From Acidobacteriota bacterium (lineage in GTDB: Bacteria > Acidobacteriota > Terriglobia > Terriglobales > Acidobacteriaceae), in contig JABCZH010000006.1 in assembly GCA_013289795.1 (NCBI GenBank), positions 124,001-188,000 of the forward strand: a DNA stretch of 64,000 nt. Reading direction: 5' to 3'. A program made the translations under genes and the position numbers. Shown piece by piece: positions 1 through 64,000 of this stretch. The stretch's first letter is position 1, and each line of letters begins with the position of its first letter. The notes beneath the pieces are model-generated. The model searched no databases. It was not told the DNA's origin and saw only the letters and a program-made list of their open reading frames with translations.

Positions 1-191
1 GCGAAGAACCGCAGAAATGCTCGGCGCTGTAGTGTGACGTGGTCGCGGATGGTCCCGCGCAGCATCGGATAGCGTGCCTCCAGCGCATCCAGCACCGAGC
101 GCTGCGTGACTGGACCCTCGACGTCGAGCGTCACCTCGCTGCCCACGTGCGCCAGCGTTCGCAGATGTGGTGGGAGTATGAGTCGGATCAT
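1..191 (-). CDS. MoaD/ThiS-family ubiquitin-like protein (partial, runs off left edge)
   Basis: The minus strand reads from an ATG at 191 through 63 uninterrupted codons to the window edge, so the C-terminus is missing. The peptide begins [20 protein letters not shown] and continues with a beta-grasp-like pattern ending [15 protein letters not shown] and RRAFLRFFA. This is typical of small MoaD/ThiS-fold sulfur carriers, which normally end in GG; that tail is outside the window. The gene lies 31 bp downstream of the GT39-like gene and may be co-transcribed with it. The family call rests on pattern recognition only. Whether it carries sulfur or acts as a protein modifier cannot be told here. 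Confidence 0.7.
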
Positions 192-222
192 AGTGAGTGT
201 GAGTATGCCACCGCTCAAACGT

Positions 223-1791
223 CTAGTTCCAGTGGTGCGAGTGCCACCAGATTTGTTGAATGTCGAACGTCACCCCGCGGCAGAGGTAGATCGGCGCGTT
301 TTCCTCGCCCATGCCAAAGCGCTGGAAATGCTCGAAAGCTTGAAACGAACCGCAGTTGTCACGCACGTCTTCCAGACTCCACTGGATCACAATGAGGTTC
401 TTGTAGACCTGCGGAGGCGGACCCCAGTACCAATGGTTCTGGTGGCGAGACCAGGCGCGTGGCAGCCCGAAGGCAGGTCCGAACTGGTTAATCGCACCGG
501 CTTCGCCGTAGTTGCCTGCCCAGATGCCGGTCTGTGTGCGCTCCTCGGGCGGCAAGGCGTTGTAAATCTCGGCGACCTCACCCACCATCTCGGGCCATCC
601 AAACTGGTCGGCAATCGATTGCGGCAACCTCGACTCATGCCCGACCTCAGTCTTGGAGAGTCTGATGCCTATCGCATCTTGGTAAGCCAGAAGCCTCTCC
701 GGCGGCAGCATCCACGTTACCAGCGGGACGGCGGGAAATGTCGTCAGCACGATCACGGCAATCACAGCCGCTCGTGTCCATGCGGCACGGCGCGCCAACC
801 AGCGTTCGATGACGACTGCGCCGCCGGCGAAAAGCATCGGATAGATCGGGAACACGTAATAGTTCTTGGCGTGCGCGACCTCCATCAACACGAAGAAGAC
901 TACAAAGGTCAGGCCGAGCACCCGCCAGCGGCGGTCGCGGAGGAACCATAGCAGGCCCGAGAGCCAGACCGGCAACAAGATCGGGTGCATGTCAAGGATC
1001 TGCTCCTTGACGAATGCCAACGGGCCGAGCACGATGTTTTTGTGCTCACGCTGGACATTGGCCAGATCCTCAATGGTGGGGAAGTGATGGCGAACCTGCC
1101 AGATGAGGTTGGGAAGAAATAGCGCCAGAGCGATGGCCCCAGCGATCCAGATCCAGCGGCTGCGAAACTCGCTGCGATGGTGAGTCAGAAGCAGGGCGAC
1201 GGCGACCGCGAATCCGAACGATAGGGTGGAATGTTTGTTCTCGAGACCAAGACCGGAAAGCAGCCCGAACCACAGCCAAAGCCGCGAGTCCCCTGTGCGC
1301 AGAATGTGAATCACGACCCATACGCACCCCATCCAGAACAGCGGCTCGAAGGCATTCATCGTGAGCAGGCTGTCCACCAGCAAAAAAGCCGGGCAGAGCA
1401 GGATGGCGACTCCGGCGAGCAGTTGCGCATACCGTCTGCCGCCCAGTTCACGTGTGATCAGGATCGTGAGTGCGACTAACGCAACGCCGGCCAGCGCGGG
1501 AAGGATGCGTAGCGCCGCCAGTGAGCCCCCCATCAACAGCGCGACTTTGGAGTACACGGCAATCAGGGGAGCGGCATCGACGTAGCCCCAGTCCAGGTGG
1601 CGGGCCATGTCCATGTAATAGAGCTCGTCGCGAAAGTAGCCGTAGTGGAGGACGCTGGTGAAGAGGTGCAGCAGTAGCTTGGCTGCACAGAGGCCAATCA
1701 GAATACCGGCTGCCAGCGGCGACAGCCCGGGACGGCGAGGCTCCTGGCTTGGAAGATAGGAGGTAGATTGAGCACCGCTAGCGACTGCCAT
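223..1791 (-). CDS. GT39/ArnT-like polytopic glycosyltransferase
   Basis: A 522-residue integral membrane protein with about ten hydrophobic segments from residue 26 to about 370, followed by a roughly 150-residue soluble C-terminal domain. The first periplasmic loop has [18 protein letters not shown] with adjacent acidic residues D55 and E56, the signature of PMT/ArnT-type GT-C enzymes that use polyprenyl-phosphate sugar donors. An ALxxLLDS-like stretch and aromatic-rich loops fit the family, and the length is normal. It probably transfers a sugar from a lipid carrier to an envelope acceptor at the outer face of the inner membrane; the acceptor is unknown. Nothing in the neighbourhood identifies a pathway. 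Confidence 0.75.
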
Positions 1792-2027
1792 AAACCAGAA
1801 TTGTTTTCCTCAACCACAACCTCTCGGATCTTTCGCCGGAACTCTCTTTCGACTTCGCCTCCGAGGCACAAGATACACCCTGGCCCTCCCAGTTCGCAAT
1901 CTGCCCGGCAGGTGTTCCCGCACGGAGCGTTTTCATCGGAATTTAACTAGCCTGTCACCTCCCAGTTACCTCGACCGGATAAGCTCCTTACGGCGCACTG
2001 GACTCCCGCGCCCACGGAGAAATTCAA

Positions 2028-3020
2028 ATGAAATCCCCTCTTATCTTGCGCCTTGTTGTTTGTGCTGCTTCCCTGACCGGGCTCGCCGCCTCTGGCCAAG
2101 TTGTAGCGTCGGCCCCCTACACCGTTTCCGTCTTCGCCACCAGCATTCCCAACGTCGACTTCGCCCCCGACTCCATTGCCGTGCTGGATGGACACGTCTT
2201 TGTCGGTTACGGCGATGGCGTAGCCCCAGATGGCTCCGACGGCAAAAGCAGCACCATCGTTGAGTACAACACAAACGGAGATATGCTAAAGACCTACACC
2301 GTGCTCGGTCACAACGATGGCCTGCGAGCGAATCCCACCACTCACCTGCTGTGGGCAATGCAGAATGAGGACGCCAATCCCAACCTCGTCATCATCGATC
2401 CTAAGAACGGGACCCAGACGAAGTACACGTTTGGCCCCACCCCGCACGGCGGCGGCTACGACGATATCGCGTTCCGGGGTAGCGACGTTTTTCTGAGCGC
2501 TTCCAATCCCTCCAATAACCCCAACAACGCGCCCGCCATCGTCAAGGCTCAAATCAACGGAGGCACCGTCACCGTGACCCCGGTACTCAGTGGCACCGCG
2601 ACAGCCATCGACATCCCGACTGATACTCCCGTAACCCTTAACTTGCAGGATCCAGACTCGATGATTTTCAATCCCTTGGGAGATCTGGTTCTAGACAGCC
2701 AGGCCGACGCCGAGTTAATCATCGTCCACCACGTCGGTTTCTTCGATCAGACCGCGTACCATCTCGCACTCACGCAGAACGGTTCCCCCGTGCAAATCGA
2801 CGATACCGTCTTCGCTACTTCCAGCCACGGAGTGATTCTGGTGTCCGATCGTGATGGCGAAACTGTCTACGCCATCTCGCGAGAGCTTTTCTCGCCGGCC
2901 GCAGCCTACAGCGCGACTCCTACTACGGTCGCGGCACTCGATCCAGACACCGGCGTCCTCACTGACATCGTGACCGGAATGGTGAGTCCGCACGGAATGG
3001 CGTTCATCAAGACCAAGTAG
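2028..3020 (+). CDS. Secreted SMP-30/NHL-like beta-propeller protein
   Basis: A 330-residue protein with a clear Sec signal peptide (MKSPLILRLVVCAASLTGLAA, cut near residue 24). The mature part consists of repeated beta-rich blades such as FAPDSIAVLDGHVFVGYGDG, GYDDIAFRGSDVFLSASN and HGVILVSDRDGETVYAI, typical of SMP-30/NHL or YVTN six-bladed propellers. No catalytic or calcium-binding set can be assigned with confidence. The gene is divergent from the GT39 gene across 236 bp and convergent with the BNR-repeat gene. Likely a periplasmic or extracellular binding or lactonase-like protein; its substrate is unknown. Confidence 0.6.
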   Translation: MKSPLILRLVVCAASLTGLAASGQVVASAPYTVSVFATSIPNVDFAPDSIAVLDGHVFVGYGDGVAPDGSDGKSSTIVEYNTNGDMLKTYTVLGHNDGLRANPTTHLLWAMQNEDANPNLVIIDPKNGTQTKYTFGPTPHGGGYDDIAFRGSDVFLSASNPSNNPNNAPAIVKAQINGGTVTVTPVLSGTATAIDIPTDTPVTLNLQDPDSMIFNPLGDLVLDSQADAELIIVHHVGFFDQTAYHLALTQNGSPVQIDDTVFATSSHGVILVSDRDGETVYAISRELFSPAAAYSATPTTVAALDPDTGVLTDIVTGMVSPHGMAFIKTK

Positions 3021-3038
3021 AGATGATGCATCGTTCCG

Positions 3039-3071
3039 GGGGAGGCGGCCGGAAGTGTAGGCCGCCTTCCC
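3039..3071. terminator. GC-rich hairpin between convergent genes
   Basis: GGGAGGCGGCC at 3040-3050 pairs with GGCCGCCTTCCC at 3060-3071 around a nine-base loop, giving an 11-12 bp stem with one G-T pair. It sits 20 bp after the propeller gene stop and 46 bp from the end of the convergent BNR gene. There is no T-tract, so it is either a weak bidirectional terminator or an mRNA-stabilising hairpin. Confidence 0.45.
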
Positions 3072-3117
3072 GGGCTGATTAACGGCGAACCGTTCTGCGT
3101 GCGGACCATGCTCTGAA

Positions 3118-4296
3118 TCACCCCAGCGTCTGCACCTCCACCGACAGCACCGCCGGCAAATCCCGCACAATGGGATTCCAGCTATCCCCGGCATCAGCCG
3201 ATACATATACTTGCCCGCCGCTGGTTCCGAAATACACGCCACACTTGTCGAGCGAGTCCACCGCCATGGCGTCGCGCAAAACGTTCACGTAGCAATTGCT
3301 CTGTGGCAGGCCCTTGGTCAATGCCTCCCACTCGTTCCCTCCGGTGCGGCTGCGGAACACCCGTAGCTTGCCATCGTGCACGTAGTGCTCCGAATCGCTC
3401 TTGATCGGCACCACATAAATCGTTTCCGGCTCGTGCGCGTGAACGTCAATCACGAATCCGAAGTCCGTCGGCAGATTTCCGCTGACTTCCTTCCAATTGT
3501 CGCCCGCATCGTCCGACCGCATCACGTCCCAATGCTTCTGCATGAACAGTACGCCAGGACGCTTCGGGTTCATCGCCACATGATGAACACAGTGTCCGAT
3601 CTCGGCATCGTGGTCGGGGATATATTGGGACCTCAGTCCGCGATTGATTGGCTTCCACGTTTTGCCGCCGTCGTCGGTACGAAACGCACCCGCGGCTGAG
3701 ATGGCGATATATATCCGCTGCGGATTGCTGGGATCGAGAATAATCGTGTGCAGGCACATGCCGCCCGCGCCCGGCTGCCACTTTGGTCCTGTGCCATGGC
3801 CGCGCAGACCTGAAAGTTCCTTCCAACTCTCGCCGCCATCGGTCGAGCGGAAAATAGCGGCATCTTCCACGCCGGCGTAAACCGTGTTGGGATCTTTGAG
3901 TGATGGCTCCAGGTGCCACACCCGCTTGAACTCCCACGGATGCTGTGTCCCGTCATACCACTGATGAGTGGTGAGCGGTTTTCCGGTGTCGGCTGACGCG
4001 TCATAGACAAACTTGTTGCTTGCCTTAGCAGGCCATTGTGGGAGCGGTTCTCCGGGCGGCGTACCCGGTTGATGCCAGTTCTCGCCGCCGTCATCGGAGC
4101 GTTGAATGATCTGTCCAAACCAGCCGCTCGACTGCGACGCATAGATTCGGTTCGGATCAGCGGTTGATCCCTTGACGTGATAAATCTCCCAGCCTGCAAA
4201 GTGTGGCCCGCTGACCTCCCATTTGTCGCGCTTGCCATCCGCCGTGAGTACGAATGCGCCCTTGCGTGTACCCACCAGAACCCGTACTTTGCTCAT
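3118..4296 (-). CDS. BNR/Asp-box repeat protein (exo-sialidase/VPS10-like propeller)
   Basis: A 392-residue cytosol-type protein starting at the ATG at 4296 ([17 protein letters not shown]), preceded by a good GGAGGT site; an upstream in-frame extension is not supported. At least five Asp-box motifs (S/T-x-D-x-G-x-x-W) are visible: [36 protein letters not shown] and SADAGDSW. This is a glycosidase-like beta-propeller. The family is often annotated as exo-alpha-sialidase, but the catalytic Arg triad and Tyr of true sialidases are not evident and no signal peptide is present, so enzymatic activity is doubtful. A relative often occurs beside MoaD/ThiS-like genes; here one lies 3 kb away. Confidence 0.7.
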
Positions 4297-4353
4297 CGCT
4301 ACCTCCGGTGCTGTCTGTATACCAAAGCTCAGTGCGTTCCTGACATCACATAA

Positions 4354-4400
4354 GCCGGACGCCCCCACCCTCCACAATCTCCGAAGGGCGGGAGCGTCTG
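4354..4400 (-). terminator. Imperfect hairpin downstream of the 153-aa gene
   Basis: GACGCCCCCACCCT near 4358-4371 can pair with AGGGCGGGAGCGTC near 4385-4398, with two mismatches and a 13-base loop. It lies just after the stop of the minus-strand gene ending at 4412 and before the BNR gene start. No clear T-run follows, so the terminator role is tentative. Confidence 0.35.
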
Positions 4401-4411
4401 GCACGAACGTC

Positions 4412-4873
4412 TTACGCTGCTTTCGCAGGCTGTGTGCGCATCTGTTTCATGAACTCGCGCATTTTGGCGATGTGGCCCGGGGACCGCTTATCCATCCAGA
4501 CCTCAAAGCGTTGCGCGGCTCGTTCCAGATTGCCGAGGAACTGCTGATTGGCCCACTGTGCGCGCCCTTCTGCGATAGTGGGTTTGATTCGTTCCCAGAC
4601 GCCAAAGAATTCGCCGCTGGTTTCGAAAAACAGATCATCGTGCAGCAGGCCATAGTTCAGCAACGCGCAGGCCTGTTCCCAATAGCTGACCACCATCATG
4701 AAGTTGGTGCCGCCTTCTGTCCCTGGGGCGGCGACCCGCATCGCATCGTTCCAGTTGTCCGCGAAATAATTCTTGAAGAACCAGTCGCGTGCCTGGCGCA
4801 AGCGGGCTTCCCGCCGCTGATCAAAAACCTGTAGATGAAGTTGAGCTTGTTCGTGGGTGGGTTTCGTTTCCAT
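4412..4873 (-). CDS. Conserved hypothetical protein, mostly helical
   Basis: A 153-residue soluble protein beginning [20 protein letters not shown], with GGAG eight bases or so before the ATG. The sequence is predicted helical and rich in aromatic residues ([40 protein letters not shown]). The last third is basic and may be a helix bundle. I do not recognise a named family with certainty; it resembles uncharacterised proteins of about 150 residues found in Acidobacteriota and Proteobacteria. It is 51 bp downstream of the VOC gene on the same strand, so it may be the last gene of the small YCII-VOC cluster. Confidence 0.55.
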
Positions 4874-4924
4874 GGTCGTCTATCTCCTTTTTTTGTTTTA
4901 TTAGAACCTTAGTCCGCCTCAATG

Positions 4925-5392
4925 TTACTCGTATGCCTGCTCCAGCTTCTTGATATCAAGCTTTTCCATTTGCAGCATTGCCTGCATGACCCTTTGAGAC
5001 CTCTTGGCGTCTTTGTCCTGCAAGAACTTTCCAAGAACCGAGGGAATAATCTGCCAGGACAAACCATATTTGTCTTGCAGCCAGCCACATCTGTCTTTCC
5101 GTCCCCCTGCCGAAAGCTTGTCCCACAGCTGGTCGACCTCTTGTTGCGTCTCACAGTTTACGAAAAATGATATGGCCGGGGTGAACTTGTAGTGCGGGCC
5201 TCCGTTGAGCGCGAAGAACTCTTGCCCATCGAGCTGGAAGGTCGCGGACATGACTGTCCCCTTCGGCCCCGGCCCCGCCTCTCCATACCGGGTCACCGTC
5301 CCAACCTTCGAATTCTTGAAGATGGAAACGTAGAAGTTCATCGCCTCTTCGGCCTTGTCATCGAACCACAAGAAAGGTGTGATCTTTTGCAT
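4925..5392 (-). CDS. VOC-family PhnB-like protein (3-demethylubiquinone-9 3-methyltransferase-type domain)
   Basis: A 155-residue protein starting MQKITPFLWFDDKAEEAMNF with AGGAG close to the ATG. It has the paired beta-alpha-beta-beta-beta modules of the vicinal oxygen chelate fold: FYVSIFKNSKVGTVTRYGE, then FFVNCETQQEVDQLWDKLS and KYGLSWQIIPSVLGKFL. This PhnB-like subfamily is commonly mis-named 3-demethylubiquinone methyltransferase, but no SAM motif is present. The neighbouring YCII gene and ECF42 sigma factor form a common partnership in this family. The function is unknown, possibly small-molecule binding or stress response. Confidence 0.8.
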   Translation of the reverse strand: MQKITPFLWFDDKAEEAMNFYVSIFKNSKVGTVTRYGEAGPGPKGTVMSATFQLDGQEFFALNGGPHYKFTPAISFFVNCETQQEVDQLWDKLSAGGRKDRCGWLQDKYGLSWQIIPSVLGKFLQDKDAKRSQRVMQAMLQMEKLDIKKLEQAYE

Positions 5393-5416
5393 AAAACTCT
5401 CCTGAGTCCGATTTTC

Positions 5417-5773
5417 CTACGCTGCCGGCAGGTTCGGGATCTCCACTACCGGCCGGATTTCGACCGTGCCTTTGCGTGCGCCCGGAATCCGCCCCGCAAC
5501 GTCGATGGCCTCATCGAGGTTCTTCGCCTCGATCATGAAGTAGCCGCCGAGTTGCTCGCGCGCTTCCGCGAACGGCCCATCGGTCACCACCCGTTTGCTC
5601 TCCCGCACTTTGACGCATGTGGCCGTGGCCACCGGCTGCAGCGGCGAGGTCGAGATGAACTGCCCATTCTCCTTGAGGTTATGCGCAAGCTGCGTCGACT
5701 CCCCGTAACACGCCTGCCTCTCGGCATCAGTCCAGGCGTTCTCGTCGGCATAAATCAGCAATAGGTATTTCAT
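5417..5773 (-). CDS. YCII/DGPF-family protein
   Basis: A 118-residue protein starting at the ATG at 5773 (MKYLLLIYADENAW), chosen over an upstream in-frame ATG because GGAGG lies directly before it. Hallmarks of the YCII (DGPF) family are visible: the ferredoxin-like fold start MKYLLLIYAD, and VTDGPFAEAREQLGGYFMIE containing the diagnostic DGPF. It is divergent from the ECF sigma gene with 76 bp between starts. ECF42-group sigma factors are characteristically encoded next to one or several DGPF proteins, so this is probably its partner or target. The biochemical role is not established. Confidence 0.85.
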   Translation of the reverse strand: MKYLLLIYADENAWTDAERQACYGESTQLAHNLKENGQFISTSPLQPVATATCVKVRESKRVVTDGPFAEAREQLGGYFMIEAKNLDEAIDVAGRIPGARKGTVEIRPVVEIPNLPAA

Positions 5774-5849
5774 TTCTGCGCCTCCATCCGTATATCGACT
5801 GGCAAACCCCCAAATCGACACCCTTGGCAAGAAATATTTACAATCAAGT

Positions 5850-7106
5850 ATGTCTACCGACGCCGCCAGCGCCGTGGAAGCAGTTTACCGCTCCGATTGG
5901 GGCCGGATCGTCGCCGCCCTGATTACCCTCATCGGTGATTTCGACCTAGCCGAAGAGTGTGCCCAGGAAGCTTTCACCGCCGCCGTGGATCAATGGCCCG
6001 AGTCCGGCGTCCCTGAGTTCCCCCGCGCTTGGATCATCCAGACCGCCCGCCATAAGGCCATCGACCGCATCCGGCGCAACCTGCGGTTCGAGGAGAAGCT
6101 TGAATCTTACGCCGTTTCCGGGTTGGTTCGCACCGTCGAAGAGCCCAATTACGACTCCACCGAAATCCCCGACGACCGTCTCCGCCTGATCTTCACCTGT
6201 TGCCACCCCGCGCTCGCGCCCGACACGCAGGTAGCCTTGACCCTCCGCACCCTGTGCGGTCTCGAGACCGATGAAATTGCGCGTGCATTCCTCGTCCCTT
6301 CCACAACCATGGCGCAGCGCCTGGTCCGTGCCAAACGCAAGATTCGTGATGCCCGCATTCCCTACATGGTTCCAGAAACCAAGGACCTGGCGGCACGACT
6401 GGATGCAGTATTGACCGTCATCTATCTCGTCTTCAACGAAGGCTATGCGGCAACTCGAGGCGGCCCGTTGGTCAGGACCGACCTCTGCGCCGAGGCTATC
6501 CGTCTGGGTCGGTTGGTGAGTTCGCTGATGGGCCCACTCCCCCCAGCGGAAGTGATGGCCCTGGTCGCCCTCATGCTGCTGCACGACGCACGCCGCGATG
6601 CCCGCATCAATGACGCTGGGGATTTGGTCATTCTCGAAGAGCAGGATCGCAGCCGCTGGAATCAAGCCCAGATCGCCGAGGCCTTGCCGCTGGTCAACGA
6701 AGGGTTCCGCAGTGGACCCAGTCCTTTCGCCCTACAGGCCGGGATTGCGGCCTTGCATTGCCAGGCGGCGCGCGCCGAAGATACCGACTGGCCCCAGATC
6801 GTGCGCCTTTATGATCTCTTGCAGCAGGTACAACCTTCTCCTATCGTGGCGCTGAATCGCGCCGTGGCGGTGGCGATGGCGGAAGGCCCTCAGGCCGGGC
6901 TCGCGCTGGTCGATGCCATCGCCGCCACCAGCGATCTCGACAGCTATCACCTGCTGCATGCCGTCCGCGCCGATCTGTTTCGCCGCATCGGATCGTCAGC
7001 CGAGGCCGCTACCAGCTACCAGCGCGCCCTTGCGCTGGCCACCAACGACAGCGAGCGCCGGTTTCTCGAACGCCGGTTGCGAGAAGTCCAGCCGCCGGCA
7101 GCGTAA
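5850..7106 (+). CDS. ECF sigma factor, ECF42-like, with long C-terminal extension (DUF6596)
   Basis: A 418-residue sigma factor. Region 2 is at about residues 10-80 (LIGDFDLAEECAQEAFTAAV, then PRAWIIQTARHKAIDRIRR). Region 4 is at about 125-185 (LTLRTLCGLETDEIARAFLV, STTMAQRLVRAKRKIRDARI). The remaining 230 residues are the alpha-helical TPR-like extension of this group, including VFNEGYAATRGG. There is no anti-sigma gene nearby; ECF42 members are thought to be controlled by the C-terminal domain instead. A TACAAT box ends five bases before the ATG, suggesting an almost leaderless mRNA. It is divergent from the YCII gene. Confidence 0.88.
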   Translation: MSTDAASAVEAVYRSDWGRIVAALITLIGDFDLAEECAQEAFTAAVDQWPESGVPEFPRAWIIQTARHKAIDRIRRNLRFEEKLESYAVSGLVRTVEEPNYDSTEIPDDRLRLIFTCCHPALAPDTQVALTLRTLCGLETDEIARAFLVPSTTMAQRLVRAKRKIRDARIPYMVPETKDLAARLDAVLTVIYLVFNEGYAATRGGPLVRTDLCAEAIRLGRLVSSLMGPLPPAEVMALVALMLLHDARRDARINDAGDLVILEEQDRSRWNQAQIAEALPLVNEGFRSGPSPFALQAGIAALHCQAARAEDTDWPQIVRLYDLLQQVQPSPIVALNRAVAVAMAEGPQAGLALVDAIAATSDLDSYHLLHAVRADLFRRIGSSAEAATSYQRALALATNDSERRFLERRLREVQPPAA

Positions 7107-7214
7107 TTTGATGTGTCTTCTCCCCGGCTCATGTTGGAGCGCCGTCAGCGGCATGATAGGAGTCACAGAGTAACGAATGCGAGCAGACAAACCCATGGTT
7201 GGAGGTTCGTGCGT

Positions 7215-7577
7215 ATGGCAATCGCAAATGAAAGTCTGCAAGACCGCTTGGCTCGCTTCAGACAGACCCAGATCACGGTGATAGGCAGAAAGTCGGGCCG
7301 TGCGATCTCAAGACCTGTCTGGTTCGTGCTGGAAGGGAGTAAAGTCTACCTCCTGCCAGTTCAGGGCTCGGACACCCAATGGTACAAGAATGCGCTTAAG
7401 AACCCGCGGATTCGGATCGAGGCACGAGGATTGGGAGCGGAATACCCAGCTGTTCCCGTAACTGACGCCAAAGCTGTGAAATCTGTGGTGGAGAAGTTCC
7501 GTGAGAAGTACGGGAAGGCGGACGTAAAGAAATACTACTCGAAATTTGACGTAGCAGTTTTGGTGAACCTGAACTAA
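7215..7577 (+). CDS. Deazaflavin/nitroreductase-type split-barrel protein (DUF385-like)
   Basis: The ATG at 7215 gives 120 residues (MAIANESLQDRLARF) with GGAGG nine bases upstream; the longer upstream frame lacks support. The sequence TVIGRKSGRAISRPVWFVLEG followed by VYLLPVQGSDTQWYKNALKN matches the F420/quinone reductase-type split-barrel family, in which the G-x-KSG-x-x-R motif binds the cofactor phosphate. It is shorter than the mycobacterial Ddn type. It follows the sigma factor by about 110 bp. The substrate is unknown; cofactor could be F420 or FMN. Confidence 0.7.
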   Translation: MAIANESLQDRLARFRQTQITVIGRKSGRAISRPVWFVLEGSKVYLLPVQGSDTQWYKNALKNPRIRIEARGLGAEYPAVPVTDAKAVKSVVEKFREKYGKADVKKYYSKFDVAVLVNLN

Positions 7578-7628
7578 ATCAAATCGATGCGCTCCCTTGG
7601 GTCCATATGGCGCGGATAACTAAGGTGT

Positions 7629-8243
7629 CTACCCCCGCCCCGCCCACTCCAGAAACTTCCGAAACGCCGCCCCGCGATGGCTATACCTGGATTTTTCTTC
7701 CGCGCTCAACTCCGCGAAGGTCTTCTGAATTTCCGGAAAATAGAAAAGTGGATCGTAGCCGAAGCCATTCGCCCCCCGTGGCCCATCCAGAACGATTCCT
7801 TCCGCCTGGCCGCGAAACACTTCCAGAGTCTGCCCGTCCCGTGCCGCCGCGATCACGCATACGAAACGCGCCGTCCGTTTCTCCGGCGCAACATTCTTCA
7901 GTTCCCGCAGCAGTCGAGTGTTGTTGGCTGCGTCGTCGCAGTTGACGCCCGCCAGATGAGGCGCCTCCGCAGCATAGCGCGCCGAATGCACTCCAGGTGC
8001 GCCGCCCAGCGCATCCACCTCCAGCCCCGAGTCATCCGCCAGCACAACTTCTCCCGCCACATGTAGGCCGTAGGCTTCGGCTTTCTTGCGCGCGTTGGCC
8101 TCGAACGTAAGCCCATCCTCGACCACCAAAGGCAGGGAAGCGAAGCCAGGAATTGGCACAACTTCCACTCCCAGCGTCTCCGCTGCGCCAGCAAAGTCCC
8201 GCAGTTTCCCCGAGTTAGAAGTAGCAATCAAGACCCGCGTCAC
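7629..8243 (-). CDS. rdgB: Non-canonical purine NTP pyrophosphatase, RdgB/HAM1 family
   Basis: Hydrolyses dITP, XTP and ITP to monophosphates, cleaning the nucleotide pool. Family motifs are clear: TSNSGKLRDF near the N-terminus, DDSGLEVDALGGAPGVHSAR (active site), FGYDPLFYFPEIQKTFAEL, and SHRGAAFRK near the end. I choose the GTG at 8243, giving 204 residues (MTRVLIATSNSGK). The 21-codon in-frame upstream extension is made of a CACAGAGG-type dispersed repeat and is unlikely to be translated. Length then fits the family. It converges with the deazaflavin-type gene. Confidence 0.93.
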   Translation of the reverse strand: MTRVLIATSNSGKLRDFAGAAETLGVEVVPIPGFASLPLVVEDGLTFEANARKKAEAYGLHVAGEVVLADDSGLEVDALGGAPGVHSARYAAEAPHLAGVNCDDAANNTRLLRELKNVAPEKRTARFVCVIAAARDGQTLEVFRGQAEGIVLDGPRGANGFGYDPLFYFPEIQKTFAELSAEEKSRYSHRGAAFRKFLEWAGRG

Positions 8244-8250
8244 GCCTATG

Positions 8251-8285
8251 TTCCCCCTGTGTTCCTCTGTGACCTCTGTGGTTGG
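8251..8285 (-). repeat. CACAGAGG-type dispersed repeat upstream of rdgB
   Basis: On the minus strand this reads ACCACAGAGGTCACAGAGG followed by AACACAGGGGG, a run of near-identical octamers spaced 9-10 bases apart. The same pattern recurs at least eight times in the window. Here it directly precedes the rdgB start codon, and its purine-rich end may serve as the ribosome binding site. Confidence 0.7.
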
Positions 8286-8409
8286 GTCTTTGTAAACCCT
8301 GTGCACAAATTCTCCGGGATTTTACCGTAAATTAACCTCCCTGCAACGTACCTGTCGCGTCCGCTCTCTACACTGCAAGCATTCGAGGTGGAATAAACCC
8401 GGCGCTACA

Positions 8410-8441
8410 GGGGCCTGCACGAGAGACGGCGTGCAGGCCCC
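8410..8441. terminator. Perfect 12-bp inverted repeat hairpin
   Basis: GGGGCCTGCACG at 8410-8421 and CGTGCAGGCCCC at 8430-8441 form a perfect 12-bp stem with an eight-base loop. It lies between the PilZ gene (ending at 8520 on the minus strand) and the rdgB start. No T-tract follows on either strand (CTAACCGCTTTT is the closest, on plus). It may be a terminator for the PilZ transcript or a processing hairpin. Confidence 0.5.
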
Positions 8442-8519
8442 TAACCGCTTTTGCGGCCCGCACAAACGCACTCGCCCCAATCAGGGTGCGCCACTCAGTG
8501 TGTAAAGGAATAATGCGAT

Positions 8520-9650
8520 CTAGGCGGGAGCTACTTCTTCTGTTGAACTCCGTTGCTGACGCAGTGCCTGCAAGAATTCTTCCTGGCTCAGCGCCTCGTG
8601 CCCGCGTAGCAGTTCGAGCAAGGGATCGTCCAGTTCTTCACTCTCTGCATGCGCCGCTTCACTCTGGCTCTCTTCCGCCAAAGCCCGTGGCGTAATCAAC
8701 AGTTCCGGAAGGGTTCCCGGACGGCTGCTGAGGAATCCTATGAAACTTGTCACCTGTGCGCGCTCATCGGCAGTCCGTGCAGCGAACTCAATCCCCATGC
8801 CGAATCCGGGATGCATCACCCTTACCGTGCCCTCGGCCTGCGCTTCCATGCCTTCCGCCCGCAGCAAAAGTGTAATGCCTGCGCGTTCCGGAAATGGCGA
8901 CTCTGTTTCCACGTAACACCCGCCCACACTGAGGTCGGTCAGCTTGCACTGTGTTACCGGCTCCGGATCGGGCGGCGGAGGTTCAGGCGCGTTCGCCGCA
9001 ACCCAGTTTTGCAGGGTTGTCCGCAAGGTAGCGGGAAGATTCAGGAAATGCACGCCCGCTTGTCCATTAGGATTCGCCCAAGCGACTTCGCCGCGAGCCT
9101 CAATCTCTTTGCCGTCGGGAAGACTGAACTTTACTTGGATGGCCGCCGCCGCGCGCACCGGTTGCGCTGCCAGCAGGTCCAGTCCGTCCTCGCTCAAATC
9201 CAGCAGAATGCCTTCGGTCTCCGGATCGTCCTGAACCTTCAGTTGCACCGGCACCTGCACCGGGACCCGGAAAGACGACCGGCGTTCACGCTTCAGCAGC
9301 ACCGTTGCGGCCCGCAAACCTGCTTCCGCTTGCTCAGTAGAGAACGGCTTGTAGAGCACGAAATTTGCGCCCTTGCCGAACACATTGCGAAGTTTCGATT
9401 TGTCGCTGAGCAGGGCGACGGTGACTACGTGGTTTTGGGGAGTTGATTGCAGAACAGTTTGCAGAACTAGTTCGGCGCTGTGCGGGTCATCGAAATCAAC
9501 AATCACCGCGTCGAAATGCTGTTCCGTGAGCTGGCAGATTCCGTCCGAGTACCCGCAACGCGCCGCTTCCACTCCCAACCCGGACAATACTCCGGTCAGA
9601 ATGGTGGCGGACTCATCGTCTTTGGAAACCAGAAGTGCTTGGAACGTCAT
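8520..9650 (-). CDS. Receiver-like domain plus two PilZ domains
   Basis: A 376-residue cytoplasmic protein. Residues 1-115 form a CheY-like receiver: DAVIVDFDD carries the acidic pocket (D52 is the likely phospho-acceptor) and LYKPF has the conserved Lys. Residues about 118-225 form a PilZ domain (RRSSFRVPVQVPVQL, then LLDLSEDGLDLL). A second PilZ-like domain spans about 230-335 (CKLTDLSVGGCYVET, GMGIEFA). The RxxxR plus D/NxSxxG pattern of c-di-GMP binding is close in both copies: domain 1 has RRSSFR with DLSEDG, and domain 2 has DLSVGG but no obvious RxxxR. Probably a c-di-GMP effector for motility or envelope regulation. The acidic tail is low complexity. Confidence 0.8.
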   Translation of the reverse strand: MTFQALLVSKDDESATILTGVLSGLGVEAARCGYSDGICQLTEQHFDAVIVDFDDPHSAELVLQTVLQSTPQNHVVTVALLSDKSKLRNVFGKGANFVLYKPFSTEQAEAGLRAATVLLKRERRSSFRVPVQVPVQLKVQDDPETEGILLDLSEDGLDLLAAQPVRAAAAIQVKFSLPDGKEIEARGEVAWANPNGQAGVHFLNLPATLRTTLQNWVAANAPEPPPPDPEPVTQCKLTDLSVGGCYVETESPFPERAGITLLLRAEGMEAQAEGTVRVMHPGFGMGIEFAARTADERAQVTSFIGFLSSRPGTLPELLITPRALAEESQSEAAHAESEELDDPLLELLRGHEALSQEEFLQALRQQRSSTEEVAPA

Positions 9651-9686
9651 AGGCCGCTCGTGACGGCGCCGCTGGAATGCCTATTC

Positions 9687-9932
9687 CTAGGGCCAGCGCG
9701 GCGAACTTCCGCGAGGCTTGCCGGAAGCGCTTCCCGCGCCGGCGGCTGCGGTTTTCGCTTGCGGCTGCTCATCCATTTCGGAGAGCACCGCGCTATCGTC
9801 CTCATCATTCTCGGCGAGCAAAGGGGCTACTTCTCGCAGCTTCTCCGCCGCCTGCTGCAACATCTCAATCTGCTTTCCCAACTGGGCGAACTTGGCCTGC
9901 TTCCGCCGCAGAACCTCATGGATGTCCTTCAT
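9687..9932 (-). CDS. Small coiled-coil protein
   Basis: An 81-residue protein starting at the ATG at 9932 (MKDIHEVLRRKQAKFAQLGK), preceded by a GGGGG stretch. Residues 1-45 have heptad-like Leu/Ile spacing (LGKQIEMLQQAAEKLREVAP) suggesting a coiled coil; the second half is acidic, then Ala/Ser/Lys/Pro rich and disordered. It lies 36 bp upstream of the receiver-PilZ gene on the same strand, so the two are probably co-transcribed. Similar short coiled-coil proteins are common beside PilZ genes in Acidobacteriota, but I know no function. Confidence 0.55.
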   Translation of the reverse strand: MKDIHEVLRRKQAKFAQLGKQIEMLQQAAEKLREVAPLLAENDEDDSAVLSEMDEQPQAKTAAAGAGSASGKPRGSSPRWP

Positions 9933-10189
9933 ACAACCCCCTGTGGCGAATTTACGGTCGCTTTCCGCAAGGGTCAATTGCATTCGCCCACGCGGCAATT
10001 ACGACAGTAACCTTGTGGCCCGAGGTGCGTGCCCAATGTGGAATCGTCAGAACGCCCTGGTCAGGCTGAGTTCCTTTCCTTCAAGCCGCCTGATCAGACC
10101 TGATCGGAGAAGATCGCCCTTGTGCGGCCGGTGTCTAGGGCAGATGGCGGCCTCCTGGCCGCGCCTGTCCGCGATCCCCGACTTTTGCC

Positions 10190-10382
10190 CCCTTATAACC
10201 GAAGATCTCAAGCTCTATCAGGCGCTTACGGCTCCACTTCGGATAGCCGGATTGTGCCACGAGGTGGCACGAACGTGGGATTTACACTCCAGCAGGAACG
10301 TCATACCTTGTCCGTGAGCAGTTCTGGGGGAGGGCTGTTCGGGCGTCCCGTAACTCGAAAGAGTTCGGGGCGCTTCTTATTT
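10190..10382 (+). ncRNA. Candidate structured non-coding transcript
   Basis: No credible gene fills 9933-10583. A TTATAA box at 10191-10196 is followed by about 180 bases rich in local stems, for example GTGCCACGAGGTGGCAC, and ending in a strong hairpin with a T-rich tail at 10343-10382. Size and terminator fit a 6S-like or other small RNA, but I could not match a conserved family core, so the class is unknown and the 5' end is a guess. Confidence 0.25.
10343..10382 (+). terminator. Rho-independent-like terminator
   Basis: GCGTCCCGTAACTC (10343-10356), a GAAA tetraloop, and GAGTTCGGGGCGC (10361-10373) form a stem of about 13 bp with one bulged T, followed by TTCTTATTT. It lies 200 bp before the next plus-strand gene, so it ends a transcript that begins in the intergenic region. 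Confidence 0.6.
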
Positions 10383-10583
10383 GGAGGACGTTTTCTGACT
10401 GCTAGGTTCTCGGCTGCCATTGACATCTCACCATGCCGGGTTTCTCTGCGCACTCTGAGGCGGTTCTCCGCGACCTCCGCGATTCAAGATTTTGCCTTTC
10501 GATTCTCCCGCCCCACACCTTTACATCCGCAACCCGCTCATGTTCTAGTTCTTGCGACACCCTGATCTCCACGGAGCCAGTGT

Positions 10584-12026
10584 TTGAAGCCCAAGGACCT
10601 GTCGATTCTTCTGCTCCTGACCATCGGAGCGCTTCTGATCCACGGCTACCACCCCTGGGCCGAGGACTCAGAGCTATACGTTCCCGGAGTCGAGAAGACC
10701 CTCCACCCCGAATTTTTCCCCTACAACGCCCAGTTTTTCGAAGCTCACGCGGGTTCAACCCTCTTCCCAAACTTCGTGGCAGCCTCGGTGCGGCTCAGTC
10801 ACCTTCCGCTCAGTGTCGCGCTTTTCGTTTTGCATGTCGCATCCATCTATTTGTTCTTGCTTGCCTGCTGGCGGCTCATCAGCAGATGCTTTCCAGACCC
10901 CAAAGCCCGTTGGGCTGGAGTCGCCCTGATCGCCGCACTCTTAACCTTGCCTGTAGCTGGGACAGCACTATACATCCTCGATCAATACCTCAACCCGCGA
11001 AACCTGGCCGCCTTCGCCGCCATATTCGCCATCGTGAAAGTGATCGACAAGAAGTACATCCAGGCAGGATTGTTTCTCATCCTTACCGCAGCCATCCATC
11101 CCCTGATGGCGGTCTTCGCCTTCTCCTACTGCTTTCTGTTGGTCGCACTCAAACATCTTGATCCTCACTTCGCCGCTCTCGCCTGCCTGCTGCCCTTCGG
11201 CATTTCGCTCGATCCCCCATCCGCGGCCTATCATCAAGCCGCCCTGACCCACGGGTTTCACTACATCACTCGCTGGGCGTGGTACGAATGGCTGGGGATC
11301 CTGGCGCCCATCCTTATTCTGTGGTGGTTCAGTCGCCTCGCACGCTCGAGACAACTGCGAAACCTCGACCTCCTGTGCCGGGCCCTGGTTAACTACGAAC
11401 TGATCTACCTGCCTCCGGCCATCGTGCTCTCCAGTTTTGCCCGCTTCGAAGCCCTGGCCCGGCTCCAGCCCATGCGCTGTTTGTTCCTGCTCTACATTCT
11501 GATGTTCCTGTTTATCGGCGGATTCCTCGGAGAATACCTCCTCAAGAACCACCTCTGGCGATGGCTGGCACTCTTTGTTCCTCTGTGCGCAGGAATGTTC
11601 CTGGCCCAGCGTGCCCTCTTTCCCGCCGACCCTCACATCGAATGGCCTGGCGCCGCTCCCACCAATCCCTGGGAGCAAGCTTTTCTCTGGGCACGCGACC
11701 ACACTCCCACCGATGCAGTTTTCGCCCTCGACCCCGACCTCCTCAATCTCCCCGGGGAAGACGAACAGGGTTTTCGCGCCCTTGCCCAGCGCAGCCGCCT
11801 CGCCGATCGCGGCAGCGACGCCGGCGCCGTCTCCATGTTTCCCGCCCTGGCCGATGAGTGGTTCCGCCAGGTGCAGGCGCAAACTGGCTGGGACAACTTC
11901 CAAGCACAAGATTTTCGCCGTCTCCAGACCGCCTTCGGAGTCACCTGGGTGGTCTTGCATTCCCCCGCCACACCCGGACTCGACTGTCCCTATCGCAATT
12001 CCACTGTGCTGGTTTGCCGTCTCTGA
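10584..12026 (+). CDS. Polytopic membrane protein of unknown function
   Basis: A 480-residue protein starting at a TTG at 10584 (MKPKDLSILLLLTIGALLIH). It has about ten to eleven hydrophobic helices from residue 8 to about 340, then a soluble C-terminal domain of about 130 residues (DAVFALDPDLLNLPGEDEQG). The N-terminal loop HGYHPWAEDSELYVPGVEK with acidic residues after the first helix resembles the GT-C glycosyltransferase layout, so a sugar-transfer role is possible but unproven. It stands alone, 550 bp after the previous gene. Start codon choice is uncertain because TTG is weak and no strong Shine-Dalgarno is seen. Confidence 0.6.
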   Translation: MKPKDLSILLLLTIGALLIHGYHPWAEDSELYVPGVEKTLHPEFFPYNAQFFEAHAGSTLFPNFVAASVRLSHLPLSVALFVLHVASIYLFLLACWRLISRCFPDPKARWAGVALIAALLTLPVAGTALYILDQYLNPRNLAAFAAIFAIVKVIDKKYIQAGLFLILTAAIHPLMAVFAFSYCFLLVALKHLDPHFAALACLLPFGISLDPPSAAYHQAALTHGFHYITRWAWYEWLGILAPILILWWFSRLARSRQLRNLDLLCRALVNYELIYLPPAIVLSSFARFEALARLQPMRCLFLLYILMFLFIGGFLGEYLLKNHLWRWLALFVPLCAGMFLAQRALFPADPHIEWPGAAPTNPWEQAFLWARDHTPTDAVFALDPDLLNLPGEDEQGFRALAQRSRLADRGSDAGAVSMFPALADEWFRQVQAQTGWDNFQAQDFRRLQTAFGVTWVVLHSPATPGLDCPYRNSTVLVCRL

Positions 12027-12128
12027 GCACAACTAATCGCGCCAAAATGTGTTTTACTTGCTAGAATATCGGCCATATAAAAACCAAGCGGTGCGGAATG
12101 TCATCTTAATCGGGAAGGTTCCCCGGGG

Positions 12129-13133
12129 ATGGCTTTCTCGTTTGTGGCTGTCTCAATTCCGACGGTAGCTGATAAACTTGATGAGATTGCCAAATCTTCA
12201 CGGGACGAATGGAAAACCTCGGGGCTCCGCTCGCTCAACCCGGCAATCCCAAAAGGATCCGTGCTAATGGCATGTGCGCAAACAGTAGAGGAAATTGCCC
12301 CCTTGTTCGACTACTGTAGATGGAATTCACAACTTGCTGAGCTGTCCAGGCAGTACGCGGCAAACAGTCCCTTGCCTCACGTTTTTCTCGGGGACTTCCT
12401 CGACGCCGCCGTCGCCGGCGCGATCGCGCAGGAGTTCCCTCGCACCCACACCAATGCCTGGATCCAGTACAAACACCACAACGAGAACAAACTCGGCATG
12501 GCCAAGCGCGAGCTCTTCCCACCCCGCCTAGGACGCGTCACCGACGAACTCAACTCGCCCCGCTTCGTCGCCTGGCTCTCACAACTGACCGGCATTCCCA
12601 ACCTGATCGCCGATCCCACCCTCGAAGGCGGCGGAATGCATCAATCCGCCCGCGGAGGCTTCCTCAATCTTCACACCGATTTCTCTCATCACCACTACCA
12701 GAAGAACTGGCGCCGCCGCCTCAACCTCATCCTCTACTTGAACGACGCCTGGCAGCCCGCCTGGGGCGGTGCCATCGAGTTCTGGGATTCCGGCATGAAG
12801 CAATGCTTCTCCAAGTATCCGCCCCGGCTCAATCACGCCGTCATCTTCAATACCGACGACCGCTGCTTCCACGGCTTCCCCGAGCCTCTCTCCTGCCCCG
12901 AAAAAGAAACCCGCAAGAGCCTGGCCCTGTACTACTACACCGTCGAGCAGGATTCAAAAGCCGCTCCGCGCTCCACCAACTATCGCGCCCGCCCCACCGA
13001 CAGCATGGCCGAGTCCGCCATGATCTGGCTCGACAAACAAGCCGTCGATCTCTACTCCCGCGCCAAAGCCCGCTTCGGATTCTCCGACCAATGGGCCAGC
13101 AAAATCCTAGGCGTAATCTCCAAAAAGAAGTAA
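12129..13133 (+). CDS. 2OG-Fe(II) oxygenase, prolyl-4-hydroxylase-like
   Basis: The C-terminal two-thirds is a double-stranded beta-helix dioxygenase. The iron ligands H182 and D184 lie in LNLHTDFSHHHYQ and H248 in DDRCFHGFPEP, and R262 (ETRKSLALYYY) likely binds the 2-oxoglutarate carboxylate. LILYLNDAWQPAWGGAIEFW matches cupin-type prolyl or aspartyl hydroxylases. PLPHVFLGDFL marks the usual domain start near residue 82. The first 46 residues look poorly constrained; an alternative ATG at 12267 (MACAQTVEEIAPLFDY) may be the true start. The target is unknown; relatives occur in natural-product or protein modification settings. Confidence 0.82.
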   Translation: MAFSFVAVSIPTVADKLDEIAKSSRDEWKTSGLRSLNPAIPKGSVLMACAQTVEEIAPLFDYCRWNSQLAELSRQYAANSPLPHVFLGDFLDAAVAGAIAQEFPRTHTNAWIQYKHHNENKLGMAKRELFPPRLGRVTDELNSPRFVAWLSQLTGIPNLIADPTLEGGGMHQSARGGFLNLHTDFSHHHYQKNWRRRLNLILYLNDAWQPAWGGAIEFWDSGMKQCFSKYPPRLNHAVIFNTDDRCFHGFPEPLSCPEKETRKSLALYYYTVEQDSKAAPRSTNYRARPTDSMAESAMIWLDKQAVDLYSRAKARFGFSDQWASKILGVISKKK

Positions 13134-13149
13134 GCCCAGCCGTTGATCT

Positions 13150-13195
13150 TCTCCGTGCCCCTGTGCCCCTCTGTGCCCCCTGTGGTGAAAAAGGT
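13150..13195 (-). repeat. CACAGGGG/CACAGAGG-type dispersed repeat
   Basis: On the minus strand the run reads CACCACAGGGGGCACAGAGG, then GGCACAGGGGCACGG: octamers spaced 9-10 bases apart, starting 17 bp after the oxygenase stop. It is followed at 13219 by an AGATCAGCGTAATCTGCGG element, a second repeat type found in this window. Confidence 0.65.
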
Positions 13196-13438
13196 TTGCG
13201 CTTTTGACCTTGTGAGATCAGCGTAATCTGCGGCCCAAAATAAAACTCTCAACCGTCCCCAATCGGGCCGTTTTGTCCGCAATTCCCGCTTTGAACTAGC
13301 CCCCGACAAAACCTTGTCAAGCCCCCTTTTCCCCAGCTTTCCCCGTAAATCACTCTCCCCACTCCAAATATAAATTTCCAAATCGTGTCTCACTTACCTA
13401 GTCAAAATGCTATTCTGAAATTAAGTAAACAATTCAAA

Positions 13439-13468
13439 GGCGCAGGCTCCTAAGCCCGCGCCTTTTTT
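13439..13468 (+). terminator. Strong intrinsic terminator without an obvious gene
   Basis: GGCGCAGGCT (13439-13448), a CCTA loop, AGCCCGCGCC (13453-13462) and TTTTTT (13463-13468) make a textbook terminator. The nearest plus-strand gene ends 300 bp upstream. AT-rich sequence at 13390-13435 could hold a promoter, so this may end a very short transcript rather than the oxygenase mRNA. Confidence 0.75.
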
Positions 13469-13503
13469 ATTTCCCCAAAAACCGACTCCCAAAAAACTAA
13501 ACG

Positions 13504-13541
13504 GGTGCCCCACGTCTCGCCGCCGTTGCGAGACGTGGGAT
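13504..13541. repeat. CCCACGTCTCGC palindromic repeat, copy 1
   Basis: CCCACGTCTCGC (13509-13520) pairs with GCGAGACGTGGG (13528-13539) around a short loop, giving a perfect 12-bp stem. Three further copies with the same flanks (GGGTGCCCC on the left, GATACCAC or GATTCCAC on the right) occur at 14250, 14774 and 15270. Confidence 0.85.
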
Positions 13542-13575
13542 ACCACGAACCCAAACGCCGGAGGCACGTCGAAAC

Positions 13576-13992
13576 ATGAACTCTCAACGCACCAAAACCC
13601 CCCGCCGCCGCGGAGAACTAATCGAACTACTCTTCGCCCAAAAAGCCACGAGCCTGGGCTTCCAGGTCTGCAAGCCCGTCTGCGACGAATCCTACGACTT
13701 CATCCTCGACGGCGGGCGCCGCCTCTGGCGCGTCCAAGTCAAATCCAGCGACCGCCTCCGCAAAGGCGGATACCTCATCGGCGCCTGCCACTTCGCCACC
13801 CACAACACCAAGCAACCCTACACCGCTGCCGAAATCGACATCCTGGCCGCCTACATCGTCCCCGAGCGCGCCTGGTACATCCTCCCCATCGAAGCCTTCG
13901 CCCCCCAACAATGGCTCTCCTTCTACCCTCAAAACAAACACAGCCAAGGCCGCTTCGAACCCTACCGCGAAGCCTGGTCCCTAATGCAATGA
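13576..13992 (+). CDS. PD-(D/E)XK nuclease-like protein (group I intron-associated endonuclease type)
   Basis: A 138-residue protein with the layout of the small PD-(D/E)XK family that includes group I intron-associated endonucleases. RRGELIELLFAQKATSLGF supplies the helix with E14/E17, ESYDFILDGGRRLWRVQVKS supplies D41 and the Q54-V-K56 catalytic end, and a downstream strand region YIVPERAWYILPIEAF completes the fold. No intron is apparent here. It stands alone between a dispersed repeat and the tandem repeat array, so it may be a free-standing selfish or repair nuclease. The codon 6-13 segment is basic. Active-site residues appear intact, but DNA cleavage is inferred only. Confidence 0.7.
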   Translation: MNSQRTKTPRRRGELIELLFAQKATSLGFQVCKPVCDESYDFILDGGRRLWRVQVKSSDRLRKGGYLIGACHFATHNTKQPYTAAEIDILAAYIVPERAWYILPIEAFAPQQWLSFYPQNKHSQGRFEPYREAWSLMQ

Positions 13993-14249
13993 AGATGAAC
14001 GTGTGGCGCGGGCGCCCTCGCCCGTGAAGTGCGGACTACCCCCGACTGATAATCCTTGTCATCCTGAGCGAAGTCGAAGGACCCCAACACTGTCGCACCT
14101 CTGCAATATCGCCGCAAGGCGTTCTCCCCGTGCTCTCAACGGAGGAACAATTATGCATAATCGTTCTTACCCGTAGGGCGGACACTCTCATCCGCCGCCG
14201 CAGCCTGTGATGTCGCTTTGGACGTCGCCACCACCCAACCGACGGGTGC

Positions 14250-14280
14250 CCCACGTCTCGCTGCATTTGCGAGACGTGGG
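14250..14280. repeat. CCCACGTCTCGC palindromic repeat, copy 2
   Basis: Perfect 12-bp stem (14250-14261 with 14269-14280) and a CTGCATTT-type loop region. It is embedded in the first unit of the array. Confidence 0.85.
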
Positions 14281-14773
14281 ATTCCACACTGCCGACACCA
14301 AGGGGTTTGCCGGAAACCAGAAACCAGAAACTAGAAACCGGACGCCGAGAAGCACCGTATCAGGGCGCGGCTTCAGCCGTGCCGATCACTTAACCCTTGT
14401 CATCCTGAGCGCAGCATCTCGATTCGCCTCGCGAATCGAGATGCGGAGTCGAAGAGCCTGCCCTGAGCGAAGCCGAAGGGACCCCAGCACTGCCTGACTT
14501 CTACTCCGCCGCTGCAAGGCGTTCTCCCCGTGCTCTAAAGGGATGCACACCCAGCTCCGTGCAGGGTACGCATTTCTCGCCGCTCTTGCGGGAAGTGGAG
14601 AAACGACGCCGGGGAGAGCAACACTCCCTCCCACTTGTCATTCCGAGAAGCGAAGCGCCGAGGAATCTGCTATCTCTCGCAGTCTGCTCAACTCCTGTAG
14701 GACGGACACTCTCATCCGCCGCCGCAGCCTTTGATGTCGGTCCGGACGTCGCCACCACCCAACCGACGGGTGC

Positions 14774-14804
14774 CCCACGTCTCGCTGCTTTTGCGAGACG
14801 TGGG
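14774..14804. repeat. CCCACGTCTCGC palindromic repeat, copy 3
   Basis: Perfect 12-bp stem (14774-14785 with 14793-14804); loop TGCTTTT. It lies in the second unit of the array. Confidence 0.85.
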
Positions 14805-15269
14805 ATTCCACACTGCCGACACCAAGGGCTTTGCCGGAAACTAGAAATAGAAACCTGACACCCAAGGCGGCACCAAGGGAAGGGCACACCCTCAGCCGTG
14901 CCGATCACGTTCCCTAACCCTTGTCATCCTGAGCGCAGCATCTCGATTCGCCTCGCGAATCGGGATGCGAAGTCGAAGGACCCCTACACTCCCCGACTTC
15001 TACTCCGCCGCTGCAAGGCGTTCTCCCCGTGCTCTAAAGGGATGCACACCCAGCTCCGTGCAGGGTGCGCATTTCTCGCCGCTCTTGCGGGAAGTGGAGA
15101 AACGACGCCGGGGAGAGCGACAACTCCCTCCCACTTGTCATTCCGAGAAGCGAAGCGACGAGGAATCTGCTGTCTCTAGCAGTCTGCTCAGCTAGTGCAG
15201 GGCGGACACTCTAGTCCGCAGCCTTTGATGTCGGTCTGGATGTCGCGCCACCACCCAACCGACGGGTGC

Positions 15270-15300
15270 CCCACGTCTCGCTGCTTTTGCGAGACGTGGG
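15270..15300. repeat. CCCACGTCTCGC palindromic repeat, copy 4
   Basis: Perfect 12-bp stem (15270-15281 with 15289-15300); loop TGCTTTT. It lies in the third unit, about 290 bp from the end of the TIR-linked ATPase gene. Confidence 0.85.
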
Positions 15301-15591
15301 ATTCCACCCTGCCGACACCAAGGGCTTTGCCAGAAACTAGAAACCAGAAACTAGAAACCGGACGCTGAGAATCACCGTATCAGGGCACGGCTTCAGCCGT
15401 GCCGCAAAGCTCCCACCCTGATCAAGACCCGGTACAAGCTCCGCAACACCGAGGACCATCCTAGGCCACGATTCTGTCGCCCCACCGCTTGGCGCGCACA
15501 CTCTAATCCGACGCGGTTGACTGTGCTCGTTTGGGAAACGTCCGGTCTGCCCCCGGTTTTTCCCCCGTCAAGAAGGAGAATCGATGTGAGC

Positions 15592-17628
15592 CTACTTACC
15601 CTGTCCCCCTTGCAGATCCGTGAACGCCTTCACTATCTTATCGAGGCGGCCCCCCCACCCAAACATGAAGGGGAATCGGTTCGCCTGTCGCATCGCTTGC
15701 GACTGAAATGCCTCGAGGCTCGCGAGATATCCACCAAGAAAAAGTAATCGCTGTCCAGAGTTCGCGGGGTCGAACACCAGGTCGACAGCCTTCTTCTCTA
15801 CTGTGAAATCTGAGGGTAGAGTCGGTTCAGCAAGAAGAATGTCGTAAAAATGCTCGGCTAGTGGCACGCACGGGTCTAAACTACTCGCCCAGAAATCGGG
15901 AAGATAGGTGAAGGATTTGTGTCCCAGCTCTTGCTGAAAGTTAATTACATTCTTGTTGCCAGATCCTACAAAGACATACGAGTTAAACTCCAAAATAAAC
16001 TCAAGTTGAGCGGCTGCGCGCAAAAAACCATCGCGATTTACGAAGTATTTTCCCCACGCGCGGTGGACATTGTCGGTCCACAAACTCTCGTTCCGCCCCT
16101 CACGCATATCCGGCAAGCCGATCACGCCACGGAAGGGCCAGAACAGCAAAGGTTCAAACGTCGTTGCATTGTTATCGATCGTAAACCGGCGCACATATCT
16201 AGGCAGGACAGACCGCAAGAACCGAAAGCGTTTGCGCGCAACAGCATAGATTGCGATTGCGCGAGCTCCTACATAAACGTCGTAGGCGGGGCGAGCATAA
16301 TGTACGCCTGTGGGCGATGCCGAGATGGTCAGCGACTTCAGCCTATCGAATCGACGGGATGTTTCGAAGATGTCGACCATTAAATCAATGATGATGGATA
16401 TCCAGTCGGACGCTGCGTCGTACTTGATTACGAGAAGAGCCAGATCAACCACGGAGTCGAGGGTCGGGCGAAATTCGAGGCGATAAGAATCGGCAATTTC
16501 GTCGATCCATCTTGGTATATCTTTAGGTAATCCGGGCCCACTAATCTCGTGCAACTCCCATGGTTCGAGCAATTTTCCGCGGGCCATCTCAACAAGCATC
16601 TTGAACCGATGAACATCCCCGGCGGCAATGATGCCTTCGGCAAAACGAGACAGGCGACTCGTCGAAGCTAAGATCTCGGTGCTTGGCATGACGGGAAAGC
16701 CTTCGGCAGTCGGTAATGCACTCGATGCTGGCAACAAGAGTTGGTCGACGCTTTTGAAGTCACTTGCTATCAAGGCCGCTGCGTTCTCATATGCGAAACC
16801 AAGACCTTCAGGGTCAGAAATGCCCTCCGTCACCACCGGGAGTTTCTCGCCAAAACTGAAGAATGCAACGTACGGAATTTTCGTACGCTCTAGAATCTGC
16901 AAGGGCGTCGTATTTTTCGGCAGCCAGTCGCGATAAAACTCTCCCAGTTCACTCGCGAAGAGTCGTAGCCATGTCTGGGACTCTCGGTATTCTGTCCGAC
17001 TGTCTAAGCGGGCCAACAAGGGAAAAACCAAGAAACGAGTCCGGTCATAAGCTAGCGCCTGGCGCGCGGCTTGGGCCTTCAACACGACATTCTTAGTGCC
17101 TTCTAGACTCTGGCGATTGGGACTAAAGAGCGGCACCAATATGTCCGGCATTTGAACCGTGCAAATGCCGCCAGAATCACTGACGCCAGTCCGGCTGTCT
17201 ATTAACGTGAAATCAAACTCGGCGACCCAATGATGCCGTAGGGATTCCAGTAGCGCGCCCCCATTTTGTGTGCGAAAGAATTGTGTCCACTCAAACGCGA
17301 GCAGGCGTTTGTCGTATTCAGCGTCAAGCCTGCCTGCGGTTAACATAGTCAACGACACCGAGTCATCAATTTGGACTTGCGAGGCATATTTGCGCCAGTC
17401 GGGCATTGCACCTGATCCCCCGGCGTCCAAGAGCAAGTCAAGGAGACCGAGGTTGCTCGAAATAGTTTCTAGGCCGGCAAAATAACGATGCAATCCTGGT
17501 GCTTCGAGATCCCAGTCGACAACGAGCACACGCAATCCCCTCATCGCCAGAAGAGCAGCGACGTTTGCGACGGCCATGGTTCGGCCTACGCCGCCCTTGT
17601 AGGAATAAAATGTAAGGATTGATCCCAT
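15592..17628 (-). CDS. KGGVGRT-variant MinD/ParA-like ATPase with long C-terminal domain
   Basis: A 678-residue protein. Residues 1-260 are a SIMIBI-class ATPase: SYKGGVGRTMAVANVAALLA is a deviant Walker A (K11-G-G-V-G-R-T17) in which the usual GKT Lys is Arg while the signature K11 stays. VLVVDWDLEAPGLHRYF is the switch I/A' region, and FTLIDSRTGVSDSGG is Walker B. The remaining 400 residues match no family I recognise and are unlikely to be membrane-embedded. The gene starts two bases after the TIR gene stop, so the two are one operon. Base composition is visibly less GC-rich than in neighbours, which suggests transfer. Known relatives pair with TIR proteins; function is inferred to be sensing, immunity or signalling. 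Confidence 0.82.
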   Translation of the reverse strand: MGSILTFYSYKGGVGRTMAVANVAALLAMRGLRVLVVDWDLEAPGLHRYFAGLETISSNLGLLDLLLDAGGSGAMPDWRKYASQVQIDDSVSLTMLTAGRLDAEYDKRLLAFEWTQFFRTQNGGALLESLRHHWVAEFDFTLIDSRTGVSDSGGICTVQMPDILVPLFSPNRQSLEGTKNVVLKAQAARQALAYDRTRFLVFPLLARLDSRTEYRESQTWLRLFASELGEFYRDWLPKNTTPLQILERTKIPYVAFFSFGEKLPVVTEGISDPEGLGFAYENAAALIASDFKSVDQLLLPASSALPTAEGFPVMPSTEILASTSRLSRFAEGIIAAGDVHRFKMLVEMARGKLLEPWELHEISGPGLPKDIPRWIDEIADSYRLEFRPTLDSVVDLALLVIKYDAASDWISIIIDLMVDIFETSRRFDRLKSLTISASPTGVHYARPAYDVYVGARAIAIYAVARKRFRFLRSVLPRYVRRFTIDNNATTFEPLLFWPFRGVIGLPDMREGRNESLWTDNVHRAWGKYFVNRDGFLRAAAQLEFILEFNSYVFVGSGNKNVINFQQELGHKSFTYLPDFWASSLDPCVPLAEHFYDILLAEPTLPSDFTVEKKAVDLVFDPANSGQRLLFLGGYLASLEAFQSQAMRQANRFPFMFGWGGRLDKIVKAFTDLQGGQGK

Positions 17629-17630
17629 TC

Positions 17631-18233
17631 TTATCCCAAGCTCGGTGGAGCTGTCTGCTTTGAATCACCAAGCCTAAACTGTTCAACAAACGCCTCCACC
17701 GTTAGACGAGTCCACTCGTCATCGTGGGGCGGGGCGGATCTTATCGCGGTAGCGATATCCGGTACCCAGTCTCGAATTTCCTCTGACAGGTGCTCTTCGG
17801 TCGCGCTACCTTTCGCGAGTCTAACATTCGTATACTCCTGAAGTTTTGCGGCTTGGATGGCCTGAGCACGTGCCGGGAACCCGTCCCCGTCATGGATATG
17901 TGCCGGAACGATTAGTCCCCCGGGGTTCTCAGCAGTCCGGAAGTTGCATCGCGCCTCTCGTGCGGACATCTGACTCAATTCCAGTTGACACCACGGGCTG
18001 CTGAAATATTGTCGCGAGAAGAGCGGGACAAGCACGCGGGATTCGCTCAGCGCTTTGCCTAAGCGCTGTGGCCATGCGGCGCCGCTTTCGATTTCGTAGT
18101 CAATGAAAATTCTGACTCGGGGATGTTCTTCCCCGAGCCAGTGCTCAAACAATGGCCGAAATACCTTTTCCACCCACTCCGGCCATTCGCCGTGACGGCG
18201 ATAACTTAGGAATACGTCGTACTCGTATGCCAT
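17631..18233 (-). CDS. TIR-domain protein
   Basis: The true start is the ATG at 18233 (MAYEYDVFLSYRRHGEW), giving 200 residues; a 67-codon upstream frame is not credible. Residues 4-130 form a TIR fold: YDVFLSYRRHGEW (box 1), VRIFIDYEIESGAAWPQ, and SRQYFSSPWCQLELSQM, in which E85 matches the catalytic Glu of NAD-cleaving TIRs. The C-terminal 70 residues (VRLAKGSATEEHLSEEIRD) are helical. It precedes the KGGVGRT ATPase gene by two bases. Probably an NADase or cyclic nucleotide-producing effector, or a scaffold TIR; the sequence does not decide. Confidence 0.88.
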   Translation of the reverse strand: MAYEYDVFLSYRRHGEWPEWVEKVFRPLFEHWLGEEHPRVRIFIDYEIESGAAWPQRLGKALSESRVLVPLFSRQYFSSPWCQLELSQMSAREARCNFRTAENPGGLIVPAHIHDGDGFPARAQAIQAAKLQEYTNVRLAKGSATEEHLSEEIRDWVPDIATAIRSAPPHDDEWTRLTVEAFVEQFRLGDSKQTAPPSLG

Positions 18234-18359
18234 GAAAAAGCACCCGAAGGACGGTCGTGCGTACGTCCAAATGGGAATCGCTATTGTATAGCAGCGAACA
18301 ATACCGAGACAGACGGGACGTCCCGAACTAACAATCATGGCCGGCGGTCCCATTCGAGC

Positions 18360-18470
18360 CCGGTTTTGGCTTGAGCGGGGCAGTTCGGCGTTGATCCGTG
18401 CAAATCCGTGGCCGCTCCTGGGGTTGATTTTCAATCAGCGTCATCTGCGCTAATCTGCGGCTAAGCCACT
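18360..18470. repeat. CGGATTTGCACGGAT and CGCAGAT-type dispersed repeats
   Basis: Between the TIR and hydrolase genes, the minus strand carries CCACGGATTTGCACGGAT (plus 18392-18409) and GCCGCAGATTAGCGCAGATGA (plus 18441-18461). Both belong to repeat classes that recur in other gaps, for example 22870-22900 and 38275-38300. No gene is present in 18234-18472. Confidence 0.65.
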
Positions 18471-18472
18471 CT

Positions 18473-19147
18473 CTATTTCTGAAGAAACGGATTACTCTCC
18501 CGCTCCTCGCCAATTGTCGTCAGCGGCCCGTGGCCGGGAACTACGACGGTCTCATCCGGCAGCGCCAGTACCTTCTCATGTAACGACGAGATGATTTTCT
18601 CCATCGATCCGCCGGGCAAGTCGGTGCGGCCAATGCTGCCGGCAAACAAGGTGTCGCCAGCAATCAATTTTTTCTCAGCCGGAAAATAAAGACACACGCT
18701 GCCTTCGGTGTGGCCGGGAGTGTGAATCACGTCGGCCACCAGCGACCCGGCTTTCACCGTGTCCGCCGCCCCAATGCTCTGGTCAATCTCCACCTTGCCC
18801 GGAGGCGCCATGCGGCACCACGCCGCCTGCACGTCGAGCATCTTGAGCAAGTCCTGATCGTTCTGGTTAAGCAGAATAGGCGCGCCCGTGGCAGCTCGCA
18901 GTTTCATGGCTCCGCCCACGTGATCGATGTGCGCATGCGTGATGACGATCTGCTTTACGATCAGCTTATGCTTGCGGAGGATGGCAATGATGCTGTCGAT
19001 CTCGTCCCCGGGATCGATGACCATGGCCTCATGAGTGGTCTCGTCCCCAATGATCGAGCAGTTGCACTGGAGCGGTCCGACAGGAAGGATTTCGTGGATG
19101 ATGGGAACCGTCCTTGGTCGTTGGTCGTAGGTCGTTGGGAAGGACAA
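18473..19147 (-). CDS. Metallo-beta-lactamase-fold hydrolase, glyoxalase II-like (YcbL type)
   Basis: A 224-residue zinc hydrolase. The THAHIDHVGG motif gives H71, H73, D75 and H76; TPGHTEGSVC gives the next His, FAGSIGRTD the bridging Asp, and GHGPLTT the last His. The order PLQCNCSIIGDE at the N-terminus is typical of the YcbL/glyoxalase II group, which hydrolyses thioesters such as S-lactoylglutathione. The TTG start at 19147 is doubtful: the first 13 codons come from a CGACCAACGACC dispersed repeat, and the conserved part begins only at IIHEILPVG. It lies about 120 bp downstream of secG. Confidence 0.85.
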   Translation of the reverse strand: MSFPTTYDQRPRTVPIIHEILPVGPLQCNCSIIGDETTHEAMVIDPGDEIDSIIAILRKHKLIVKQIVITHAHIDHVGGAMKLRAATGAPILLNQNDQDLLKMLDVQAAWCRMAPPGKVEIDQSIGAADTVKAGSLVADVIHTPGHTEGSVCLYFPAEKKLIAGDTLFAGSIGRTDLPGGSMEKIISSLHEKVLALPDETVVVPGHGPLTTIGEERESNPFLQK

Positions 19148-19260
19148 ACGGCGATGTTCTCCGCGTCCTCGGTGTGAACTCTGCGCCCTCTGCGTTTAAA
19201 AGGGTTTACCCGGGAGCGTGTCGGTCGCTTTTGGCCGACGACCAACGACCAACGACGATT
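19110..19260. repeat. CGACCAACGACC-type repeat, two inverted copies
   Basis: GGTCGTTGGTCGTAGGTCGTTGG at 19115-19137 and the inverse CGACGACCAACGACCAACGACG at 19237-19257 flank about 100 bp without a gene. The left copy supplies the first codons of the hydrolase reading frame, which casts doubt on that start. Confidence 0.6.
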
Positions 19261-19265
19261 TCGAG

Positions 19266-19586
19266 CTATTTCTTCGGTGGCGCCGGCACCGGAACTGGAG
19301 CCGTCGGCTTCGTCGCTGCCGGAATCCCCTGCAACACCGACTTCGAAATGTTGGCATGGCGCGACGCGTACACCGAAAGCGTGACCGAGGTCACCATAAA
19401 GATGATGGCCGACCAGGTAGTTGCCTTGGACAAAGCCGTAGCCGCGCCTCGCGGCCCAAACGCCGTCTGGCTGCCCATGCCGCCAAAGGCAGCAGTGATG
19501 TCGCCGCTCTTGCCACTCTGCAAAAGCACAACAATGATAAGAAACAAGCAAACAATAATATGAATGATCGTGATCAGAATAATCAT
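19266..19586 (-). CDS. secG: Preprotein translocase subunit SecG
   Basis: A 106-residue protein with the SecG pattern. A first transmembrane helix ([20 protein letters not shown]) is followed by the conserved loop [20 protein letters not shown], a second helix ([19 protein letters not shown]), and a Pro/Ala/Lys tail. It joins SecYE to aid SecA-driven export. It lies upstream of the hydrolase gene on the same strand and 1.06 kb downstream of tpiA; a tpiA-secG order is common in bacteria, though here a tRNA and another gene lie between them. Confidence 0.93.
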
Positions 19587-19657
19587 GTGTAATTCTCAGA
19601 AATACCGTCCGTTACCATGCTATGGGCATAGCGAATTAGCGTCAAGCCCAGACTAGA

Positions 19658-19768
19658 TTGTCATCCTGAGAGAGGCGCCTTTTGCCGAACGAAGGACCTG
19701 AGCGAGCCACGGACTTGTCATCCTGAGAGAGGCGTTTTTTGCCGAACGAAGGACCTGAGCGAGCTGCG
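19658..19768 (-). repeat. Two tandem 57-bp GTCATCCTGAGAG-type repeats
   Basis: TTGTCATCCTGAGAGAGGCG begins at 19658 and again at 19715, a 57-bp period. Each is followed by TTTTGCCGAACGAAGGACCTGAGCGAGC. The same sequence, inverted, appears at 21720-21771 and four times in the gap-pgk spacer. The rest of 19587-19928 holds a GGGTCGCG/CGCGACCC-type hairpin and a CACAGGGG-type repeat at 19891-19923, and no gene. Confidence 0.8.
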
Positions 19769-19890
19769 CGAACGGGTCGCGTTCTTTGCGACCCGATAAA
19801 TCGCGCGTTTAGCTCGCTTCCCTATATGCCTCTCTGTCCGGGTCGTGCGCTGTCTCAGCGATCTCTGCGTTTAAAGGCTTGCTTCAGCTA

Positions 19891-19923
19891 CCTCTGTGAA
19901 CCCCTGTGCCCCCTGTGGTGAAG
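19891..19923 (-). repeat. CACAGGGG-type dispersed repeat
   Basis: On the minus strand the run reads TTCACCACAGGGGGCACAGG, then GGTTCACAGAGG. It lies immediately after the stop of the Tlde1-like gene at 19929, so the repeat begins within five bases of the coding region. Confidence 0.65.
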
Positions 19924-19928
19924 GTCTT

Positions 19929-20336
19929 TCACGCCAAGCGCACATCCTCAGCCAACCCCGAAATCACGTGCAGCAACTTGTCTCCCGACGAATCCACTTC
20001 CTGTCTAACATCGAGGTTCAAGATAATGCAGCCTAGCGAAGCCGCCCCCGGATGCTCCCTCGACTCCCCATGAATCAAGAATTCAGACCGCCCGAACATC
20101 TCATTCCCCGGATCAGGCGTCAACGGCAGCACCAACGGCCCGTGAGTCTTGGAATAATACGGAGCCCCAATGAAATATTTCCCCACCGGAATCGGCCCAA
20201 CCCCGACGACGCTTTGCAACTCCGGATTATTCTTGCCCCTCTGTCCGGTCGTCGGATTGTCGTACCCGGAATATCCCCGCGCGATGTGCAACCCATCACG
20301 CAACAATTCGCCGGTCTTCTGGACATAGGTCCACAC
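19929..20336 (-). CDS. Tlde1/DUF2778-like L,D-transpeptidase-fold protein
   Basis: A 135-residue protein with a GTG start at 20336 (MWTYVQKTGELLRDG) behind a GGGGAGGG site. FLIHGESREHPGAASLGCII has the H-x(n)-S-x-G-C catalytic layout of L,D-transpeptidase-like enzymes, and LHIARGYSGYDNPTTGQRGK with GPIPVGKYFIGAPY matches the Tlde1/DUF2778 family, known from toxin-like peptidoglycan-modifying proteins. There is no signal peptide and no immunity gene or secretion system nearby. It may act on the cell wall if exported by another route. The family call is confident, the role is not. Confidence 0.72.
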   Translation of the reverse strand: MWTYVQKTGELLRDGLHIARGYSGYDNPTTGQRGKNNPELQSVVGVGPIPVGKYFIGAPYYSKTHGPLVLPLTPDPGNEMFGRSEFLIHGESREHPGAASLGCIILNLDVRQEVDSSGDKLLHVISGLAEDVRLA

Positions 20337-20385
20337 GTGACCCTCCCCGGTGGCCCCAAGAATTGTTGTGCAGTGTAGTTAATGG

Positions 20386-20467
20386 TGCGGAAGGGGGGAT
20401 TTGAACCCCCATGCCTCACGGCGCCACCCCCTCAAGATGGTGTGTCTGCCAATTCCACCACTTCCGC
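20386..20467 (-). tRNA. tRNA-Leu (anticodon GAG)
   Basis: The minus strand reads GCGGAAGTGGTGGAATTGGC at the 5' end and closes with CTTCCGC plus discriminator A. The anticodon arm is CCATC-TTGAGGG-GGTGG, placing GAG at positions 34-36. A long variable arm (CGCCGTGAGGCAT region) and the T arm GGGGGTTCAAATCCCCC fit a class II Leu tRNA. CCA is not encoded. Confidence 0.93.
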
Positions 20468-20473
20468 CTTAGT

Positions 20474-20522
20474 ACGACTTTCGCGTTAACACGACTTTCG
20501 CTTTAACACCGATTTCGCGTGG
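20474..20522. repeat. Three short direct repeats upstream of tRNA-Leu
   Basis: ACGACTTTCGCGTTAAC, ACGACTTTCGCTTTAAC and ACCGATTTCGCGT follow each other with a 17-bp period. They lie directly upstream of the tRNA-Leu 5' end on its own strand, where a promoter would be expected; the role is unknown. Confidence 0.6.
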
Positions 20523-20593
20523 AAAACTGCTTCTGCAAGGAGCGAAATAGTGCTGCCGCCGCTGTGGGCGAAACCTCATGATTATAACAAGGC

Positions 20594-20621
20594 GGCAGTG
20601 GCGGCGAAAGCCGCCACTGCC
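20594..20621. terminator. Perfect 12-bp hairpin after tpiA
   Basis: GGCAGTGGCGGC (20594-20605), GAAA tetraloop, GCCGCCACTGCC (20610-20621). It is 29 bp past the tpiA stop at 20650 on the minus strand, where TTGTTATAATC follows. Probably the tpiA terminator or a stabilising 3' hairpin. Confidence 0.6.
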
Positions 20622-20649
20622 GGCGGCCCCGCGGCTGTCGATACTGGTG

Positions 20650-21402
20650 TTAGTAGTGGACTATTGCGGCGAAGGATTTGGGCTCTAGGCTGGCCCCGCC
20701 TACGAGGGCGCCGTCGATTTCTGGTTCGGACATCAGGGCTTTAGCGTTTTCGGGTTTGACGGAGCCGCCGTAGAGGATACGGAGCTTGTCCGCGAATTCG
20801 TGGCCGAAAGTTTGGGCGGCTTCTCCGCGGATTAGAGCGTGAGCGTCAGAGGCCATTTGGGGAGTGGCGGTTTTTCCGGTTCCGATGGCCCAGACGGGTT
20901 CGTAGGCGACGACTAATTTGTCGGCTTTCTTGGTCGAGACTTTGTGAAAGGCGCGAGTGCATTGGCGGCGGAGGACATCTTCGGTGAGTCCGGCCTCGCG
21001 TTCTTCGAGAACTTCTCCGACACAGACGATGGGGGTGAGGCCGGCTTCGAGGGCGTTCTTCAAGCGAAGGTTGACGGTGTCGTCGGTTTCACCGAAGTAT
21101 TGACGGCGCTCGGAGTGTCCGATGATGGCGTGAGTGACGCCGATGGCCTGTAACACGAGCGGCGAGATCTCGCCGGTGAAAGCGCCTTCGTTTGCCCAGT
21201 GAATGTTCTGGGATCCGATCATCACGTTGGTGCCTTCGGCGGATTCGAGGGCGGCGTGGAGATCGACGAAAGGAGGACAGATGAGGATCTCGTCGCGGTC
21301 GTGATGAGTGACGAGGGGGAGAAAGTGGTGGAAGAAGTCGCGAGTCTGGTCGGGGGTTTTGTACATCTTCCAGTTGCCGGCGATTAGTTTTATGCGGGGC
21401 AT
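20650..21402 (-). CDS. tpiA: Triosephosphate isomerase
   Basis: A 250-residue TIM barrel that interconverts DHAP and glyceraldehyde 3-phosphate. Catalytic residues are visible: K12 in IAGNWKMYK, the His in IIGHSERRQYFGE, and the Glu in VVAYEPVWAIGTGKTATP. LRILYGGSVKPENAKALM and GALVGGASLEPKSF are the phosphate-binding loops. Length and motif order are standard. It belongs to the minus-strand glycolytic set gap, pgk, tpiA but is separated from pgk by an SDR gene on the other strand and repeats, so it is not in one transcript with pgk. Confidence 0.96.
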   Translation of the reverse strand: MPRIKLIAGNWKMYKTPDQTRDFFHHFLPLVTHHDRDEILICPPFVDLHAALESAEGTNVMIGSQNIHWANEGAFTGEISPLVLQAIGVTHAIIGHSERRQYFGETDDTVNLRLKNALEAGLTPIVCVGEVLEEREAGLTEDVLRRQCTRAFHKVSTKKADKLVVAYEPVWAIGTGKTATPQMASDAHALIRGEAAQTFGHEFADKLRILYGGSVKPENAKALMSEPEIDGALVGGASLEPKSFAAIVHY

Positions 21403-21417
21403 GGGGTCCTTTTTTAT

Positions 21418-21640
21418 TTAGCCGCAGATTGCGCAGAGAACGCAGATCATACCTAAAACCTTTAACCGCAGAGAGCGCCGAAGCGCCGAGAAATCATTCC
21501 CTAACCCTTTTACCACAGAGAACGCAGAGGGCCACCGGGTCGGCTTAATCCTTAGCCGCAGATTGCGCAGAAAACGCAGATCATTCCCAAAAACTTTTAC
21601 CGCAGAGAACGCCGAAAAAGGCACGGCTCTCGGAAGTCGT
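21418..21640. repeat. GCCGCAGATTGCGCAGA-type repeats
   Basis: TTAGCCGCAGATTGCGCAGAGAACGCAGATCAT occurs at 21418-21450, with a near copy at 21554-21586 (one substitution in the middle). Between and after them lie TTTAACCGCAGAGA, TTTACCACAGAGAACGCAGAGGG and TTTTACCGCAGAGAACGCCG variants. No gene is visible upstream of tpiA in 21403-21770. Confidence 0.7.
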
Positions 21641-21770
21641 ACTTTTGGCTGCATAAACCAACAATGAAGCGAGCCAAACGCGCGATTATTGCGTCGCAAA
21701 GAACGCGACGCTTCGCGCGGCTCGCCCAGGTCCTTCGTTCGGCAAAAACGCGCCTCTCTCAGGATGACAA

Positions 21771-21965
21771 TCAATCTTCCATTGTGCATGGAAAACCGGA
21801 ATTGTGCAGCTTTTGGGCGGCGGAGGTATAGGCGCGGAGGGTCGCTGCGTCGAAGAGGACGAAGCGGATGGTGTTCAGATGGATGGTTGCGACCAGGGCC
21901 TCGGCGGCGGTAGAGACTGCGATTTGGGCGGCGTCGGCGATGGGATGGCCACCTCGTCGTTCGTC
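21771..21965 (-). pseudogene. C-terminal remnant of a macro-domain (Appr-1''-p) protein
   Basis: The minus strand encodes GGHPIADAAQIAVSTAAEAL, then TIRFVLFDAATLRAYTSAA, ending at TGA 21771-21773. This is the last strand-helix of a macro domain, where GYPxxxAAxxAxxT and VxFVLFDxxxxxxY are characteristic. The frame is closed upstream by a TAA at 21966-21968, so the N-terminal ADP-ribose-binding loops are absent. A GTCATCCTGAG repeat follows the stop. The adjoining SDR gene starts 36 bp away on the other strand. Read as a truncated relic rather than a working gene. Confidence 0.6.
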
Positions 21966-22000
21966 TTAGGTTAGACTGGGGCCGAGTCAAAGGAGAAATC

Positions 22001-22771
22001 ATGGCGGGAGAACTGCAAGGTAAAGTTGCGATTGTTACTGGCGGGACGTCGGGGATTGGCAAGGATACTGCCGTGCTGTTTGCGAAAGCTGGAGCCAAGG
22101 TGGTGGTTGCGGGGCGGCGGGAAGCGGAAGGAAAGGAAACTATTGAGCTGATCCGGGCAGCGGGTGGCGATGGTTTGTTTGTGAAGACCGACGTGGCGCG
22201 GGCTGCCGAAGTGCAAGCGCTGGTGAAAAAGACGGTGGAGAAGTATGGGCGCGTGGATATCGCGTTCAATAATGCGGGGATTGAAGGCGCGGCTAGCCCA
22301 ATCACGGAGCAGTCGGAAGAAGACTGGGACCGGACGATGGGCATCAATCTCAAGGGTGTGTGGCTTTGCCTGAAGTATGAAATTCAGCAGATGCTCAAGC
22401 AGGGAAGCGGGGGAGCGATTGTCAACATGGCGTCGGTGGCGGGGCTGCTCGGGGCGGCTGGTTTGGCGACGTATTGCTCTAGCAAACATGGGGTGCTGGG
22501 GCTGACGAAGTCGGCGGCGCTGGAAACGGCGAGCAGCGGCATTCGCATTAATGCGGTGTGTCCTGCGGTGATCCAGACGGCGATGGCAGAGCGTTTGTTT
22601 GGCGCGCCGGAAGTCGAGAAGCACATGCTGGGGATGCATCCGATTGGGCGGTTTGGCAGGCCGATGGAAATCGCGGAGGCGGTGCTGTGGATGTGCTCGG
22701 AGCGGGCGTCGTTCATGACCGGGCAGTCGCTGGTGATGGATGGCGGGTTTATGGCAGGGCCGGTGATGTAG
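22001..22771 (+). CDS. Short-chain dehydrogenase/reductase (classical SDR)
   Basis: A 256-residue NAD(P)-dependent oxidoreductase. VTGGTSGIGKDTAV is the cofactor-binding TGxxxGxG, NNAG stabilises the sheet, and YCSSK carries the catalytic Tyr and Lys with Ser in NMASVAG. VAGRREAEGKE after beta-2 has Arg rather than Asp, favouring NADPH. MDGGFMAGPVM is the usual C-terminus of the glucose-dehydrogenase/3-oxoacyl-ACP reductase-like group. AAGGAG lies before the ATG. The substrate is unknown. It sits alone between tpiA and pgk on the opposite strand. Confidence 0.88.
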   Translation: MAGELQGKVAIVTGGTSGIGKDTAVLFAKAGAKVVVAGRREAEGKETIELIRAAGGDGLFVKTDVARAAEVQALVKKTVEKYGRVDIAFNNAGIEGAASPITEQSEEDWDRTMGINLKGVWLCLKYEIQQMLKQGSGGAIVNMASVAGLLGAAGLATYCSSKHGVLGLTKSAALETASSGIRINAVCPAVIQTAMAERLFGAPEVEKHMLGMHPIGRFGRPMEIAEAVLWMCSERASFMTGQSLVMDGGFMAGPVM

Positions 22772-22787
22772 GGGTAGGGGATTCGTC

Positions 22788-22905
22788 GCCGCGGATTTAC
22801 GCAGATGAACGCGGATCTGGCAAACCTTTCACCATTCAGACACAGAGTCACAGAGAAGATCAACGGCTGGGCCACGGATTTGCACGGATTAACACGGATT
22901 TGAAA
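22788..22905. repeat. Mixed dispersed repeats after the SDR gene
   Basis: CCGCGGATTTACGCAGATGAACGCGGAT (22790-22817), CAGACACAGAGTCACAGAGA (22839-22858) and CCACGGATTTGCACGGATTAACACGGAT (22871-22898) follow one another. These three repeat types recur elsewhere in the window. A GCGGACAGGAGTGTCCGC hairpin is at 22930-22947. No gene lies in 22772-22962. Confidence 0.7.
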
Positions 22906-22962
22906 AGATCAAGAGCAACAGCGAAGGCGGCGGACAGGAGTGTCCGCCCCACACGGTCAGTG

Positions 22963-24174
22963 CTACTTCTTGTCGGTTAGGGCTTCTACTCCGGGGAGTT
23001 TCTTGCCTTCTAGGAATTCTAGCGATGCGCCGCCTCCCGTCGAGATGTGGGTGATTTTGTCGGCTACGCCAGCGGCGTGGACGGCGGCGACGGAGTCGCC
23101 ACCGCCGACAATCGAAACGGCGCCGCCGTTGTCGGCTACGGCTTGGGCGATCTTGAAAGTTCCTTTGGCGAAGGGCCCGACTTCGAAGACGCCCATGGGG
23201 CCGTTCCAGACGATGGTGCGGGCGGTGGAGATGGCTTCGGAAAATTCTTCTACTGACTTCGGGCCGATGTCGAGGCCCATCATGTTTGCGGGAATTGGAT
23301 TTGTGGCGTCGATGGTGCGGGTGACGGCGTTGAGATCGATGCGGTCGGCGACTACGTGATCGAGCGGCAGCAGGAGTTTCACGTTGCGCTTCTTGGCGTC
23401 TTGAATGATTTGGCGAGCGAGGTCTAGTTTATCGTCCTCTACGCGGGACTTGCCGACGTCTGCTCCGTGGGCTTTTAGGAAGGTGTAGGCCATGGCGCCT
23501 CCGATGATCAGGACGTCGACTTTGCTGAGCAGGTGCTCGATGACGGCGATTTTGTCGCTGACTTTGGCGCCTCCGAGGATGGCGACGAAGGGCTTCTCGG
23601 GGTGGTGCATGGTCTTGCCTAGGTATTCGAGTTCTTTTTCCATGAGCAGACCGGCGGCGGCTTTTTGCAGGAATTTGGTGATGCCGACGGTGGAAGCGTG
23701 GGCGCGATGAGCGGCGCCGAAAGCGTCGTTGACGTAGTAGTCGGCGAGGGCGCTTAGTTGCTTGGAGAATTTCGGGTCGTTGGCTTCTTCCTCGGGGTGG
23801 AAGCGGAGGTTCTCGAGCAACAGAGTCTGGCCTTTTTCGAGTTTGCCAGCGACTTCCTCGGCTTCGGGGCCGACACATTCGGGGCAGAAACCTACGTTCT
23901 CTCCGCGGGCGAGTTCTTTGTCGAGCAACATGCGCAGGCGCTCGGCTACGGGCTTGAGGCTTAGCTTGGGATTAGGCTTGCCGTTAGGGCGTCCTAGATG
24001 AGAAGCGAGAATGAGGCGGGCGCCGTGGCGGAGGGCGTACTCGATGGTGGGGAGCGTTTCGCGGATGCGAGTGTCGTCCATCACGCGGCCGTCTTCGAGG
24101 GGGACGTTGAAGTCGACACGCATGAAGATGCGATGGTCGTTGATGGGGAGATCGCGGATGGAGAGCTTGGGCAT
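22963..24174 (-). CDS. pgk: Phosphoglycerate kinase
   Basis: A 403-residue enzyme making ATP from 1,3-bisphosphoglycerate. The start is the ATG at 24174 ([20 protein letters not shown]). [44 protein letters not shown] and [14 protein letters not shown] hold the 3-PG-binding basic residues and hinge, and WNGPMGVFE and GGGDSVAA bind nucleotide. Length is standard. The gene's first ten codons are part of a 167-bp tandem repeat that continues for 640 bp upstream towards gap, with three extra copies of the start region. Expression from gap, through or within the repeats, is possible. Confidence 0.96.
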
Positions 24175-24811
24175 CAGTCGTGTCCCACAGAAATAAGGAA
24201 GGTCGCCTCGCGCTTTATTGCAATCCCGCTTTGCGCGATTGCGCGCGGTGGCTCCTCTAGATCCTTCGTTCGGCAAAGTGCGCCTCTCTCAGGATGACAA
24301 GAGTTGTTGAGGGGGAGATCGCGGATGGAAAGCTTCGGCATTAGTCGTGTCCCACAGAAATAAGGAAGGTCGCCTCGCGCTTTATTGCAATCGCGCTTTG
24401 CACGATTGCGCGCGGTGGCTTCCATAGATCCTTCGTTCGGCAAAGTGCGCCTCTCTCAGGGTGACAAGAGTTGTTTAGGGGGAGGTCGCGGATGGAGAGC
24501 TTAGGCATGGTTTCGCCCCACAAACATAAGGAAGGTCGCCTCGCGCTTATTGCAATCGCGCTCTTCCCCCGATTGCGCGCGGTGGCTCCATAGATCCTTC
24601 GTTCGGCAAAATGCGCCTCTCTCAGGATGACAAGAGTTGTTGAGAGGGAGATCGCGGATGGAGAGCTTGGGCATGATTAGGTCCCGACCAGAATAAGGAA
24701 GGTCGCCTCGCGCTTTATTGCAATCGCGCTTTGCGCGATTGCGCGCGGTGACTTCCACAGATCCTTCGTTCGGCAAAGTGCGCCTCTCTCAGGATGACAA
24801 AGAGAGAGTAG
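24145..24811 (-). repeat. Four-copy 167-bp tandem repeat containing the pgk start region
   Basis: The minus-strand start ATG of [10 protein letters not shown] appears at 24174 (real pgk), 24341, 24508 and 24674: spacings 167, 167 and 166. Each unit also holds a GTCATCCTGAGAG-type element (plus: CTTCGTTCGGCAAAGTGCGC, CTCTCTCAGGATGACAA), a CGCGCTTTATTGCAATCGCG stretch and the GGTCGCCTCGCG block. In the three upstream copies the frame runs on into that element ([20 protein letters not shown]), giving decoy ORFs of about 60-90 codons. Copies differ by a few percent. Confidence 0.92.
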
Positions 24812-24813
24812 TT

Positions 24814-25824
24814 TCATAGGCCTTTCTTGCCAAGATAGTTGATTAGGTCGCGGACGCGGCATGAGTAGCCCCATTCGTTGTCGTACCAGGAAATCACTTT
24901 TACGCAGTTGCCGGCTACGACCAGGGTCATGGGGGCGTCGACGATGGAGGAGCGAGAGTCGCCGCGGAAATCGGCGGAGACTAGTTCGTTCTCTTCGTAT
25001 CCCAGGTAGCCTTTCAGCGGGCCGTCTTCGCTGGCTTTCTTCAGGGCGGCGTTGACGTCTTCTTTGGTGGTCTTCTTCTCTACGAATGCGACCAGGTCAA
25101 CGACAGAGACATTGGGCGTGGGTACGCGCATGGCGAAGCCGTCCAGTTTGCCGGCCATGTCGGGGATAACGAGTTTGAGCGCTTTGGCGGCTCCGGTGGA
25201 AGTCGGGATCATGTTAATGGCGGCGGCGCGGGCACGGCGCAGGTCTTTGTGGGGGAAATCGAGGATCACCTGATCGTTGGTATAGGAATGGATGGTAGTC
25301 ATGGTGCCGCAGACGATCTTGTAATTGTCATGCACGACTTTGGCGATCGGGGCGAGGCAGTTGGTGGTGCATGAGGCGTTCGAAATGATGTGGTGTTTAG
25401 CCGGGTCGTACACCTGGTGATTCACGCCCAGTACTAGGGTGACGTCTTCGTTCTTGGCGGGGGCGGAGATGATGACTTTCTTGACCGGGCCGCGCATGTG
25501 CTTTTTTGCGTCATTGGCGTCGGTGAAGCGTCCTGTCGATTCGAGGACGACTTGCGCGCCGACGGATTCCCAGGGGAGCTTGGCGGGATCCTTTTCGGCA
25601 AAGACTTTGAAAGTCTTGCTGTCGACGGTGATGCTGTCGGGGCCGGAGGAAATCTTATTGGGCAAGTTGCCGAGGATGGAGTCGTACTTCAGCAAGTGGG
25701 CAAGGGTTTTGGGATCGGTTAGATCGTTGACGGCAACGAACTCGATATTGGGATCGTTGAGCGAGGCGCGCAGAACGTTGCGGCCGATGCGTCCAAAACC
25801 GTTGATGCCTACTTTGATTGCCAT
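24814..25824 (-). CDS. gap: Glyceraldehyde-3-phosphate dehydrogenase, type I
   Basis: A 336-residue NAD(P)-dependent enzyme producing 1,3-bisphosphoglycerate. [15 protein letters not shown] is the dinucleotide motif, [12 protein letters not shown] holds the catalytic Cys, TIHSYTNDQ is the His region, and [20 protein letters not shown] binds phosphate. [12 protein letters not shown] closes the active site. The residue after beta-2 (VAVNDLTDP) is Asp, which favours NAD. GGAGGCGAG lies before the ATG. It is followed on the same strand by the 167-bp repeats and pgk, giving a gap-pgk order. Confidence 0.96.
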
Positions 25825-25920
25825 CTCGCCTCCGAAATGATGATGAAGTCACAACAGAAAAGAGTCTCGGGCTGGGGACAAGAAAATGGTAGCAGGGAAC
25901 GGGAGGGGCGGCAAATGCGA

Positions 25921-26055
25921 GGGCCGCAGATTAACGCTGATTTCGCTGATCAAGAACCAACAGCGTTCACCGCCGAGGTCGCCGAAAACGCCGAGAAGGG
26001 CTGGGCCACAGATCAAGAACTTAACAACAGAGGACACAGAGGTTCACGGAGGAAG
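25921..26055. repeat. Mixed dispersed repeats upstream of gap
   Basis: GCCGCAGATTAACGCTGATTTCGCTGAT (25923-25950), CACCGCCGAGGTCGCCGAAAACGCCGAGAAGG (25970-26001), and CAACAGAGGACACAGAGGTTCACGGAGG (26027-26054) lie in the gap between gap and the PPOX gene. They are three repeat types found in other gaps; there is no gene in 25825-26074. Confidence 0.7.
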
Positions 26056-26074
26056 TCGCATTTCCGAAATGGGA

Positions 26075-26434
26075 TTAGGCGGTGAAGCTGGAGATTTCGA
26101 GGTAGACGTTTTTGTTGTTCCAGAGGGAAAGGCGGGCCATCCAGTATTTGCGGTTGATCGCCTGGTTGGCGCGGGGCCAATCTTCGGGGGGAAGGATGCG
26201 AGCGGAGGCGGAGAACTCGGGCCCGGTGACTTTGCCACGGACGGTGCAGGGAGCGACTCGGACTTGGGGGTTGTTGCGGATGCGCTTGGTCTTTCCCGAG
26301 TCGGCACGGGTCTTGAGGTAGAGTTTGTCGTTGTCCTCTGCGAACCAGATTGGGGTGGGGACGGCGGTGCCATTCTTGCGGAAGGTGGTTAGCAGGATGT
26401 ATTTCTGCCCCTGGATTTCGGGCGGGATGGGCAT
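26075..26434 (-). CDS. PPOX-class F420/FMN-binding split-barrel protein
   Basis: From the ATG at 26434 the protein has 119 residues (MPIPPEIQGQKYILLTTFRK). RKNGTAVPTPIWFAEDNDKL then RADSGKTKRIRNNPQVRVAP is the signature of the PPOX-class F420-dependent family (TIGR03666-like), a pyridoxamine 5'-phosphate oxidase-like barrel in which SGKxKRI binds the cofactor phosphate. It is short and without extra domains. A dispersed CACAGAGG repeat covers its upstream region. The substrate is unknown, and F420 use in this organism is not proven. Confidence 0.75.
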   Translation of the reverse strand: MPIPPEIQGQKYILLTTFRKNGTAVPTPIWFAEDNDKLYLKTRADSGKTKRIRNNPQVRVAPCTVRGKVTGPEFSASARILPPEDWPRANQAINRKYWMARLSLWNNKNVYLEISSFTA

Positions 26435-26454
26435 GGGGGCATTGTAGACGAAAC

Positions 26455-26490
26455 GCTTAACCACAGAGGGCACAGGGATCACAGAGGAAA
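26455..26490 (+). repeat. CACAGAGG-type dispersed repeat
   Basis: CTTAACCACAGAGGGCACAGGGATCACAGAGG occurs between the PPOX start and the kinase-like gene, followed by CCACGGATTTGCACGGATGGG at 26499-26519. Confidence 0.75.
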
Positions 26491-26598
26491 GGCTGGGCCA
26501 CGGATTTGCACGGATGGGCGCGAGTGCACATGGCATGATTGGTTCCTTAGTGACCGCTGACGTTGCCCACGGGCCTCAAGGTGTGTTACAAGCCAGAG

Positions 26599-27456
26599 AT
26601 GCGTAAATGGATGCGCGAGCGCTTAACGCGCCGCAAAAAAGGGCCTGAAAAAGCTGCGGGGGAGCCGGCCGCAGCGCCGTTGCAGCCCGCGTTTTACGAC
26701 ACTGAAGTGGTTAGTCAACCGGCGCGGATTGCAGAAGAGCATGCGGAAGACCGTAGCGAGCCTGAGGCGTCCGAAGCGCAGCTGCGGGAAGCTGGCCAGG
26801 CGGAATCGCAGCCGGCTCAAGCGCGTCCGGGCGATGCGGGCGACGCGACCCGGCGCCGCCGGCGGCGGGGAAGAGGTGGGCGCGGACGGAGCGCCCGGAC
26901 AGGCCAAGCACCCAGAGCGGTGGAGGGCGCGGTTCCCGCGGTGGCAGTTCCGGTATCGGCGGCGGTTGCAGGGGAGGTGCCGGCAGCGCCGGCGCGGCCG
27001 TCGAAGGGTACGGTGGTGCTTGCGATTGGACTGCCGGGGTCGGGGAAAAGCTCCTGGTTTAAACGAAATAAGATCACGCCGCTTTCGAGCGATCTGTTGC
27101 GGGCGCTGTTGTTTGACGATCCGACGGAGCAGCGCTTTCAGGACTTGATTTTTTCCAATTTGCGTTCGATGCTGAAGGCGCGGCTGATTGCGCGGCGTCC
27201 TCTGAATTATGTGGATGCTACCAATCTGACGCCGCAGGAACGGCAGGGCTGGATCAAGCTGGCTAAAGATTATGGGTATGAAGTGCAGGCGGTGTTGTTT
27301 GATGTGCCGCTGGAGACTTGCCTGGAACGGAACCGGAGGCGGGACCGGGTGGTTCCAGAGGAAGCGATGCGGCGCATGGCAGGGAAATTGAAGCCACCGT
27401 CGTTTGAGGAAGGGTTTTCGAAGATTACGGTGGTTAGGGTGAAGCAGAAGGAGTAG
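26599..27456 (+). CDS. P-loop kinase-like ATPase (polynucleotide kinase type) with disordered N-terminus
   Basis: From the ATG at 26599 the protein has 285 residues (MRKWMRERLTRRKKGPEK); in-frame GTG 26581 and TTG 26563 are possible. The first 135 residues are low-complexity Ala/Arg/Pro/Glu sequence with an RRRRRRGRGGRGRS basic patch. The last 145 form a compact kinase fold: LAIGLPGSGKSSWFKR is Walker A, then NYVDATNLTPQERQGWIKLA and VLFDVPLETCLERNRRR (lid-type Arg residues). This resembles the AAA_33/PNKP-like group phosphorylating nucleic acid ends or small metabolites. The basic N-terminus suggests nucleic-acid binding. Confidence 0.72.
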   Translation: MRKWMRERLTRRKKGPEKAAGEPAAAPLQPAFYDTEVVSQPARIAEEHAEDRSEPEASEAQLREAGQAESQPAQARPGDAGDATRRRRRRGRGGRGRSARTGQAPRAVEGAVPAVAVPVSAAVAGEVPAAPARPSKGTVVLAIGLPGSGKSSWFKRNKITPLSSDLLRALLFDDPTEQRFQDLIFSNLRSMLKARLIARRPLNYVDATNLTPQERQGWIKLAKDYGYEVQAVLFDVPLETCLERNRRRDRVVPEEAMRRMAGKLKPPSFEEGFSKITVVRVKQKE

Positions 27457-27465
27457 TTGCGGCGC

Positions 27466-27522
27466 CCTCAGCGGCTAAAGCCGTCGCTTTTCAGGCCTGA
27501 ACGGCACGACTGAAGTCGTGCC
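27466..27522. repeat. CGGCTAAAGCCG / GGCACGACTGAAGTCGTGCC hairpin repeats
   Basis: AGCGGCTAAAGCCGTCGCTTTT (27470-27491) and GGCACGACTGAAGTCGTGCC (27503-27522, nine-bp perfect stem) lie between the convergent kinase and isochorismatase genes. They belong to the same palindromic family as GGCACGGCTTCAGCCGTGCC at 15384 and the GGCGCGGCTTGAAGCCGCGGCC element at 35517-35538. They may serve as bidirectional terminators here. Confidence 0.7.
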
Positions 27523-27564
27523 CCGATACGAACCCGGCTGCTTATGCCTACGAACCCGACTTCT

Positions 27565-28176
27565 TTATCCTTTTAGATAGGGCAGTAATTCTTTGAAGGC
27601 GGATGATCCGGAGGAACGCAGCAGTTCGTAGAGGATCATTTCGGTCGATGAGATGATGGCGCCGGCGGCGCGCATGCGCTCCAGACCGATTTTCCAATTC
27701 CATTCGGTGCGAGAGCTGACGGCGTCGGAGGCTACGTGGACGATGTAGCCCTCGCGGAGCGCTCCCAGCGCGGTTTGCATCACGCAGATGTGACTCTCCA
27801 TTCCGCAGAGCAAGACAGTGTTGCGATTTCCCGGGAGGCGTTTGAGCATGGCGCAGAATGCATCGCTGCCGAAGCAGGAGAACATTTGCTTGTCGATGGG
27901 CTGGGCGTCGGGGAGCAGGGAAGCGATCTCGGGAGCGGTGTTGCCCAGGCCCTTGGCATATTGCGTGGTTACGAGAGCGGGAATCTTGAGGATGCCGGCG
28001 AGGCGGATTAAGAGCTGCGAGTTCTTCAGTAAATGGTCTTTCTGAAATATCGGGGGCAGAAGTTTCTCCTGGATATCGACCACGATGAGGGCGCAGCGGT
28101 CGGCTTCGAGGGGGCGGCGGGCGATTTCGGCGTAGTCGCCGTTTAGAGTGGTGACGCTGCCGAGAGTGGTGGCCAT
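27565..28176 (-). CDS. Isochorismatase-family cysteine hydrolase
   Basis: A 203-residue hydrolase of the isochorismatase/nicotinamidase superfamily. The catalytic triad is visible as Asp in LIVVDIQEKLLPP, Lys in PIDKQMFSCFG, and Cys in LCGMESHICVMQTALGAL. The cis-peptide and metal-binding His pattern of nicotinamidases (DxHxxxH) is absent, so a YcaC/isochorismatase-like group is more likely; such proteins are often hydrolases of unknown amides. It precedes tRNA-Gln on the opposite strand. GGAG lies before the ATG. Confidence 0.85.
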   Translation of the reverse strand: MATTLGSVTTLNGDYAEIARRPLEADRCALIVVDIQEKLLPPIFQKDHLLKNSQLLIRLAGILKIPALVTTQYAKGLGNTAPEIASLLPDAQPIDKQMFSCFGSDAFCAMLKRLPGNRNTVLLCGMESHICVMQTALGALREGYIVHVASDAVSSRTEWNWKIGLERMRAAGAIISSTEMILYELLRSSGSSAFKELLPYLKG

Positions 28177-28321
28177 GGATATTTCTCCTGAGCAAATCTT
28201 AAACCGCGAAGGGCGCTAAGAACAGCCGCGAAGTACGCAAAGAGTACACTCGGGACGGTTGACCCCGGTGGACACAGCCCATAAAATCGAAGAGGCGGGT
28301 GAGGTTCTGCCGCGTGTGTGT

Positions 28322-28395
28322 TGCCCCCTCGTTCAATGGTAGGACACCTGCCTCTGGAGCAGGTTATCGGGGTTCGAATCCCTGGGGGGCAGCCA
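28322..28395 (+). tRNA. tRNA-Gln (anticodon CTG)
   Basis: The acceptor TGCCCCC pairs with GGGGGCA, followed by G and an encoded CCA at 28393-28395. The anticodon arm is CCTGC-CTCTGGA-GCAGG, placing CTG at positions 34-36. The T arm is CGGGGTTCGAATCCCTG-like. The 5' base is U paired to A, a known feature of Gln tRNAs. Confidence 0.94.
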
Positions 28396-28454
28396 AGACC
28401 GCCGCAAGATCTTGATGGCGGGCAGCAATCATAAGAAAGAGATAGGATGGAAAT

Positions 28455-28700
28455 ATGCCTAGAGGCCGATCCACGTTTACCAAGCGGAAGAAAGAGCAGG
28501 CGCGACAACAGAAGCAGCGTGAGAAAGTCGAGCGCCGAGTCCAACGCAAACAGGAAAAGCCGGAAGGCGGGGTGGTGGACAGCGTGGATGAAATGCGTGA
28601 GTTGCAGGAGCATGCCGCTGCCCAAGCGGCGCTGTTCCGCATTGGCGAGGACGAGGCCGAGGAGTCGAGCGAAGAAGACGGTCAGGATAGCGAGGAATAG
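28455..28700 (+). CDS. Small highly charged protein
   Basis: An 81-residue protein (MPRGRSTFTKRKKEQARQQK) with a basic Lys/Arg/Gln N-terminal half that is probably helical, and an acidic C-terminal end (EDEAEESSEEDGQDSEE). There is no hydrophobic core. Similar short charged proteins occur as conserved hypotheticals in Acidobacteriota; they may bind nucleic acid. It starts 59 bp after tRNA-Gln, with AGGATGG nearby as a weak ribosome binding site. The function is unknown. Confidence 0.6.
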   Translation: MPRGRSTFTKRKKEQARQQKQREKVERRVQRKQEKPEGGVVDSVDEMRELQEHAAAQAALFRIGEDEAEESSEEDGQDSEE

Positions 28701-28862
28701 CGGAGGTTGGGACACCTGCTCCCGCCCCTTGCAAAGGCGGTGTTCGGCCTCAGGACATCCTTTACACTCCCGCGCTGGCGCGGGAGCCCGCCCAAAACCT
28801 CAGTTTTATCTGCCCTCGGGATGACAGTGCTGAGGGTATCCGCACGGCTGGAGCGATCACTG

Positions 28863-29555
28863 CTAATTCGTCGGGGCCGCGCGGGTATTGTTCAGGTGCA
28901 TACGAGTAAGCCATTTATGGGGTCCCTGATAAAGAAATTCCAGGCCAACGTTTTCGGCCGCGTATCCAATCATGCTGTAGTTGCCGAGGCGGAAGGCGTC
29001 GCGGGCATCGTAGCGGTCGGGGTACCAGGCGTAGACGCCTACCATGGTGCCGGCGTAGGGAGCGACCAGATCAGGGAAGGAAAAAACGCGATGGCCATCT
29101 TCGCCGCGGCGCGCACTGAGAGTGGAGATGAGGGCATGTTCCAGCCGGGGAAAGAAACCTGTGCACTCACAGCGGTAGTACAGGGTGTCCTCGCGGAAGA
29201 GTGCTGCCAGGCCATAACGCGTGGAGGTGCTAATCGCGAGAATTCCGAAGTTTGATCCGAAGCGCTTGCCGTAACCTTCTGCGCCTTGTTTCCATTCGGG
29301 CGGAGCGTTGTCTGCCTGATTGATGCCGGCAGCGATGGCGGCGCCGACGATGGGATAGGGGCCGAAGGCATCGAAGAGATAGTTGTGGAACTTGGTCGCG
29401 GCAGTGGGACGGGTGTAGGTCAGGCTTGGCTGCGGGGCGGATGGCAGGGCTGCGCTTGAGGAGTTGCTGGGGGCCGGTGCTTGGGCCTTGGCCAAGTGTG
29501 GCAGGACGGTGGTAACCGCGATAGCCAAGAACAGCGTCAGTCCGCGCATCTTCAT
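28863..29555 (-). CDS. Exported hypothetical protein, acidobacterial type
   Basis: A 230-residue protein with a signal peptide (LTLFLAIAVTTVLPHLAKAQA, cut after about residue 24) and a Pro/Ser linker before a compact domain. The domain has glycine-rich hydrophobic segments (YPIVGAAIAAGINQADNAPP, GNYSMIGYAAENVGLEFLYQ) that look like membrane-associated or outer-membrane-related helices, and a C-R-C pair in YYRCECTGFF. I do not recognise a named family; similar proteins are common in Terriglobia. It ends 160 bp from the small charged gene, which converges on it. Confidence 0.6.
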   Translation of the reverse strand: MKMRGLTLFLAIAVTTVLPHLAKAQAPAPSNSSSAALPSAPQPSLTYTRPTAATKFHNYLFDAFGPYPIVGAAIAAGINQADNAPPEWKQGAEGYGKRFGSNFGILAISTSTRYGLAALFREDTLYYRCECTGFFPRLEHALISTLSARRGEDGHRVFSFPDLVAPYAGTMVGVYAWYPDRYDARDAFRLGNYSMIGYAAENVGLEFLYQGPHKWLTRMHLNNTRAAPTN

Positions 29556-29689
29556 GTTGAGATCTCCTCAGGAATCGGAAGCTTGTAAATTGCTCAAGTA
29601 TCATACGCCAGGTTGAGGAAAACCGCTAAGAAATCCCCGCGACAAGAATGAGTATTCAGAAACCCGACGAGCCGCTACAAAAACGAAAA

Positions 29690-29739
29690 GGGCTGTCGAG
29701 AGGGTCGAATGTAGAGTTCACACTAACCCATGACAGCCC
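29690..29739 (-). terminator. Terminator-like hairpin after the 92-aa gene
   Basis: On the minus strand GGGCTGTC (plus 29732-29739) pairs with GACAGCCC (plus 29690-29697), with inner GGGT/ACCC pairing, followed by TTTTCGTTTTTG. It lies 60 bp beyond the stop of the gene ending at 29800. The rest of 29556-29799 shows no gene. Confidence 0.6.
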
Positions 29740-29799
29740 ACCTTCGCGTTTAGGGCTTTCTATCTACCGATGTTACCCAGCAATGCTTTGCAAGGCTGG

Positions 29800-30078
29800 T
29801 CAATTGTGAACACTTTTGCCCACGAGAATGGCGATGGGAAGTCGCAGGGAGCGTATGGTTGGATGATGCCCGGGACCACCTTCGCTGACGGCGTGAACCG
29901 CTATACAGTCCCCTTCACTAAAGGGATCGGAAACTATCTCGAAATGTTCGCCATACATGGTTATGTGTCTAGGGGCGGTGAAGCCGAGGTCCTTGATGCG
30001 GGCGCAGTTCTCGGAGCGCGAGCGAGCGTTCGGAGCAGTTTCGACGGCACCGGTTCTTTGGGCGACGGTTTGCGGCAT
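29800..30078 (-). CDS. Conserved small hypothetical protein
   Basis: A 92-residue protein (MPQTVAQRTGAVETAPNARS) whose core ARIKDLGFTAPRHITMYGEH, FEIVSDPFSEGDCIAVHAVS and IRSLRLPIAIL looks like a folded, conserved domain rather than a shadow frame; I recall similar short proteins in Acidobacteriota. The Shine-Dalgarno is weak. It is the last gene of the minus-strand run beginning at 31194 and is followed by a terminator-like hairpin. The function is unknown. Confidence 0.5.
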   Translation of the reverse strand: MPQTVAQRTGAVETAPNARSRSENCARIKDLGFTAPRHITMYGEHFEIVSDPFSEGDCIAVHAVSEGGPGHHPTIRSLRLPIAILVGKSVHN

Positions 30079-30116
30079 GGCGCTCTCTAGGGTTGCAGGA
30101 GCCGATGGCAGCTTGT

Positions 30117-30299
30117 TTATGCGCCGACGGCCTTTTCCACCCGGCCGATAATCTGTTGAACCTTGCCCGCTTGCTTTTCGGCGTGTCCTGACTCCGCCAA
30201 GTTGGGGTCGGTCTTTGCCTCTCCGACGGTTTCTTTAATTTCTCCCTTGATCTCGTGGAGCTTGCCTTCAACTTGATCCTTGGTGCTTGGTTTCATCAT
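30117..30299 (-). CDS. CsbD-family stress protein
   Basis: A 60-residue protein (MMKPSTKDQVEGKLHEIKGE) with the CsbD signature: Q-x-EGKxxExKGxxxExxG, followed by a second helical repeat (KQAGKVQQIIGRVEKAVGA). CsbD proteins are small, hydrophilic, general-stress proteins of unclear biochemistry, sigma-B dependent in Bacillus. AGGAG precedes the start. It is 25 bp downstream of the metallothionein-like gene and likely in the same mRNA. Confidence 0.88.
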   Translation of the reverse strand: MMKPSTKDQVEGKLHEIKGEIKETVGEAKTDPNLAESGHAEKQAGKVQQIIGRVEKAVGA

Positions 30300-30324
30300 G
30301 TTTTTCTCCTGATGGTTGAAGCTT

Positions 30325-30483
30325 TCAAACGGTTAGCGGGCATGGCCCGTGGTCACACTGACAGGCGATCTCTACTTCTTTGGAGCCTGCTTCCTGACAG
30401 GGTTGACCGCAATACTTGCCGCCAGGCTGGGCCATGCACCGGCATGGCAGATGTGCGCATTTGCTCTGTTCATTGGGGGTCAT
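30325..30483 (-). CDS. Metallothionein-like Cys-rich peptide
   Basis: A 52-residue ORF starting at 30483 with GGAG seven bases upstream. It reads MTPNEQSKCAHLPCRCMAQP, then GGKYCGQPCQEAGSKEVEIA and CQCDHGPCPLTV. Eight Cys and two His lie in the order C-x4-C-x-C, C-x3-C, C-x-C-x-H-x-x-C. That layout matches cyanobacterial and pseudomonad SmtA/BmtA metallothioneins, which bind Zn or Cd in thiolate clusters. The ATG sits within the last codons of the preceding 48-aa gene (14-bp overlap), implying translational coupling. Identification is by motif only. It is followed by csbD on the same strand. Confidence 0.75.
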   Translation of the reverse strand: MTPNEQSKCAHLPCRCMAQPGGKYCGQPCQEAGSKEVEIACQCDHGPCPLTV

Positions 30484-30616
30484 CGTTGCTCTCCTTTTTT
30501 TTCGATTCTTCGCTGTTCTTCACGACTTTTAGTTCGTCGGGTTGCTTTGGCGAAATGCCGTAAGTTGCCAATTCCCCTGTCGAAAGCTCTTCGTCTTTTG
30601 CGTTCAGTTCAGCCAT
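30470..30616 (-). CDS. Short hydrophilic protein, 48 aa
   Basis: MAELNAKDEELSTGELATYG then ISPKQPDELKVVKNSEESKK, a charged, probably disordered peptide. Its ATG at 30616 overlaps the TGA of the 192-aa gene as TGATG, and AAAGAGGTGG serves as ribosome binding site. Its end overlaps the metallothionein-like start. The overlaps on both sides support real translation even though no family is recognisable. It may be a linker or regulatory peptide. Confidence 0.5.
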   Translation of the reverse strand: MAELNAKDEELSTGELATYGISPKQPDELKVVKNSEESKKKESNDDPQ

Positions 30617-31194
30617 CACGCCACCTCTTTCGCTGCCACCATGGTTGGGACCTGCACCAGTTCGTCAAAGAGAGAGCGGTAGTGAATCATGGCTGTCCTT
30701 AGATCTTCGGTGGTGGCGGCGTCCTTCCCGACCCGCAGCGCAATTTCATGGGCAGAGCGATAGTTTTCCACCACTTGAGGATGGTCGACAGAAATGTCGG
30801 CGGCACGCTGATCGAAATCGGATACCGGATAGCCACGAGTCTTCATCACCGAGGACACCAGGTCATCGGCCTCGGTAACAGTGCCTTTTGGGGAATCAAC
30901 AAAACGAGATTGCAGAGACTCCCATCGTTTCACAAAACGTTCGCGGTCCGCGGGATCAAGATCACGAATATTGAGCTTCTCAACCCGCTTCTCGCGATCC
31001 GCTAACTTCGCTTCGGCTTTACGTTCTGATCCGTGTGTCAGCACCGCTCGCTCGTACTCGGGGCCAAATTTCTGCCGCAGGTCTGCGGTCGTATGTCTTC
31101 GATTCCGCACGTACAGCCAGGTGAGCACTACGATAATCAGAATTACGACGGCGACCAGCGCAATCAGCTTAGGGTCGAGCGCACTTAGATTCAT
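30616..31194 (-). CDS. Membrane-anchored conserved hypothetical protein
   Basis: A 192-residue protein with one N-terminal transmembrane helix (LIALVAVVILIIVVLTWLYV, about residues 10-29), then a basic region and a helical cytoplasmic domain: FGPEYERAVLTHGSERKAEA, IRDLDPADRERFVKRWESLQ, ADISVDHPQVVENYRSAHEI. This matches an unnamed acidobacterial family also seen near stress genes. It is the first gene of a run with the 48-aa gene, the metallothionein-like gene and csbD, and is divergent from the BON lipoprotein gene. A stress or envelope role is suggested by context only. Confidence 0.65.
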   Translation of the reverse strand: MNLSALDPKLIALVAVVILIIVVLTWLYVRNRRHTTADLRQKFGPEYERAVLTHGSERKAEAKLADREKRVEKLNIRDLDPADRERFVKRWESLQSRFVDSPKGTVTEADDLVSSVMKTRGYPVSDFDQRAADISVDHPQVVENYRSAHEIALRVGKDAATTEDLRTAMIHYRSLFDELVQVPTMVAAKEVA

Positions 31195-31517
31195 GGAACC
31201 CTCCTATCGGGATATTCACAGCACCGAACTCGGTTCACAGACTCTCTTGGTCAGAACCTGGTGAGCCGCCAGTATCAGACTTTAGGAATGCGAATACTGA
31301 TCAGAATTGATCGTGTTTGAAAGGAACGCAGCGTGGGAGGCGAATGTGAAAGTGCATGAGACGGTCATCGAGGTTGTCCACAGTGGCGTGCTGGCTCGCG
31401 TAGTGAGCGGTTCTGCACAGAACTATGCAAGCGTATGAGCGAATCTAAAGGTCGTTTCCGCAGGTGGAGGTTTCTGATTCTCCCGGATTCAATCCAGATC
31501 CAATCAAAGGAAAAAAC
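31195..31517. other. Divergent intergenic region, no clear gene
   Basis: This 323-bp spacer separates the stress-type operon (minus) from the BON gene (plus). One tiny ORF with GGGAGG before a GTG (31346-31438, 30 codons, MKVHETVIEVVHSGVLARVV) is visible but unsupported. No dispersed repeats are apparent, unlike most gaps of this size here, which suggests the sequence carries regulatory sites. Confidence 0.4.
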
Positions 31518-32066
31518 ATGAAAACAGTCAAGTTGTTTTTCGCGTTGCTCGCGTTGCTGGCCATTGGGGCCACGTTGGGATGCTCAGGAGCTTCCGCGAA
31601 GTCGCCCGAGGTTTCTGACAGCATCCGTACTTCGCTCGATCAAGCCGGCCTCAAAAACGTTTCTGTCCGTCAGGATCGTGACAAGGGGGTAGTGACGCTT
31701 GGCGGCACCGTTGCCACTGAGAACGACAAGGCACAAGCCGAATCGCTGGCGAAACCCCTGGCGGGCACGCAAGTTGTGGCGAATGAAATTGCCGTGGTTC
31801 CGGTGGGTGTGGAAACAGACGCCAAAGCGGTGAATTCCGATTTGGACAAGGGGATCGAGGAAAATCTGGATGCGGCGCTGATCCAGAACAAAATGCACGA
31901 AAACGTCAGGTACGACGTGAAGAGCGGCGTAGTCACACTGAGTGGGGAAGTGAACTCGCAGTCGAAGCGAGACAATGCCGCAACCGTGGCCACGAACGTA
32001 CCTAACGTGAAGCAGGTAGTCAATGATGTGCAGGTTAAGGATCAGAAGGCCAGTTCAGCACAGTAA
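31518..32066 (+). CDS. Lipoprotein with two BON domains
   Basis: A 182-residue protein starting at 31518 (MKTVKLFFALLALLAIGATL) with AAAGGA before it. The lipobox ATLGCSG places the lipid-modified Cys at about residue 22. Two BON domains follow: IRTSLDQAGLKNVSVRQDRD with VVTLGGTV, and LDAALIQNKMHENVRYDVKS with VVTLSGEVNSQSKR. BON domains bind phospholipid or act in osmotic-stress envelope proteins such as OsmY. Likely an outer-membrane or periplasmic stress protein. It is divergent from the stress-type operon, which fits shared regulation. Confidence 0.85.
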   Translation: MKTVKLFFALLALLAIGATLGCSGASAKSPEVSDSIRTSLDQAGLKNVSVRQDRDKGVVTLGGTVATENDKAQAESLAKPLAGTQVVANEIAVVPVGVETDAKAVNSDLDKGIEENLDAALIQNKMHENVRYDVKSGVVTLSGEVNSQSKRDNAATVATNVPNVKQVVNDVQVKDQKASSAQ

Positions 32067-32213
32067 GAGGTGCTGAACTGAGCGACGGTGAATAGCGGAG
32101 GGCGGCCCGGTTCCGGGTTGCTCTCCGGCAAGGCGATGGAGTTCCCTGCCTGAAAACAGCCACGGATGAGTCGAGAAGGAGATGGCATGTCATTTCGGGT
32201 GAGTCTTCGCGTC

Positions 32214-32699
32214 TTATAGTTTGGTAAGGAAGTCGACGATTTCGGGCTGGCTCCAGTCCACGGCGCCGATGAATTTGCGGCGGACGATCCCTTTGCGATC
32301 GATGATGTAGGTTTCGGGATATTTGAAGGTGCCGTAGAGATCGCTGCTTTTGCGGTCGGGATCGCGCACGGTGAGAAAGTCGATTTTGTAATCAGTCAGA
32401 AAGTGGTGATAGGCTCCGCCGTCCGCGTCGATGCTGACGCCCACGACGGTGATGCCTTTGGAACCCAGGCGGCGCTGTAGGTCGACGAGTGAAGGCATTT
32501 CCTCAACACAGGGCGCACACCAGGTGGCCCAGAAATTCAAAACCAGAATCTTGCCCTGGAAGTCGCGAAGATCAACTTTGCGGTCGGCGTCTTGCACGGC
32601 GAATTCGGGAGCGGGGGTTCCGATGTGAGGCGGACGGGATCCACCGTAACAGCCGGTGAACAGGAGCGCGAGGGCGAGAAAAACGGGGATGCGACGCAC
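32214..32699 (-). CDS. TlpA-like thioredoxin-fold lipoprotein
   Basis: From the GTG at 32699 the protein has 161 residues (MRRIPVFLALALLFTGCYGG). It has a lipobox (LLFTGC) and a TlpA/ResA-type thioredoxin fold: LVLNFWATWCAPCVEEMPSL has the CxxC active site, VVGVSIDADGGAYHHFL and YPETYIIDRKGIVRRKFIGA (cis-Pro region). It acts as a periplasmic thiol oxidoreductase, often in cytochrome c maturation or peroxide defence. A longer upstream frame would overlap the divergent glycosyltransferase gene and is not credible. Only 25 bp separate the two start codons. Confidence 0.88.
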   Translation of the reverse strand: MRRIPVFLALALLFTGCYGGSRPPHIGTPAPEFAVQDADRKVDLRDFQGKILVLNFWATWCAPCVEEMPSLVDLQRRLGSKGITVVGVSIDADGGAYHHFLTDYKIDFLTVRDPDRKSSDLYGTFKYPETYIIDRKGIVRRKFIGAVDWSQPEIVDFLTKL

Positions 32700-32724
32700 A
32701 CAGATATAATAACGAATTCGGCGG

Positions 32725-33816
32725 ATGACGGCGTCTGATGCAGTGGCGGGATGGGCGGTGCTGTCGGTGCCAGCAGTGTCGGTAATTGTGCCGGCGCGGA
32801 ATGAAGAAGCGTGCCTGGGAGCGTGTCTGCGGTCTTTGGTGGAGCAGGCTGGTGTTGGTTTTGAGGTTGTTGTCGTGGACGACGCGTCGACTGACCGGAC
32901 GCGAGAGATTGCTGAGGGTTTTGCGGGCGTGCAGGTGCTGGATGCGGGGCCGTTGCCGGCGGGATGGAGTGGGAAGAATAACGCGTTGACGGCGGGCGTG
33001 CGGCAGGCGAAAGGCGAATGGTTGTTGTTTACGGATGCGGACACGGTGCATCGTCCGGGGTCGCTGGCGAGGGTGCTGGCGGAGGCGCGAGCGCAGGGAG
33101 CGGCATTGCTTTCGTACTCTCCGGAGCAAGAGGTGCATGGCTTTTGGGAGCGGGCGGTGATGCCGGTGATATTTGCCGAACTGGCGGGGAGATATCGGCC
33201 GGCGGAGGTGAACGATCCGGGGTCGGCGGTGGCGGCGGCGAATGGGCAGTATTTGCTGATATCCCGCGAGCCGTATGACGCGGTGGGTGGTCATGCGGCG
33301 ATTGCGGGGGATTTGTTGGAGGATGTGGCGTTGGCGCGGGCGGTGAAGCGGTCGGGGCGGAAGATTTTCTTTCGCTTTGGTGGAGATGCGGTGCGGACGC
33401 GGATGTATCGGAGCTTTGCGCAACTGCGGGAGGGTTGGACTAAGAATCTGGCGCTGCTGTTTCCTTCGCCTTTGAGATTGGCGGTGGTGCGGTTGCTGGA
33501 GTTTGGGTTGATTGTAGGGAGTGGGGTGGTGGCGGCTAGATTGGGCGCCAGGGATCGAGTTGGGGCGACGATTGCAGTGGGGCTGGTGTGCGTGATCTTG
33601 TATGGGCTGTTCCTTCGGCGGATTCTTAGGGCTCATTTTTCGTGGATTTCGAATGCTTTGGCGGTGGTTGGGTTGCCGATGTTCTCGTATTTGCTGTTGC
33701 GGTCGAAAGTTGCTCATCGCGAGGGCAAAGTTAGTTGGAAGGGACGCGAATATGGGGCAGAGCGGGAGACAATCTCAAGCAATAGGACAAGGGCGCTGGG
33801 CGGTGTTCGGGAGTAG
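32725..33816 (+). CDS. Family 2 glycosyltransferase with C-terminal membrane segments
   Basis: A 363-residue GT-A enzyme. The nucleotide-sugar fold begins VSVIVPARNEEACLGACLRS, then VVVVDDASTDRTREIAEGF, and the DxD motif lies in LLFTDADTVHRPG. GQYLLISREPYDAVGGH and GDLLEDVALARAVKRSGRKI match the catalytic-base region of GT2 (EDVALA). Hydrophobic helices after residue 255 suggest membrane association, as in CrtQ- or HpnB-like enzymes. TATAAT at 32705-32710 is 14 bases before the ATG. The acceptor is unknown; a lipid substrate is plausible. Confidence 0.85.
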   Translation: MTASDAVAGWAVLSVPAVSVIVPARNEEACLGACLRSLVEQAGVGFEVVVVDDASTDRTREIAEGFAGVQVLDAGPLPAGWSGKNNALTAGVRQAKGEWLLFTDADTVHRPGSLARVLAEARAQGAALLSYSPEQEVHGFWERAVMPVIFAELAGRYRPAEVNDPGSAVAAANGQYLLISREPYDAVGGHAAIAGDLLEDVALARAVKRSGRKIFFRFGGDAVRTRMYRSFAQLREGWTKNLALLFPSPLRLAVVRLLEFGLIVGSGVVAARLGARDRVGATIAVGLVCVILYGLFLRRILRAHFSWISNALAVVGLPMFSYLLLRSKVAHREGKVSWKGREYGAERETISSNRTRALGGVRE

Positions 33817-33847
33817 CTTGTCGGGCTGTGGGAGAAGCGGGAGCTTT

Positions 33848-33882
33848 TAACCACAGGGGGCACAGAGGATCACAGGGGAGCG
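33848..33882 (+). repeat. CACAGAGG-type dispersed repeat
   Basis: TTAACCACAGGGGGCACAGAGG then ATCACAGGGG lies between the glycosyltransferase and the first PTPS gene. Confidence 0.75.
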
Positions 33883-33928
33883 AATACCGATCCACGCTTC
33901 GCGCGGGGATCAACTTTAAGGGGAAATT

Positions 33929-34339
33929 GTGGTTTATCTAACTCGCAAGGCTGAATTCGCGGCGTCGCACTATTATCACAATCCGGCGTTGAGTGCGGAG
34001 GAGAACCGGCGGCTGTTCGGGAAGTGCAATAACCCCAATGGGCATGGCCACAACTACACTCTGGAGGTTACGGTGAAGGGTGCGGTCGATCCGCGGTCGG
34101 GATTTGTGATTGACCTTAAGCAGTTGAAAGACACCATGAATCGTGAAGTGCTGGAGGCGATGGATCACCGCTTCCTTAATAAGGAGGTGCCGGAGTTTTC
34201 TTCGCGGATTCCGACCACGGAGAATTTGGCGATTGCGATCTGGCAGCGGCTGGCTCCGAAGTTGAAGGAGGCGCAGTTGCATCGGGTGCGAGTGTATGAA
34301 ACGGCCGACCTGTTTGTGGATTTCTATGGGGAAGCATGA
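33929..34339 (+). CDS. 6-pyruvoyl-tetrahydropterin synthase-like protein, complete catalytic set
   Basis: A 136-residue PTPS/QueD-family protein with a GTG start at 33929 after AAGGGG. Zinc ligands are H14, H39 and H41 (AASHYYHN; NGHGHNY). The triad is C33 in FGKCNNPNGHGHNY, D79 and H80 in LEAMDHRFLN, and the pterin-anchoring Glu is in VYETADLF. The GKCNNPNGHGHNY wording is that of true PTPS rather than the shorter QueD motif. It converts 7,8-dihydroneopterin triphosphate to 6-pyruvoyl-tetrahydropterin or a related product. It overlaps the next paralogue by four bases. Confidence 0.88.
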   Translation: MVYLTRKAEFAASHYYHNPALSAEENRRLFGKCNNPNGHGHNYTLEVTVKGAVDPRSGFVIDLKQLKDTMNREVLEAMDHRFLNKEVPEFSSRIPTTENLAIAIWQRLAPKLKEAQLHRVRVYETADLFVDFYGEA

Positions 34340-34752
34340 AGGCGCATTTGACGCGGCGATACAAGTTCTCGGCTTCGCACCGGTTGCATAGCGATGCCAT
34401 GTCGGACGCGGAAAATGCCGCTACCTATGGCAAGTGCAACAACCCTTTCGGACACGGACACAACTACACTCTTGAAGTCACCGTGAGCGGGCAGGTGGAT
34501 GAGAATGGGATGGTGTGCAATCTGGTGGATCTGGATGGGTTTGTGGAGCGGGAGATCCTGGAGCGGTTTGATGTGCAGAACCTGAATACCTTGCCGGAAT
34601 TCGCGGAAACGGTGCCGACCACGGAGAATCTGTCGATTGCGGTTTACGATATTTTGCAGCGTGGGTTCAGGCTGGCTCATCTGGAAAGAGTGAGATTTGA
34701 AGAGACTTTAATGAATTCGTTTGAGTATGCGGGAGAAAAGCAAAAGCTTTAA
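34336..34752 (+). CDS. Second PTPS paralogue lacking the catalytic His
   Basis: A 138-residue protein starting at the ATG inside the ATGA overlap. It aligns with the preceding gene along its whole length: [20 protein letters not shown] keeps C34 and the zinc ligands H40 and H42, with H15 upstream, and [14 protein letters not shown] keeps the Glu. At the DH position it has D79-V80 ([10 protein letters not shown]), so the His of the triad is missing. It may be a heteromeric partner, an inactive regulator, or an enzyme with a changed reaction such as side-chain cleavage. Tandem duplication with divergence is the likely origin. Confidence 0.85.
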
Positions 34753-34784
34753 CCACAGAGGGCACAGGGGTTCACAGAGGAGAA
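34750..34784 (+). repeat. CACAGAGG-type repeat supplying the folE ribosome binding site
   Basis: TTTAACCACAGAGGGCACAGGGG continues as TTCACAGAGGAG right before the GTG of folE (34788). The last repeat unit contains GAGGAG, the only Shine-Dalgarno-like sequence for that gene. Confidence 0.8.
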
Positions 34785-34787
34785 TTA

Positions 34788-35387
34788 GTGAAGAGTTCAG
34801 TTGAGAGTCCGACGATCACCAGCGCCAGTTTTGAGGAGTTGGTGCGGGAGATGATTGTGCGGCTGGGGGAAGATCCCGCGCGCGAAGGGTTGACGCGCAC
34901 GCCGGAGCGGGTGCATCGGGCGTACGAGCATTTGATGAAGGGGTATAAAGAAGATCCGGAGGCGATGCTCAAGAAAGCTTTGTTTACGGTCACGTATGAC
35001 CAGATGGTGATCGTGAAGGACGTGGAGATGTTCAGCCTGTGCGAGCATCACATGCTGCCGTTTTTCGGGAAAGTGCATGTGGCCTACATTCCGAATGGGA
35101 AAGTGATTGGGCTGAGTAAGATTCCGCGGCTGGTGGATATTTTCTCGCGGCGGCTGCAGATTCAGGAGCGGTTGACGACGCAGATTGCGGAGACGATCCA
35201 GAAGGCGATTGATCCGCAGGGAGTGGGAGTAGTGATCGAGGCGCGGCATTTGTGCATGATGATGCGCGGAGTGGAGAAGCAACATTCGGCGGCGGTGACG
35301 TCGTCGATGCTGGGGTGCTTCCGCGACGAGCAGGAAACGCGGACGGAGTTCTTGTCGTTGATTCATAACAAGACGAATGGGGTGTAG
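34788..35387 (+). CDS. folE: GTP cyclohydrolase I
   Basis: A 199-residue enzyme converting GTP to 7,8-dihydroneopterin triphosphate. Zinc and catalytic residues lie in [20 protein letters not shown] (Cys and two His) and [12 protein letters not shown] (second Cys). [20 protein letters not shown] is the N-terminal signature, and [20 protein letters not shown] the core. Start is GTG at 34788 ([15 protein letters not shown]). It is in series with the two PTPS genes, so its product can feed them directly. Confidence 0.95.
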
Positions 35388-35547
35388 CGCCTCAGGGGCC
35401 AAAGCTTGGGCTTTGAGGCATGAATGGCCGGCCGTGCGCGAAAGCGTTCAGCGCGTTGAAACCTTCCACGGGTAAAGGCCTTCGGGGGTGCTCTAGATCT
35501 CTCAAGAAGCCTAGACGGCGCGGCTTGAAGCCGCGGCCTTTCAAAGC
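35388..35547 (+). other. Intergenic region with GGCCAAAGC and CGGCTTGAAGCCG hairpins
   Basis: Short inverted repeats such as GCCAAAGCTTGGGC and GCGCGGCTTGAAGCCGCGGCC (35518-35538) lie between folE and the SDR gene. The last belongs to the GGCACGGCTGAAGCCGTGCC palindrome family. No gene is visible. Confidence 0.5.
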
Positions 35548-36273
35548 TTGGAAAATAAACATCATTTGCGAGGGAAGGTTGCGCTGATTACGGGCGGCGG
35601 CCAAGGGATCGGGCTGGCCATTGCACATGCGCTGGCGGCAGAGGGATGCGATGTGGTCATCACTGGCCGGACGCTTTCCACTTTGAAGAAATCCGCGACG
35701 CAACTGGCTAAATACAAGGTTCAGGTGATGCCGGTCGTGTGCGATGTGCGGGACGAGGATGCAGTTGCGGCCATGGTGGCGGCAGCCAGGAAGAAGTTTC
35801 AGCGGCTGGACGTCGTGATCAATAATGCCGGTGTGGCGCACGAGAGCCTTCCGGTCGCAAAACTGCCGTTAGAGGCCTGGCGGCAGGTGATCGATACCAA
35901 TCTGACCGGGACGTTCCTAGTGACCAGGGCGGCTCTGCCGCTGATGAAGCGCGGTGGGACGATCGTGAACAATCTTTCGATTGCGGCGAAGACGGCGTTT
36001 CCTAATATGGCCGGGTACGTGGCCGCGAAGCACGGGGCGCTGGGATTGACCAAGACTTTGCGTGAGGAACTGCGGCCGAAGGGAATCAGGGTGATTGCGC
36101 TGATGTTGGGAGCCGTCGATACCGACATCTGGGATTCGTTTTGGCCGGGCGCCCCGCGGAGACGAATGATGTCGCCCCGGACCGTAGCGAGTGCAGTGGT
36201 CAACGCGCTGCGATTGCCGGAAGACGGTTCAGTGGATGAATTGGTAATTACGGGTGCGGCGGGGCCGGTTTAG
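35548..36273 (+). CDS. Short-chain dehydrogenase/reductase, possibly sepiapterin-reductase-like
   Basis: A 241-residue SDR with a TTG start (MENKHHLRGKVALITGGGQG). The TGGGQGIG cofactor motif is at residues 15-22, then NNAG, NLSIAAK (Ser) and YVAAK (Tyr/Lys). The residue after beta-2 is Arg (VVITGRTLS), favouring NADPH. It is placed after folE and two PTPS genes, where a sepiapterin reductase would complete tetrahydrobiopterin synthesis. Sequence alone does not separate that from general 3-ketoacyl reductases. Confidence 0.82.
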   Translation: MENKHHLRGKVALITGGGQGIGLAIAHALAAEGCDVVITGRTLSTLKKSATQLAKYKVQVMPVVCDVRDEDAVAAMVAAARKKFQRLDVVINNAGVAHESLPVAKLPLEAWRQVIDTNLTGTFLVTRAALPLMKRGGTIVNNLSIAAKTAFPNMAGYVAAKHGALGLTKTLREELRPKGIRVIALMLGAVDTDIWDSFWPGAPRRRMMSPRTVASAVVNALRLPEDGSVDELVITGAAGPV

Positions 36274-36276
36274 AGA

Positions 36277-38187
36277 CTAATCGTTGTCTGCAGAATTGGG
36301 GATGTAGGAGACTTCCAGGCGAAAACGTACGGGACGGCCTTTCAATTCTTTGGGCGGGATAGGAAGTGGAGTGGCGGCATTCAACCCGTCCTGCGTTGTC
36401 TGGTCGACTTTTGCATTTCCTGAGCTTGAGGCTACTTTTAGACCGCTGACCATGCCATCGTTCATCACTGCGAATTCCAGTGTGATTACAAGTTCTTTTC
36501 CCACCGTAAGATCAACCCTCGAACTCAGTTTATGGCGCAGTGCTTCAGCCAGGCTCTGCATATAAGGTTTCAAATCGATCGGATATCCGCCAATCGTTGA
36601 AAACTCCATTTCTATGCGCGCCGATCGGATCATCATGGTGTCGTCAGATTTAGGATCGTTCGCCGGACTCGCCTGGCTCCTGGCTTTCAGCGTGGGAACT
36701 TCTGCGGAAGAGTGGCTCTCATATTCATGTTTCCGTTCGAGATATGATTTGTAGCCTTCTGCGTTGGCCTTGGCAGCGGGATCTCGCGCCCAGGAAATCG
36801 CGCGGGCTACGGCGGTGTTGGCGTCGTCATATTTCTCCATGCGCCCATAAACCTGCGCGAGAGAAAGCTGTGCATTCGAGTCGCCGGGTTCGAGCGACAC
36901 GGCCTTCTGCGCTAGCCTCAAGGTCTCCTCGAGGTTCTGCCCCCGCATGGTGAGATACACGGCCAGAAAGCTATACGGCGGTGCGAAGTCGGGTTTCAGC
37001 GCAATCGATTGACGAAGGTCATCCTCAACCTGTTCCCCGCTGGGAGTCTTGTTGACGCTCGCGGTCAGGTAAGCACGCAAATAGTGAGTGAAATAGTTCT
37101 TGGAATCGAGAGTGATGGCTTGTGAGACTGATTCCAGGGCCATGTCGCGCTGGCCGTGCACAAATTGAGCCATGCCCAGAAATTCATGGGCCAGCGCCAG
37201 GTTTGAATCGAGGCGCAGCGCTTCTTGCAGGATCGGAATGGCATCGTCCGACCGACCGCGCACGACAGCAAATTCCCCGCGGTAAGCCTCTTCCTCGGCG
37301 GCGGAGAGTTGGCGGATCTTCAATTGATCGTCCGGAACGGTCGTGCTCATGGGAATCTTCATGTACAGAAACGACGCTCTTGCGATATAGGACTGCAAAT
37401 CGGATTGCAGCTTCTTGAGATCACCAAAGGCCGTAGCAGCGGCCTCTTCCTGGTTTGTGGTGCGGTTCAAAGCATCAAGGTAAGCCGTAAATAGTGGGCG
37501 GTGGACGCCACGGTCACCGATCATGAGGTAATGCGTGAGTGCCCACGATTCGGCGTAGAAGATGGATGTCTTATTGGTTTCGTTGTAGTAGGGGGAATTG
37601 TGATCGACCTGAAAAAGCACGTTCAGCGGAATGAGAGCGTTGGTACGCAATTCCTGGAGCAGGCCGGGGTCGGCTTGCCCCATGCCGACCGAATGTTCGT
37701 CGATTTCGGTATGACCGTAAAACTCAGCCAGGCCCTCGGCCAGCCAAACCGGCATTCCCGGAAAATAGGGCACCGTAATCGTATGGTAATACTCGTGATA
37801 AAAAGTCGCGTAAGGGCTGGCGCCGGGAGCATCGAGTTGCACCGCAGCACAGAATTGATTCATGTAGCCGCCAAAAATGCCGGATGGGTGTGAGTGCCCC
37901 TTCACCCAATATTCTGGAAGCAACTCGCGCATGGAGTTCTCGTCCTTGACTGCGAGGACTGTGATCACAGGGCTGGGATGGCTGCTTGCTACTTTGAGAG
38001 ATTGACGGAATACGGAGCGAATCTCTTCCATCTGAACCGCGCTCTTGCGGGCTTGTTTCTCCCCGGCGTTACTAACGACAATGAAATTCGGGCTGCGAAC
38101 CTCCACCCAGCTTTGCTCTTTGCCCTGGCACAATAAGGGAATCAGGATGACGGATGCAGCGGCAACGACAGTACGCAGGCGAAACAT
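36277..38187 (-). CDS. Exported peptidase-MA/TPR protein with TonB-like C-terminus
   Basis: A 636-residue protein with a signal peptide (VVAAASVILIPLLCQGKEQ). Residues 28-280 form a DUF1570/peptidase MA-like domain with HEYYH at 131-135 and the downstream Glu in WLAEGLAEFYG (E151), a gluzincin zinc site. TPR repeats occupy about 295-470 (ALRLDSNLALAHEFLGMAQF, AQKAVSLEPGDSNAQLSLAQ). The last 90 residues resemble a periplasmic TonB C-terminal domain: VITLEFAVMNDGMVSGLKVA then ATPLPIPPKELKGRPVRFRL. This three-part fusion is common in Acidobacteriota; function is unknown. Confidence 0.75.
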   Translation of the reverse strand: MFRLRTVVAAASVILIPLLCQGKEQSWVEVRSPNFIVVSNAGEKQARKSAVQMEEIRSVFRQSLKVASSHPSPVITVLAVKDENSMRELLPEYWVKGHSHPSGIFGGYMNQFCAAVQLDAPGASPYATFYHEYYHTITVPYFPGMPVWLAEGLAEFYGHTEIDEHSVGMGQADPGLLQELRTNALIPLNVLFQVDHNSPYYNETNKTSIFYAESWALTHYLMIGDRGVHRPLFTAYLDALNRTTNQEEAAATAFGDLKKLQSDLQSYIARASFLYMKIPMSTTVPDDQLKIRQLSAAEEEAYRGEFAVVRGRSDDAIPILQEALRLDSNLALAHEFLGMAQFVHGQRDMALESVSQAITLDSKNYFTHYLRAYLTASVNKTPSGEQVEDDLRQSIALKPDFAPPYSFLAVYLTMRGQNLEETLRLAQKAVSLEPGDSNAQLSLAQVYGRMEKYDDANTAVARAISWARDPAAKANAEGYKSYLERKHEYESHSSAEVPTLKARSQASPANDPKSDDTMMIRSARIEMEFSTIGGYPIDLKPYMQSLAEALRHKLSSRVDLTVGKELVITLEFAVMNDGMVSGLKVASSSGNAKVDQTTQDGLNAATPLPIPPKELKGRPVRFRLEVSYIPNSADND

Positions 38188-38274
38188 AACGCTAACGACC
38201 CGTTAGCATACTCCAGGTTTGCGGATTGGGCCAATCCCAGGAAGGTGGCTGCGGCTTGCCCGGCCCAAGTCACG

Positions 38275-38302
38275 CCGCAGATTAACGCGGATTAAACACA
38301 AT
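38275..38302. repeat. GCCGCAGATTAACGCGGATTAA repeat
   Basis: ACGCCGCAGATTAACGCGGATTAAACAC lies in the 115-bp gap between the MA-peptidase and acyl-CoA dehydrogenase genes, touching the stop of the latter. Confidence 0.65.
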
Positions 38303-39481
38303 TCAGAATGCGTCTATCCCCGTGACGCTTTGGCCGATGATCAGTGTGTGGATGTCGTGGGTGCCTTCGTAGGTCTTCACGGATTCCAGGTTCATCATGT
38401 GGCGCATGAGGGGGTATTCGTCGGCTACGCCGTTGGCGCCGAGAATGTCGCGGGACTTGCGGGCACATTCTAGGGCCATCCAGACGTTGTTTCGCTTGGC
38501 CATGGAGATGTGCTGAGCGCCGGCTTTGTCTTTATCTTTGAGTCTTCCCACCTGAAGGACGAGGAGCTGTGCTTTGGTTATCTCGTTAATCATCCAGGTG
38601 AGCTTTTCCTGTACAAGTTGATGAGAAGCAATGGGTTTGTCGTGGAACTGTTTGCGCAAGATTGAGTATTGAAGCGCGCAATCGTAGCAGGACATGGCTG
38701 CGCCTAGAGCTCCCCAGGCGATTCCGTAGCGGGCTTGATTCAAGCACATGAGCGGAGACTTGAGGCCGCCACTCTTCGGGAGCAGATTGGACTCGGGGAT
38801 GTGGACGTCTTGCATGGACAAGCCTGAAGTTACTGACGCACGCAGCGACCATTTGCCGTGGATGTCTTCGGCTTTGAATCCGGGGCGATCGGTTTCTACT
38901 AAGAAGCCGCGGATTTTGTTGTCTTCGTCTTCTACCTTGGCCCAGATTACGGCTACGTTGGCAATGGAGCCGGAGGTGATCCACATTTTTTCGCCGTTGA
39001 GGACATATTCTTTTCCGACTTTACGGGCGCGGGTGCGCATGCCTCCGGGGTTGGAGCCGAAGTCGGGTTCGGTGAGGCCGAAGCAGCCTAGCTTTTCGCC
39101 GCTTTGCAGGGCGGGGAGCCAGGTTTGTTTTTGCTCGTCGCTGCCGAAGGCGTAGATTGGATACATGACCAGGGCGGACTGCACGCTTACGAAGGAGCGG
39201 ACGCCGGAGTCGCCGCGCTCCATTTCCTGCATGACCAGGCCGTATTCGACGTTCGACATCCCGGCGCAGCCGTAGCCTTTGAGGCTGGCTCCGAAGAAGC
39301 CCAGATCGGCCATCGGTTTGACGAGTTCGCGGGGGAAGCGGCCAGCGCGGTTGCACTCCTCGATGATCGGAATCAGGTTGTCTTCAATGAATTTGCGGGA
39401 GGTGTCGCGGACCAGGAGTTCGTCGTCGGTGAGGAGAGCGTCGAAGCCGATGAAGTCAACGCCGCGGAATTTGAGGGACAT
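38303..39481 (-). CDS. gcdH: Glutaryl-CoA dehydrogenase-like acyl-CoA dehydrogenase
   Basis: From the ATG at 39481 (MSLKFRGVDFIGFDALLTDD) the protein has 392 residues, the normal size. LGCFGLTEPDFGSNPGGM is the FAD-binding signature with the Thr-Glu pair, MWITSGSIANVAVIWAKVED the middle domain, and TYEGTHDIHTLIIGQSVTG the C-terminal signature with the catalytic Glu. The preceding RDILGANGVADEYPLMRHMM and the TxEGT context place it in the glutaryl-CoA branch, which decarboxylates glutaryl-CoA to crotonyl-CoA in Lys/Trp degradation. The upstream 76-codon frame is not part of the gene. Confidence 0.85.
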   Translation of the reverse strand: MSLKFRGVDFIGFDALLTDDELLVRDTSRKFIEDNLIPIIEECNRAGRFPRELVKPMADLGFFGASLKGYGCAGMSNVEYGLVMQEMERGDSGVRSFVSVQSALVMYPIYAFGSDEQKQTWLPALQSGEKLGCFGLTEPDFGSNPGGMRTRARKVGKEYVLNGEKMWITSGSIANVAVIWAKVEDEDNKIRGFLVETDRPGFKAEDIHGKWSLRASVTSGLSMQDVHIPESNLLPKSGGLKSPLMCLNQARYGIAWGALGAAMSCYDCALQYSILRKQFHDKPIASHQLVQEKLTWMINEITKAQLLVLQVGRLKDKDKAGAQHISMAKRNNVWMALECARKSRDILGANGVADEYPLMRHMMNLESVKTYEGTHDIHTLIIGQSVTGIDAF

Positions 39482-39596
39482 GGGACTCTCTTTTCTGCTT
39501 GCGAATACGCACAGAGCTATTAGGAAGAAGGAACTTACCACGCTAACAAAGGGTTGCCGAGAGGTCAAACCGTCGGAGAGGCAAATGCTAAAGCCT

Positions 39597-39665
39597 TTAC
39601 CACTGAGGGCACAGAGGAAGGTAAAATTCTCAATCGCTGAGGGTGCCGAGTGCGCGGAGGGCAGA
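39597..39665 (+). repeat. CACAGAGG-type and GCTGAGGGTGCCGAG repeats
   Basis: TTTACCACTGAGGGCACAGAGGAAGG (39596-39621) and CAATCGCTGAGGGTGCCGAGTGCGCGGAGG (39631-39660) fill the divergent gap 39482-39751 upstream of the dehydrogenase. No gene is seen. Confidence 0.55.
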
Positions 39666-39751
39666 ATCGTGCATTTACACCGAGGTCGATTTTGACAATA
39701 CTTTTGCAAAATCGGTGGGTGGAGGGGTAAGGTGAGGCATCAAAACTGTTT

Positions 39752-40615
39752 ATGGGGATGCGAATGCGGAGAGTGATACTGCTGGCGGGACTACTGGTTG
39801 GCTGGTGCGGGGCCGTGATGGCCGCGGAGCCTCCAGCCGATGTGGTCACGCTGGACAGCGGCTTTCGCTTCCTCTACGACCTGGACTTCGAACATGCGCA
39901 CCAGGCGTTTGCTTCGTGGCAGCAGCAAAACCCGGACAATCCGCTGGGACCGGTGTGTGAAGCGGCGGCATTGTTGTTTTCGGAGTTCAACCGATTGGGA
40001 GTGCTGGAATCGCAGTTCTATCAGGATGACAAGGCATTTCAAGCCCGCCAGCAATTCACTCCGGATCCGGGGTTGCGAGTGCGCTTCAACACCGCGCTGG
40101 ATCGAGCCGAGAGCAGCGCCCAGGTACGGCTGGCCAAGGACGCGAAGAATCGCGATGCGTTGTTCGCGCTGACGATGGCTTCGGGCTTGCGGGCAGACTA
40201 TGCGGGATTGATCGAGAAGCGCAATTTGGCGTCGCTGCATTTCACCAAGCAGGCGACGGCGTGGGCGCAGCAGTTGCTGGTGGTGGACCCAGGCTGCTAT
40301 GACGCGCATCTGGCGACGGGCGTGAGCCAGTACATTGTAGGCAGTATGTCGGCACCGGTGCGCTGGCTGGTGCGTCTGGGAGGAGTCTCGGGAGACAAGG
40401 AAGCCGGGATTCGAGAGTTGCAGGTCACCGCGGACCGCGGACAATATCTGGCGCCATTCGCGCGGATTTTGCTGGCGATTGCGTATGTGCGGGAGAAAGA
40501 CAAGCCGCGGGCGCGCCAACTTCTGGTGGCCTTGCAGAATGATTTTCCACAGAATCCCATATTTGCCCGCCAGATCAGCCGACTGGATGCGCAGGGCTGC
40601 TGCGCTAAACCCTGA
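39752..40615 (+). CDS. Exported TPR-like protein
   Basis: A 287-residue protein with a signal peptide (RVILLAGLLVGWCGAVMAA, cut near residue 25). The mature part is all-helical with TPR-like spacing: FLYDLDFEHAHQAFASWQQQ, ALFALTMASGLRADYAG, and FARILLAIAYVREKDKPRAR. ASLHFTKQATAWAQQLLVVD ending in DAHLATGVSQY resembles tetratricopeptide proteins of Acidobacteriota. The C-terminus has CC (QGCCAKP). It precedes the Pho-box and pstS by 170 bp. Its role is unknown and it may be scaffolding or stress related. Confidence 0.6.
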   Translation: MGMRMRRVILLAGLLVGWCGAVMAAEPPADVVTLDSGFRFLYDLDFEHAHQAFASWQQQNPDNPLGPVCEAAALLFSEFNRLGVLESQFYQDDKAFQARQQFTPDPGLRVRFNTALDRAESSAQVRLAKDAKNRDALFALTMASGLRADYAGLIEKRNLASLHFTKQATAWAQQLLVVDPGCYDAHLATGVSQYIVGSMSAPVRWLVRLGGVSGDKEAGIRELQVTADRGQYLAPFARILLAIAYVREKDKPRARQLLVALQNDFPQNPIFARQISRLDAQGCCAKP

Positions 40616-40717
40616 TACCGCCGCTGATTTTCCCCGATTAGAATGACCAACGCCCTGGAGTGATGCGGATCAAATCGAGAATCCGCGCAGGGGGTGATTT
40701 ATGAGAAATTCATCGAA

Positions 40718-40735
40718 TTGTAACCATCCTGTAAC
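40718..40735 (+). promoter_or_regulatory. Pho box upstream of pstS
   Basis: TTGTAAC (40718-40724) and CTGTAAC (40729-40735) are direct repeats with an 11-bp pitch, the layout of a PhoB/PhoP binding site. A possible -10 (TAGGGT) follows at 40753. The same pattern precedes pstC at 49834. It suggests induction on phosphate starvation. Confidence 0.75.
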
Positions 40736-40788
40736 ATTCCCGCCGTAAAACCTAGGGTACTAAGAAAATCCCTTGGAGGAATCGCCGC

Positions 40789-41790
40789 GTGATACGACGA
40801 ATTGCGCTTTTGTGTCTGGCTCTGGCAGTACCGGCTGGTGCGCAGACTACGATCAATGGGGCGGGCGCAACGTTCCCTTATCCGATGTATTCGAAGTGGT
40901 TCAGTGAGTATCACAAGGCCCACCCGGATATTCAGATCAACTATCAATCGATCGGCAGCGGTGGAGGCATTCGCCAGGTGCTGGCGGGGACGGTTGACTT
41001 CGGCGCCAGTGACGGCCCCATGAGTGACGAGCAACTGTCGCAGGCCAAGACCAAGATCCTGCATGTTCCCACAGTGCTAGGAGCGAATGTCCCGGCCTAT
41101 AACATTCCGGGAGTGACTGCGGAATTGAAATTTACGCCGGAGGTTCTCGCGGGCATTTTCCTAGGCAAGATTGCTTCCTGGAACGATCCGGCTATCGCGG
41201 CCGCGAACCCAGGTGTGAATCTGCCCAACCAACCTATCATTGTGATCCATCGCTCCGACGGGAGTGGCACCACCTACATTTGGACGGACTACCTGTCGAA
41301 GGTGAGTCCGGATTGGCAAAGCCAGGTGGGTAAAGGGACGTCGGTGAAATGGCCGGTCGGTCTGGGCGGCAAGGGCAACGAAGGAGTTGCCGGCATGATC
41401 CGGCAGATGCAAGGTTCCATTGGCTACATAGAACTGATCTATGCCATCTCCAACAAGATTTCCTATGGCATCGTCAAGAACGCGGCAGGAGCCTTCGTTA
41501 AGGCCAGCCTGGAAAGCGTGACCGCAGCGGCGGCCTCGGTCAAGAGCATGCCGGCGGACTTCCGGGTTTCGATCACCAATGCGCCCGGAAAGGACGCGTA
41601 TCCGATTTCCAGCTTCACTTGGCTGCTGATACCAGCTCAGTCGAAAGACGCCAGCAAGGGGAAAATCCTGGCGGATTTTCTGACCTGGATGGTGGACGAC
41701 GGGCAGAAGATGACGGCAGAACTGGCGTATGCGCCGTTGCCGGAATCGGTGGCGACGAAGGTGAAGGCGGAGATCAAGCAGGTCCGATAG
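40789..41790 (+). CDS. pstS: Phosphate ABC transporter substrate-binding protein
   Basis: A 333-residue periplasmic protein with a GTG start behind TTGGAGGAA and a signal peptide (IALLCLALAVPAGAQ). INGAGATFPYPMYSKWF, YQSIGSGGGIRQVLAGTVDF and HRSDGSGTTYIWTDYLSKVS are the phosphate-binding loops, and VGLGGKGNEGVAGMIRQMQG the conserved PstS signature. It delivers phosphate to PstCAB, whose genes lie 9 kb away with polyP genes between them. It is likely in one mRNA with the porin gene 57 bp downstream. Confidence 0.95.
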   Translation: MIRRIALLCLALAVPAGAQTTINGAGATFPYPMYSKWFSEYHKAHPDIQINYQSIGSGGGIRQVLAGTVDFGASDGPMSDEQLSQAKTKILHVPTVLGANVPAYNIPGVTAELKFTPEVLAGIFLGKIASWNDPAIAAANPGVNLPNQPIIVIHRSDGSGTTYIWTDYLSKVSPDWQSQVGKGTSVKWPVGLGGKGNEGVAGMIRQMQGSIGYIELIYAISNKISYGIVKNAAGAFVKASLESVTAAAASVKSMPADFRVSITNAPGKDAYPISSFTWLLIPAQSKDASKGKILADFLTWMVDDGQKMTAELAYAPLPESVATKVKAEIKQVR

Positions 41791-41847
41791 TCAGAGTCAA
41801 ATCCGTGTAATGCAGGGTCGCCTCCGTCTCGAGGCAAAGGAGAGAAG

Positions 41848-43704
41848 ATGAAGTGCGTTCTCAGGTGGTGCGTAGTTCTGCTTATGGCAGCAAGCTCGCT
41901 GGCGCAGACTGCCCCGGCGAAGAAGAAAACCACAACCAAGGCGGCGGCAGGAACAGTTTCGGCAGCTGATGTGCAGGCGCTGAAAGATGCCCTGGCCTCG
42001 CAGCAACAGCAGATTCGTGAACTGAAGACTGAAATGCAAAGGCGGGATGCAGCCTTGCAGCAGGCGCAGCAGCAGATGCAGGATGCGCAAGCGGCAGCGG
42101 CCTCGGCCCAGGCCAAGGCGGACCAGGCGGCCCAACAAGCCGGCCAACAGCAGCAAGCTGTGGCCGACTTGAAAACTGACGTGTCGGACATGAAACAAAA
42201 CGCCACCAACGCGGCCTTGAGTCTGCAGGAGACCCAGAAGAACATTCAGTCAAGCCTGGAGAGTCCGGTCGCCCTGCACTACAAGGGGATCAACATTACG
42301 CCGGTCGGGTTCCTGGCGGCAGAAACAGTGTGGCGCTCGCATGCCACCGGGGGGGACATCAATACCCAGTTCAACGCGATTCCGTTCAACGGAGCGGCAC
42401 AGAGCCATATGAGCGAGTTCTTCGGCTCAGGCCGGCAATCGCGGATCGGGTTCCTGGCGGAAGGAGCCTTGAGCAATTTCACCATGCGGGGCTATGTGGA
42501 GGCGGATTTCCTCTCCGCCGGCGTCACCTCGAATAACAACCAGAGCAATAGCTATACGTTGCGTCAGCGGCAAGCGTGGGGTCAGGCCGCATTGAACAGC
42601 GGCTGGACTTTCACGGGAGGCCAGATGTGGAGCCTGGTGACTGAGACCCGGAAAGGCATGGACAACCGCAGCGAAGCGCTGCCCATGACGATTGATCCCA
42701 ATTATAACGTTGGTTTCAGTTGGGCCCGGCAGTACGGGTTCCGCGTGACCAAGAAGCTCACGGATAAGCTCTGGGTGGGCGGCTCAATCGAAGATGCACA
42801 GATCATCCTCGGTGGGCACGGGGCCAGCAATAACTTCCTGATCGGTCAACAGGGCGCCGGTGGCGGGCTCTACAACGGCACGACCAACTACTCATACAAC
42901 GCGAGTCCTGATTTCATCGGAAAGATTGTGTTTGAGCCAGGTTTCGGACACTATGAAGTGTTTGGAGTGATCTCGGATTTCCGCGACCGCATTTATCCTG
43001 GAGCAACGCTGGCCAAGCCCTCGGTTGTAGGGGCCTTCAACAACAATGCCGTTGGCGGCGGCGCAGGAGCCAATGCGCGGTGGACCATCGCCAAGAAGTA
43101 CGATGTTGGACTCCACTTCATGGGCGGCTCAGGGACGGGCCGCTACGGTACGTCTCAGCTGGCAGACGTGGTTGCGAACCCCGCCGGGCTGCTGACGCCG
43201 ATCACGAATTATCAAGCTCTGGGCACGCTGGAATATCACGAGAAGAAATTGGACGTGTACCTCAACTATGGCGCGGAGTACGAAGACAGAGTCATGTATC
43301 TCAACTCCGCTGGAAAGCCGGTAGGCTACGGGTCAACCTTGTTCAACAATTCAGGTTGCGACTCGGAAACCGTGCCGGCGGGAACCTCAACCACCGTAAG
43401 TACGCCGCCTACAACCCCCGGAGGGAACCCCGGAACCAGCAGTATTCCTACGCCGGGGTCGTTAGGAACTCCGCTCACGGGCGGGTATAACCCAGGCGGG
43501 TTGAAGAATTGTAACGGCGATACCCGGGTCATCATGGAGGGAACGATTGGGTTCTGGTATCGCTTCTACAAAGGACCGAAAGGCACTCTGCAGTGGGGGC
43601 CGCAGTACTCGTACATCGATCGCAACATTTGGGCGGGTACCGGTGGGAATCCGAACGCGACGGAGAACATGATTATGACTTCGTTCCGTTACTACCTGCC
43701 GTAA
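41848..43704 (+). CDS. Outer-membrane porin with coiled-coil N-terminus
   Basis: A 618-residue exported protein. After the signal peptide (VVLLMAASSLAQTA) there is a Lys/Thr/Ala linker and a long coiled coil at about 40-135 (ALKDALASQQQQIRELKTEM). From about 145 on it is a beta-barrel of alternating strands (RIGFLAEGALSNFTMRGYVE, WTFTGGQMWSLVTETRKGMD) ending in the aromatic terminus FRYYLP. A Pro/Gly/Thr-rich loop lies near residues 515-555. The barrel plus coiled coil fits an acidobacterial porin. Its position behind pstS suggests a phosphate or phosphate-ester channel, which is inference. Confidence 0.78.
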   Translation: MKCVLRWCVVLLMAASSLAQTAPAKKKTTTKAAAGTVSAADVQALKDALASQQQQIRELKTEMQRRDAALQQAQQQMQDAQAAAASAQAKADQAAQQAGQQQQAVADLKTDVSDMKQNATNAALSLQETQKNIQSSLESPVALHYKGINITPVGFLAAETVWRSHATGGDINTQFNAIPFNGAAQSHMSEFFGSGRQSRIGFLAEGALSNFTMRGYVEADFLSAGVTSNNNQSNSYTLRQRQAWGQAALNSGWTFTGGQMWSLVTETRKGMDNRSEALPMTIDPNYNVGFSWARQYGFRVTKKLTDKLWVGGSIEDAQIILGGHGASNNFLIGQQGAGGGLYNGTTNYSYNASPDFIGKIVFEPGFGHYEVFGVISDFRDRIYPGATLAKPSVVGAFNNNAVGGGAGANARWTIAKKYDVGLHFMGGSGTGRYGTSQLADVVANPAGLLTPITNYQALGTLEYHEKKLDVYLNYGAEYEDRVMYLNSAGKPVGYGSTLFNNSGCDSETVPAGTSTTVSTPPTTPGGNPGTSSIPTPGSLGTPLTGGYNPGGLKNCNGDTRVIMEGTIGFWYRFYKGPKGTLQWGPQYSYIDRNIWAGTGGNPNATENMIMTSFRYYLP

Positions 43705-43730
43705 GGCTGGTTTTCAAAAAAGAGTACGAA

Positions 43731-43767
43731 ATGAGCGCCAGCCGAATGGTTGGCGTTCATTTTTGTT
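43731..43767 (+). terminator. Intrinsic terminator after the porin gene
   Basis: ATGAGCGCCAGCC (43731-43743), loop GAAT, GGTTGGCGTTCAT (43748-43760), then TTTTTGTT. A 13-bp stem with two G-T pairs ends the pstS-porin transcript. Confidence 0.85.
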
Positions 43768-43788
43768 AGGCGGTAGAATGGGTACTGG

Positions 43789-44193
43789 ATGCGACTACGG
43801 AAGGCCACATGCTTGATTCTGATGATGGTCGTATTGCTGGGGGCAGCGGCGCGGAAACAGTACGTGGAAGGCACCATCATGGATGTGCAGGAGAAAACCA
43901 CCACGCGGGTCTTGTACTACCAGGTGGACACTCCAATCACGCGGGATGATGCGTATTACGAACTATCCGTCCAAGTCAAAGATACGGTATATTTTGGGCG
44001 CTACACGCCGATGCATTCCAGCGATACCTTGCCCGGGGATTGGCATGCAGGGTCAGCGGTCCAGGCCAGAATCGACGGGCGCCACCTGGTGCTGAAGCGG
44101 CCGGGCGGGACAGAGATGAGTTTTGCCTTCACCAAACGCCCGGTGATGAGACCAGTGCCGAGCGGTTCCGCGGCTGCACCGGCAAGTAAGTAG
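43789..44193 (+). CDS. Small exported hypothetical protein
   Basis: A 134-residue protein with a hydrophobic signal-type N-terminus (RKATCLILMMVVLLGAAA) and a beta-rich domain: YVEGTIMDVQEKTTTRVLYY, YYELSVQVKDTVYFGRYTPM, GSAVQARIDGRHLVLKRPGG. The pattern recalls small OB- or beta-sandwich exported proteins of Acidobacteriota. A TAGAAT box ends nine bases before the ATG, pointing to a short leader. It is separate from the terminated porin unit and 39 bp ahead of ppk1. The function is unknown. Confidence 0.6.
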   Translation: MRLRKATCLILMMVVLLGAAARKQYVEGTIMDVQEKTTTRVLYYQVDTPITRDDAYYELSVQVKDTVYFGRYTPMHSSDTLPGDWHAGSAVQARIDGRHLVLKRPGGTEMSFAFTKRPVMRPVPSGSAAAPASK

Positions 44194-44232
44194 AGATCGG
44201 CCGCACGAAGTCCTGATTGATTCGCCTGGAAT

Positions 44233-46386
44233 ATGGCTCGTCCCGCGCTCGACAATTCGACCAATTACATAAACCGGGAAGCTTCCTGGCTGGCATTCAA
44301 TCGCCGGGTCCTGGAGGAAGCCGAAGATGCGGGCAACCCCGCTCTGGAACGACTGAAATTTCTCGCCATCACTGCCAGCAATCTGGATGAATTCTTCGAA
44401 GTGCGAGTGGCGGGACTGGTGCAGCAGATCGAAGACGGCTACACCGAAGCCGGGCCGGACGGGCTTACGCTCCTTGAGGAACGCGAGGTAGTTTCGCGGG
44501 AGACTCACGAACTGGTGGACGATCAGTACCGCTGCTGGAATGAGCAGTTGCGTCCGGTGTTGACGGAAAACGGAATTCGAGTCCTGGGCCTGCATGAACT
44601 GGACACCCGGGCGCGAGAGTTCGTTGACCAGTATTGCGAGCGCGAACTGGACCTGTTGTTAACGCCAGTGACGGTGGATCCGGCGCATCCATTTCCCCGA
44701 GTAATCAATAAGGCGCTGTGTGTGGCGTTCCTACTGCGGCGCCGGCGCCGGGCGTCGATGACGTACACCGGCGTGGTCACGGTGCCGCGGGCGCTGCCGC
44801 GGCTGGTGCGGCTGCCATCGGAAGGCACGGTGGATTTCATTTTCCTGGCAGACCTGGTGGCGCACCATGCCTCGCGCATGTACCACGGCTACGACATCGT
44901 GTCAGCGGCGGCGTTCCGGGTCACGCGCAACAGCAATCTTTATCTGGCGGAGGAAGAATCCCGCAATCTGTTGGAGTCGGTACGCACCGAGTTGCACAAC
45001 CGGCGCAAGGGCGACGCGGTGCGGCTGGAGATTGAGTCGGACGCCGATCCGGAGATCATTGAGCGTCTGCGCACCAACTTCGAACTGGAGCCGTGGCAGG
45101 TTTTCCCGGTGAACGGGCCGGTAAACTTGTCACGGCTGTTCAACATTTACGAGCAGACGGAACATCCCGAGCTGAAGTTCAAACCATTCAATCCCCGTGA
45201 ACTGCGGCTGACAGCCAAGTCGCAGGACCTGTTCGAGGAGCTGCGCCGGCACGATGTGTTGCTGCACCATCCTTTTGATTCCTACGACGCGGTGGTGTCG
45301 TTTATCGAGGCGGCGGCTGAGGACCCGCTGGTACTTTCCATCAAGCAGACGCTTTACCGCACCAGTGAGCATTCCCTGATTGTGCCGTCCTTGATGGCGG
45401 CGGCGGCGAAGAAGGAAGTGACGGCAGTAGTCGAACTGAAGGCGCGCTTCGACGAGGCGTCGAACATCCGCTGGGCGAGGGACCTGGAAGACGCTGGCGT
45501 GCAGGTGTTTCACGGCCTGGTGGGCCTGAAGACGCATTGCAAATTGTCGTTGCTGGTGCGCCACGATCCGGATGGGGTGATGCGGCGCTATGCGCATCTG
45601 GGTTCGGGAAACTACAACACGACTACGGCGCGGATCTACACCGACTTGAGTCTGTTGACGGCGGATCCCCAGATCACCGCGGCGGTACACGACGTGTTCA
45701 GCTTCCTGACGGCCTACGCGGAACATCCCAACTACGATCCGCTACTGGTGGCGCCGCTGAATCTCGCCGAGCACAGCCTGGCGCTGATTGCACGCGAAGC
45801 CGAGCATGCACGACATGGCCGGCCGGCGCGCATCATCGCGAAGATGAATGCTCTACTGGACAAGAACATCATCATGGCGCTTTATCAAGCATCCCAGGCG
45901 GGAGTGAAGATTGATTTGATCGTGCGGGGGACTTGCGCGCTGCGTCCGGGGGTGCGCGGGGTGAGCGATCACATTCGAGTGCGCAGCGTCGTGGGACGTT
46001 TTCTGGAGCACAGCCGCATTTATTACTTTGCCAACGGAGGGCAGGAAGAGACTTATGTGGGCAGCGCGGACTGGATGCCGCGCAATCTTTACGAGCGCGT
46101 AGAAGTGATCTTTCCGGTGAAAGACGAACTGCTGCGGGAGCGGATCCACCAGGAGATTCTGGAGGCGTATCTGGCGGACAATGTGAAGTCGCGTATTCTG
46201 CAGAAGGACGGGTCTTACGTCCGGACCTGGCAGGCGCAGGGGAAGCGGAAAGCGCCGGTGGCTTCGACTGCTTTCAGCGCCCAGGAATTCTTCCTGCGTT
46301 TGGCGGAAGGAAAACAGGCGCTCGATGCCATCCCCGCCGCACCCGTGCCCAAGGGCAGAAGAACGCTGGCGGGAAAGGAACGCTAA
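44233..46386 (+). CDS. ppk1: Polyphosphate kinase 1
   Basis: A 717-residue enzyme that polymerises the ATP gamma-phosphate to polyP. The N-terminal domain starts YINREASWLAFNRRVLEEAE; the catalytic core has YRTSEHSLIVPSLMAAAAKK and RYAHLGSGNYNTTTARIYTD, where H455 is the phosphorylated His. FLEHSRIYYFANGGQEETYV and SADWMPRNLYERVEVIFPV close the second PLD-like half. Full length and intact. It is followed by sixA after six bases and by ppx on the other strand. Confidence 0.95.
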   Translation: MARPALDNSTNYINREASWLAFNRRVLEEAEDAGNPALERLKFLAITASNLDEFFEVRVAGLVQQIEDGYTEAGPDGLTLLEEREVVSRETHELVDDQYRCWNEQLRPVLTENGIRVLGLHELDTRAREFVDQYCERELDLLLTPVTVDPAHPFPRVINKALCVAFLLRRRRRASMTYTGVVTVPRALPRLVRLPSEGTVDFIFLADLVAHHASRMYHGYDIVSAAAFRVTRNSNLYLAEEESRNLLESVRTELHNRRKGDAVRLEIESDADPEIIERLRTNFELEPWQVFPVNGPVNLSRLFNIYEQTEHPELKFKPFNPRELRLTAKSQDLFEELRRHDVLLHHPFDSYDAVVSFIEAAAEDPLVLSIKQTLYRTSEHSLIVPSLMAAAAKKEVTAVVELKARFDEASNIRWARDLEDAGVQVFHGLVGLKTHCKLSLLVRHDPDGVMRRYAHLGSGNYNTTTARIYTDLSLLTADPQITAAVHDVFSFLTAYAEHPNYDPLLVAPLNLAEHSLALIAREAEHARHGRPARIIAKMNALLDKNIIMALYQASQAGVKIDLIVRGTCALRPGVRGVSDHIRVRSVVGRFLEHSRIYYFANGGQEETYVGSADWMPRNLYERVEVIFPVKDELLRERIHQEILEAYLADNVKSRILQKDGSYVRTWQAQGKRKAPVASTAFSAQEFFLRLAEGKQALDAIPAAPVPKGRRTLAGKER

Positions 46387-46392
46387 CCAGAA

Positions 46393-46923
46393 ATGATCAT
46401 CTACTTCCTGCGTCATGCCAATGCCGGAGTGAGCATGAGCAATCTCAAGCGCGACGAGAAGCGCGCCCTGGATAAAGAAGGGATCGAACAGTGCAGCCTC
46501 GTGGGCCGGGTGCTGGCGGCCTTGGATGTGCAGGTGGACACCATGATCTCCAGTCCGCTGAAGCGCTCGACGCAGACGGCGTCATTGGTGGGAAATGAAC
46601 TGAGTTATGAAGGCAAGCTGCAACTGGAGGACGCGCTCCGCCCGGGAGCGACGTATGCGGATTTCCGACGTCTGCTGGAGAAATACGCGAAGCAGGAATC
46701 CATCATGGTAGTCGGGCACAACCCCAATCTGAGCGAATTTCTGGGGCGGGTCATTTGCGAGAACGGCTGCGAGGCAGGCATGGAACTGAAAAAAGGAGCC
46801 GTAGCCAAAGTGGAGATGGGGCGCAATGCCGCGGTCCTGCAGTGGTGCCTTACTCCCAGAGTGTTGCGCGGGATTTACGCCGCAGCCACTGAGAGCTCGC
46901 GACCGAAGACTTCCCGAAAGTAG
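46393..46923 (+). CDS. sixA: SixA-like phosphohistidine phosphatase
   Basis: A 176-residue histidine-phosphatase-fold protein with RHA (R7-H8) in MIIYFLRHANAGVS, ISSPLKRSTQTA (second Arg), and VVGHNPNLSEFLG (second His). SixA removes phosphate from phosphohistidine. It is six bases after ppk1 and so likely translated from the same mRNA. Its last 49 bp overlap the 3' end of the convergent ppx gene. Substrate could be a phospho-His of a kinase or PTS protein, or ppk1's own phospho-His; this is inference. Confidence 0.85.
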   Translation: MIIYFLRHANAGVSMSNLKRDEKRALDKEGIEQCSLVGRVLAALDVQVDTMISSPLKRSTQTASLVGNELSYEGKLQLEDALRPGATYADFRRLLEKYAKQESIMVVGHNPNLSEFLGRVICENGCEAGMELKKGAVAKVEMGRNAAVLQWCLTPRVLRGIYAAATESSRPKTSRK

Positions 46924-48404
46924 TTCTTTTCTTTCTCTACCGCCCACAATTCCAGGTCTACGGTGCTGCGTGGTTTGGTCACTAGTGCGAGCCGGACTTC
47001 GCCGTCCTGCGCCCGAACCCGGACGGTGCGAAGGGCGTGACTGCGGCTGAGATTGAGAGCACGGGCCAGGCGCAACAGCGCCGATGCACGAGGAATGCAA
47101 TCGCGATCGACGTTGGGCAGGATCTTGATGGCACCATCGTCGGGCGCGGGCCGGGATTTTCCCAGATAGCGGGCGATGGCAGCGATGATCCTGCGCTGCT
47201 CGGGAGTGTAGCCGAGGATTTCGGAGTGAGAAATAATGTAGTAGGTGTGGCGATGGCGCCCGTTGCGGTTTACGTAGTCGCCGACTTCGTAGAGCATGGC
47301 GGCGGCGGAAAGCCATTCGGCGTATTCGGGCGGGAGTCCGTGAACCGACTTGAGGGTGGCAAAGAGAAGCATGGCGGAGCCGCGCACTTGCAGGGCGTGG
47401 TCCATGTCGACGCGATAGTGCGCGACGGCGGCGCGAATCGAATCCCAACGTTCCGATTCAATCTGTCTGCCGGAGCGGGTGCTGTGGTCGTATTCGGCGG
47501 CCATCTGGGCCAATAGACCGTCGCGCAGACCCAGTGGGGACGCGCGAAAGCCGGGTAGCTGACAGCGATCCAGCAGCCCGCTGTAGACGGCTGCTCCGGC
47601 CACGATGATTTCGGCGCGACGCGGCCCGACTCCGGAAAGTTCGCGGCGTGCCTGTAACGGAAGACGGGTGAGCAGCTTCGCGATGCGCTTCATCTGCGCG
47701 CGCGATACGGCGGCGGTACGTGAGCCTCGAGTCTTGTAAAGACCATGGCAAACGGCACCGAGGGATTCGGCGGTGCCAGAAGTCGCGATCACCACTTTGG
47801 GGCGAGCGCGGCGGATGCGGTCAGCGGTGCGCTCAATCTCGCGAGTGATGAAGCTGCGCATCTGGCGAATCTCGGGTTTACGCGGAGGATCGTGCTGAAG
47901 GAACTCATTGGTCAGCCGCACCGCGCCCAGCGGCAGGCTGATCGTACTGCGAATGTGACCGGCGCCGGAGAGGGTCAGCTCGCAGCTTCCGCCGCCGAGG
48001 TCCACCATCAGCATGGATGACACATTCACGCGCAGACTGGATACGAGGCCGAGATGGATGAGACGAGCTTCTTCGAGGCCGGAGATGATTTCTACTTTCC
48101 ACCCGGTGGCGGAGCGTACCCACTCGAGGAAGGCTTGCGAATTGCGGGCGTCGCGCAGCGCGCTGGTGGCGACGACTCGGACCGAGTCGGCGCCTACGTT
48201 CTGCACGGTGCGATGAAAGCGGCGCAGCACTTTTACGGTGCTGGCGATGGCGTCGGGAGAAAGAAAGCCGCTGCGGAAAACAGACTCGCCGAGGCGGGTG
48301 ACTTCGCGATCTTCGTGAATTTCGGTAAGACGGTGGCGGGCGAGGCGCGAGATCTTGAGGCGGACGGAGTTCGATCCGATATCGACCGCGGCGAGCGTGG
48401 GCAT
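46875..48404 (-). CDS. ppx: Exopolyphosphatase (Ppx/GppA family)
   Basis: A 509-residue protein of the ASKHA fold plus a C-terminal HD-like helical domain. LAAVDIGSNSVRLKISRL is the phosphate-1 loop, LMVDLGGGSCELTLSGAG the phosphate-2 loop, and VIATSGTAESLGAV follows. YYIISHSEILGYTPEQRRII in the second half is the metal-binding-type His region of Ppx domain III. It degrades polyP or pppGpp. It is convergent with ppk1-sixA, giving synthesis and degradation side by side. A 49-bp 3' overlap with sixA is present. Confidence 0.9.
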   Translation of the reverse strand: MPTLAAVDIGSNSVRLKISRLARHRLTEIHEDREVTRLGESVFRSGFLSPDAIASTVKVLRRFHRTVQNVGADSVRVVATSALRDARNSQAFLEWVRSATGWKVEIISGLEEARLIHLGLVSSLRVNVSSMLMVDLGGGSCELTLSGAGHIRSTISLPLGAVRLTNEFLQHDPPRKPEIRQMRSFITREIERTADRIRRARPKVVIATSGTAESLGAVCHGLYKTRGSRTAAVSRAQMKRIAKLLTRLPLQARRELSGVGPRRAEIIVAGAAVYSGLLDRCQLPGFRASPLGLRDGLLAQMAAEYDHSTRSGRQIESERWDSIRAAVAHYRVDMDHALQVRGSAMLLFATLKSVHGLPPEYAEWLSAAAMLYEVGDYVNRNGRHRHTYYIISHSEILGYTPEQRRIIAAIARYLGKSRPAPDDGAIKILPNVDRDCIPRASALLRLARALNLSRSHALRTVRVRAQDGEVRLALVTKPRSTVDLELWAVEKEKNYFREVFGRELSVAAA

Positions 48405-48513
48405 GGCGAGGGGAATAGTTTACCGCGAGGTGGAGGGAAAGAAGAAGATAGAAGAGCGGCTTTGTCGAAAACAAGCGTCGAGGGTAGGTGCCCCCAAAAC
48501 TACTTGAACTTGA

Positions 48514-48714
48514 TTGGAGGTCGGCGGCGAAGGCGACCACGCGGGGGAACCGGAATCTCAAAACGTGGACCGGGTCCGAGAAGCACTTCTTTCACACTTC
48601 GAGGTGGGTGAGGCTTCTCGGGCTGCGCTTGTCGGGGCATACCTCAATTGTATGGCAGTCGAATGGTTCCGAAACAACGCGCATCGTGGAGTAAGTTACG
48701 TTCGGCTGCTGTGA
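48514..48714 (+). CDS. Possible small protein, 66 aa
   Basis: From a TTG at 48514 an ORF reads MEVGGEGDHAGEPESQNVDR, then VREALLSHFEVGEASRAALV and GAYLNCMAVEWFRNNAHRGV. The second half has amphipathic character and is not obviously a shadow, since no other gene covers 48405-48862. It has AACTTGATTGGAGG-like sequence nearby. I know no family. A GTCATCCTGAGCG-type repeat (minus) lies at 48796-48852. Low confidence. Confidence 0.3.
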   Translation: MEVGGEGDHAGEPESQNVDRVREALLSHFEVGEASRAALVGAYLNCMAVEWFRNNAHRGVSYVRLL

Positions 48715-48795
48715 AGCCAATCGGGGATGTTAACCCCGCGCACCCCCGAGAGAATCCCTGGATGCGGTTGTGCAGAGCCTAAGCGTCGTAGGGGT

Positions 48796-48852
48796 CCTTC
48801 GACTGCGGGAGTGCTTCGCGTTGCGAAGCGCTCCCTGCGCTCAGGATGACAG
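48796..48852 (-). repeat. GTCATCCTGAGCG-type dispersed repeat
   Basis: On the minus strand CTGTCATCCTGAGCGCAGGG, then AGCGCTTCGCAACGCGAAGC and GTCGAAGGACCCC follow. It lies directly downstream of the CHAD gene's stop codon. The inner AGCGCTTCGCAACGCGAAGC is itself an inverted repeat. Confidence 0.7.
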
Positions 48853-48862
48853 AGTGGGTGGT

Positions 48863-49708
48863 CTAGGCGACAGCCGCGCTGCGCGCGGCATCTTCGCGGG
48901 CGGGTTTACGAGCCTGTGAAGTTGGGCGCAGGATCTTGCCGGCGAGTTCGGAGCGGATTTCGGCGACGGCGTCGAGACTTTGGCGGAACTTGGCCTGGGT
49001 TATGTTGCGCAGCATGGCCACCAGGGCGGAATCGCGAACGTCGCCGATAAGATCCTCGGCCTTCTGAGTGAGTTTGAGCCAGTCGTGCCAGTCGCCGATG
49101 ACGTCCTGCATGTGCTTGAGGCGGTCGACCACTCGCTTGGCCTCGGGTTCGCTATCGCTGAGTTCGGCGATGTAACGGGCGCGCTTGCCGATGATGCGGT
49201 ATTGATGCAGTGTCTTTTCGGTAAGGGGAACGTAGTCGCGTCCGAGTTGGGCGAGTTTGGCCAGGGTTAGGGTAAGGGGTTCGGTATCGGCAGGAATCGC
49301 CATGCGGGTGGAGGCGCGCTTCAAGCGTCGGCGGATTTCGTCGGCGGTCTTGCGGTCAAAGGCGCGGGCCAGTTTCTTTTCCCGCTGGGCACGCTCCTCA
49401 ACCAGCGCGCCCATGAACTGCGACTTGTGGCTGTTGCCTCCGGGGATTTTCAGACTGCGCAGGGAGGCGATCTGCACATCGAGATCGCGGACGCGCCCGG
49501 CCTTCTTGCGCAGGCGTGCCAAGAGACGCAGCAATTTTTCGTCGTTGCGGCGGGACTCGACGACGACTTCGCTTAACAAGGCTTCGACGCGACGGCTGTT
49601 GGTGCGGAACTTGTGGACACTCTCCGGCGCCGGCTTCTTCACCAGCTTGGTGAGCTCACGCCCTAGCTTTTGAAAGGTGAGGCGGCTGCGTTTTGGGTCA
49701 ATCGGCAT
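48863..49708 (-). CDS. CHAD-domain protein
   Basis: From the ATG at 49708 (MPIDPKRSRLTFQKLGRELT) the protein has 281 residues. The CHAD signature is clear: VHKFRTNSRRVEALLSEVVV with basic helices, LRKKAGRVRDLDVQIASLRS, YRIIGKRARYIAELSDSEPE and MQDVIGDWHDWLKLTQKAED. Conserved His/Arg/Lys line the basic channel that binds polyphosphate. It lies between ppx and the pst operon, so a polyP-granule role fits. The first 34 codons of the longer open frame are not supported. Confidence 0.88.
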   Translation of the reverse strand: MPIDPKRSRLTFQKLGRELTKLVKKPAPESVHKFRTNSRRVEALLSEVVVESRRNDEKLLRLLARLRKKAGRVRDLDVQIASLRSLKIPGGNSHKSQFMGALVEERAQREKKLARAFDRKTADEIRRRLKRASTRMAIPADTEPLTLTLAKLAQLGRDYVPLTEKTLHQYRIIGKRARYIAELSDSEPEAKRVVDRLKHMQDVIGDWHDWLKLTQKAEDLIGDVRDSALVAMLRNITQAKFRQSLDAVAEIRSELAGKILRPTSQARKPAREDAARSAAVA

Positions 49709-49833
49709 AGCGCAAGGCTGAGAGTACGAAAAAGTATAAGGGAAACCGGGAAAATGCAACCACAGATGTTGAGTTGAGGGAGCCGGCCCGGAAACAGATG
49801 GCGCCAACACCCCAGGGTCAGAGCGAAGGCGTA

Positions 49834-49851
49834 TTTTAACACTCCTGTAAC
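49834..49851 (+). promoter_or_regulatory. Pho box upstream of pstC
   Basis: TTTTAAC (49834-49840) and CTGTAAC (49845-49851), 11-bp pitch, same layout as at 40718. Only 23 bp separate it from the pstC ATG, so the transcript leader must be very short; TAGCCT at 49862 may be the -10. Confidence 0.75.
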
Positions 49852-49874
49852 AAGATTCTGCTAGCCTCGCGAAG

Positions 49875-50909
49875 ATGGCGAATCAGGCACTGGGAGCGCC
49901 GCGTTTGACTGGACCGCAACCCGTTGCAAAACCAGAGGTTGTTTCCAGTAGCAGGGCCGAGACTGCGCCCTTGATTAAGGCTGGAGACAGCCGCATTCCC
50001 GACGGAATTTTCCATGGGGCGGTGTTGAGCTGCGGAGTGTGCGTGCTGGGGCTGGTGGGTGTGATTGTTTACCAGCTAGTCACCAAGTCCGCTCTCTCGT
50101 GGCACGCTTTCGGCTGGAAATTCTTTTTCCGCAGCGAATGGGACCCGGTGAATGAACAGTTCGGGGCGTGGCCATTCGTTTACGGCACGCTGGTTTCTTC
50201 GTTGCTGGCGCTGGTGCTGGCGGTTCCGCTCGCGGTGGGCGTGGCGGTCTTCATCACCGAGATGTGTCCCCGCTGGCTCAAGGGTTCGCTGGCGTTTACC
50301 ACAGAGCTGCTGGCGGCGATTCCGAGCGTGATTTACGGACTGTGGGCGATTTTTGTGATGGTGCCGCTGTTGCGTGAGTACGTGGAACCATTTCTGGCGC
50401 GTTATCTGGGCTGGACTGGGCTGTTTGAAGGAACGCCATACGGCATCGGCATGCTGGCGGCAGGAATCATTCTGGCGATCATGGTGGTGCCGATCGTTTC
50501 TTCGATCACGCGGGAAGTGATGACTGCTGTACCGCAGCAACAGCGGGAAGCGGTGCTGGCTCTGGGAGCGACGCGATGGGAGATGATTCGTACCGGAGTT
50601 TTGCGAAATGCGCGGGCGGGAATTCTGGGAGGCGTGATTCTGGGATTGGGGCGGGCGCTGGGCGAGACTATGGCAGTCACGATGGTGATTGGCAACCGTC
50701 CTGAGATTGCGCGGTCGCTGTTTGCGCCGGGATACACCATGGCCAGCGTGATTGCCAATGAGTTCAGCGAAGCCACCAGCGACACTTATCTCAGCGCGCT
50801 GGTGGAAGTAGGTCTGGCGTTGTTTCTGGTGACGATCATCGTGAATATTCTGGCCCAGTTGCTGGTTTGGTCGGTGACTCGCGGAATGCCCAGGAGAAGC
50901 AATGCCTAA
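49875..50909 (+). CDS. pstC: Phosphate ABC transporter permease PstC
   Basis: A 344-residue inner-membrane permease with six transmembrane helices from about residue 53 on and a hydrophilic 50-residue N-terminal extension. FFFRSEWDPVNEQFGAWPFV is the periplasmic loop signature; EAVLALGATRWEMIRTGVLR is the EAA loop for PstB. It carries phosphate inward with PstA. It overlaps pstA by eight bases. Confidence 0.95.
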   Translation: MANQALGAPRLTGPQPVAKPEVVSSSRAETAPLIKAGDSRIPDGIFHGAVLSCGVCVLGLVGVIVYQLVTKSALSWHAFGWKFFFRSEWDPVNEQFGAWPFVYGTLVSSLLALVLAVPLAVGVAVFITEMCPRWLKGSLAFTTELLAAIPSVIYGLWAIFVMVPLLREYVEPFLARYLGWTGLFEGTPYGIGMLAAGIILAIMVVPIVSSITREVMTAVPQQQREAVLALGATRWEMIRTGVLRNARAGILGGVILGLGRALGETMAVTMVIGNRPEIARSLFAPGYTMASVIANEFSEATSDTYLSALVEVGLALFLVTIIVNILAQLLVWSVTRGMPRRSNA

Positions 50910-51789
50910 CCTAGGGACACAAACCGGTCAGTTTGAGATTGCGCCCATCAGTTTGTGGCGGCGCGGCATGAATGGGTTTGTGACGCTGGCCGCTGGGGCG
51001 GCGGTGGTGCTGGTGCTGCTGCCGTTGGGAGCGATTTTCGCGTACTTGATTTATAAGGGCCTGGGATCCATCAACTGGGCGTTTCTGACGCAGACGCCGA
51101 AGCCGGTGGGTGAAGCAGGCGGTGGAATGGCCAATGCCATTGCGGGGTCGGCATATGTTTTGGCGATTGCCAGCGTCATGGGCGTGCCTATTGGAATTGG
51201 CGCAGGAATCTATCTGGCGGAGTATGGCCGCAACCGCTTTGGCGATGTGATTCGCTTCACCGCCGACGTTTTAAATGGAGTGCCGTCGATCGTGGTGGGC
51301 ATTGTGGCGTATGGGATTGTGGTGCTGGGGCAGGGACATTTCTCCGCGCTGGCTGGGGGAGTAGCTTTGGCCATCATGATGATTCCGACGATTACGCGCA
51401 CCAGCGAAGAGATGCTGCTCCTGGTTCCGAACGCGGTTCGGGAAGCGGCGTACGGCTTGGGCGTTTCGCGCTGGCGGACGACGCTTTCGATTACGCTGCG
51501 AACGGCCACGTCGGGAGTGATCACGGGTGTGATGCTGGCGTTCGCGAGGGTCGCGGGTGAGACCGCGCCGTTGTTGTTTACCGCCTTCGGAAATCAGTAT
51601 TGGAATTGGAAGATGAACCAGCCGACGGCGGCATTGTCATTGCAGGTTTATACTTACGCGATTTCGCCATTTGACGAATGGCACCGGCAGGCATGGGCGG
51701 GGGCGCTGATCCTGATTGTGCTGATTGTGGCTTCGGTCAGCGCGGTGCGAATTGCCGCCGGTCGCGGTATGCTCAAGGGAGCGAACTGA
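50902..51789 (+). CDS. pstA: Phosphate ABC transporter permease PstA
   Basis: A 295-residue permease with six helices. [20 protein letters not shown] is the PstA-type first loop, [18 protein letters not shown] the second, and [20 protein letters not shown] the EAA loop. Its start overlaps pstC; pstB follows after four bases. Standard length. Confidence 0.95.
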
Positions 51790-51793
51790 TCCT

Positions 51794-52552
51794 ATGGGAG
51801 TCGGCATCAAGGTCGAGCATCTGAATGCCTGGTTTGGCAAGACACAGGCGCTGCATGACATCAGTATCGACGTTCCCGCCAACCATGCGACGGCGGTGAT
51901 CGGGCCCTCGGGATGCGGCAAGTCGACGTTTGTGAGATGTCTCAATCGTATGCATGAGACGGTGCCCGACGCACGCGCCACCGGCAAGGTGCGCATGGGA
52001 GAGCTGGACGTTTATAACGGGACGGCGGCGGTGCAGATACGGCGGCGGATTGGAATGGTGTTTCAGAAGGCGAACCCGTTTCCCACCATGTCGATTTATG
52101 ACAACGTGGCGGCGGGATTGAAACTGAACGGCTTCCACGACCGCCAGCGGCTGGATGAGATTGTCGAGCGTTCGCTGAAACTGTCCGCGCTATGGGACGA
52201 AGTGAAAGACACGCTGCGCAAGAAGTCGGGCGCCAGCCTCTCAGGAGGACAGCAGCAGCGGCTGTGCATTGCGAGGGCGTTGGCGGTCTCGCCCGAGGTG
52301 CTGTTGATGGACGAGCCGTGCTCGGCGCTGGATCCGATCTCGACGGGAAAGATCGAGGAATTGATCTTTCAATTAAAGGAAAACTTCACTATCGTAATCG
52401 TGACTCATAACATGCAGCAGGCATCGCGGGTGGCGGAGTTTACCGGCTTCTTTCTTCTAGGCAAGCTGATTGAGTTCGACAAGACCGAAAAGATATTTAC
52501 CACCCCGTCCGACAAGCGAACGGAAGATTACATTACAGGCAGGTTTGGATGA
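51794..52552 (+). CDS. pstB: Phosphate ABC transporter ATP-binding protein PstB
   Basis: From the ATG at 51794 ([16 protein letters not shown]) the protein has 252 residues. Walker A is GPSGCGKST (37-45), the signature [20 protein letters not shown], and Walker [17 protein letters not shown], with [14 protein letters not shown] as H-loop. All catalytic residues are present. The upstream frame overlapping pstA is not used. It overlaps phoU by ATGA. Confidence 0.96.
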
Positions 52553-53247
52553 TGCGCAGCCGCTTTCAGCAGGGACTGGACGATCTGAGAACAAGATTAC
52601 TTCGCATGGGTGGACTGGCGGAGCAGGCGGTGGACCGCGCCTGCCAAGCCTACATTGACAGGGATTTGACGCGCTGTCATCTGGTGCTGGAGGGGGAGAC
52701 GCAGATCAACCTGATCGAGCGGGAAATCGACGAACTGGCGTTTGACCTGCTGGCCATGCAACAGCCGATGGCGGTGGACTTGCGGTTCATTCTGGCGGTG
52801 ACCAAGATCAACTCTGATCTGGAACGAGTAGGTGACCAAGCAGTGAACATCGCGGAGCGGGTGATGGACATGGTGGAGCTGCCGAAGGTAGAGCTTCCGG
52901 TGGACATCGCACGCATGGCGGCTGCGGCATCTGCGATGGTGCGGCGGGCGCTGGAATCGTTTATCGAGGGCAAAGCAGAGTTGGCGCAAGCGGTGCTCGA
53001 GATGGACAACGTGGTGGACCGCATGAAGGATGAAGCCTTCATTACGCTGGTCAAGGGGATGAATGAGCATCCGGAGACGACTCGGCAGGCGCTGGATGCG
53101 TTGCTGATCGCGCGCAATCTGGAGCGGGTTGCCGACCATGCGACCAACATCGCGGAGGATGTGATCTTCTGGGTGCGGGGAGCAGATGTGCGGCATAATA
53201 TTGGTCCCGAAGCTCCGGTGCAGACGGCGGTCACGGATACGCACTAG
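52549..53247 (+). CDS. phoU: Phosphate transport regulator PhoU
   Basis: A 232-residue two-lobed helical protein. Both lobes have the PhoU metal-binding pattern: [19 protein letters not shown] and [20 protein letters not shown] (E/DxxxD...). It links Pst transport to the PhoR-PhoB signal and to polyP control. Start overlaps pstB by four bases. No phoR or phoB gene is in the window. Confidence 0.95.
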
Positions 53248-53360
53248 TAGGTGTGGTGATTCGGCGGGCGAGACGCCCCCCTTCGACAGCCGCCCGGGAC
53301 GGCGGCGCTACTTTCCTGAAGTCTGATAGCCTTTAAGTCATCTCTGGTGAGGCATCCCCA

Positions 53361-56180
53361 TTGCGCAAAATCATCTTTTCTCTATTTCTTCTTGCCGTTG
53401 TGCCTGGCTTGCTGGCGCAGCAGGATCAGGTCCTACTGCGGCAGGTTCCTTTGCCGACCAGCAAGCGGCTGATTGGGGCCTCGCCGGGAGTGATGGGATC
53501 GCTCAATGGCTTCACTTCCACAATCGCGCTAAGTCCAGACAAGCGCTACGCGGCGCTGCTGAATGATGGTTATGGCACGCAGCGCGGTCACGCCCACCAG
53601 TCGATCGCGATTCTCGACCTGAGCACGAATCAGGTCAGCGATTTTCCCGAGGAACGGTTGTCGGACGAGGCCCATCAGAGCTATTTCATCGGGTTGGCTT
53701 TCAGCTTGGACGGCGGGCATCTTTATGCTTCGATGGGATCGATTACGGATCCTACGGGAGAGAAGGCCGGAAACACCGGAAACGGCATCGCGGTTTACGG
53801 CTTTCAGCAGGGGAAGGTTGCGTGGGAAAAGTTTCTGAAGATTCCGCCGCAACGAGTGGCTGCGGGCAAGAAGGTGGCGTACGGCGTCCGAAAAACTGTG
53901 CAAGGAACGGTGTTGCCGTATCCTGCGGGGCTGGCGGTGATTGCGGCAGAGGGAAAGCCAGACCGGCTGCTGGTGGCCGACAACTACGCCGACAACGTGG
54001 TGCTGCTGGATACGGCGGATGGAAAGATCGCGAAGACGTTCGATCTGAGCGCGCATGATCTCATTCCGTCGGAGTTTCCTTGCACGGTGGTGGCGACACG
54101 GGATGGTTCGCGGGCGTGGGTGAGCTTGTGGAATGCGTCGCAGGTAGTGGAACTGGACTTGGCCGCGGGCAAGGTGAAAGACAAGATTTCGGTGATGCCG
54201 CCAGCCGATCCACTGGCGCCAGGTTCGCATCCGACGGCGCTGTTGTTAAGTCCGGACGAGTCCTTGCTGTATGTGGCGCTGGCCAATGCGGACCGGGTGA
54301 TTGTCCTGGCTACGGCAGACGGCAGACGCGTAGGGGTCCTGGATACGCGAGCTCCAGGGCAGGAGTTCGGCGGTTCTTATCCCAGCGCGTTGGCTGAGAC
54401 GGCGGATGGTGAGCGCTTGTTTGTGGCGGATGCGTCGCTCGACGCGGTCGCGGTGTTTGATGTTTCCCAGATGGGCCGCAGACCGCTTACCGTGCTGCCG
54501 CTGGACGCGCCCCTCGGCCTGATTCCGACTGACTGGTATCCCACAGCGCTGGCTACGGTGGACGACGACTTGCTGATTGCGACCTCCAAGGGGCAGGGAA
54601 CGTCGCCGAACAACGGGCCTGGAGGGACTTCATGGGAGCGGCGGCATCATGAGCATCCTTATATACCGACGCTGCTGTATGGTTCGGTCGCGCGACTGCA
54701 CATTCGAGATGTGGAAACAGGGTTAGCGGAATTGACCGAACGAGTGCGGCAGAACAGCTTGCTGACGGTGGACCCGGGGCAGATTCAGTTTGCGCAAGGT
54801 CCGAACCCGATTCGTCATGTGATCTACATCCTGAAAGAAAACCGCACGTACGATCAAGTGCTGGGCGATCTAAAAGTGGGGAATGGGGATTCGTCGCTGA
54901 CCATGTACGGCACTGATGTCACGCCCAACGAGCACAAACTGGCGCTGCAATTCGGAGTGCTGGACAACTTCTACGACAGCGGCGAGGTCTCGGGCGATGG
55001 GCATGACTGGTCGACGGCTGCGATCGCCAGCGACTACAACGAGAACACCTGGCAGATCGCGTATCGCGGCAAGGAACGCACCTACGATTTCGGGGGAACC
55101 GTCGCTGACGAGTTTCCGCTGGAGCATGACGAGGCCGATGTGGATGCTCCGGGGACAGGCTATATATGGGACAACGTGGCCAGCCACGGATTGAGCTATC
55201 GCGACTACGGAGAATTTGTGACCACGATCTGGTGCAAGCCGGAGGGTGTGGAATCGCCCAAGCAGGGCACGCCGTCGCCCTTCTCAGCCAAGTGTGAGCG
55301 GGCGGTGGTGAACAAGGGCGAACGGCTGCCTGAGAACGTGGGGCAACCGCATGGAGCGAAGAGTCTGTGGCCTTGGGCAGTGCCGATGTTGAAGTTGGAC
55401 AAGCCGACGAAGGCAGTTTTGCGGGGGCATTTTGACCCCAACTATCCGGATTTCAATACCGAGTATCCCGACCAGTTGCGGGCGGATGAATTCCTGAATG
55501 AGTTTGAGGGATTCGTGCGGGCGCGGGGGAGTGGTGCGCAGTTGCCAGCGTTCGTATTGCTCTATTTGCCGGACGATCACACCCATGGGACGACGGCGGG
55601 GAAGCCGCGCCCGGCGGCGTCGGTGGCGGATAACGATCTGGCGGTGGGGCGAGTGGTGGAGGCGGTCTCGCATAGTCCTTATTGGGATGACACGGCGATC
55701 TTGATGCTGGAAGACGATGCACAAGATGGAGCCGATCACGTGGATGCACACCGTTCGATTGCGTTTGTGATCAGCAAATATTCGCCAGGGTCGGCGGAGC
55801 AGCCGTATGTTGCGCATCAGTTCTACACCACGGTCAATATGATTCACACATTAGAGTCGCTGCTTGGGCTTCCGCCGATGAACCAGAACGATGCTTATGC
55901 GCCGGTAATGGCGCCACTGTTTACTGGTAAGGGAGATCAGCCGCCGTTTGTTGCAGATTGGAGTAGTCGCGATAATGGGCTGATCTATCAGGTGAATCCG
56001 CGTAGAGGGCAGGGAGCGAAGGAATCGGCCAAGATGGATTTCACGCGGCCGGATGCGGTGAATCCGGCGGTGCTGAATGCGATCTTGTGGCGGGATCGGA
56101 TGGGGAGTGCGGTGGTGCCGGCGGCGAAGCATGAGGTGGTTCGGCAAGAGTTGAGCCGTGGCGACAAAGACGACGATTAG
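53361..56180 (+). CDS. YVTN beta-propeller fused to a phosphoesterase (alkaline-phosphatase-like) domain
   Basis: A 939-residue protein with TTG start at 53361 and a signal peptide (IIFSLFLLAVVPGLLAQ). Residues 30-460 are a YVTN/YncE-type propeller (DRLLVADNYADNVVLLDTAD, LLYVALANADRVIVLATADG). Residues 475-920 form a phosphoesterase domain of the PF04185 or phospholipase C-like type: HVIYILKENRTYDQVLGDLK has the metal-binding and nucleophile region, and ADDDAQDGADHVDAHRS-like His/Asp residues follow. Such fusions are widespread in Acidobacteriota. Its place after phoU fits secreted phosphate-ester scavenging. Confidence 0.85.
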   Translation: MRKIIFSLFLLAVVPGLLAQQDQVLLRQVPLPTSKRLIGASPGVMGSLNGFTSTIALSPDKRYAALLNDGYGTQRGHAHQSIAILDLSTNQVSDFPEERLSDEAHQSYFIGLAFSLDGGHLYASMGSITDPTGEKAGNTGNGIAVYGFQQGKVAWEKFLKIPPQRVAAGKKVAYGVRKTVQGTVLPYPAGLAVIAAEGKPDRLLVADNYADNVVLLDTADGKIAKTFDLSAHDLIPSEFPCTVVATRDGSRAWVSLWNASQVVELDLAAGKVKDKISVMPPADPLAPGSHPTALLLSPDESLLYVALANADRVIVLATADGRRVGVLDTRAPGQEFGGSYPSALAETADGERLFVADASLDAVAVFDVSQMGRRPLTVLPLDAPLGLIPTDWYPTALATVDDDLLIATSKGQGTSPNNGPGGTSWERRHHEHPYIPTLLYGSVARLHIRDVETGLAELTERVRQNSLLTVDPGQIQFAQGPNPIRHVIYILKENRTYDQVLGDLKVGNGDSSLTMYGTDVTPNEHKLALQFGVLDNFYDSGEVSGDGHDWSTAAIASDYNENTWQIAYRGKERTYDFGGTVADEFPLEHDEADVDAPGTGYIWDNVASHGLSYRDYGEFVTTIWCKPEGVESPKQGTPSPFSAKCERAVVNKGERLPENVGQPHGAKSLWPWAVPMLKLDKPTKAVLRGHFDPNYPDFNTEYPDQLRADEFLNEFEGFVRARGSGAQLPAFVLLYLPDDHTHGTTAGKPRPAASVADNDLAVGRVVEAVSHSPYWDDTAILMLEDDAQDGADHVDAHRSIAFVISKYSPGSAEQPYVAHQFYTTVNMIHTLESLLGLPPMNQNDAYAPVMAPLFTGKGDQPPFVADWSSRDNGLIYQVNPRRGQGAKESAKMDFTRPDAVNPAVLNAILWRDRMGSAVVPAAKHEVVRQELSRGDKDDD

Positions 56181-56225
56181 AAGGGGCGTCAGCGCAGAAA
56201 CGAAAAGCGCTTCGGGTGTGTGCCG

Positions 56226-56540
56226 CTAGTCGAATTCATAAAACTCCTCCTGCGGCATTGCAGCCACAGTTTCGTCGGGATACTTGTAGAATCCATCGAG
56301 GGCGACGTGGTGTCCTAAGAGTCGAGCCTTCATGAACCCTTGGATCACAACGCGGATCCCACCGCTTGGGAGCGGTTGCACAATGATTCCAATGGTCGCT
56401 GGACGCGATTCAACATTGAGGTGTTCGGCAGGTCCTTGTGGTAACTGCTCCAGATTTGCGAACGGGACCCCTCGGAGCCGTTTGCCGCGCTCTTCAACAA
56501 TGTTCCGGAATGTTGCCAGGGACTTCGGAAATGTTCTCAT
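56226..56540 (-). CDS. Small hypothetical protein
   Basis: A 104-residue soluble protein (MRTFPKSLATFRNIVEERGK) with a helical N-terminus and a beta-rich C-terminal part (TIGIIVQPLPSGGIRVVIQG). I do not recognise a named family. It lies between convergent neighbours: the phosphoesterase upstream and the transglutaminase-like gene 36 bp downstream on the same strand, which might be co-transcribed. Confidence 0.5.
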   Translation of the reverse strand: MRTFPKSLATFRNIVEERGKRLRGVPFANLEQLPQGPAEHLNVESRPATIGIIVQPLPSGGIRVVIQGFMKARLLGHHVALDGFYKYPDETVAAMPQEEFYEFD

Positions 56541-56576
56541 TGGAATACTCCCAACAGCATAAGAAGCCGACTCGCC

Positions 56577-57566
56577 CTAGCGCATAGCCGTGGCCGCACC
56601 CTCCACATCCGCAAATGAAAACGCTGTCGAAACGTTGGAGAACTCCTTGCCTCCAACTTCGACATAGGGATACACGAAATAGTTCAGCGGTTTGCCTGCC
56701 TGCTTCGGATTCAGCTCGATGTCGCGGCCCATGGTGAATTGCACGCGGTTGGCATCGTGCGCGCCGAAGAAGTAGTCACGCTTTTCCTGATGCTTCCAGG
56801 CTTCGGAGATGTCGACCGGAACCCATCCGTGGGCGGGGTCGAAGAAGTCGGCCCAGCAGTGGTAGCCGGCGATGTCGGCGGCGTGTTTATCGGGAGGCAG
56901 TGGGAACCCAATTTCGAAACGCGCGGGGATGCCTTGCGAGCGGGCCATGGCGATGAACAGGGAATGAAAGTCGGTACAGTTGCCTTTTTTGGCGTCGCAG
57001 GCGTAGAGCACATCGCCGCGACCCCAGCCGGTGCCGGTTTTGTCGTAGCGCATGGTGGTGAAAACGTAGTCATAAATGGCGCGCGCTTTGTCGAGCGGCT
57101 CAGTCTTTCCTTCGGTGACCTTCACGGCCAGATCGGCGGGCAGGCCGGTAATGGGAACCAGAACGTCGGGGGCGAGGTCGAGCTTACGTTGTTTATCCGG
57201 CAGCGACACGTCGGCGAGATGTGGGGTGTACGCGCCCAGGGTCATACGCTCGTGGCGGACGACGTCATTCACAACTTCAAAATGAAATTCGACCTGTTTG
57301 GCTTTTGAAGTTTCGGCGTAATACATCTCATTGCCGTACTTCGATTCGTGAGTCTTCTTGAGCGGCAGGTCGCCGCTGGCGGACATGACTTTTACTTCCT
57401 GGGAATTGTCGGAGTGGGCGGTGGGAATCCAGATGCGCACCTTTTCTCCGACGGGCACGTTCTTGACGGTGAAGACGTAGTGGAAGGTGAAATGGCGAGT
57501 TTCCTGGGCCGAAATCTGCAACGATAAAGCGAGCAGTAGCAGTGGGGCGAAGGCATAACGACGCAT
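56577..57566 (-). CDS. Exported transglutaminase-like protein
   Basis: A 329-residue protein with a signal peptide (APLLLLALSLQISAQ). Residues 20-150 are an immunoglobulin-like domain. Residues 175-260 hold the papain-like transglutaminase core: the Cys in KKGNCTDFHSLFIAMARSQG, the His in GYHCWADFFDPAHGWVPVDI and the following Asp. This family usually acts as a peptidase, amidase or inactive scaffold in bacterial envelopes. It belongs to a common acidobacterial set of DUF3857/transglutaminase proteins. The target is unknown. Confidence 0.8.
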   Translation of the reverse strand: MRRYAFAPLLLLALSLQISAQETRHFTFHYVFTVKNVPVGEKVRIWIPTAHSDNSQEVKVMSASGDLPLKKTHESKYGNEMYYAETSKAKQVEFHFEVVNDVVRHERMTLGAYTPHLADVSLPDKQRKLDLAPDVLVPITGLPADLAVKVTEGKTEPLDKARAIYDYVFTTMRYDKTGTGWGRGDVLYACDAKKGNCTDFHSLFIAMARSQGIPARFEIGFPLPPDKHAADIAGYHCWADFFDPAHGWVPVDISEAWKHQEKRDYFFGAHDANRVQFTMGRDIELNPKQAGKPLNYFVYPYVEVGGKEFSNVSTAFSFADVEGAATAMR

Positions 57567-57701
57567 GATCTAGCTCCTCATCTTGGTTAGCGAACGCGTG
57601 AGCGACACACGGGCGTCAGGACGGGCGCGCTTAAGTGAAGCCGCGGTGCGTGGATGCCATGGATCGCTGTCCTGATGGATCGACTTATTGTAAACGAAAA
57701 C

Positions 57702-57728
57702 TTGGCTGTTCTTTCCCCGCGCTATAAT
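57702..57728 (+). promoter_or_regulatory. Sigma-70-type promoter of the kinase gene
   Basis: TTGGCT (57702-57707), 15-bp spacer, TATAAT (57723-57728). The ATG follows 11 bases after the -10, so the mRNA leader is only a few nucleotides. Confidence 0.65.
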
Positions 57729-57739
57729 GGCGCGCGAGC

Positions 57740-60331
57740 ATGACTCTTATCTCCGGCACGAAACTCGGTCCTTACGAAATCCAAGCTCCTCTCGGTGCGG
57801 GCGGCATGGGGGACGTGTACCGTGCGCGGGACACCCGGCTCGGACGTGACGTTGCCATCAAAGTGTTGCCCGAGGCATTCGCACGTGACGCGGAGCGGTT
57901 GCGGCGGTTTGAGACTGAAGCGCGAGCCGTGGCCGCGCTGAATCATCCCAACATTCTTTCCATCCACGACATTGGCACGTCTGACGGGGCCCCCTATCTG
58001 GTATCGGAGTGCCTGGAGGGGCGCTCTCTGCGCCAGGAATTGAGCGGCGGCGCTCTGCCGTTGCGGCGCGCGGTAGAGTACGCGAGAGAGATCGCACAAG
58101 GGCTGGCGGCGGCGCACGATAAAGGCATCATTCATCGCGATCTCAAACCAGAAAATGTTTTTGTGACACAAGACGGCCGAGTGAAGATTCTGGATTTCGG
58201 TCTCGCCAAGCTGGCCGCGCCGGAGACTGCTTCAAATGAAGGCGCGACAGTGGAAGCAGTGCCAACCTCGGCAGGGGCAGTCCTGGGTACGGTCGGATAT
58301 ATGTCCCCAGAACAAGTAAAAGGCGAGGCCGCGGACGCGCGCTCTGACATTTTCGCTTTGGGAACTGTTCTGTACGAAATGCTTTCCGGGCAGCGCGCGT
58401 TTCGCCGGGATACGTCGGCCGAGGCCATGACTGCGATCCTCAAGGAGGAGCCAGCGGAACTGAGTGCGTCGGGCAGGCCGATCTCGCCGGCGATGGAACG
58501 GATTGTACGGCGGTGCCTGGAGAAGAAGCCGCTACAGCGGTTTCAGTCGGCACGCGACCTGGCCTTCAACCTCGAAGAGCTTTCTGGTGTTTCGTCGGCG
58601 AGCGCAGCAACGGCGGCCGCAGCGGTGGGGCAGCCACGCAAATGGCTTGTGCCCCTCGCGCTTGGCATGGTGCTGCTTGTCGCAGGGGGCTTGGCAGGCT
58701 GGCTGATGTCACGCGGTGCGGGCTCTGCCGCGCCGCCTCTGTACCATCAACTGACTTTCGAGCGTGGATTGGTTTATGCCGCGCGCTTTGCCCCCGACGG
58801 ACGTTCGATTTATTACAGCGCAAGCTGGAATGGCCAGCCGTTACAGATCTATTCGACTGCCCCCGACAGCCCGGAATCACGGCCGTTGGGCCTGATGAAC
58901 TCTACGTTGTTTGCGGTTTCTTCCACTGATATGGCAGTTTCTCTCGGCTGCGAGGATCGTTATATCGGGAACTGCCAGGGAACTTTGGGGCTGGTGCCGG
59001 CTGCGGGCGGAACTCCGCGGGAGATTGTGGAGAATGCTCTTGCTGCCGACTGGACGGCTGACGCGAGCGAGATGGCGGTGATCCGCCAGGTGAACGGGAA
59101 ATATCGTGTGGAATTTCCGCGTGGGAAGATGATTTACGAGAGCGACCGCCCCCTGCGTTACTTGCGGATTTCTCCGCGTGCTAATGCTGTGGCATTCGCG
59201 GAACTTCAGGGCGTGGATGGTGATGCGGGGTGGGCACAGGCGGTTGACCGGAATGGAAAGGTGCTGATCCGTTCGGCGACGTACGTCAGCCTGGAAGGGC
59301 TGGCATGGTCGCCGTCGGGAGACGAAGTATGGCTTGGCGGTACGATACACGAGGCTTGGGCGAACGAGATCCGTGCCGCGGGTTTCAATGGTAAAGAGCG
59401 GATCGTGCTTCGCCTGCCGGGCATGCTGCGGCTACACGATGTTTCGCGCGATGGGCGGATACTGCTTTCCCAAGAGTCGTGGAGGTGCGGGATACAGTAT
59501 CGGAGACCAAAAGACGCGAAAGAGCGTGATCTTTCCTGGCTGGACTATGCAGAGTTGAGAGACCTTTCGGCGGACGGCACCAAGGTTGTGTTTGACGACT
59601 GGGGATCAGCGGCGGGTGCGTCTGGCTTGGCCTACGTGCGGAAAGCCGACGGGTCGCCGGCAACCAAACTAGGCGAATGGTCCATACCGGTTATCTCCGC
59701 GGACGGAACGCAAGTCCTGGCGTTTGAGGCCGCGGCGGTGGGTACTTCACGTCCGGCTTTAATTCCCACGGGAGCGGGGGAAGTACGCTTTTTGAACTCT
59801 ACTCTGGCGCTGCAGTCGAATGCGATGGGATTCATGCCGGATAAGAAGTCCGTCTACTTTTCGAATGATGACGGCCACGGATGGCGAATGTACGTCGCGG
59901 ACATAGACGGCGGCGCTGCGCGTGCGGTTACTCCTGTGATTTCGGTGCGAACCCATTATTTCGAATCGCACGTGGTCTCGCCCGATGGCAAGCTGATGTT
60001 CGCGCGCGATGTGACCGGGAAAGGCATGCTTTATCCGATTGCGGGCGGAGAGGCTCGGTCGGTTCCCGGATGGTTGGCGGAGGATATCTGGATCACGTGG
60101 TCTGGGGATGGACGCACGGGTTTTGTGTATCAGGATGATAAAACCTCCGCGCCGGTGTACCGGATCGATATGACCACAGGGAAGAGAGTTCTGGTCGAGA
60201 CCATTGCTCCCAGCGATTCGGCCGGGGTGACGGCGATTGTGAGCGTCCGCATGACGGCGGACGGAAAGACTTACGCCTATTCCGATACCCGAGAACTGTC
60301 GGACCTCTTCCTGGTGTCGGGCGTGCACTGA
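57740..60331 (+). CDS. Ser/Thr protein kinase with WD40-like beta-propeller sensor
   Basis: An 863-residue transmembrane kinase. The catalytic domain spans residues 12-275: glycine-rich LGAGGMGDVYRAR, K41, HRDLKPENVFV with D134, DFGLAKL, and GTVGYMSPEQVKGE for APE. A transmembrane helix lies near 301-325 (WLVPLALGMVLLVAGGLAGW). The periplasmic part (about 335-860) consists of TolB/WD40-like repeats such as RFAPDGRSIYYSASWNG and VSPDGKLMFARDVTGKG. This architecture is a hallmark of Acidobacteriota. The ligand is unknown. Confidence 0.93.
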   Translation: MTLISGTKLGPYEIQAPLGAGGMGDVYRARDTRLGRDVAIKVLPEAFARDAERLRRFETEARAVAALNHPNILSIHDIGTSDGAPYLVSECLEGRSLRQELSGGALPLRRAVEYAREIAQGLAAAHDKGIIHRDLKPENVFVTQDGRVKILDFGLAKLAAPETASNEGATVEAVPTSAGAVLGTVGYMSPEQVKGEAADARSDIFALGTVLYEMLSGQRAFRRDTSAEAMTAILKEEPAELSASGRPISPAMERIVRRCLEKKPLQRFQSARDLAFNLEELSGVSSASAATAAAAVGQPRKWLVPLALGMVLLVAGGLAGWLMSRGAGSAAPPLYHQLTFERGLVYAARFAPDGRSIYYSASWNGQPLQIYSTAPDSPESRPLGLMNSTLFAVSSTDMAVSLGCEDRYIGNCQGTLGLVPAAGGTPREIVENALAADWTADASEMAVIRQVNGKYRVEFPRGKMIYESDRPLRYLRISPRANAVAFAELQGVDGDAGWAQAVDRNGKVLIRSATYVSLEGLAWSPSGDEVWLGGTIHEAWANEIRAAGFNGKERIVLRLPGMLRLHDVSRDGRILLSQESWRCGIQYRRPKDAKERDLSWLDYAELRDLSADGTKVVFDDWGSAAGASGLAYVRKADGSPATKLGEWSIPVISADGTQVLAFEAAAVGTSRPALIPTGAGEVRFLNSTLALQSNAMGFMPDKKSVYFSNDDGHGWRMYVADIDGGAARAVTPVISVRTHYFESHVVSPDGKLMFARDVTGKGMLYPIAGGEARSVPGWLAEDIWITWSGDGRTGFVYQDDKTSAPVYRIDMTTGKRVLVETIAPSDSAGVTAIVSVRMTADGKTYAYSDTRELSDLFLVSGVH

Positions 60332-60406
60332 GTAAGCGTTGTTGACGGTCGTTCTTTGGAGTCGCGCATTCACAAGCCATTCACGCGGCTGCGATAGAAT
60401 TTCCCG

Positions 60407-61342
60407 ATGCCTACTGCCATTCAATGCCGTGATCTGCGTAAGACCTACGACGGCAAAGTTGAAGCTGTGCGGGGGTTGAGTCTTGAGATTCAGGCAGGGG
60501 AATGTTTTGGCCTGCTGGGGCCGAATGGGGCGGGGAAGACAACCACGATTGAAATTCTGGAAGGGCTGCTGGCGCCAACCTCCGGAGAAGTCACGATTCT
60601 GGGTCGAACCTGGCAGAAAGATTCTCGTGAGCTGCGCGAGTGGCTGGGGATTTCGTTGCAGGAGACCCGGCTTTCGGAGAAATTGTCGGTGCGGGAGACG
60701 ATCGAGCTGTTTGCCAGCTTTTACAGCCAGCCGCGATCCTCGGATGAAGTGTTGAAGGAATTGCAGCTGGAAGAGAAAGCGGATGCCTGGGTGGGAAAGC
60801 TTTCGGGCGGGCAGCGGCAGCGACTGGCGGTGGCGACGGCGCTGGTAGGGAATCCGAAGGTGTTGTTTCTGGATGAGCCGACTACGGGGCTTGATCCGCA
60901 GAGCCGGCGCCAGCTTTGGGACATTGTTCGCGCGTTTCAGCGGAACGGAGGCACGGTGCTGCTGACGACGCATTATATGGATGAGGCCGAGCGGCTATGT
61001 GACCGGCTAGCGATCATTGACCACGGGCAGGTCATTGCGGAAGGCACGCCGCTGGACCTGATTGAGCGGCTGGGCGGACATCACGTGGTGGAGTTTGAGG
61101 CGAGCGGAGAATCCGGCGATGGAGCGGCGCTCGAGCACTGGCAGGCTTTGCCCGGCGTTGAATCGGTGCGACACGATGATGGGCTAGTGTGTTTGAACGT
61201 GCGCGAGCCGCACTTGACCATTCCTGCGCTGCTTGAAGCGGTGCAGAAGCGGGGTTCTCAACTGCAGCACCTAACTACGCGCCAGGCGAGCCTGGAGGAT
61301 GTGTTTGTGCGGCTGACGGGCCGGCATTTGAGGGAAGCGTGA
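60407..61342 (+). CDS. ABC-2 transporter ATP-binding protein
   Basis: A 311-residue ATPase: GPNGAGKTT (Walker A), LSGGQRQRLAVATALVGNPK (signature), LFLDEPTTGLDPQSRRQLWD (Walker B) and TTHYMDEAERLCDRLAIIDH (H-loop). The C-terminal region beyond residue 220 is the CcmA/DrrA-type extension. A TAGAAT box ends six bases before the ATG, consistent with a leaderless mRNA. Its stop overlaps the start of the thioredoxin-like gene, which precedes the permease, making a three-gene unit. Confidence 0.93.
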   Translation: MPTAIQCRDLRKTYDGKVEAVRGLSLEIQAGECFGLLGPNGAGKTTTIEILEGLLAPTSGEVTILGRTWQKDSRELREWLGISLQETRLSEKLSVRETIELFASFYSQPRSSDEVLKELQLEEKADAWVGKLSGGQRQRLAVATALVGNPKVLFLDEPTTGLDPQSRRQLWDIVRAFQRNGGTVLLTTHYMDEAERLCDRLAIIDHGQVIAEGTPLDLIERLGGHHVVEFEASGESGDGAALEHWQALPGVESVRHDDGLVCLNVREPHLTIPALLEAVQKRGSQLQHLTTRQASLEDVFVRLTGRHLREA

Positions 61343-62232
61343 TGAGAAGTAGGTGCGTGACTCGTTATGTGGCTGGCTTGGTGGCCATTCTGGCCATATC
61401 CGGCATATTCGGTGTTGTAGAGGGATGGTCGCAGTCTGCCTCCAGCCCCGGGACGGAAATCTTTCCCGCCTTGGAGCAATGGAAGAGCGCGATTATCGCG
61501 GGCGATGTTTCCGCGCTGAAACAGCTATACAGCACGAGTCCTGCTGTTCTTGTGGTCACCAAGAAAGGTCATGAGGATGCCGACGCGGATGTGGGATTCT
61601 GGATAGGGCTGAAGCCGCGCAGCATGAAGCTTGACGTTGTGCAGTCGATGGCATCGGACCCTGGAACGAATAAATTTGTGGTGCAGGTGGAGATTCGCTC
61701 TGCCGGGAGCTCTGGCGATGAGACCGTGTATGTGACAGCCGGCCAGGTTTGGCAGCAGCAGGGCGAACAGTGGCGACTGATCGCGATCAAGCGGACTGGG
61801 CCTGCACATTTGAAACAGCCAGTCTCCACTTCCAAGAAGATCTATCCACCCGAAGCGGACGCGCGGGCGGAGATCAAAGAAGCGAAAGAAAAAGCCGCCA
61901 AGCTGCATAAGCAGGTCTTGCTGGTGTTCGGCGCGAATTGGTGCTACGACTGCCATGTGCTTGATCTTGCCTTTCAGCGGCCGGACCTTGCTCCAGTGCT
62001 GAGTGGGAACTATGAAGTGGTGCACGTTGACGTGGGCCGAGGAGACAAGAATCAGGATTTGATGCAGCAGTACCAGGTGCCGATGAAGGGCGGCATCCCC
62101 GGCCTGGCGGTATTAGGGAGCGACGGGAAGCTGCTTTACAGTCAGAAGAATGGCGAATTCGAGAACGCACGCAACCTTACACCTGAAGCGTTACTTGAAT
62201 TCCTGAACAAGTGGAAACCAAAAACACCGTAG
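61342..62232 (+). CDS. Exported SnoaL/DUF4440-like and thioredoxin-fold protein in an ABC cassette
   Basis: From the ATG at 61342 the protein has 296 residues; GTG 61339 is an alternative. The N-terminus is a signal-type segment (YVAGLVAILAISGIFGVVEG). Residues 38-150 look like a NTF2/SnoaL-type fold (FPALEQWKSAIIAGDVSALK, AGQVWQQQGEQWRLIAIKRT). Residues 180-290 are a thioredoxin fold with FGANWCYDCHVLDLAFQRPD (CxxC) and GIPGLAVLGSDGKLLYSQKN (cis-Pro). It lies between the ATPase and permease genes of an ABC-2 exporter, with an overlapping start, so it is co-translated. A redox partner role is inferred. Confidence 0.72.
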   Translation: MRSRCVTRYVAGLVAILAISGIFGVVEGWSQSASSPGTEIFPALEQWKSAIIAGDVSALKQLYSTSPAVLVVTKKGHEDADADVGFWIGLKPRSMKLDVVQSMASDPGTNKFVVQVEIRSAGSSGDETVYVTAGQVWQQQGEQWRLIAIKRTGPAHLKQPVSTSKKIYPPEADARAEIKEAKEKAAKLHKQVLLVFGANWCYDCHVLDLAFQRPDLAPVLSGNYEVVHVDVGRGDKNQDLMQQYQVPMKGGIPGLAVLGSDGKLLYSQKNGEFENARNLTPEALLEFLNKWKPKTP

Positions 62233-62249
62233 CGGGCTGAACGATTGCC

Positions 62250-63359
62250 ATGAGTGTTGCTCAACAAATGCCAGTCAACGAACGGGGAACTCCGCTGCGG
62301 GCCGTGCGGCGCAACGGGCGCTGGGCGGGTTACCGGCACCTGTTGGCGTCGCGCATGAAGGAAATGAAGCGCGAGCCGGAAGTGATTTTTTGGGTATTTG
62401 GGTTTCCGCTGCTGTTGGCGCTGGGGTTGGGGATTGCCTTTCGCAACAAGCCAGCTGATGTGAGCTCGATTGCGGTCGTAGGCTCGGAGGCGCAAAGCGT
62501 CATCGGGTTGCTTGAGCATTCTCCGCGGAAGGCGTCTATTAAAGCCGACGTGCTGGACGAGGCCGCAGCGCTCAAGGGCTTTCGCGTGGGGAAGTACGAT
62601 CTGGTGATCGAAAGCGACGGCAAAGGCGGGTTCAAGTATGTCTATGATCCGGCGCGCCCGGAGAGCGTTTTGTCGCGTGCCGAGGTGGACCATGCGCTGC
62701 AAGCGGCGGCGGGGCGGCAGGATGCTTTGTCCACGGTTACTGTTGTTTCGAGCGAGCCGGGATCGAGGTATATCGATTTTCTTATTCCCGGGTTGATTGG
62801 CATGAACGTGATGAACGCGGCCATGTGGGGGATTGGTTTCGCGATTGTGGATATGCGCCAGCGCAAGCTGCTGAAGCGGTTTGTGGCGACTCCGATGAGA
62901 CGGAGCGATTTCCTGCTGGCGCTGGCCAGCAGCCGGCTGGTGCTGATGACGGTGGAAGTCGGGATGCTCTTGGGCTTCGGCGCTCTGGTGTTCAAGATGC
63001 AGATATTGGGATCGATTCCGACGATTCTGCTGATTGGGGCGAGCGGAGCGCTGGGTTTTGCGGGATTGGGATTGCTGACGGCGAGCCGGTCGCAGAAGAT
63101 TGAGAGCGTCAGCGGGCTGATCAATTTGGTGATGATGCCGATGTGGATATTCTCGGGCGTGTTCTTTTCCTACGAGCGCTTTCCGGCGGTGATTCAGCCG
63201 TTCATCAAGGCGTTGCCGCTGACGGCGCTGAATGACGCTTTACGGGCGACGATACTGGAAGGAGCCACGCTGGGAGCGCAGTCGGGACGCCTGCTGGTAC
63301 TGGCATTGTGGGGAGGGATTTCGTTTGTGCTGGCGGTGAAGTGGTTCCGGTGGACGTAA
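62250..63359 (+). CDS. ABC-2 type transporter permease
   Basis: A 369-residue permease. A cytosolic N-terminus of about 50 residues precedes the first helix (VIFWVFGFPLLLALGLGIAF). A large extracytoplasmic loop at about 65-170 is followed by five further helices (FLIPGLIGMNVMNAAMWGIG, LVLMTVEVGMLLGFGALVFK, ILLIGASGALGFAGLGLLTA, IFSGVFFSYERFPAVIQPF). The FSGVFFxxxxFP motif is characteristic of ABC-2 exporters (DrrB/YhaP-like). It pairs with the ATPase two genes upstream. The substrate is unknown. Confidence 0.9.
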   Translation: MSVAQQMPVNERGTPLRAVRRNGRWAGYRHLLASRMKEMKREPEVIFWVFGFPLLLALGLGIAFRNKPADVSSIAVVGSEAQSVIGLLEHSPRKASIKADVLDEAAALKGFRVGKYDLVIESDGKGGFKYVYDPARPESVLSRAEVDHALQAAAGRQDALSTVTVVSSEPGSRYIDFLIPGLIGMNVMNAAMWGIGFAIVDMRQRKLLKRFVATPMRRSDFLLALASSRLVLMTVEVGMLLGFGALVFKMQILGSIPTILLIGASGALGFAGLGLLTASRSQKIESVSGLINLVMMPMWIFSGVFFSYERFPAVIQPFIKALPLTALNDALRATILEGATLGAQSGRLLVLALWGGISFVLAVKWFRWT

Positions 63360-63409
63360 CTTGGCAATGGCCAACGCGTGTGAGGTAATATGAGTCTACG
63401 CGTGAACGA

Positions 63410-63484
63410 GCGGGAGTAGTTCAGCGGTAGAACGCCAGCTTCCCAAGCTGGATGTCACGGGTTCGATCCCCGTCTCCCGCTCCA
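63410..63484 (+). tRNA. tRNA-Gly (anticodon CCC)
   Basis: The acceptor GCGGGAG pairs with CTCCCGC, with T as discriminator and an encoded CCA (63482-63484). The anticodon arm is CCAGC-TTCCCAA-GCTGG, placing CCC at 34-36. D arm GTTCAGCGGTAGAAC and T arm GGGTTCGATCCCC-type sequences are normal. Confidence 0.95.
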
Positions 63485-63563
63485 TTTTGCAACCTGGCGA
63501 GAGCCTGTCGAAGCCGTGGGCGCAACTGTGTGCCGTTAGCGGCGGTGTGGCTAGAATAAGAAT

Positions 63564-63740
63564 ATGAGCGACGAGAGAATTGATCTTTTGTGTCCGCATT
63601 GTAATGCGACGTTTGCCACTTTCCTGAAGGAGTTGGCAGAAAAGAATGCCAAAGTCGTGTGCCCTAGTTGTGGCAAGGAACATGACGGACAACACTCTCC
63701 CAAGGCTGCAAACCCGGTTGCCGGGATGAAACGTACATGA
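63564..63740 (+). CDS. Small zinc-ribbon protein
   Basis: A 58-residue ORF (MSDERIDLLCPHCNATFATF) with two CxxC pairs: LLCPHC near residue 10 and VCPSCGKEH near 33, a rubredoxin-like zinc ribbon. The tail is Pro/Ala/Lys rich. A TAGAAT box ends six bases before the ATG, as for the ABC ATPase gene, so it may be leaderless. It lies 80 bp after tRNA-Gly. Similar short zinc ribbons are common; the function is unknown. Confidence 0.55.
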   Translation: MSDERIDLLCPHCNATFATFLKELAEKNAKVVCPSCGKEHDGQHSPKAANPVAGMKRT

Positions 63741-63797
63741 TCGCAAAGCCGGGGGGCATAGGTTCGATCGCCGCGTCCCGTACCGTTTTTCACAGCC

Positions 63798-63825
63798 TTG
63801 CCTCCTAGCCAACCGGGGGTATAAT
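63798..63825 (+). promoter_or_regulatory. Sigma-70-type promoter near the right edge
   Basis: TTGCCT (63798-63803), 16-bp spacer, TATAAT (63820-63825), followed by a TTGGAG site and an ATG at 63849. It drives the partial gene at the window edge. Confidence 0.6.
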
Positions 63826-63848
63826 GGTCGGCAAATTGGAGTAGCGCG

Positions 63849-64000
63849 ATGAAGACCCGCACGGTAGTCCCTCTTTGCACACACCTCGATAGGCAGCTTG
63901 GCAGGTATGTCGCAGCGGCTGAGGCAACGACAAGAACCAGTCCGGACCTATTCACTGCGACGGTGATCTGCTCGCTGGGACTTGGCAGCCTGGCGCTTTT
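63849..64000 (+). CDS. Exported-protein gene, N-terminal part only (runs off right edge)
   Basis: From the ATG at 63849 the frame is open to the edge: MKTRTVVPLCTHLDRQLGRY, then VAAAEATTRTSPDLFTATVI and CSLGLGSLAL. A charged N-terminus followed by a hydrophobic stretch resembles long signal sequences of acidobacterial exported proteins. TATAAT and TTGGAG precede it. The product cannot be named from 50 residues. Confidence 0.5.
   Translation, partial: MKTRTVVPLCTHLDRQLGRYVAAAEATTRTSPDLFTATVICSLGLGSLAL

Follow-up and report, generated by a model that had tools for sequence, protein, structure and literature searches.

Metallothioneins are known in bacteria mainly from cyanobacteria, pseudomonads, and mycobacteria, and genes of the SmtA type commonly, if not universally, adjoin the gene of an ArsR/SmtB repressor. 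In Pseudomonas fluorescens, a metallothionein encoded in an operon without a metal regulator is induced in stationary phase and aids long-term survival, and it is dispensable for metal resistance (PMC7387436). Among small stress proteins, the CsbD-like YjbJ of Salmonella is listed with those controlled by sigma-S (PMC5437024). At the acidobacterial locus described here, a metallothionein-like gene directly adjoins a csbD gene.

The locus lies in a stretch of 64,000 nucleotides from contig JABCZH010000006.1 (Acidobacteriaceae), called the window below; its features are listed in Table 1. The ORF check bore out the preliminary description of four nested minus-strand ORFs: the ATG of the 48-aa ORF (P48) at 30616 lies on the stop codon of the 192-aa gene in a TGATG overlap, the 52-aa ORF overlaps P48 by 14 bp (30470–30483), and csbD starts (30299) 25 bp past the end of the 52-aa ORF (30325). 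The neighbours belong to known stress families, with CsbD, BON/OsmY-like, and ElaB-like members present in the unit, its flank or its relatives. In the Pfam search, CsbD scored 46.1 bits against PF05532 (cut-off 40) and the BON lipoprotein matched PF04972 with an E-value of 1.2e-22 over two BON stretches; the 52-, 48-, 192-, and 230-aa proteins matched no family in Pfam and NCBIfam. The AlphaFold2 model of the 230-aa protein reached a pLDDT of 36. Elsewhere in the window (33929–36273, plus strand), a row of ORFs looks like a tetrahydropterin-type pathway: by sequence reading, two in tandem resemble 6-pyruvoyltetrahydropterin synthase/QueD, one GTP cyclohydrolase I, and one a short-chain dehydrogenase.

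Table 1. Features of the metallothionein-like locus, in window coordinates
Feature	Position	Strand	Remark
192-aa membrane-anchored protein, N-terminal TM helix	30616..31194	-	first gene of the unit; no Pfam family
P48, 48-aa accessory ORF	30470..30616	-	start coupled to the 192-aa stop via TGATG
52-aa metallothionein-like protein, 8 Cys + His11 + His45	30325..30483	-	
AGGAG, ribosome-binding site of the 52-aa ORF	30491-30495	-	
CsbD-like stress protein, 60 aa	30117..30299	-	PF05532
92-aa ORF, C-terminus like CARIKDLGF protein	29800..30078	-	
230-aa secreted protein, signal peptide, conserved CxC	28863..29555	-	
BON-domain (OsmY-like) lipoprotein, divergent	31518..32066	+	intergenic region common with the unit
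Conserved candidate promoter/operator	31271..31312	-	palindrome + 19 nt + TGATACT

The 52-aa ORF proves to be a real, previously unannotated protein-coding gene, under coding selection and conserved in Acidobacteriota. Its Cys/His pattern is exactly the one first noticed, C9xxxxC14xC16...C25xxxC29...C41xC43xH45xxC48. A scan of species genomes found relatives at 20 loci, all of them acidobacterial, and a second copy, 58% identical to the protein, is found in the same genome (C3:95095). A further match at C5:100734 was rejected as not a real family member, the C-terminal cluster being absent. The profile of the close family has matches in 65 of 150 genomes of the same taxonomic family, and the wider profile in 31 of 199 genomes of the phylum. 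No member of the close group departs from the eight Cys, His11, and His45; in the wider family the eight Cys and His45 are still invariant and His11 nearly so. Variation falls mostly on third codon positions (48 of 52 variable, as against 27 first and 22 second positions), and the pooled pN/pS is 0.20. In four of the five other frames of the region this ratio exceeds 1.5, and the fifth (0.29) is the antisense register with which the ORF has the wobble position in common. Homologues in relatives and coding selection, the two points on which the preliminary description had staked the gene, were both found.

For the relation to SmtA, the chain 1JJD and six plasmid copies, three of them annotated as metallothionein, were aligned and compared with the 52-aa family by profile-profile alignment (hhalign), which gave a probability of 95.9 and a score of 50.25. 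Because Cys-rich proteins match one another by composition, shuffled controls were made: with the Cys and gap columns fixed and the rest shuffled 100 times, the score averaged 14.3 and never exceeded 24.3, and with all columns of the SmtA set shuffled the maximum was 20.3. The real score lies far above the shuffles and therefore supports homology to SmtA-type metallothioneins beyond Cys content. PF02069 has a curated cut-off of 33 bits, which no tested member reached: relatives scored 12.5–14.5 bits, the window protein had no match at E<=1, and 0 of 60 family genomes passed. Nevertheless, PF02069 was the only family touched by many members of the A2 set (13 of 22, best E-value 1.7e-4), and among PDB chains the wider profile ranked SmtA 1JJD first, with an E-value of 0.4 that is not significant. 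Neither phmmer of the 52-aa protein against the PDB nor tblastn of plasmids with the family consensus (E<=0.01) returned a match; at E<=10 the latter found mostly staphylococcal loci, about half annotated as metallothionein, which served only as a bridge. A scan of viral contigs by the wide alignment was not accepted, and the AlphaFold2 model of the protein (pLDDT 48.6) is unusable for the fold.

The proteins resemble SmtA (Synechococcus SmtA, 1JJD, and the cyanobacterial, Sphingomonas, and Staphylococcus plasmid copies of SmtA/PF02069) in a length of about 50 aa, a K-C-A-x-x-x-C-x-C start in register, a YCxxxC middle, and a C-x-H-x-x-C near the end. The full SmtA ligand set comprises nine Cys and two His, and nine of these 11 positions carry Cys or His in register in the 52-aa family, His11 standing in place of Cys11. 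The full set is not present, since His40 and the terminal Cys54 of SmtA are absent; Cys41 is extra, and the loop that separates the first Cys cluster from the second is about seven residues shorter. Since the family is homologous to SmtA, and yet misses the PF02069 cut-off, lacks two ligands, and at this locus has no adjoining SmtB-type regulator gene, it represents a new and divergent branch among the metallothionein-like proteins of bacteria. The SmtA/BmtA likeness proposed at the outset thus stands as homology by profile and falls as membership of PF02069. The 52-aa protein probably binds Zn(II)/Cd(II) through its eight Cys and up to two His. It might instead be a small structural or regulatory zinc protein of SmtA-like ancestry, for example a treble-clef or zinc-knuckle adaptor of proteins or nucleic acids, with no storage function. 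SmtA itself has a zinc-finger-like half, the family profile weakly touches a PHD-finger chain and the 'Probable treble clef' family DUF2116, and residues other than Cys (A10, Y24, A32, and I39) are strictly conserved. These matches to zinc-finger families are, however, non-significant, and eight Cys and two His in 52 residues, arranged in three Cys clusters with little else, are more simply explained by storage, so that the adaptor reading is considered quite improbable.

Both the core of the operon and its promoter element are conserved. The unit of relatives begins with the 192-aa gene, in some cases followed by a short coupled ORF, and continues with csbD, the ElaB-like gene, in some cases a CARIKDLGF gene, the metallothionein-like gene, and the 230-aa gene, with the BON lipoprotein gene opposite the unit and a divergent relative of it in five loci (L011, L014, L015, L017, and L020). 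Among the 24 close loci, the 230-aa gene is present in 18, the 192-aa gene in 15, where it lies upstream of the metallothionein-like gene and encodes proteins 70–86% identical, and csbD in 10; neither partner was found in six within the flanks seen. The 230-aa relatives (60–72% identical) start 32–106 bp downstream of the metallothionein-like gene in the 13 measured loci. More widely, the 192-aa protein was found in 29 and paralogues of the 230-aa protein in 128 of the 150 family genomes. The overlapping mini-operon noticed first is real in this genome as an order of genes, but this order is not conserved, and the unit of relatives is larger and differently arranged. The window is rearranged: the metallothionein-like gene precedes csbD, the ElaB-like gene that lies between the two in relatives appears reduced to a start, and the 14-bp overlap with P48 and the direct adjacency to csbD occur only here. 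P48 is recognisable in just three other loci (L009, L017, and L023), over its N-terminal 25 aa or so, and is truncated or absent elsewhere; the only feature of it that recurs is a start coupled to the 192-aa stop. The 92-aa ORF probably arose by a deletion that fused two genes of the operon, its C-terminal 69 aa being 67% identical to the CARIKDLGF protein of L013 and its first residues, MPQTV, resembling the ElaB-like start (a weak match, E 0.065). An intact ElaB-like gene of this genome is on C1, and its product is 81% identical to that of L009. In L095, the ElaB-like gene is followed by an ORF (2006–2698) with a likeness to a portion of a chaperonin (Cpn60_TCP1; its 28.8 bits are below the cut-off). 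Some relatives show decay, namely L023 (metallothionein-like gene truncated at the N-terminus), L017 (early stop codon in the 230-aa gene), and L013 (192-aa gene split over two frames), although assembly errors are possible. Given this fluid content, in which csbD, P48, and ElaB-like genes come and go, and the truncation in L023, the 52-aa ORF could also be read as lacking any metal function, either as a redox or thiol buffer or as a remnant that hitch-hikes in a variable stress island. The purifying selection on it and the invariance of its Cys/His ligands across genera make this highly improbable.

Upstream of the 192-aa gene, the window contains the palindrome GATCAATTCTGATCAG (31297–31312), followed after 19 nt by TGATACT with a -10-like GATACT at 31271–31276 on the minus strand; a sigma-70 scan of the region found no standard promoter. 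In 14 of 15 loci the block can be aligned ahead of the 192-aa gene, and the most symmetrical form of the palindrome is CTGGTCAATTTTGACCAG. The exact element with the full -10 pattern occurs once in this genome; a gapped pattern (14–24 nt allowed) was found in 10 of the 150 family genomes, with no match in the reversed control. The distance from the CAG to GATACT amounts to 20 or 21 nt at 24 of the 26 non-redundant sites; since most sites were drawn from loci retrieved for this operon, they are not all independent. The centre of the palindrome thus lies 29–30 nt before GATACT. If GATACT is the -10, this puts it near -41.5, where activators of the CRP/FNR family bind at class II promoters. The geometry accordingly fits a CRP/FNR class II promoter with a predicted -10. 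The same element precedes the ElaB-like gene of this genome (C1:460160), a GT4-like glycosyltransferase gene in five genomes from several genera (L110–L113 and L117), a csbD-like start (L116), and the gene of a PAS-domain protein (L118); before the glycosyltransferase gene of this genome (L097, C20:15899) the palindrome is present and GATACT is not exact. Four operator matches with two mismatches (C2, two in C6, and C8) were dismissed as chance, there being no GATACT at the right spacing.

With respect to the regulator, CRP/FNR genes adjoin the unit in five relatives (L006, L012, L018, L021, and L008, the last with two), and this genome encodes four close homologues (67–82% identical) of the L021 protein, at C21:40919, C1:488874, C1:446299, and C1:444822. 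Several CRP/FNR-family genes, including one fragment with a stop, cluster at C1:442852–489518, no more than about 50 kb from the ElaB-like gene that has the conserved promoter element in front of it. The preliminary description had emphasized a classical metal-responsive metallothionein operon, induced by Zn, Cd, or Cu, whose peptide confers metal resistance. The homology to SmtA agrees with this, as does a CsoR-type metal repressor gene (PF02583) about 2 kb away on the contig of one relative (L007). Against it, no ArsR/SmtB, metal pump, or metal regulator gene lies beside the operon in the window, ArsR/SmtB is found at just one of 75 acidobacterial metallothionein-like loci (it is present at four plasmid metallothionein loci, L104, L106, L108, and L109), and the conserved promoter is common to csbD, ElaB-like, and glycosyltransferase genes. 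A metal-responsive operon is therefore held to be unlikely. Of the metal/stress-response unit suggested earlier, the stress-family partners are retained and a metal-responsive regulator beside the operon is not. Regulation looks general-stress in kind, with a CRP/FNR-type activator, and not a metal sensor, as the probable switch of the operon.

Taken together, it appears reasonably likely that the 52-aa gene encodes a divergent metallothionein-like protein, probably Zn(II)/Cd(II)-binding, within a general-stress or stationary-phase envelope operon. Its members would be the 192-aa inner-membrane protein, CsbD, the ElaB-like protein, the metallothionein-like protein, and the secreted 230-aa protein, presumably co-transcribed, with the BON lipoprotein divergent. 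Under nutrient or envelope stress, a CRP/FNR-family protein bound at about -41.5 would turn the operon on; the membrane and secreted partners would strengthen the envelope, the CsbD and ElaB-like proteins would play the parts they have in other stress responses, and the metallothionein-like protein would serve as a thiolate-bound Zn reserve, or as a scavenger of released metal and oxidants, in long non-growing periods. The precedent of P. fluorescens (PMC7387436) and the sigma-S control of YjbJ (PMC5437024) make such a general-stress role appear more likely than metal detoxification. As a tentative extension, a CRP/FNR-type regulon of Acidobacteriaceae, so far unrecognised and with the operator CTGGTCA-N4-TGACCAG at -41.5, might couple the new branch to envelope-stress and dormancy genes, metal buffering then being part of programmed starvation survival and not a metal response.

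Other members of the family have other neighbours, among them Ysc84 and WXXGXW proteins. A second clade (L002, which is C3:95095 of this genome, and L028–L034) lies upstream of a DUF3300 gene, a neighbour found at seven loci including the paralogue of this genome, and several of its loci have a response-regulator gene on the other side. A third clade (L049, L051, L058–L062, L065, L068, and L078), from one acidobacterial lineage, lies between recN-like and squalene-hopene-cyclase-like genes, both named by sequence reading. Acidobacteriota are among the most abundant phyla of soil, and the conserved, unannotated metallothionein branch that they harbour is linked to stress genes and a common promoter and not to a metal sensor. 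This favours the view that many metallothioneins of bacteria function in long-term survival, and the promoter element is a ready handle for finding the rest of the regulon. A search of open-licence papers for CsbD with metallothionein found nothing relevant; a stress operon with a metallothionein-like gene is not described in the papers covered, and an earlier description elsewhere is possible.

Compared with known systems, the promoter shares with CRP/FNR class II promoters an inverted repeat whose centre lies about 41.5 bp before the inferred start, but its half-site, TGGTCA-N4-TGACCA, is unlike those of CRP (TGTGA-N6-TCACA) and FNR (TTGAT-N4-ATCAA). The small stress proteins of the RpoS and sigma-B systems (CsbD/YjbJ, OsmY/BON, and ElaB/YqjD) are matched by Pfam for CsbD and BON, and for ElaB by size, a glycine-rich C-terminal TM segment, and position. 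In contrast to those systems, such genes here share an operon with a metallothionein-like gene, under a promoter of CRP/FNR class II geometry instead of an RpoS-type one. The Pseudomonas metallothioneins (PflQ2 MT and PmtA/BmtA) are alike in having no metal regulator in the operon and neighbours of unknown function (PMC7387436, PMC8636135). Unlike the 52-aa family, they keep the SmtA-type Cys distribution and a disordered tail (PMC7387436), and their operon partners, as described, differ from those of the window; their role in stationary-phase survival is nonetheless the closest functional precedent for this locus (PMC7387436, PMC8636135).
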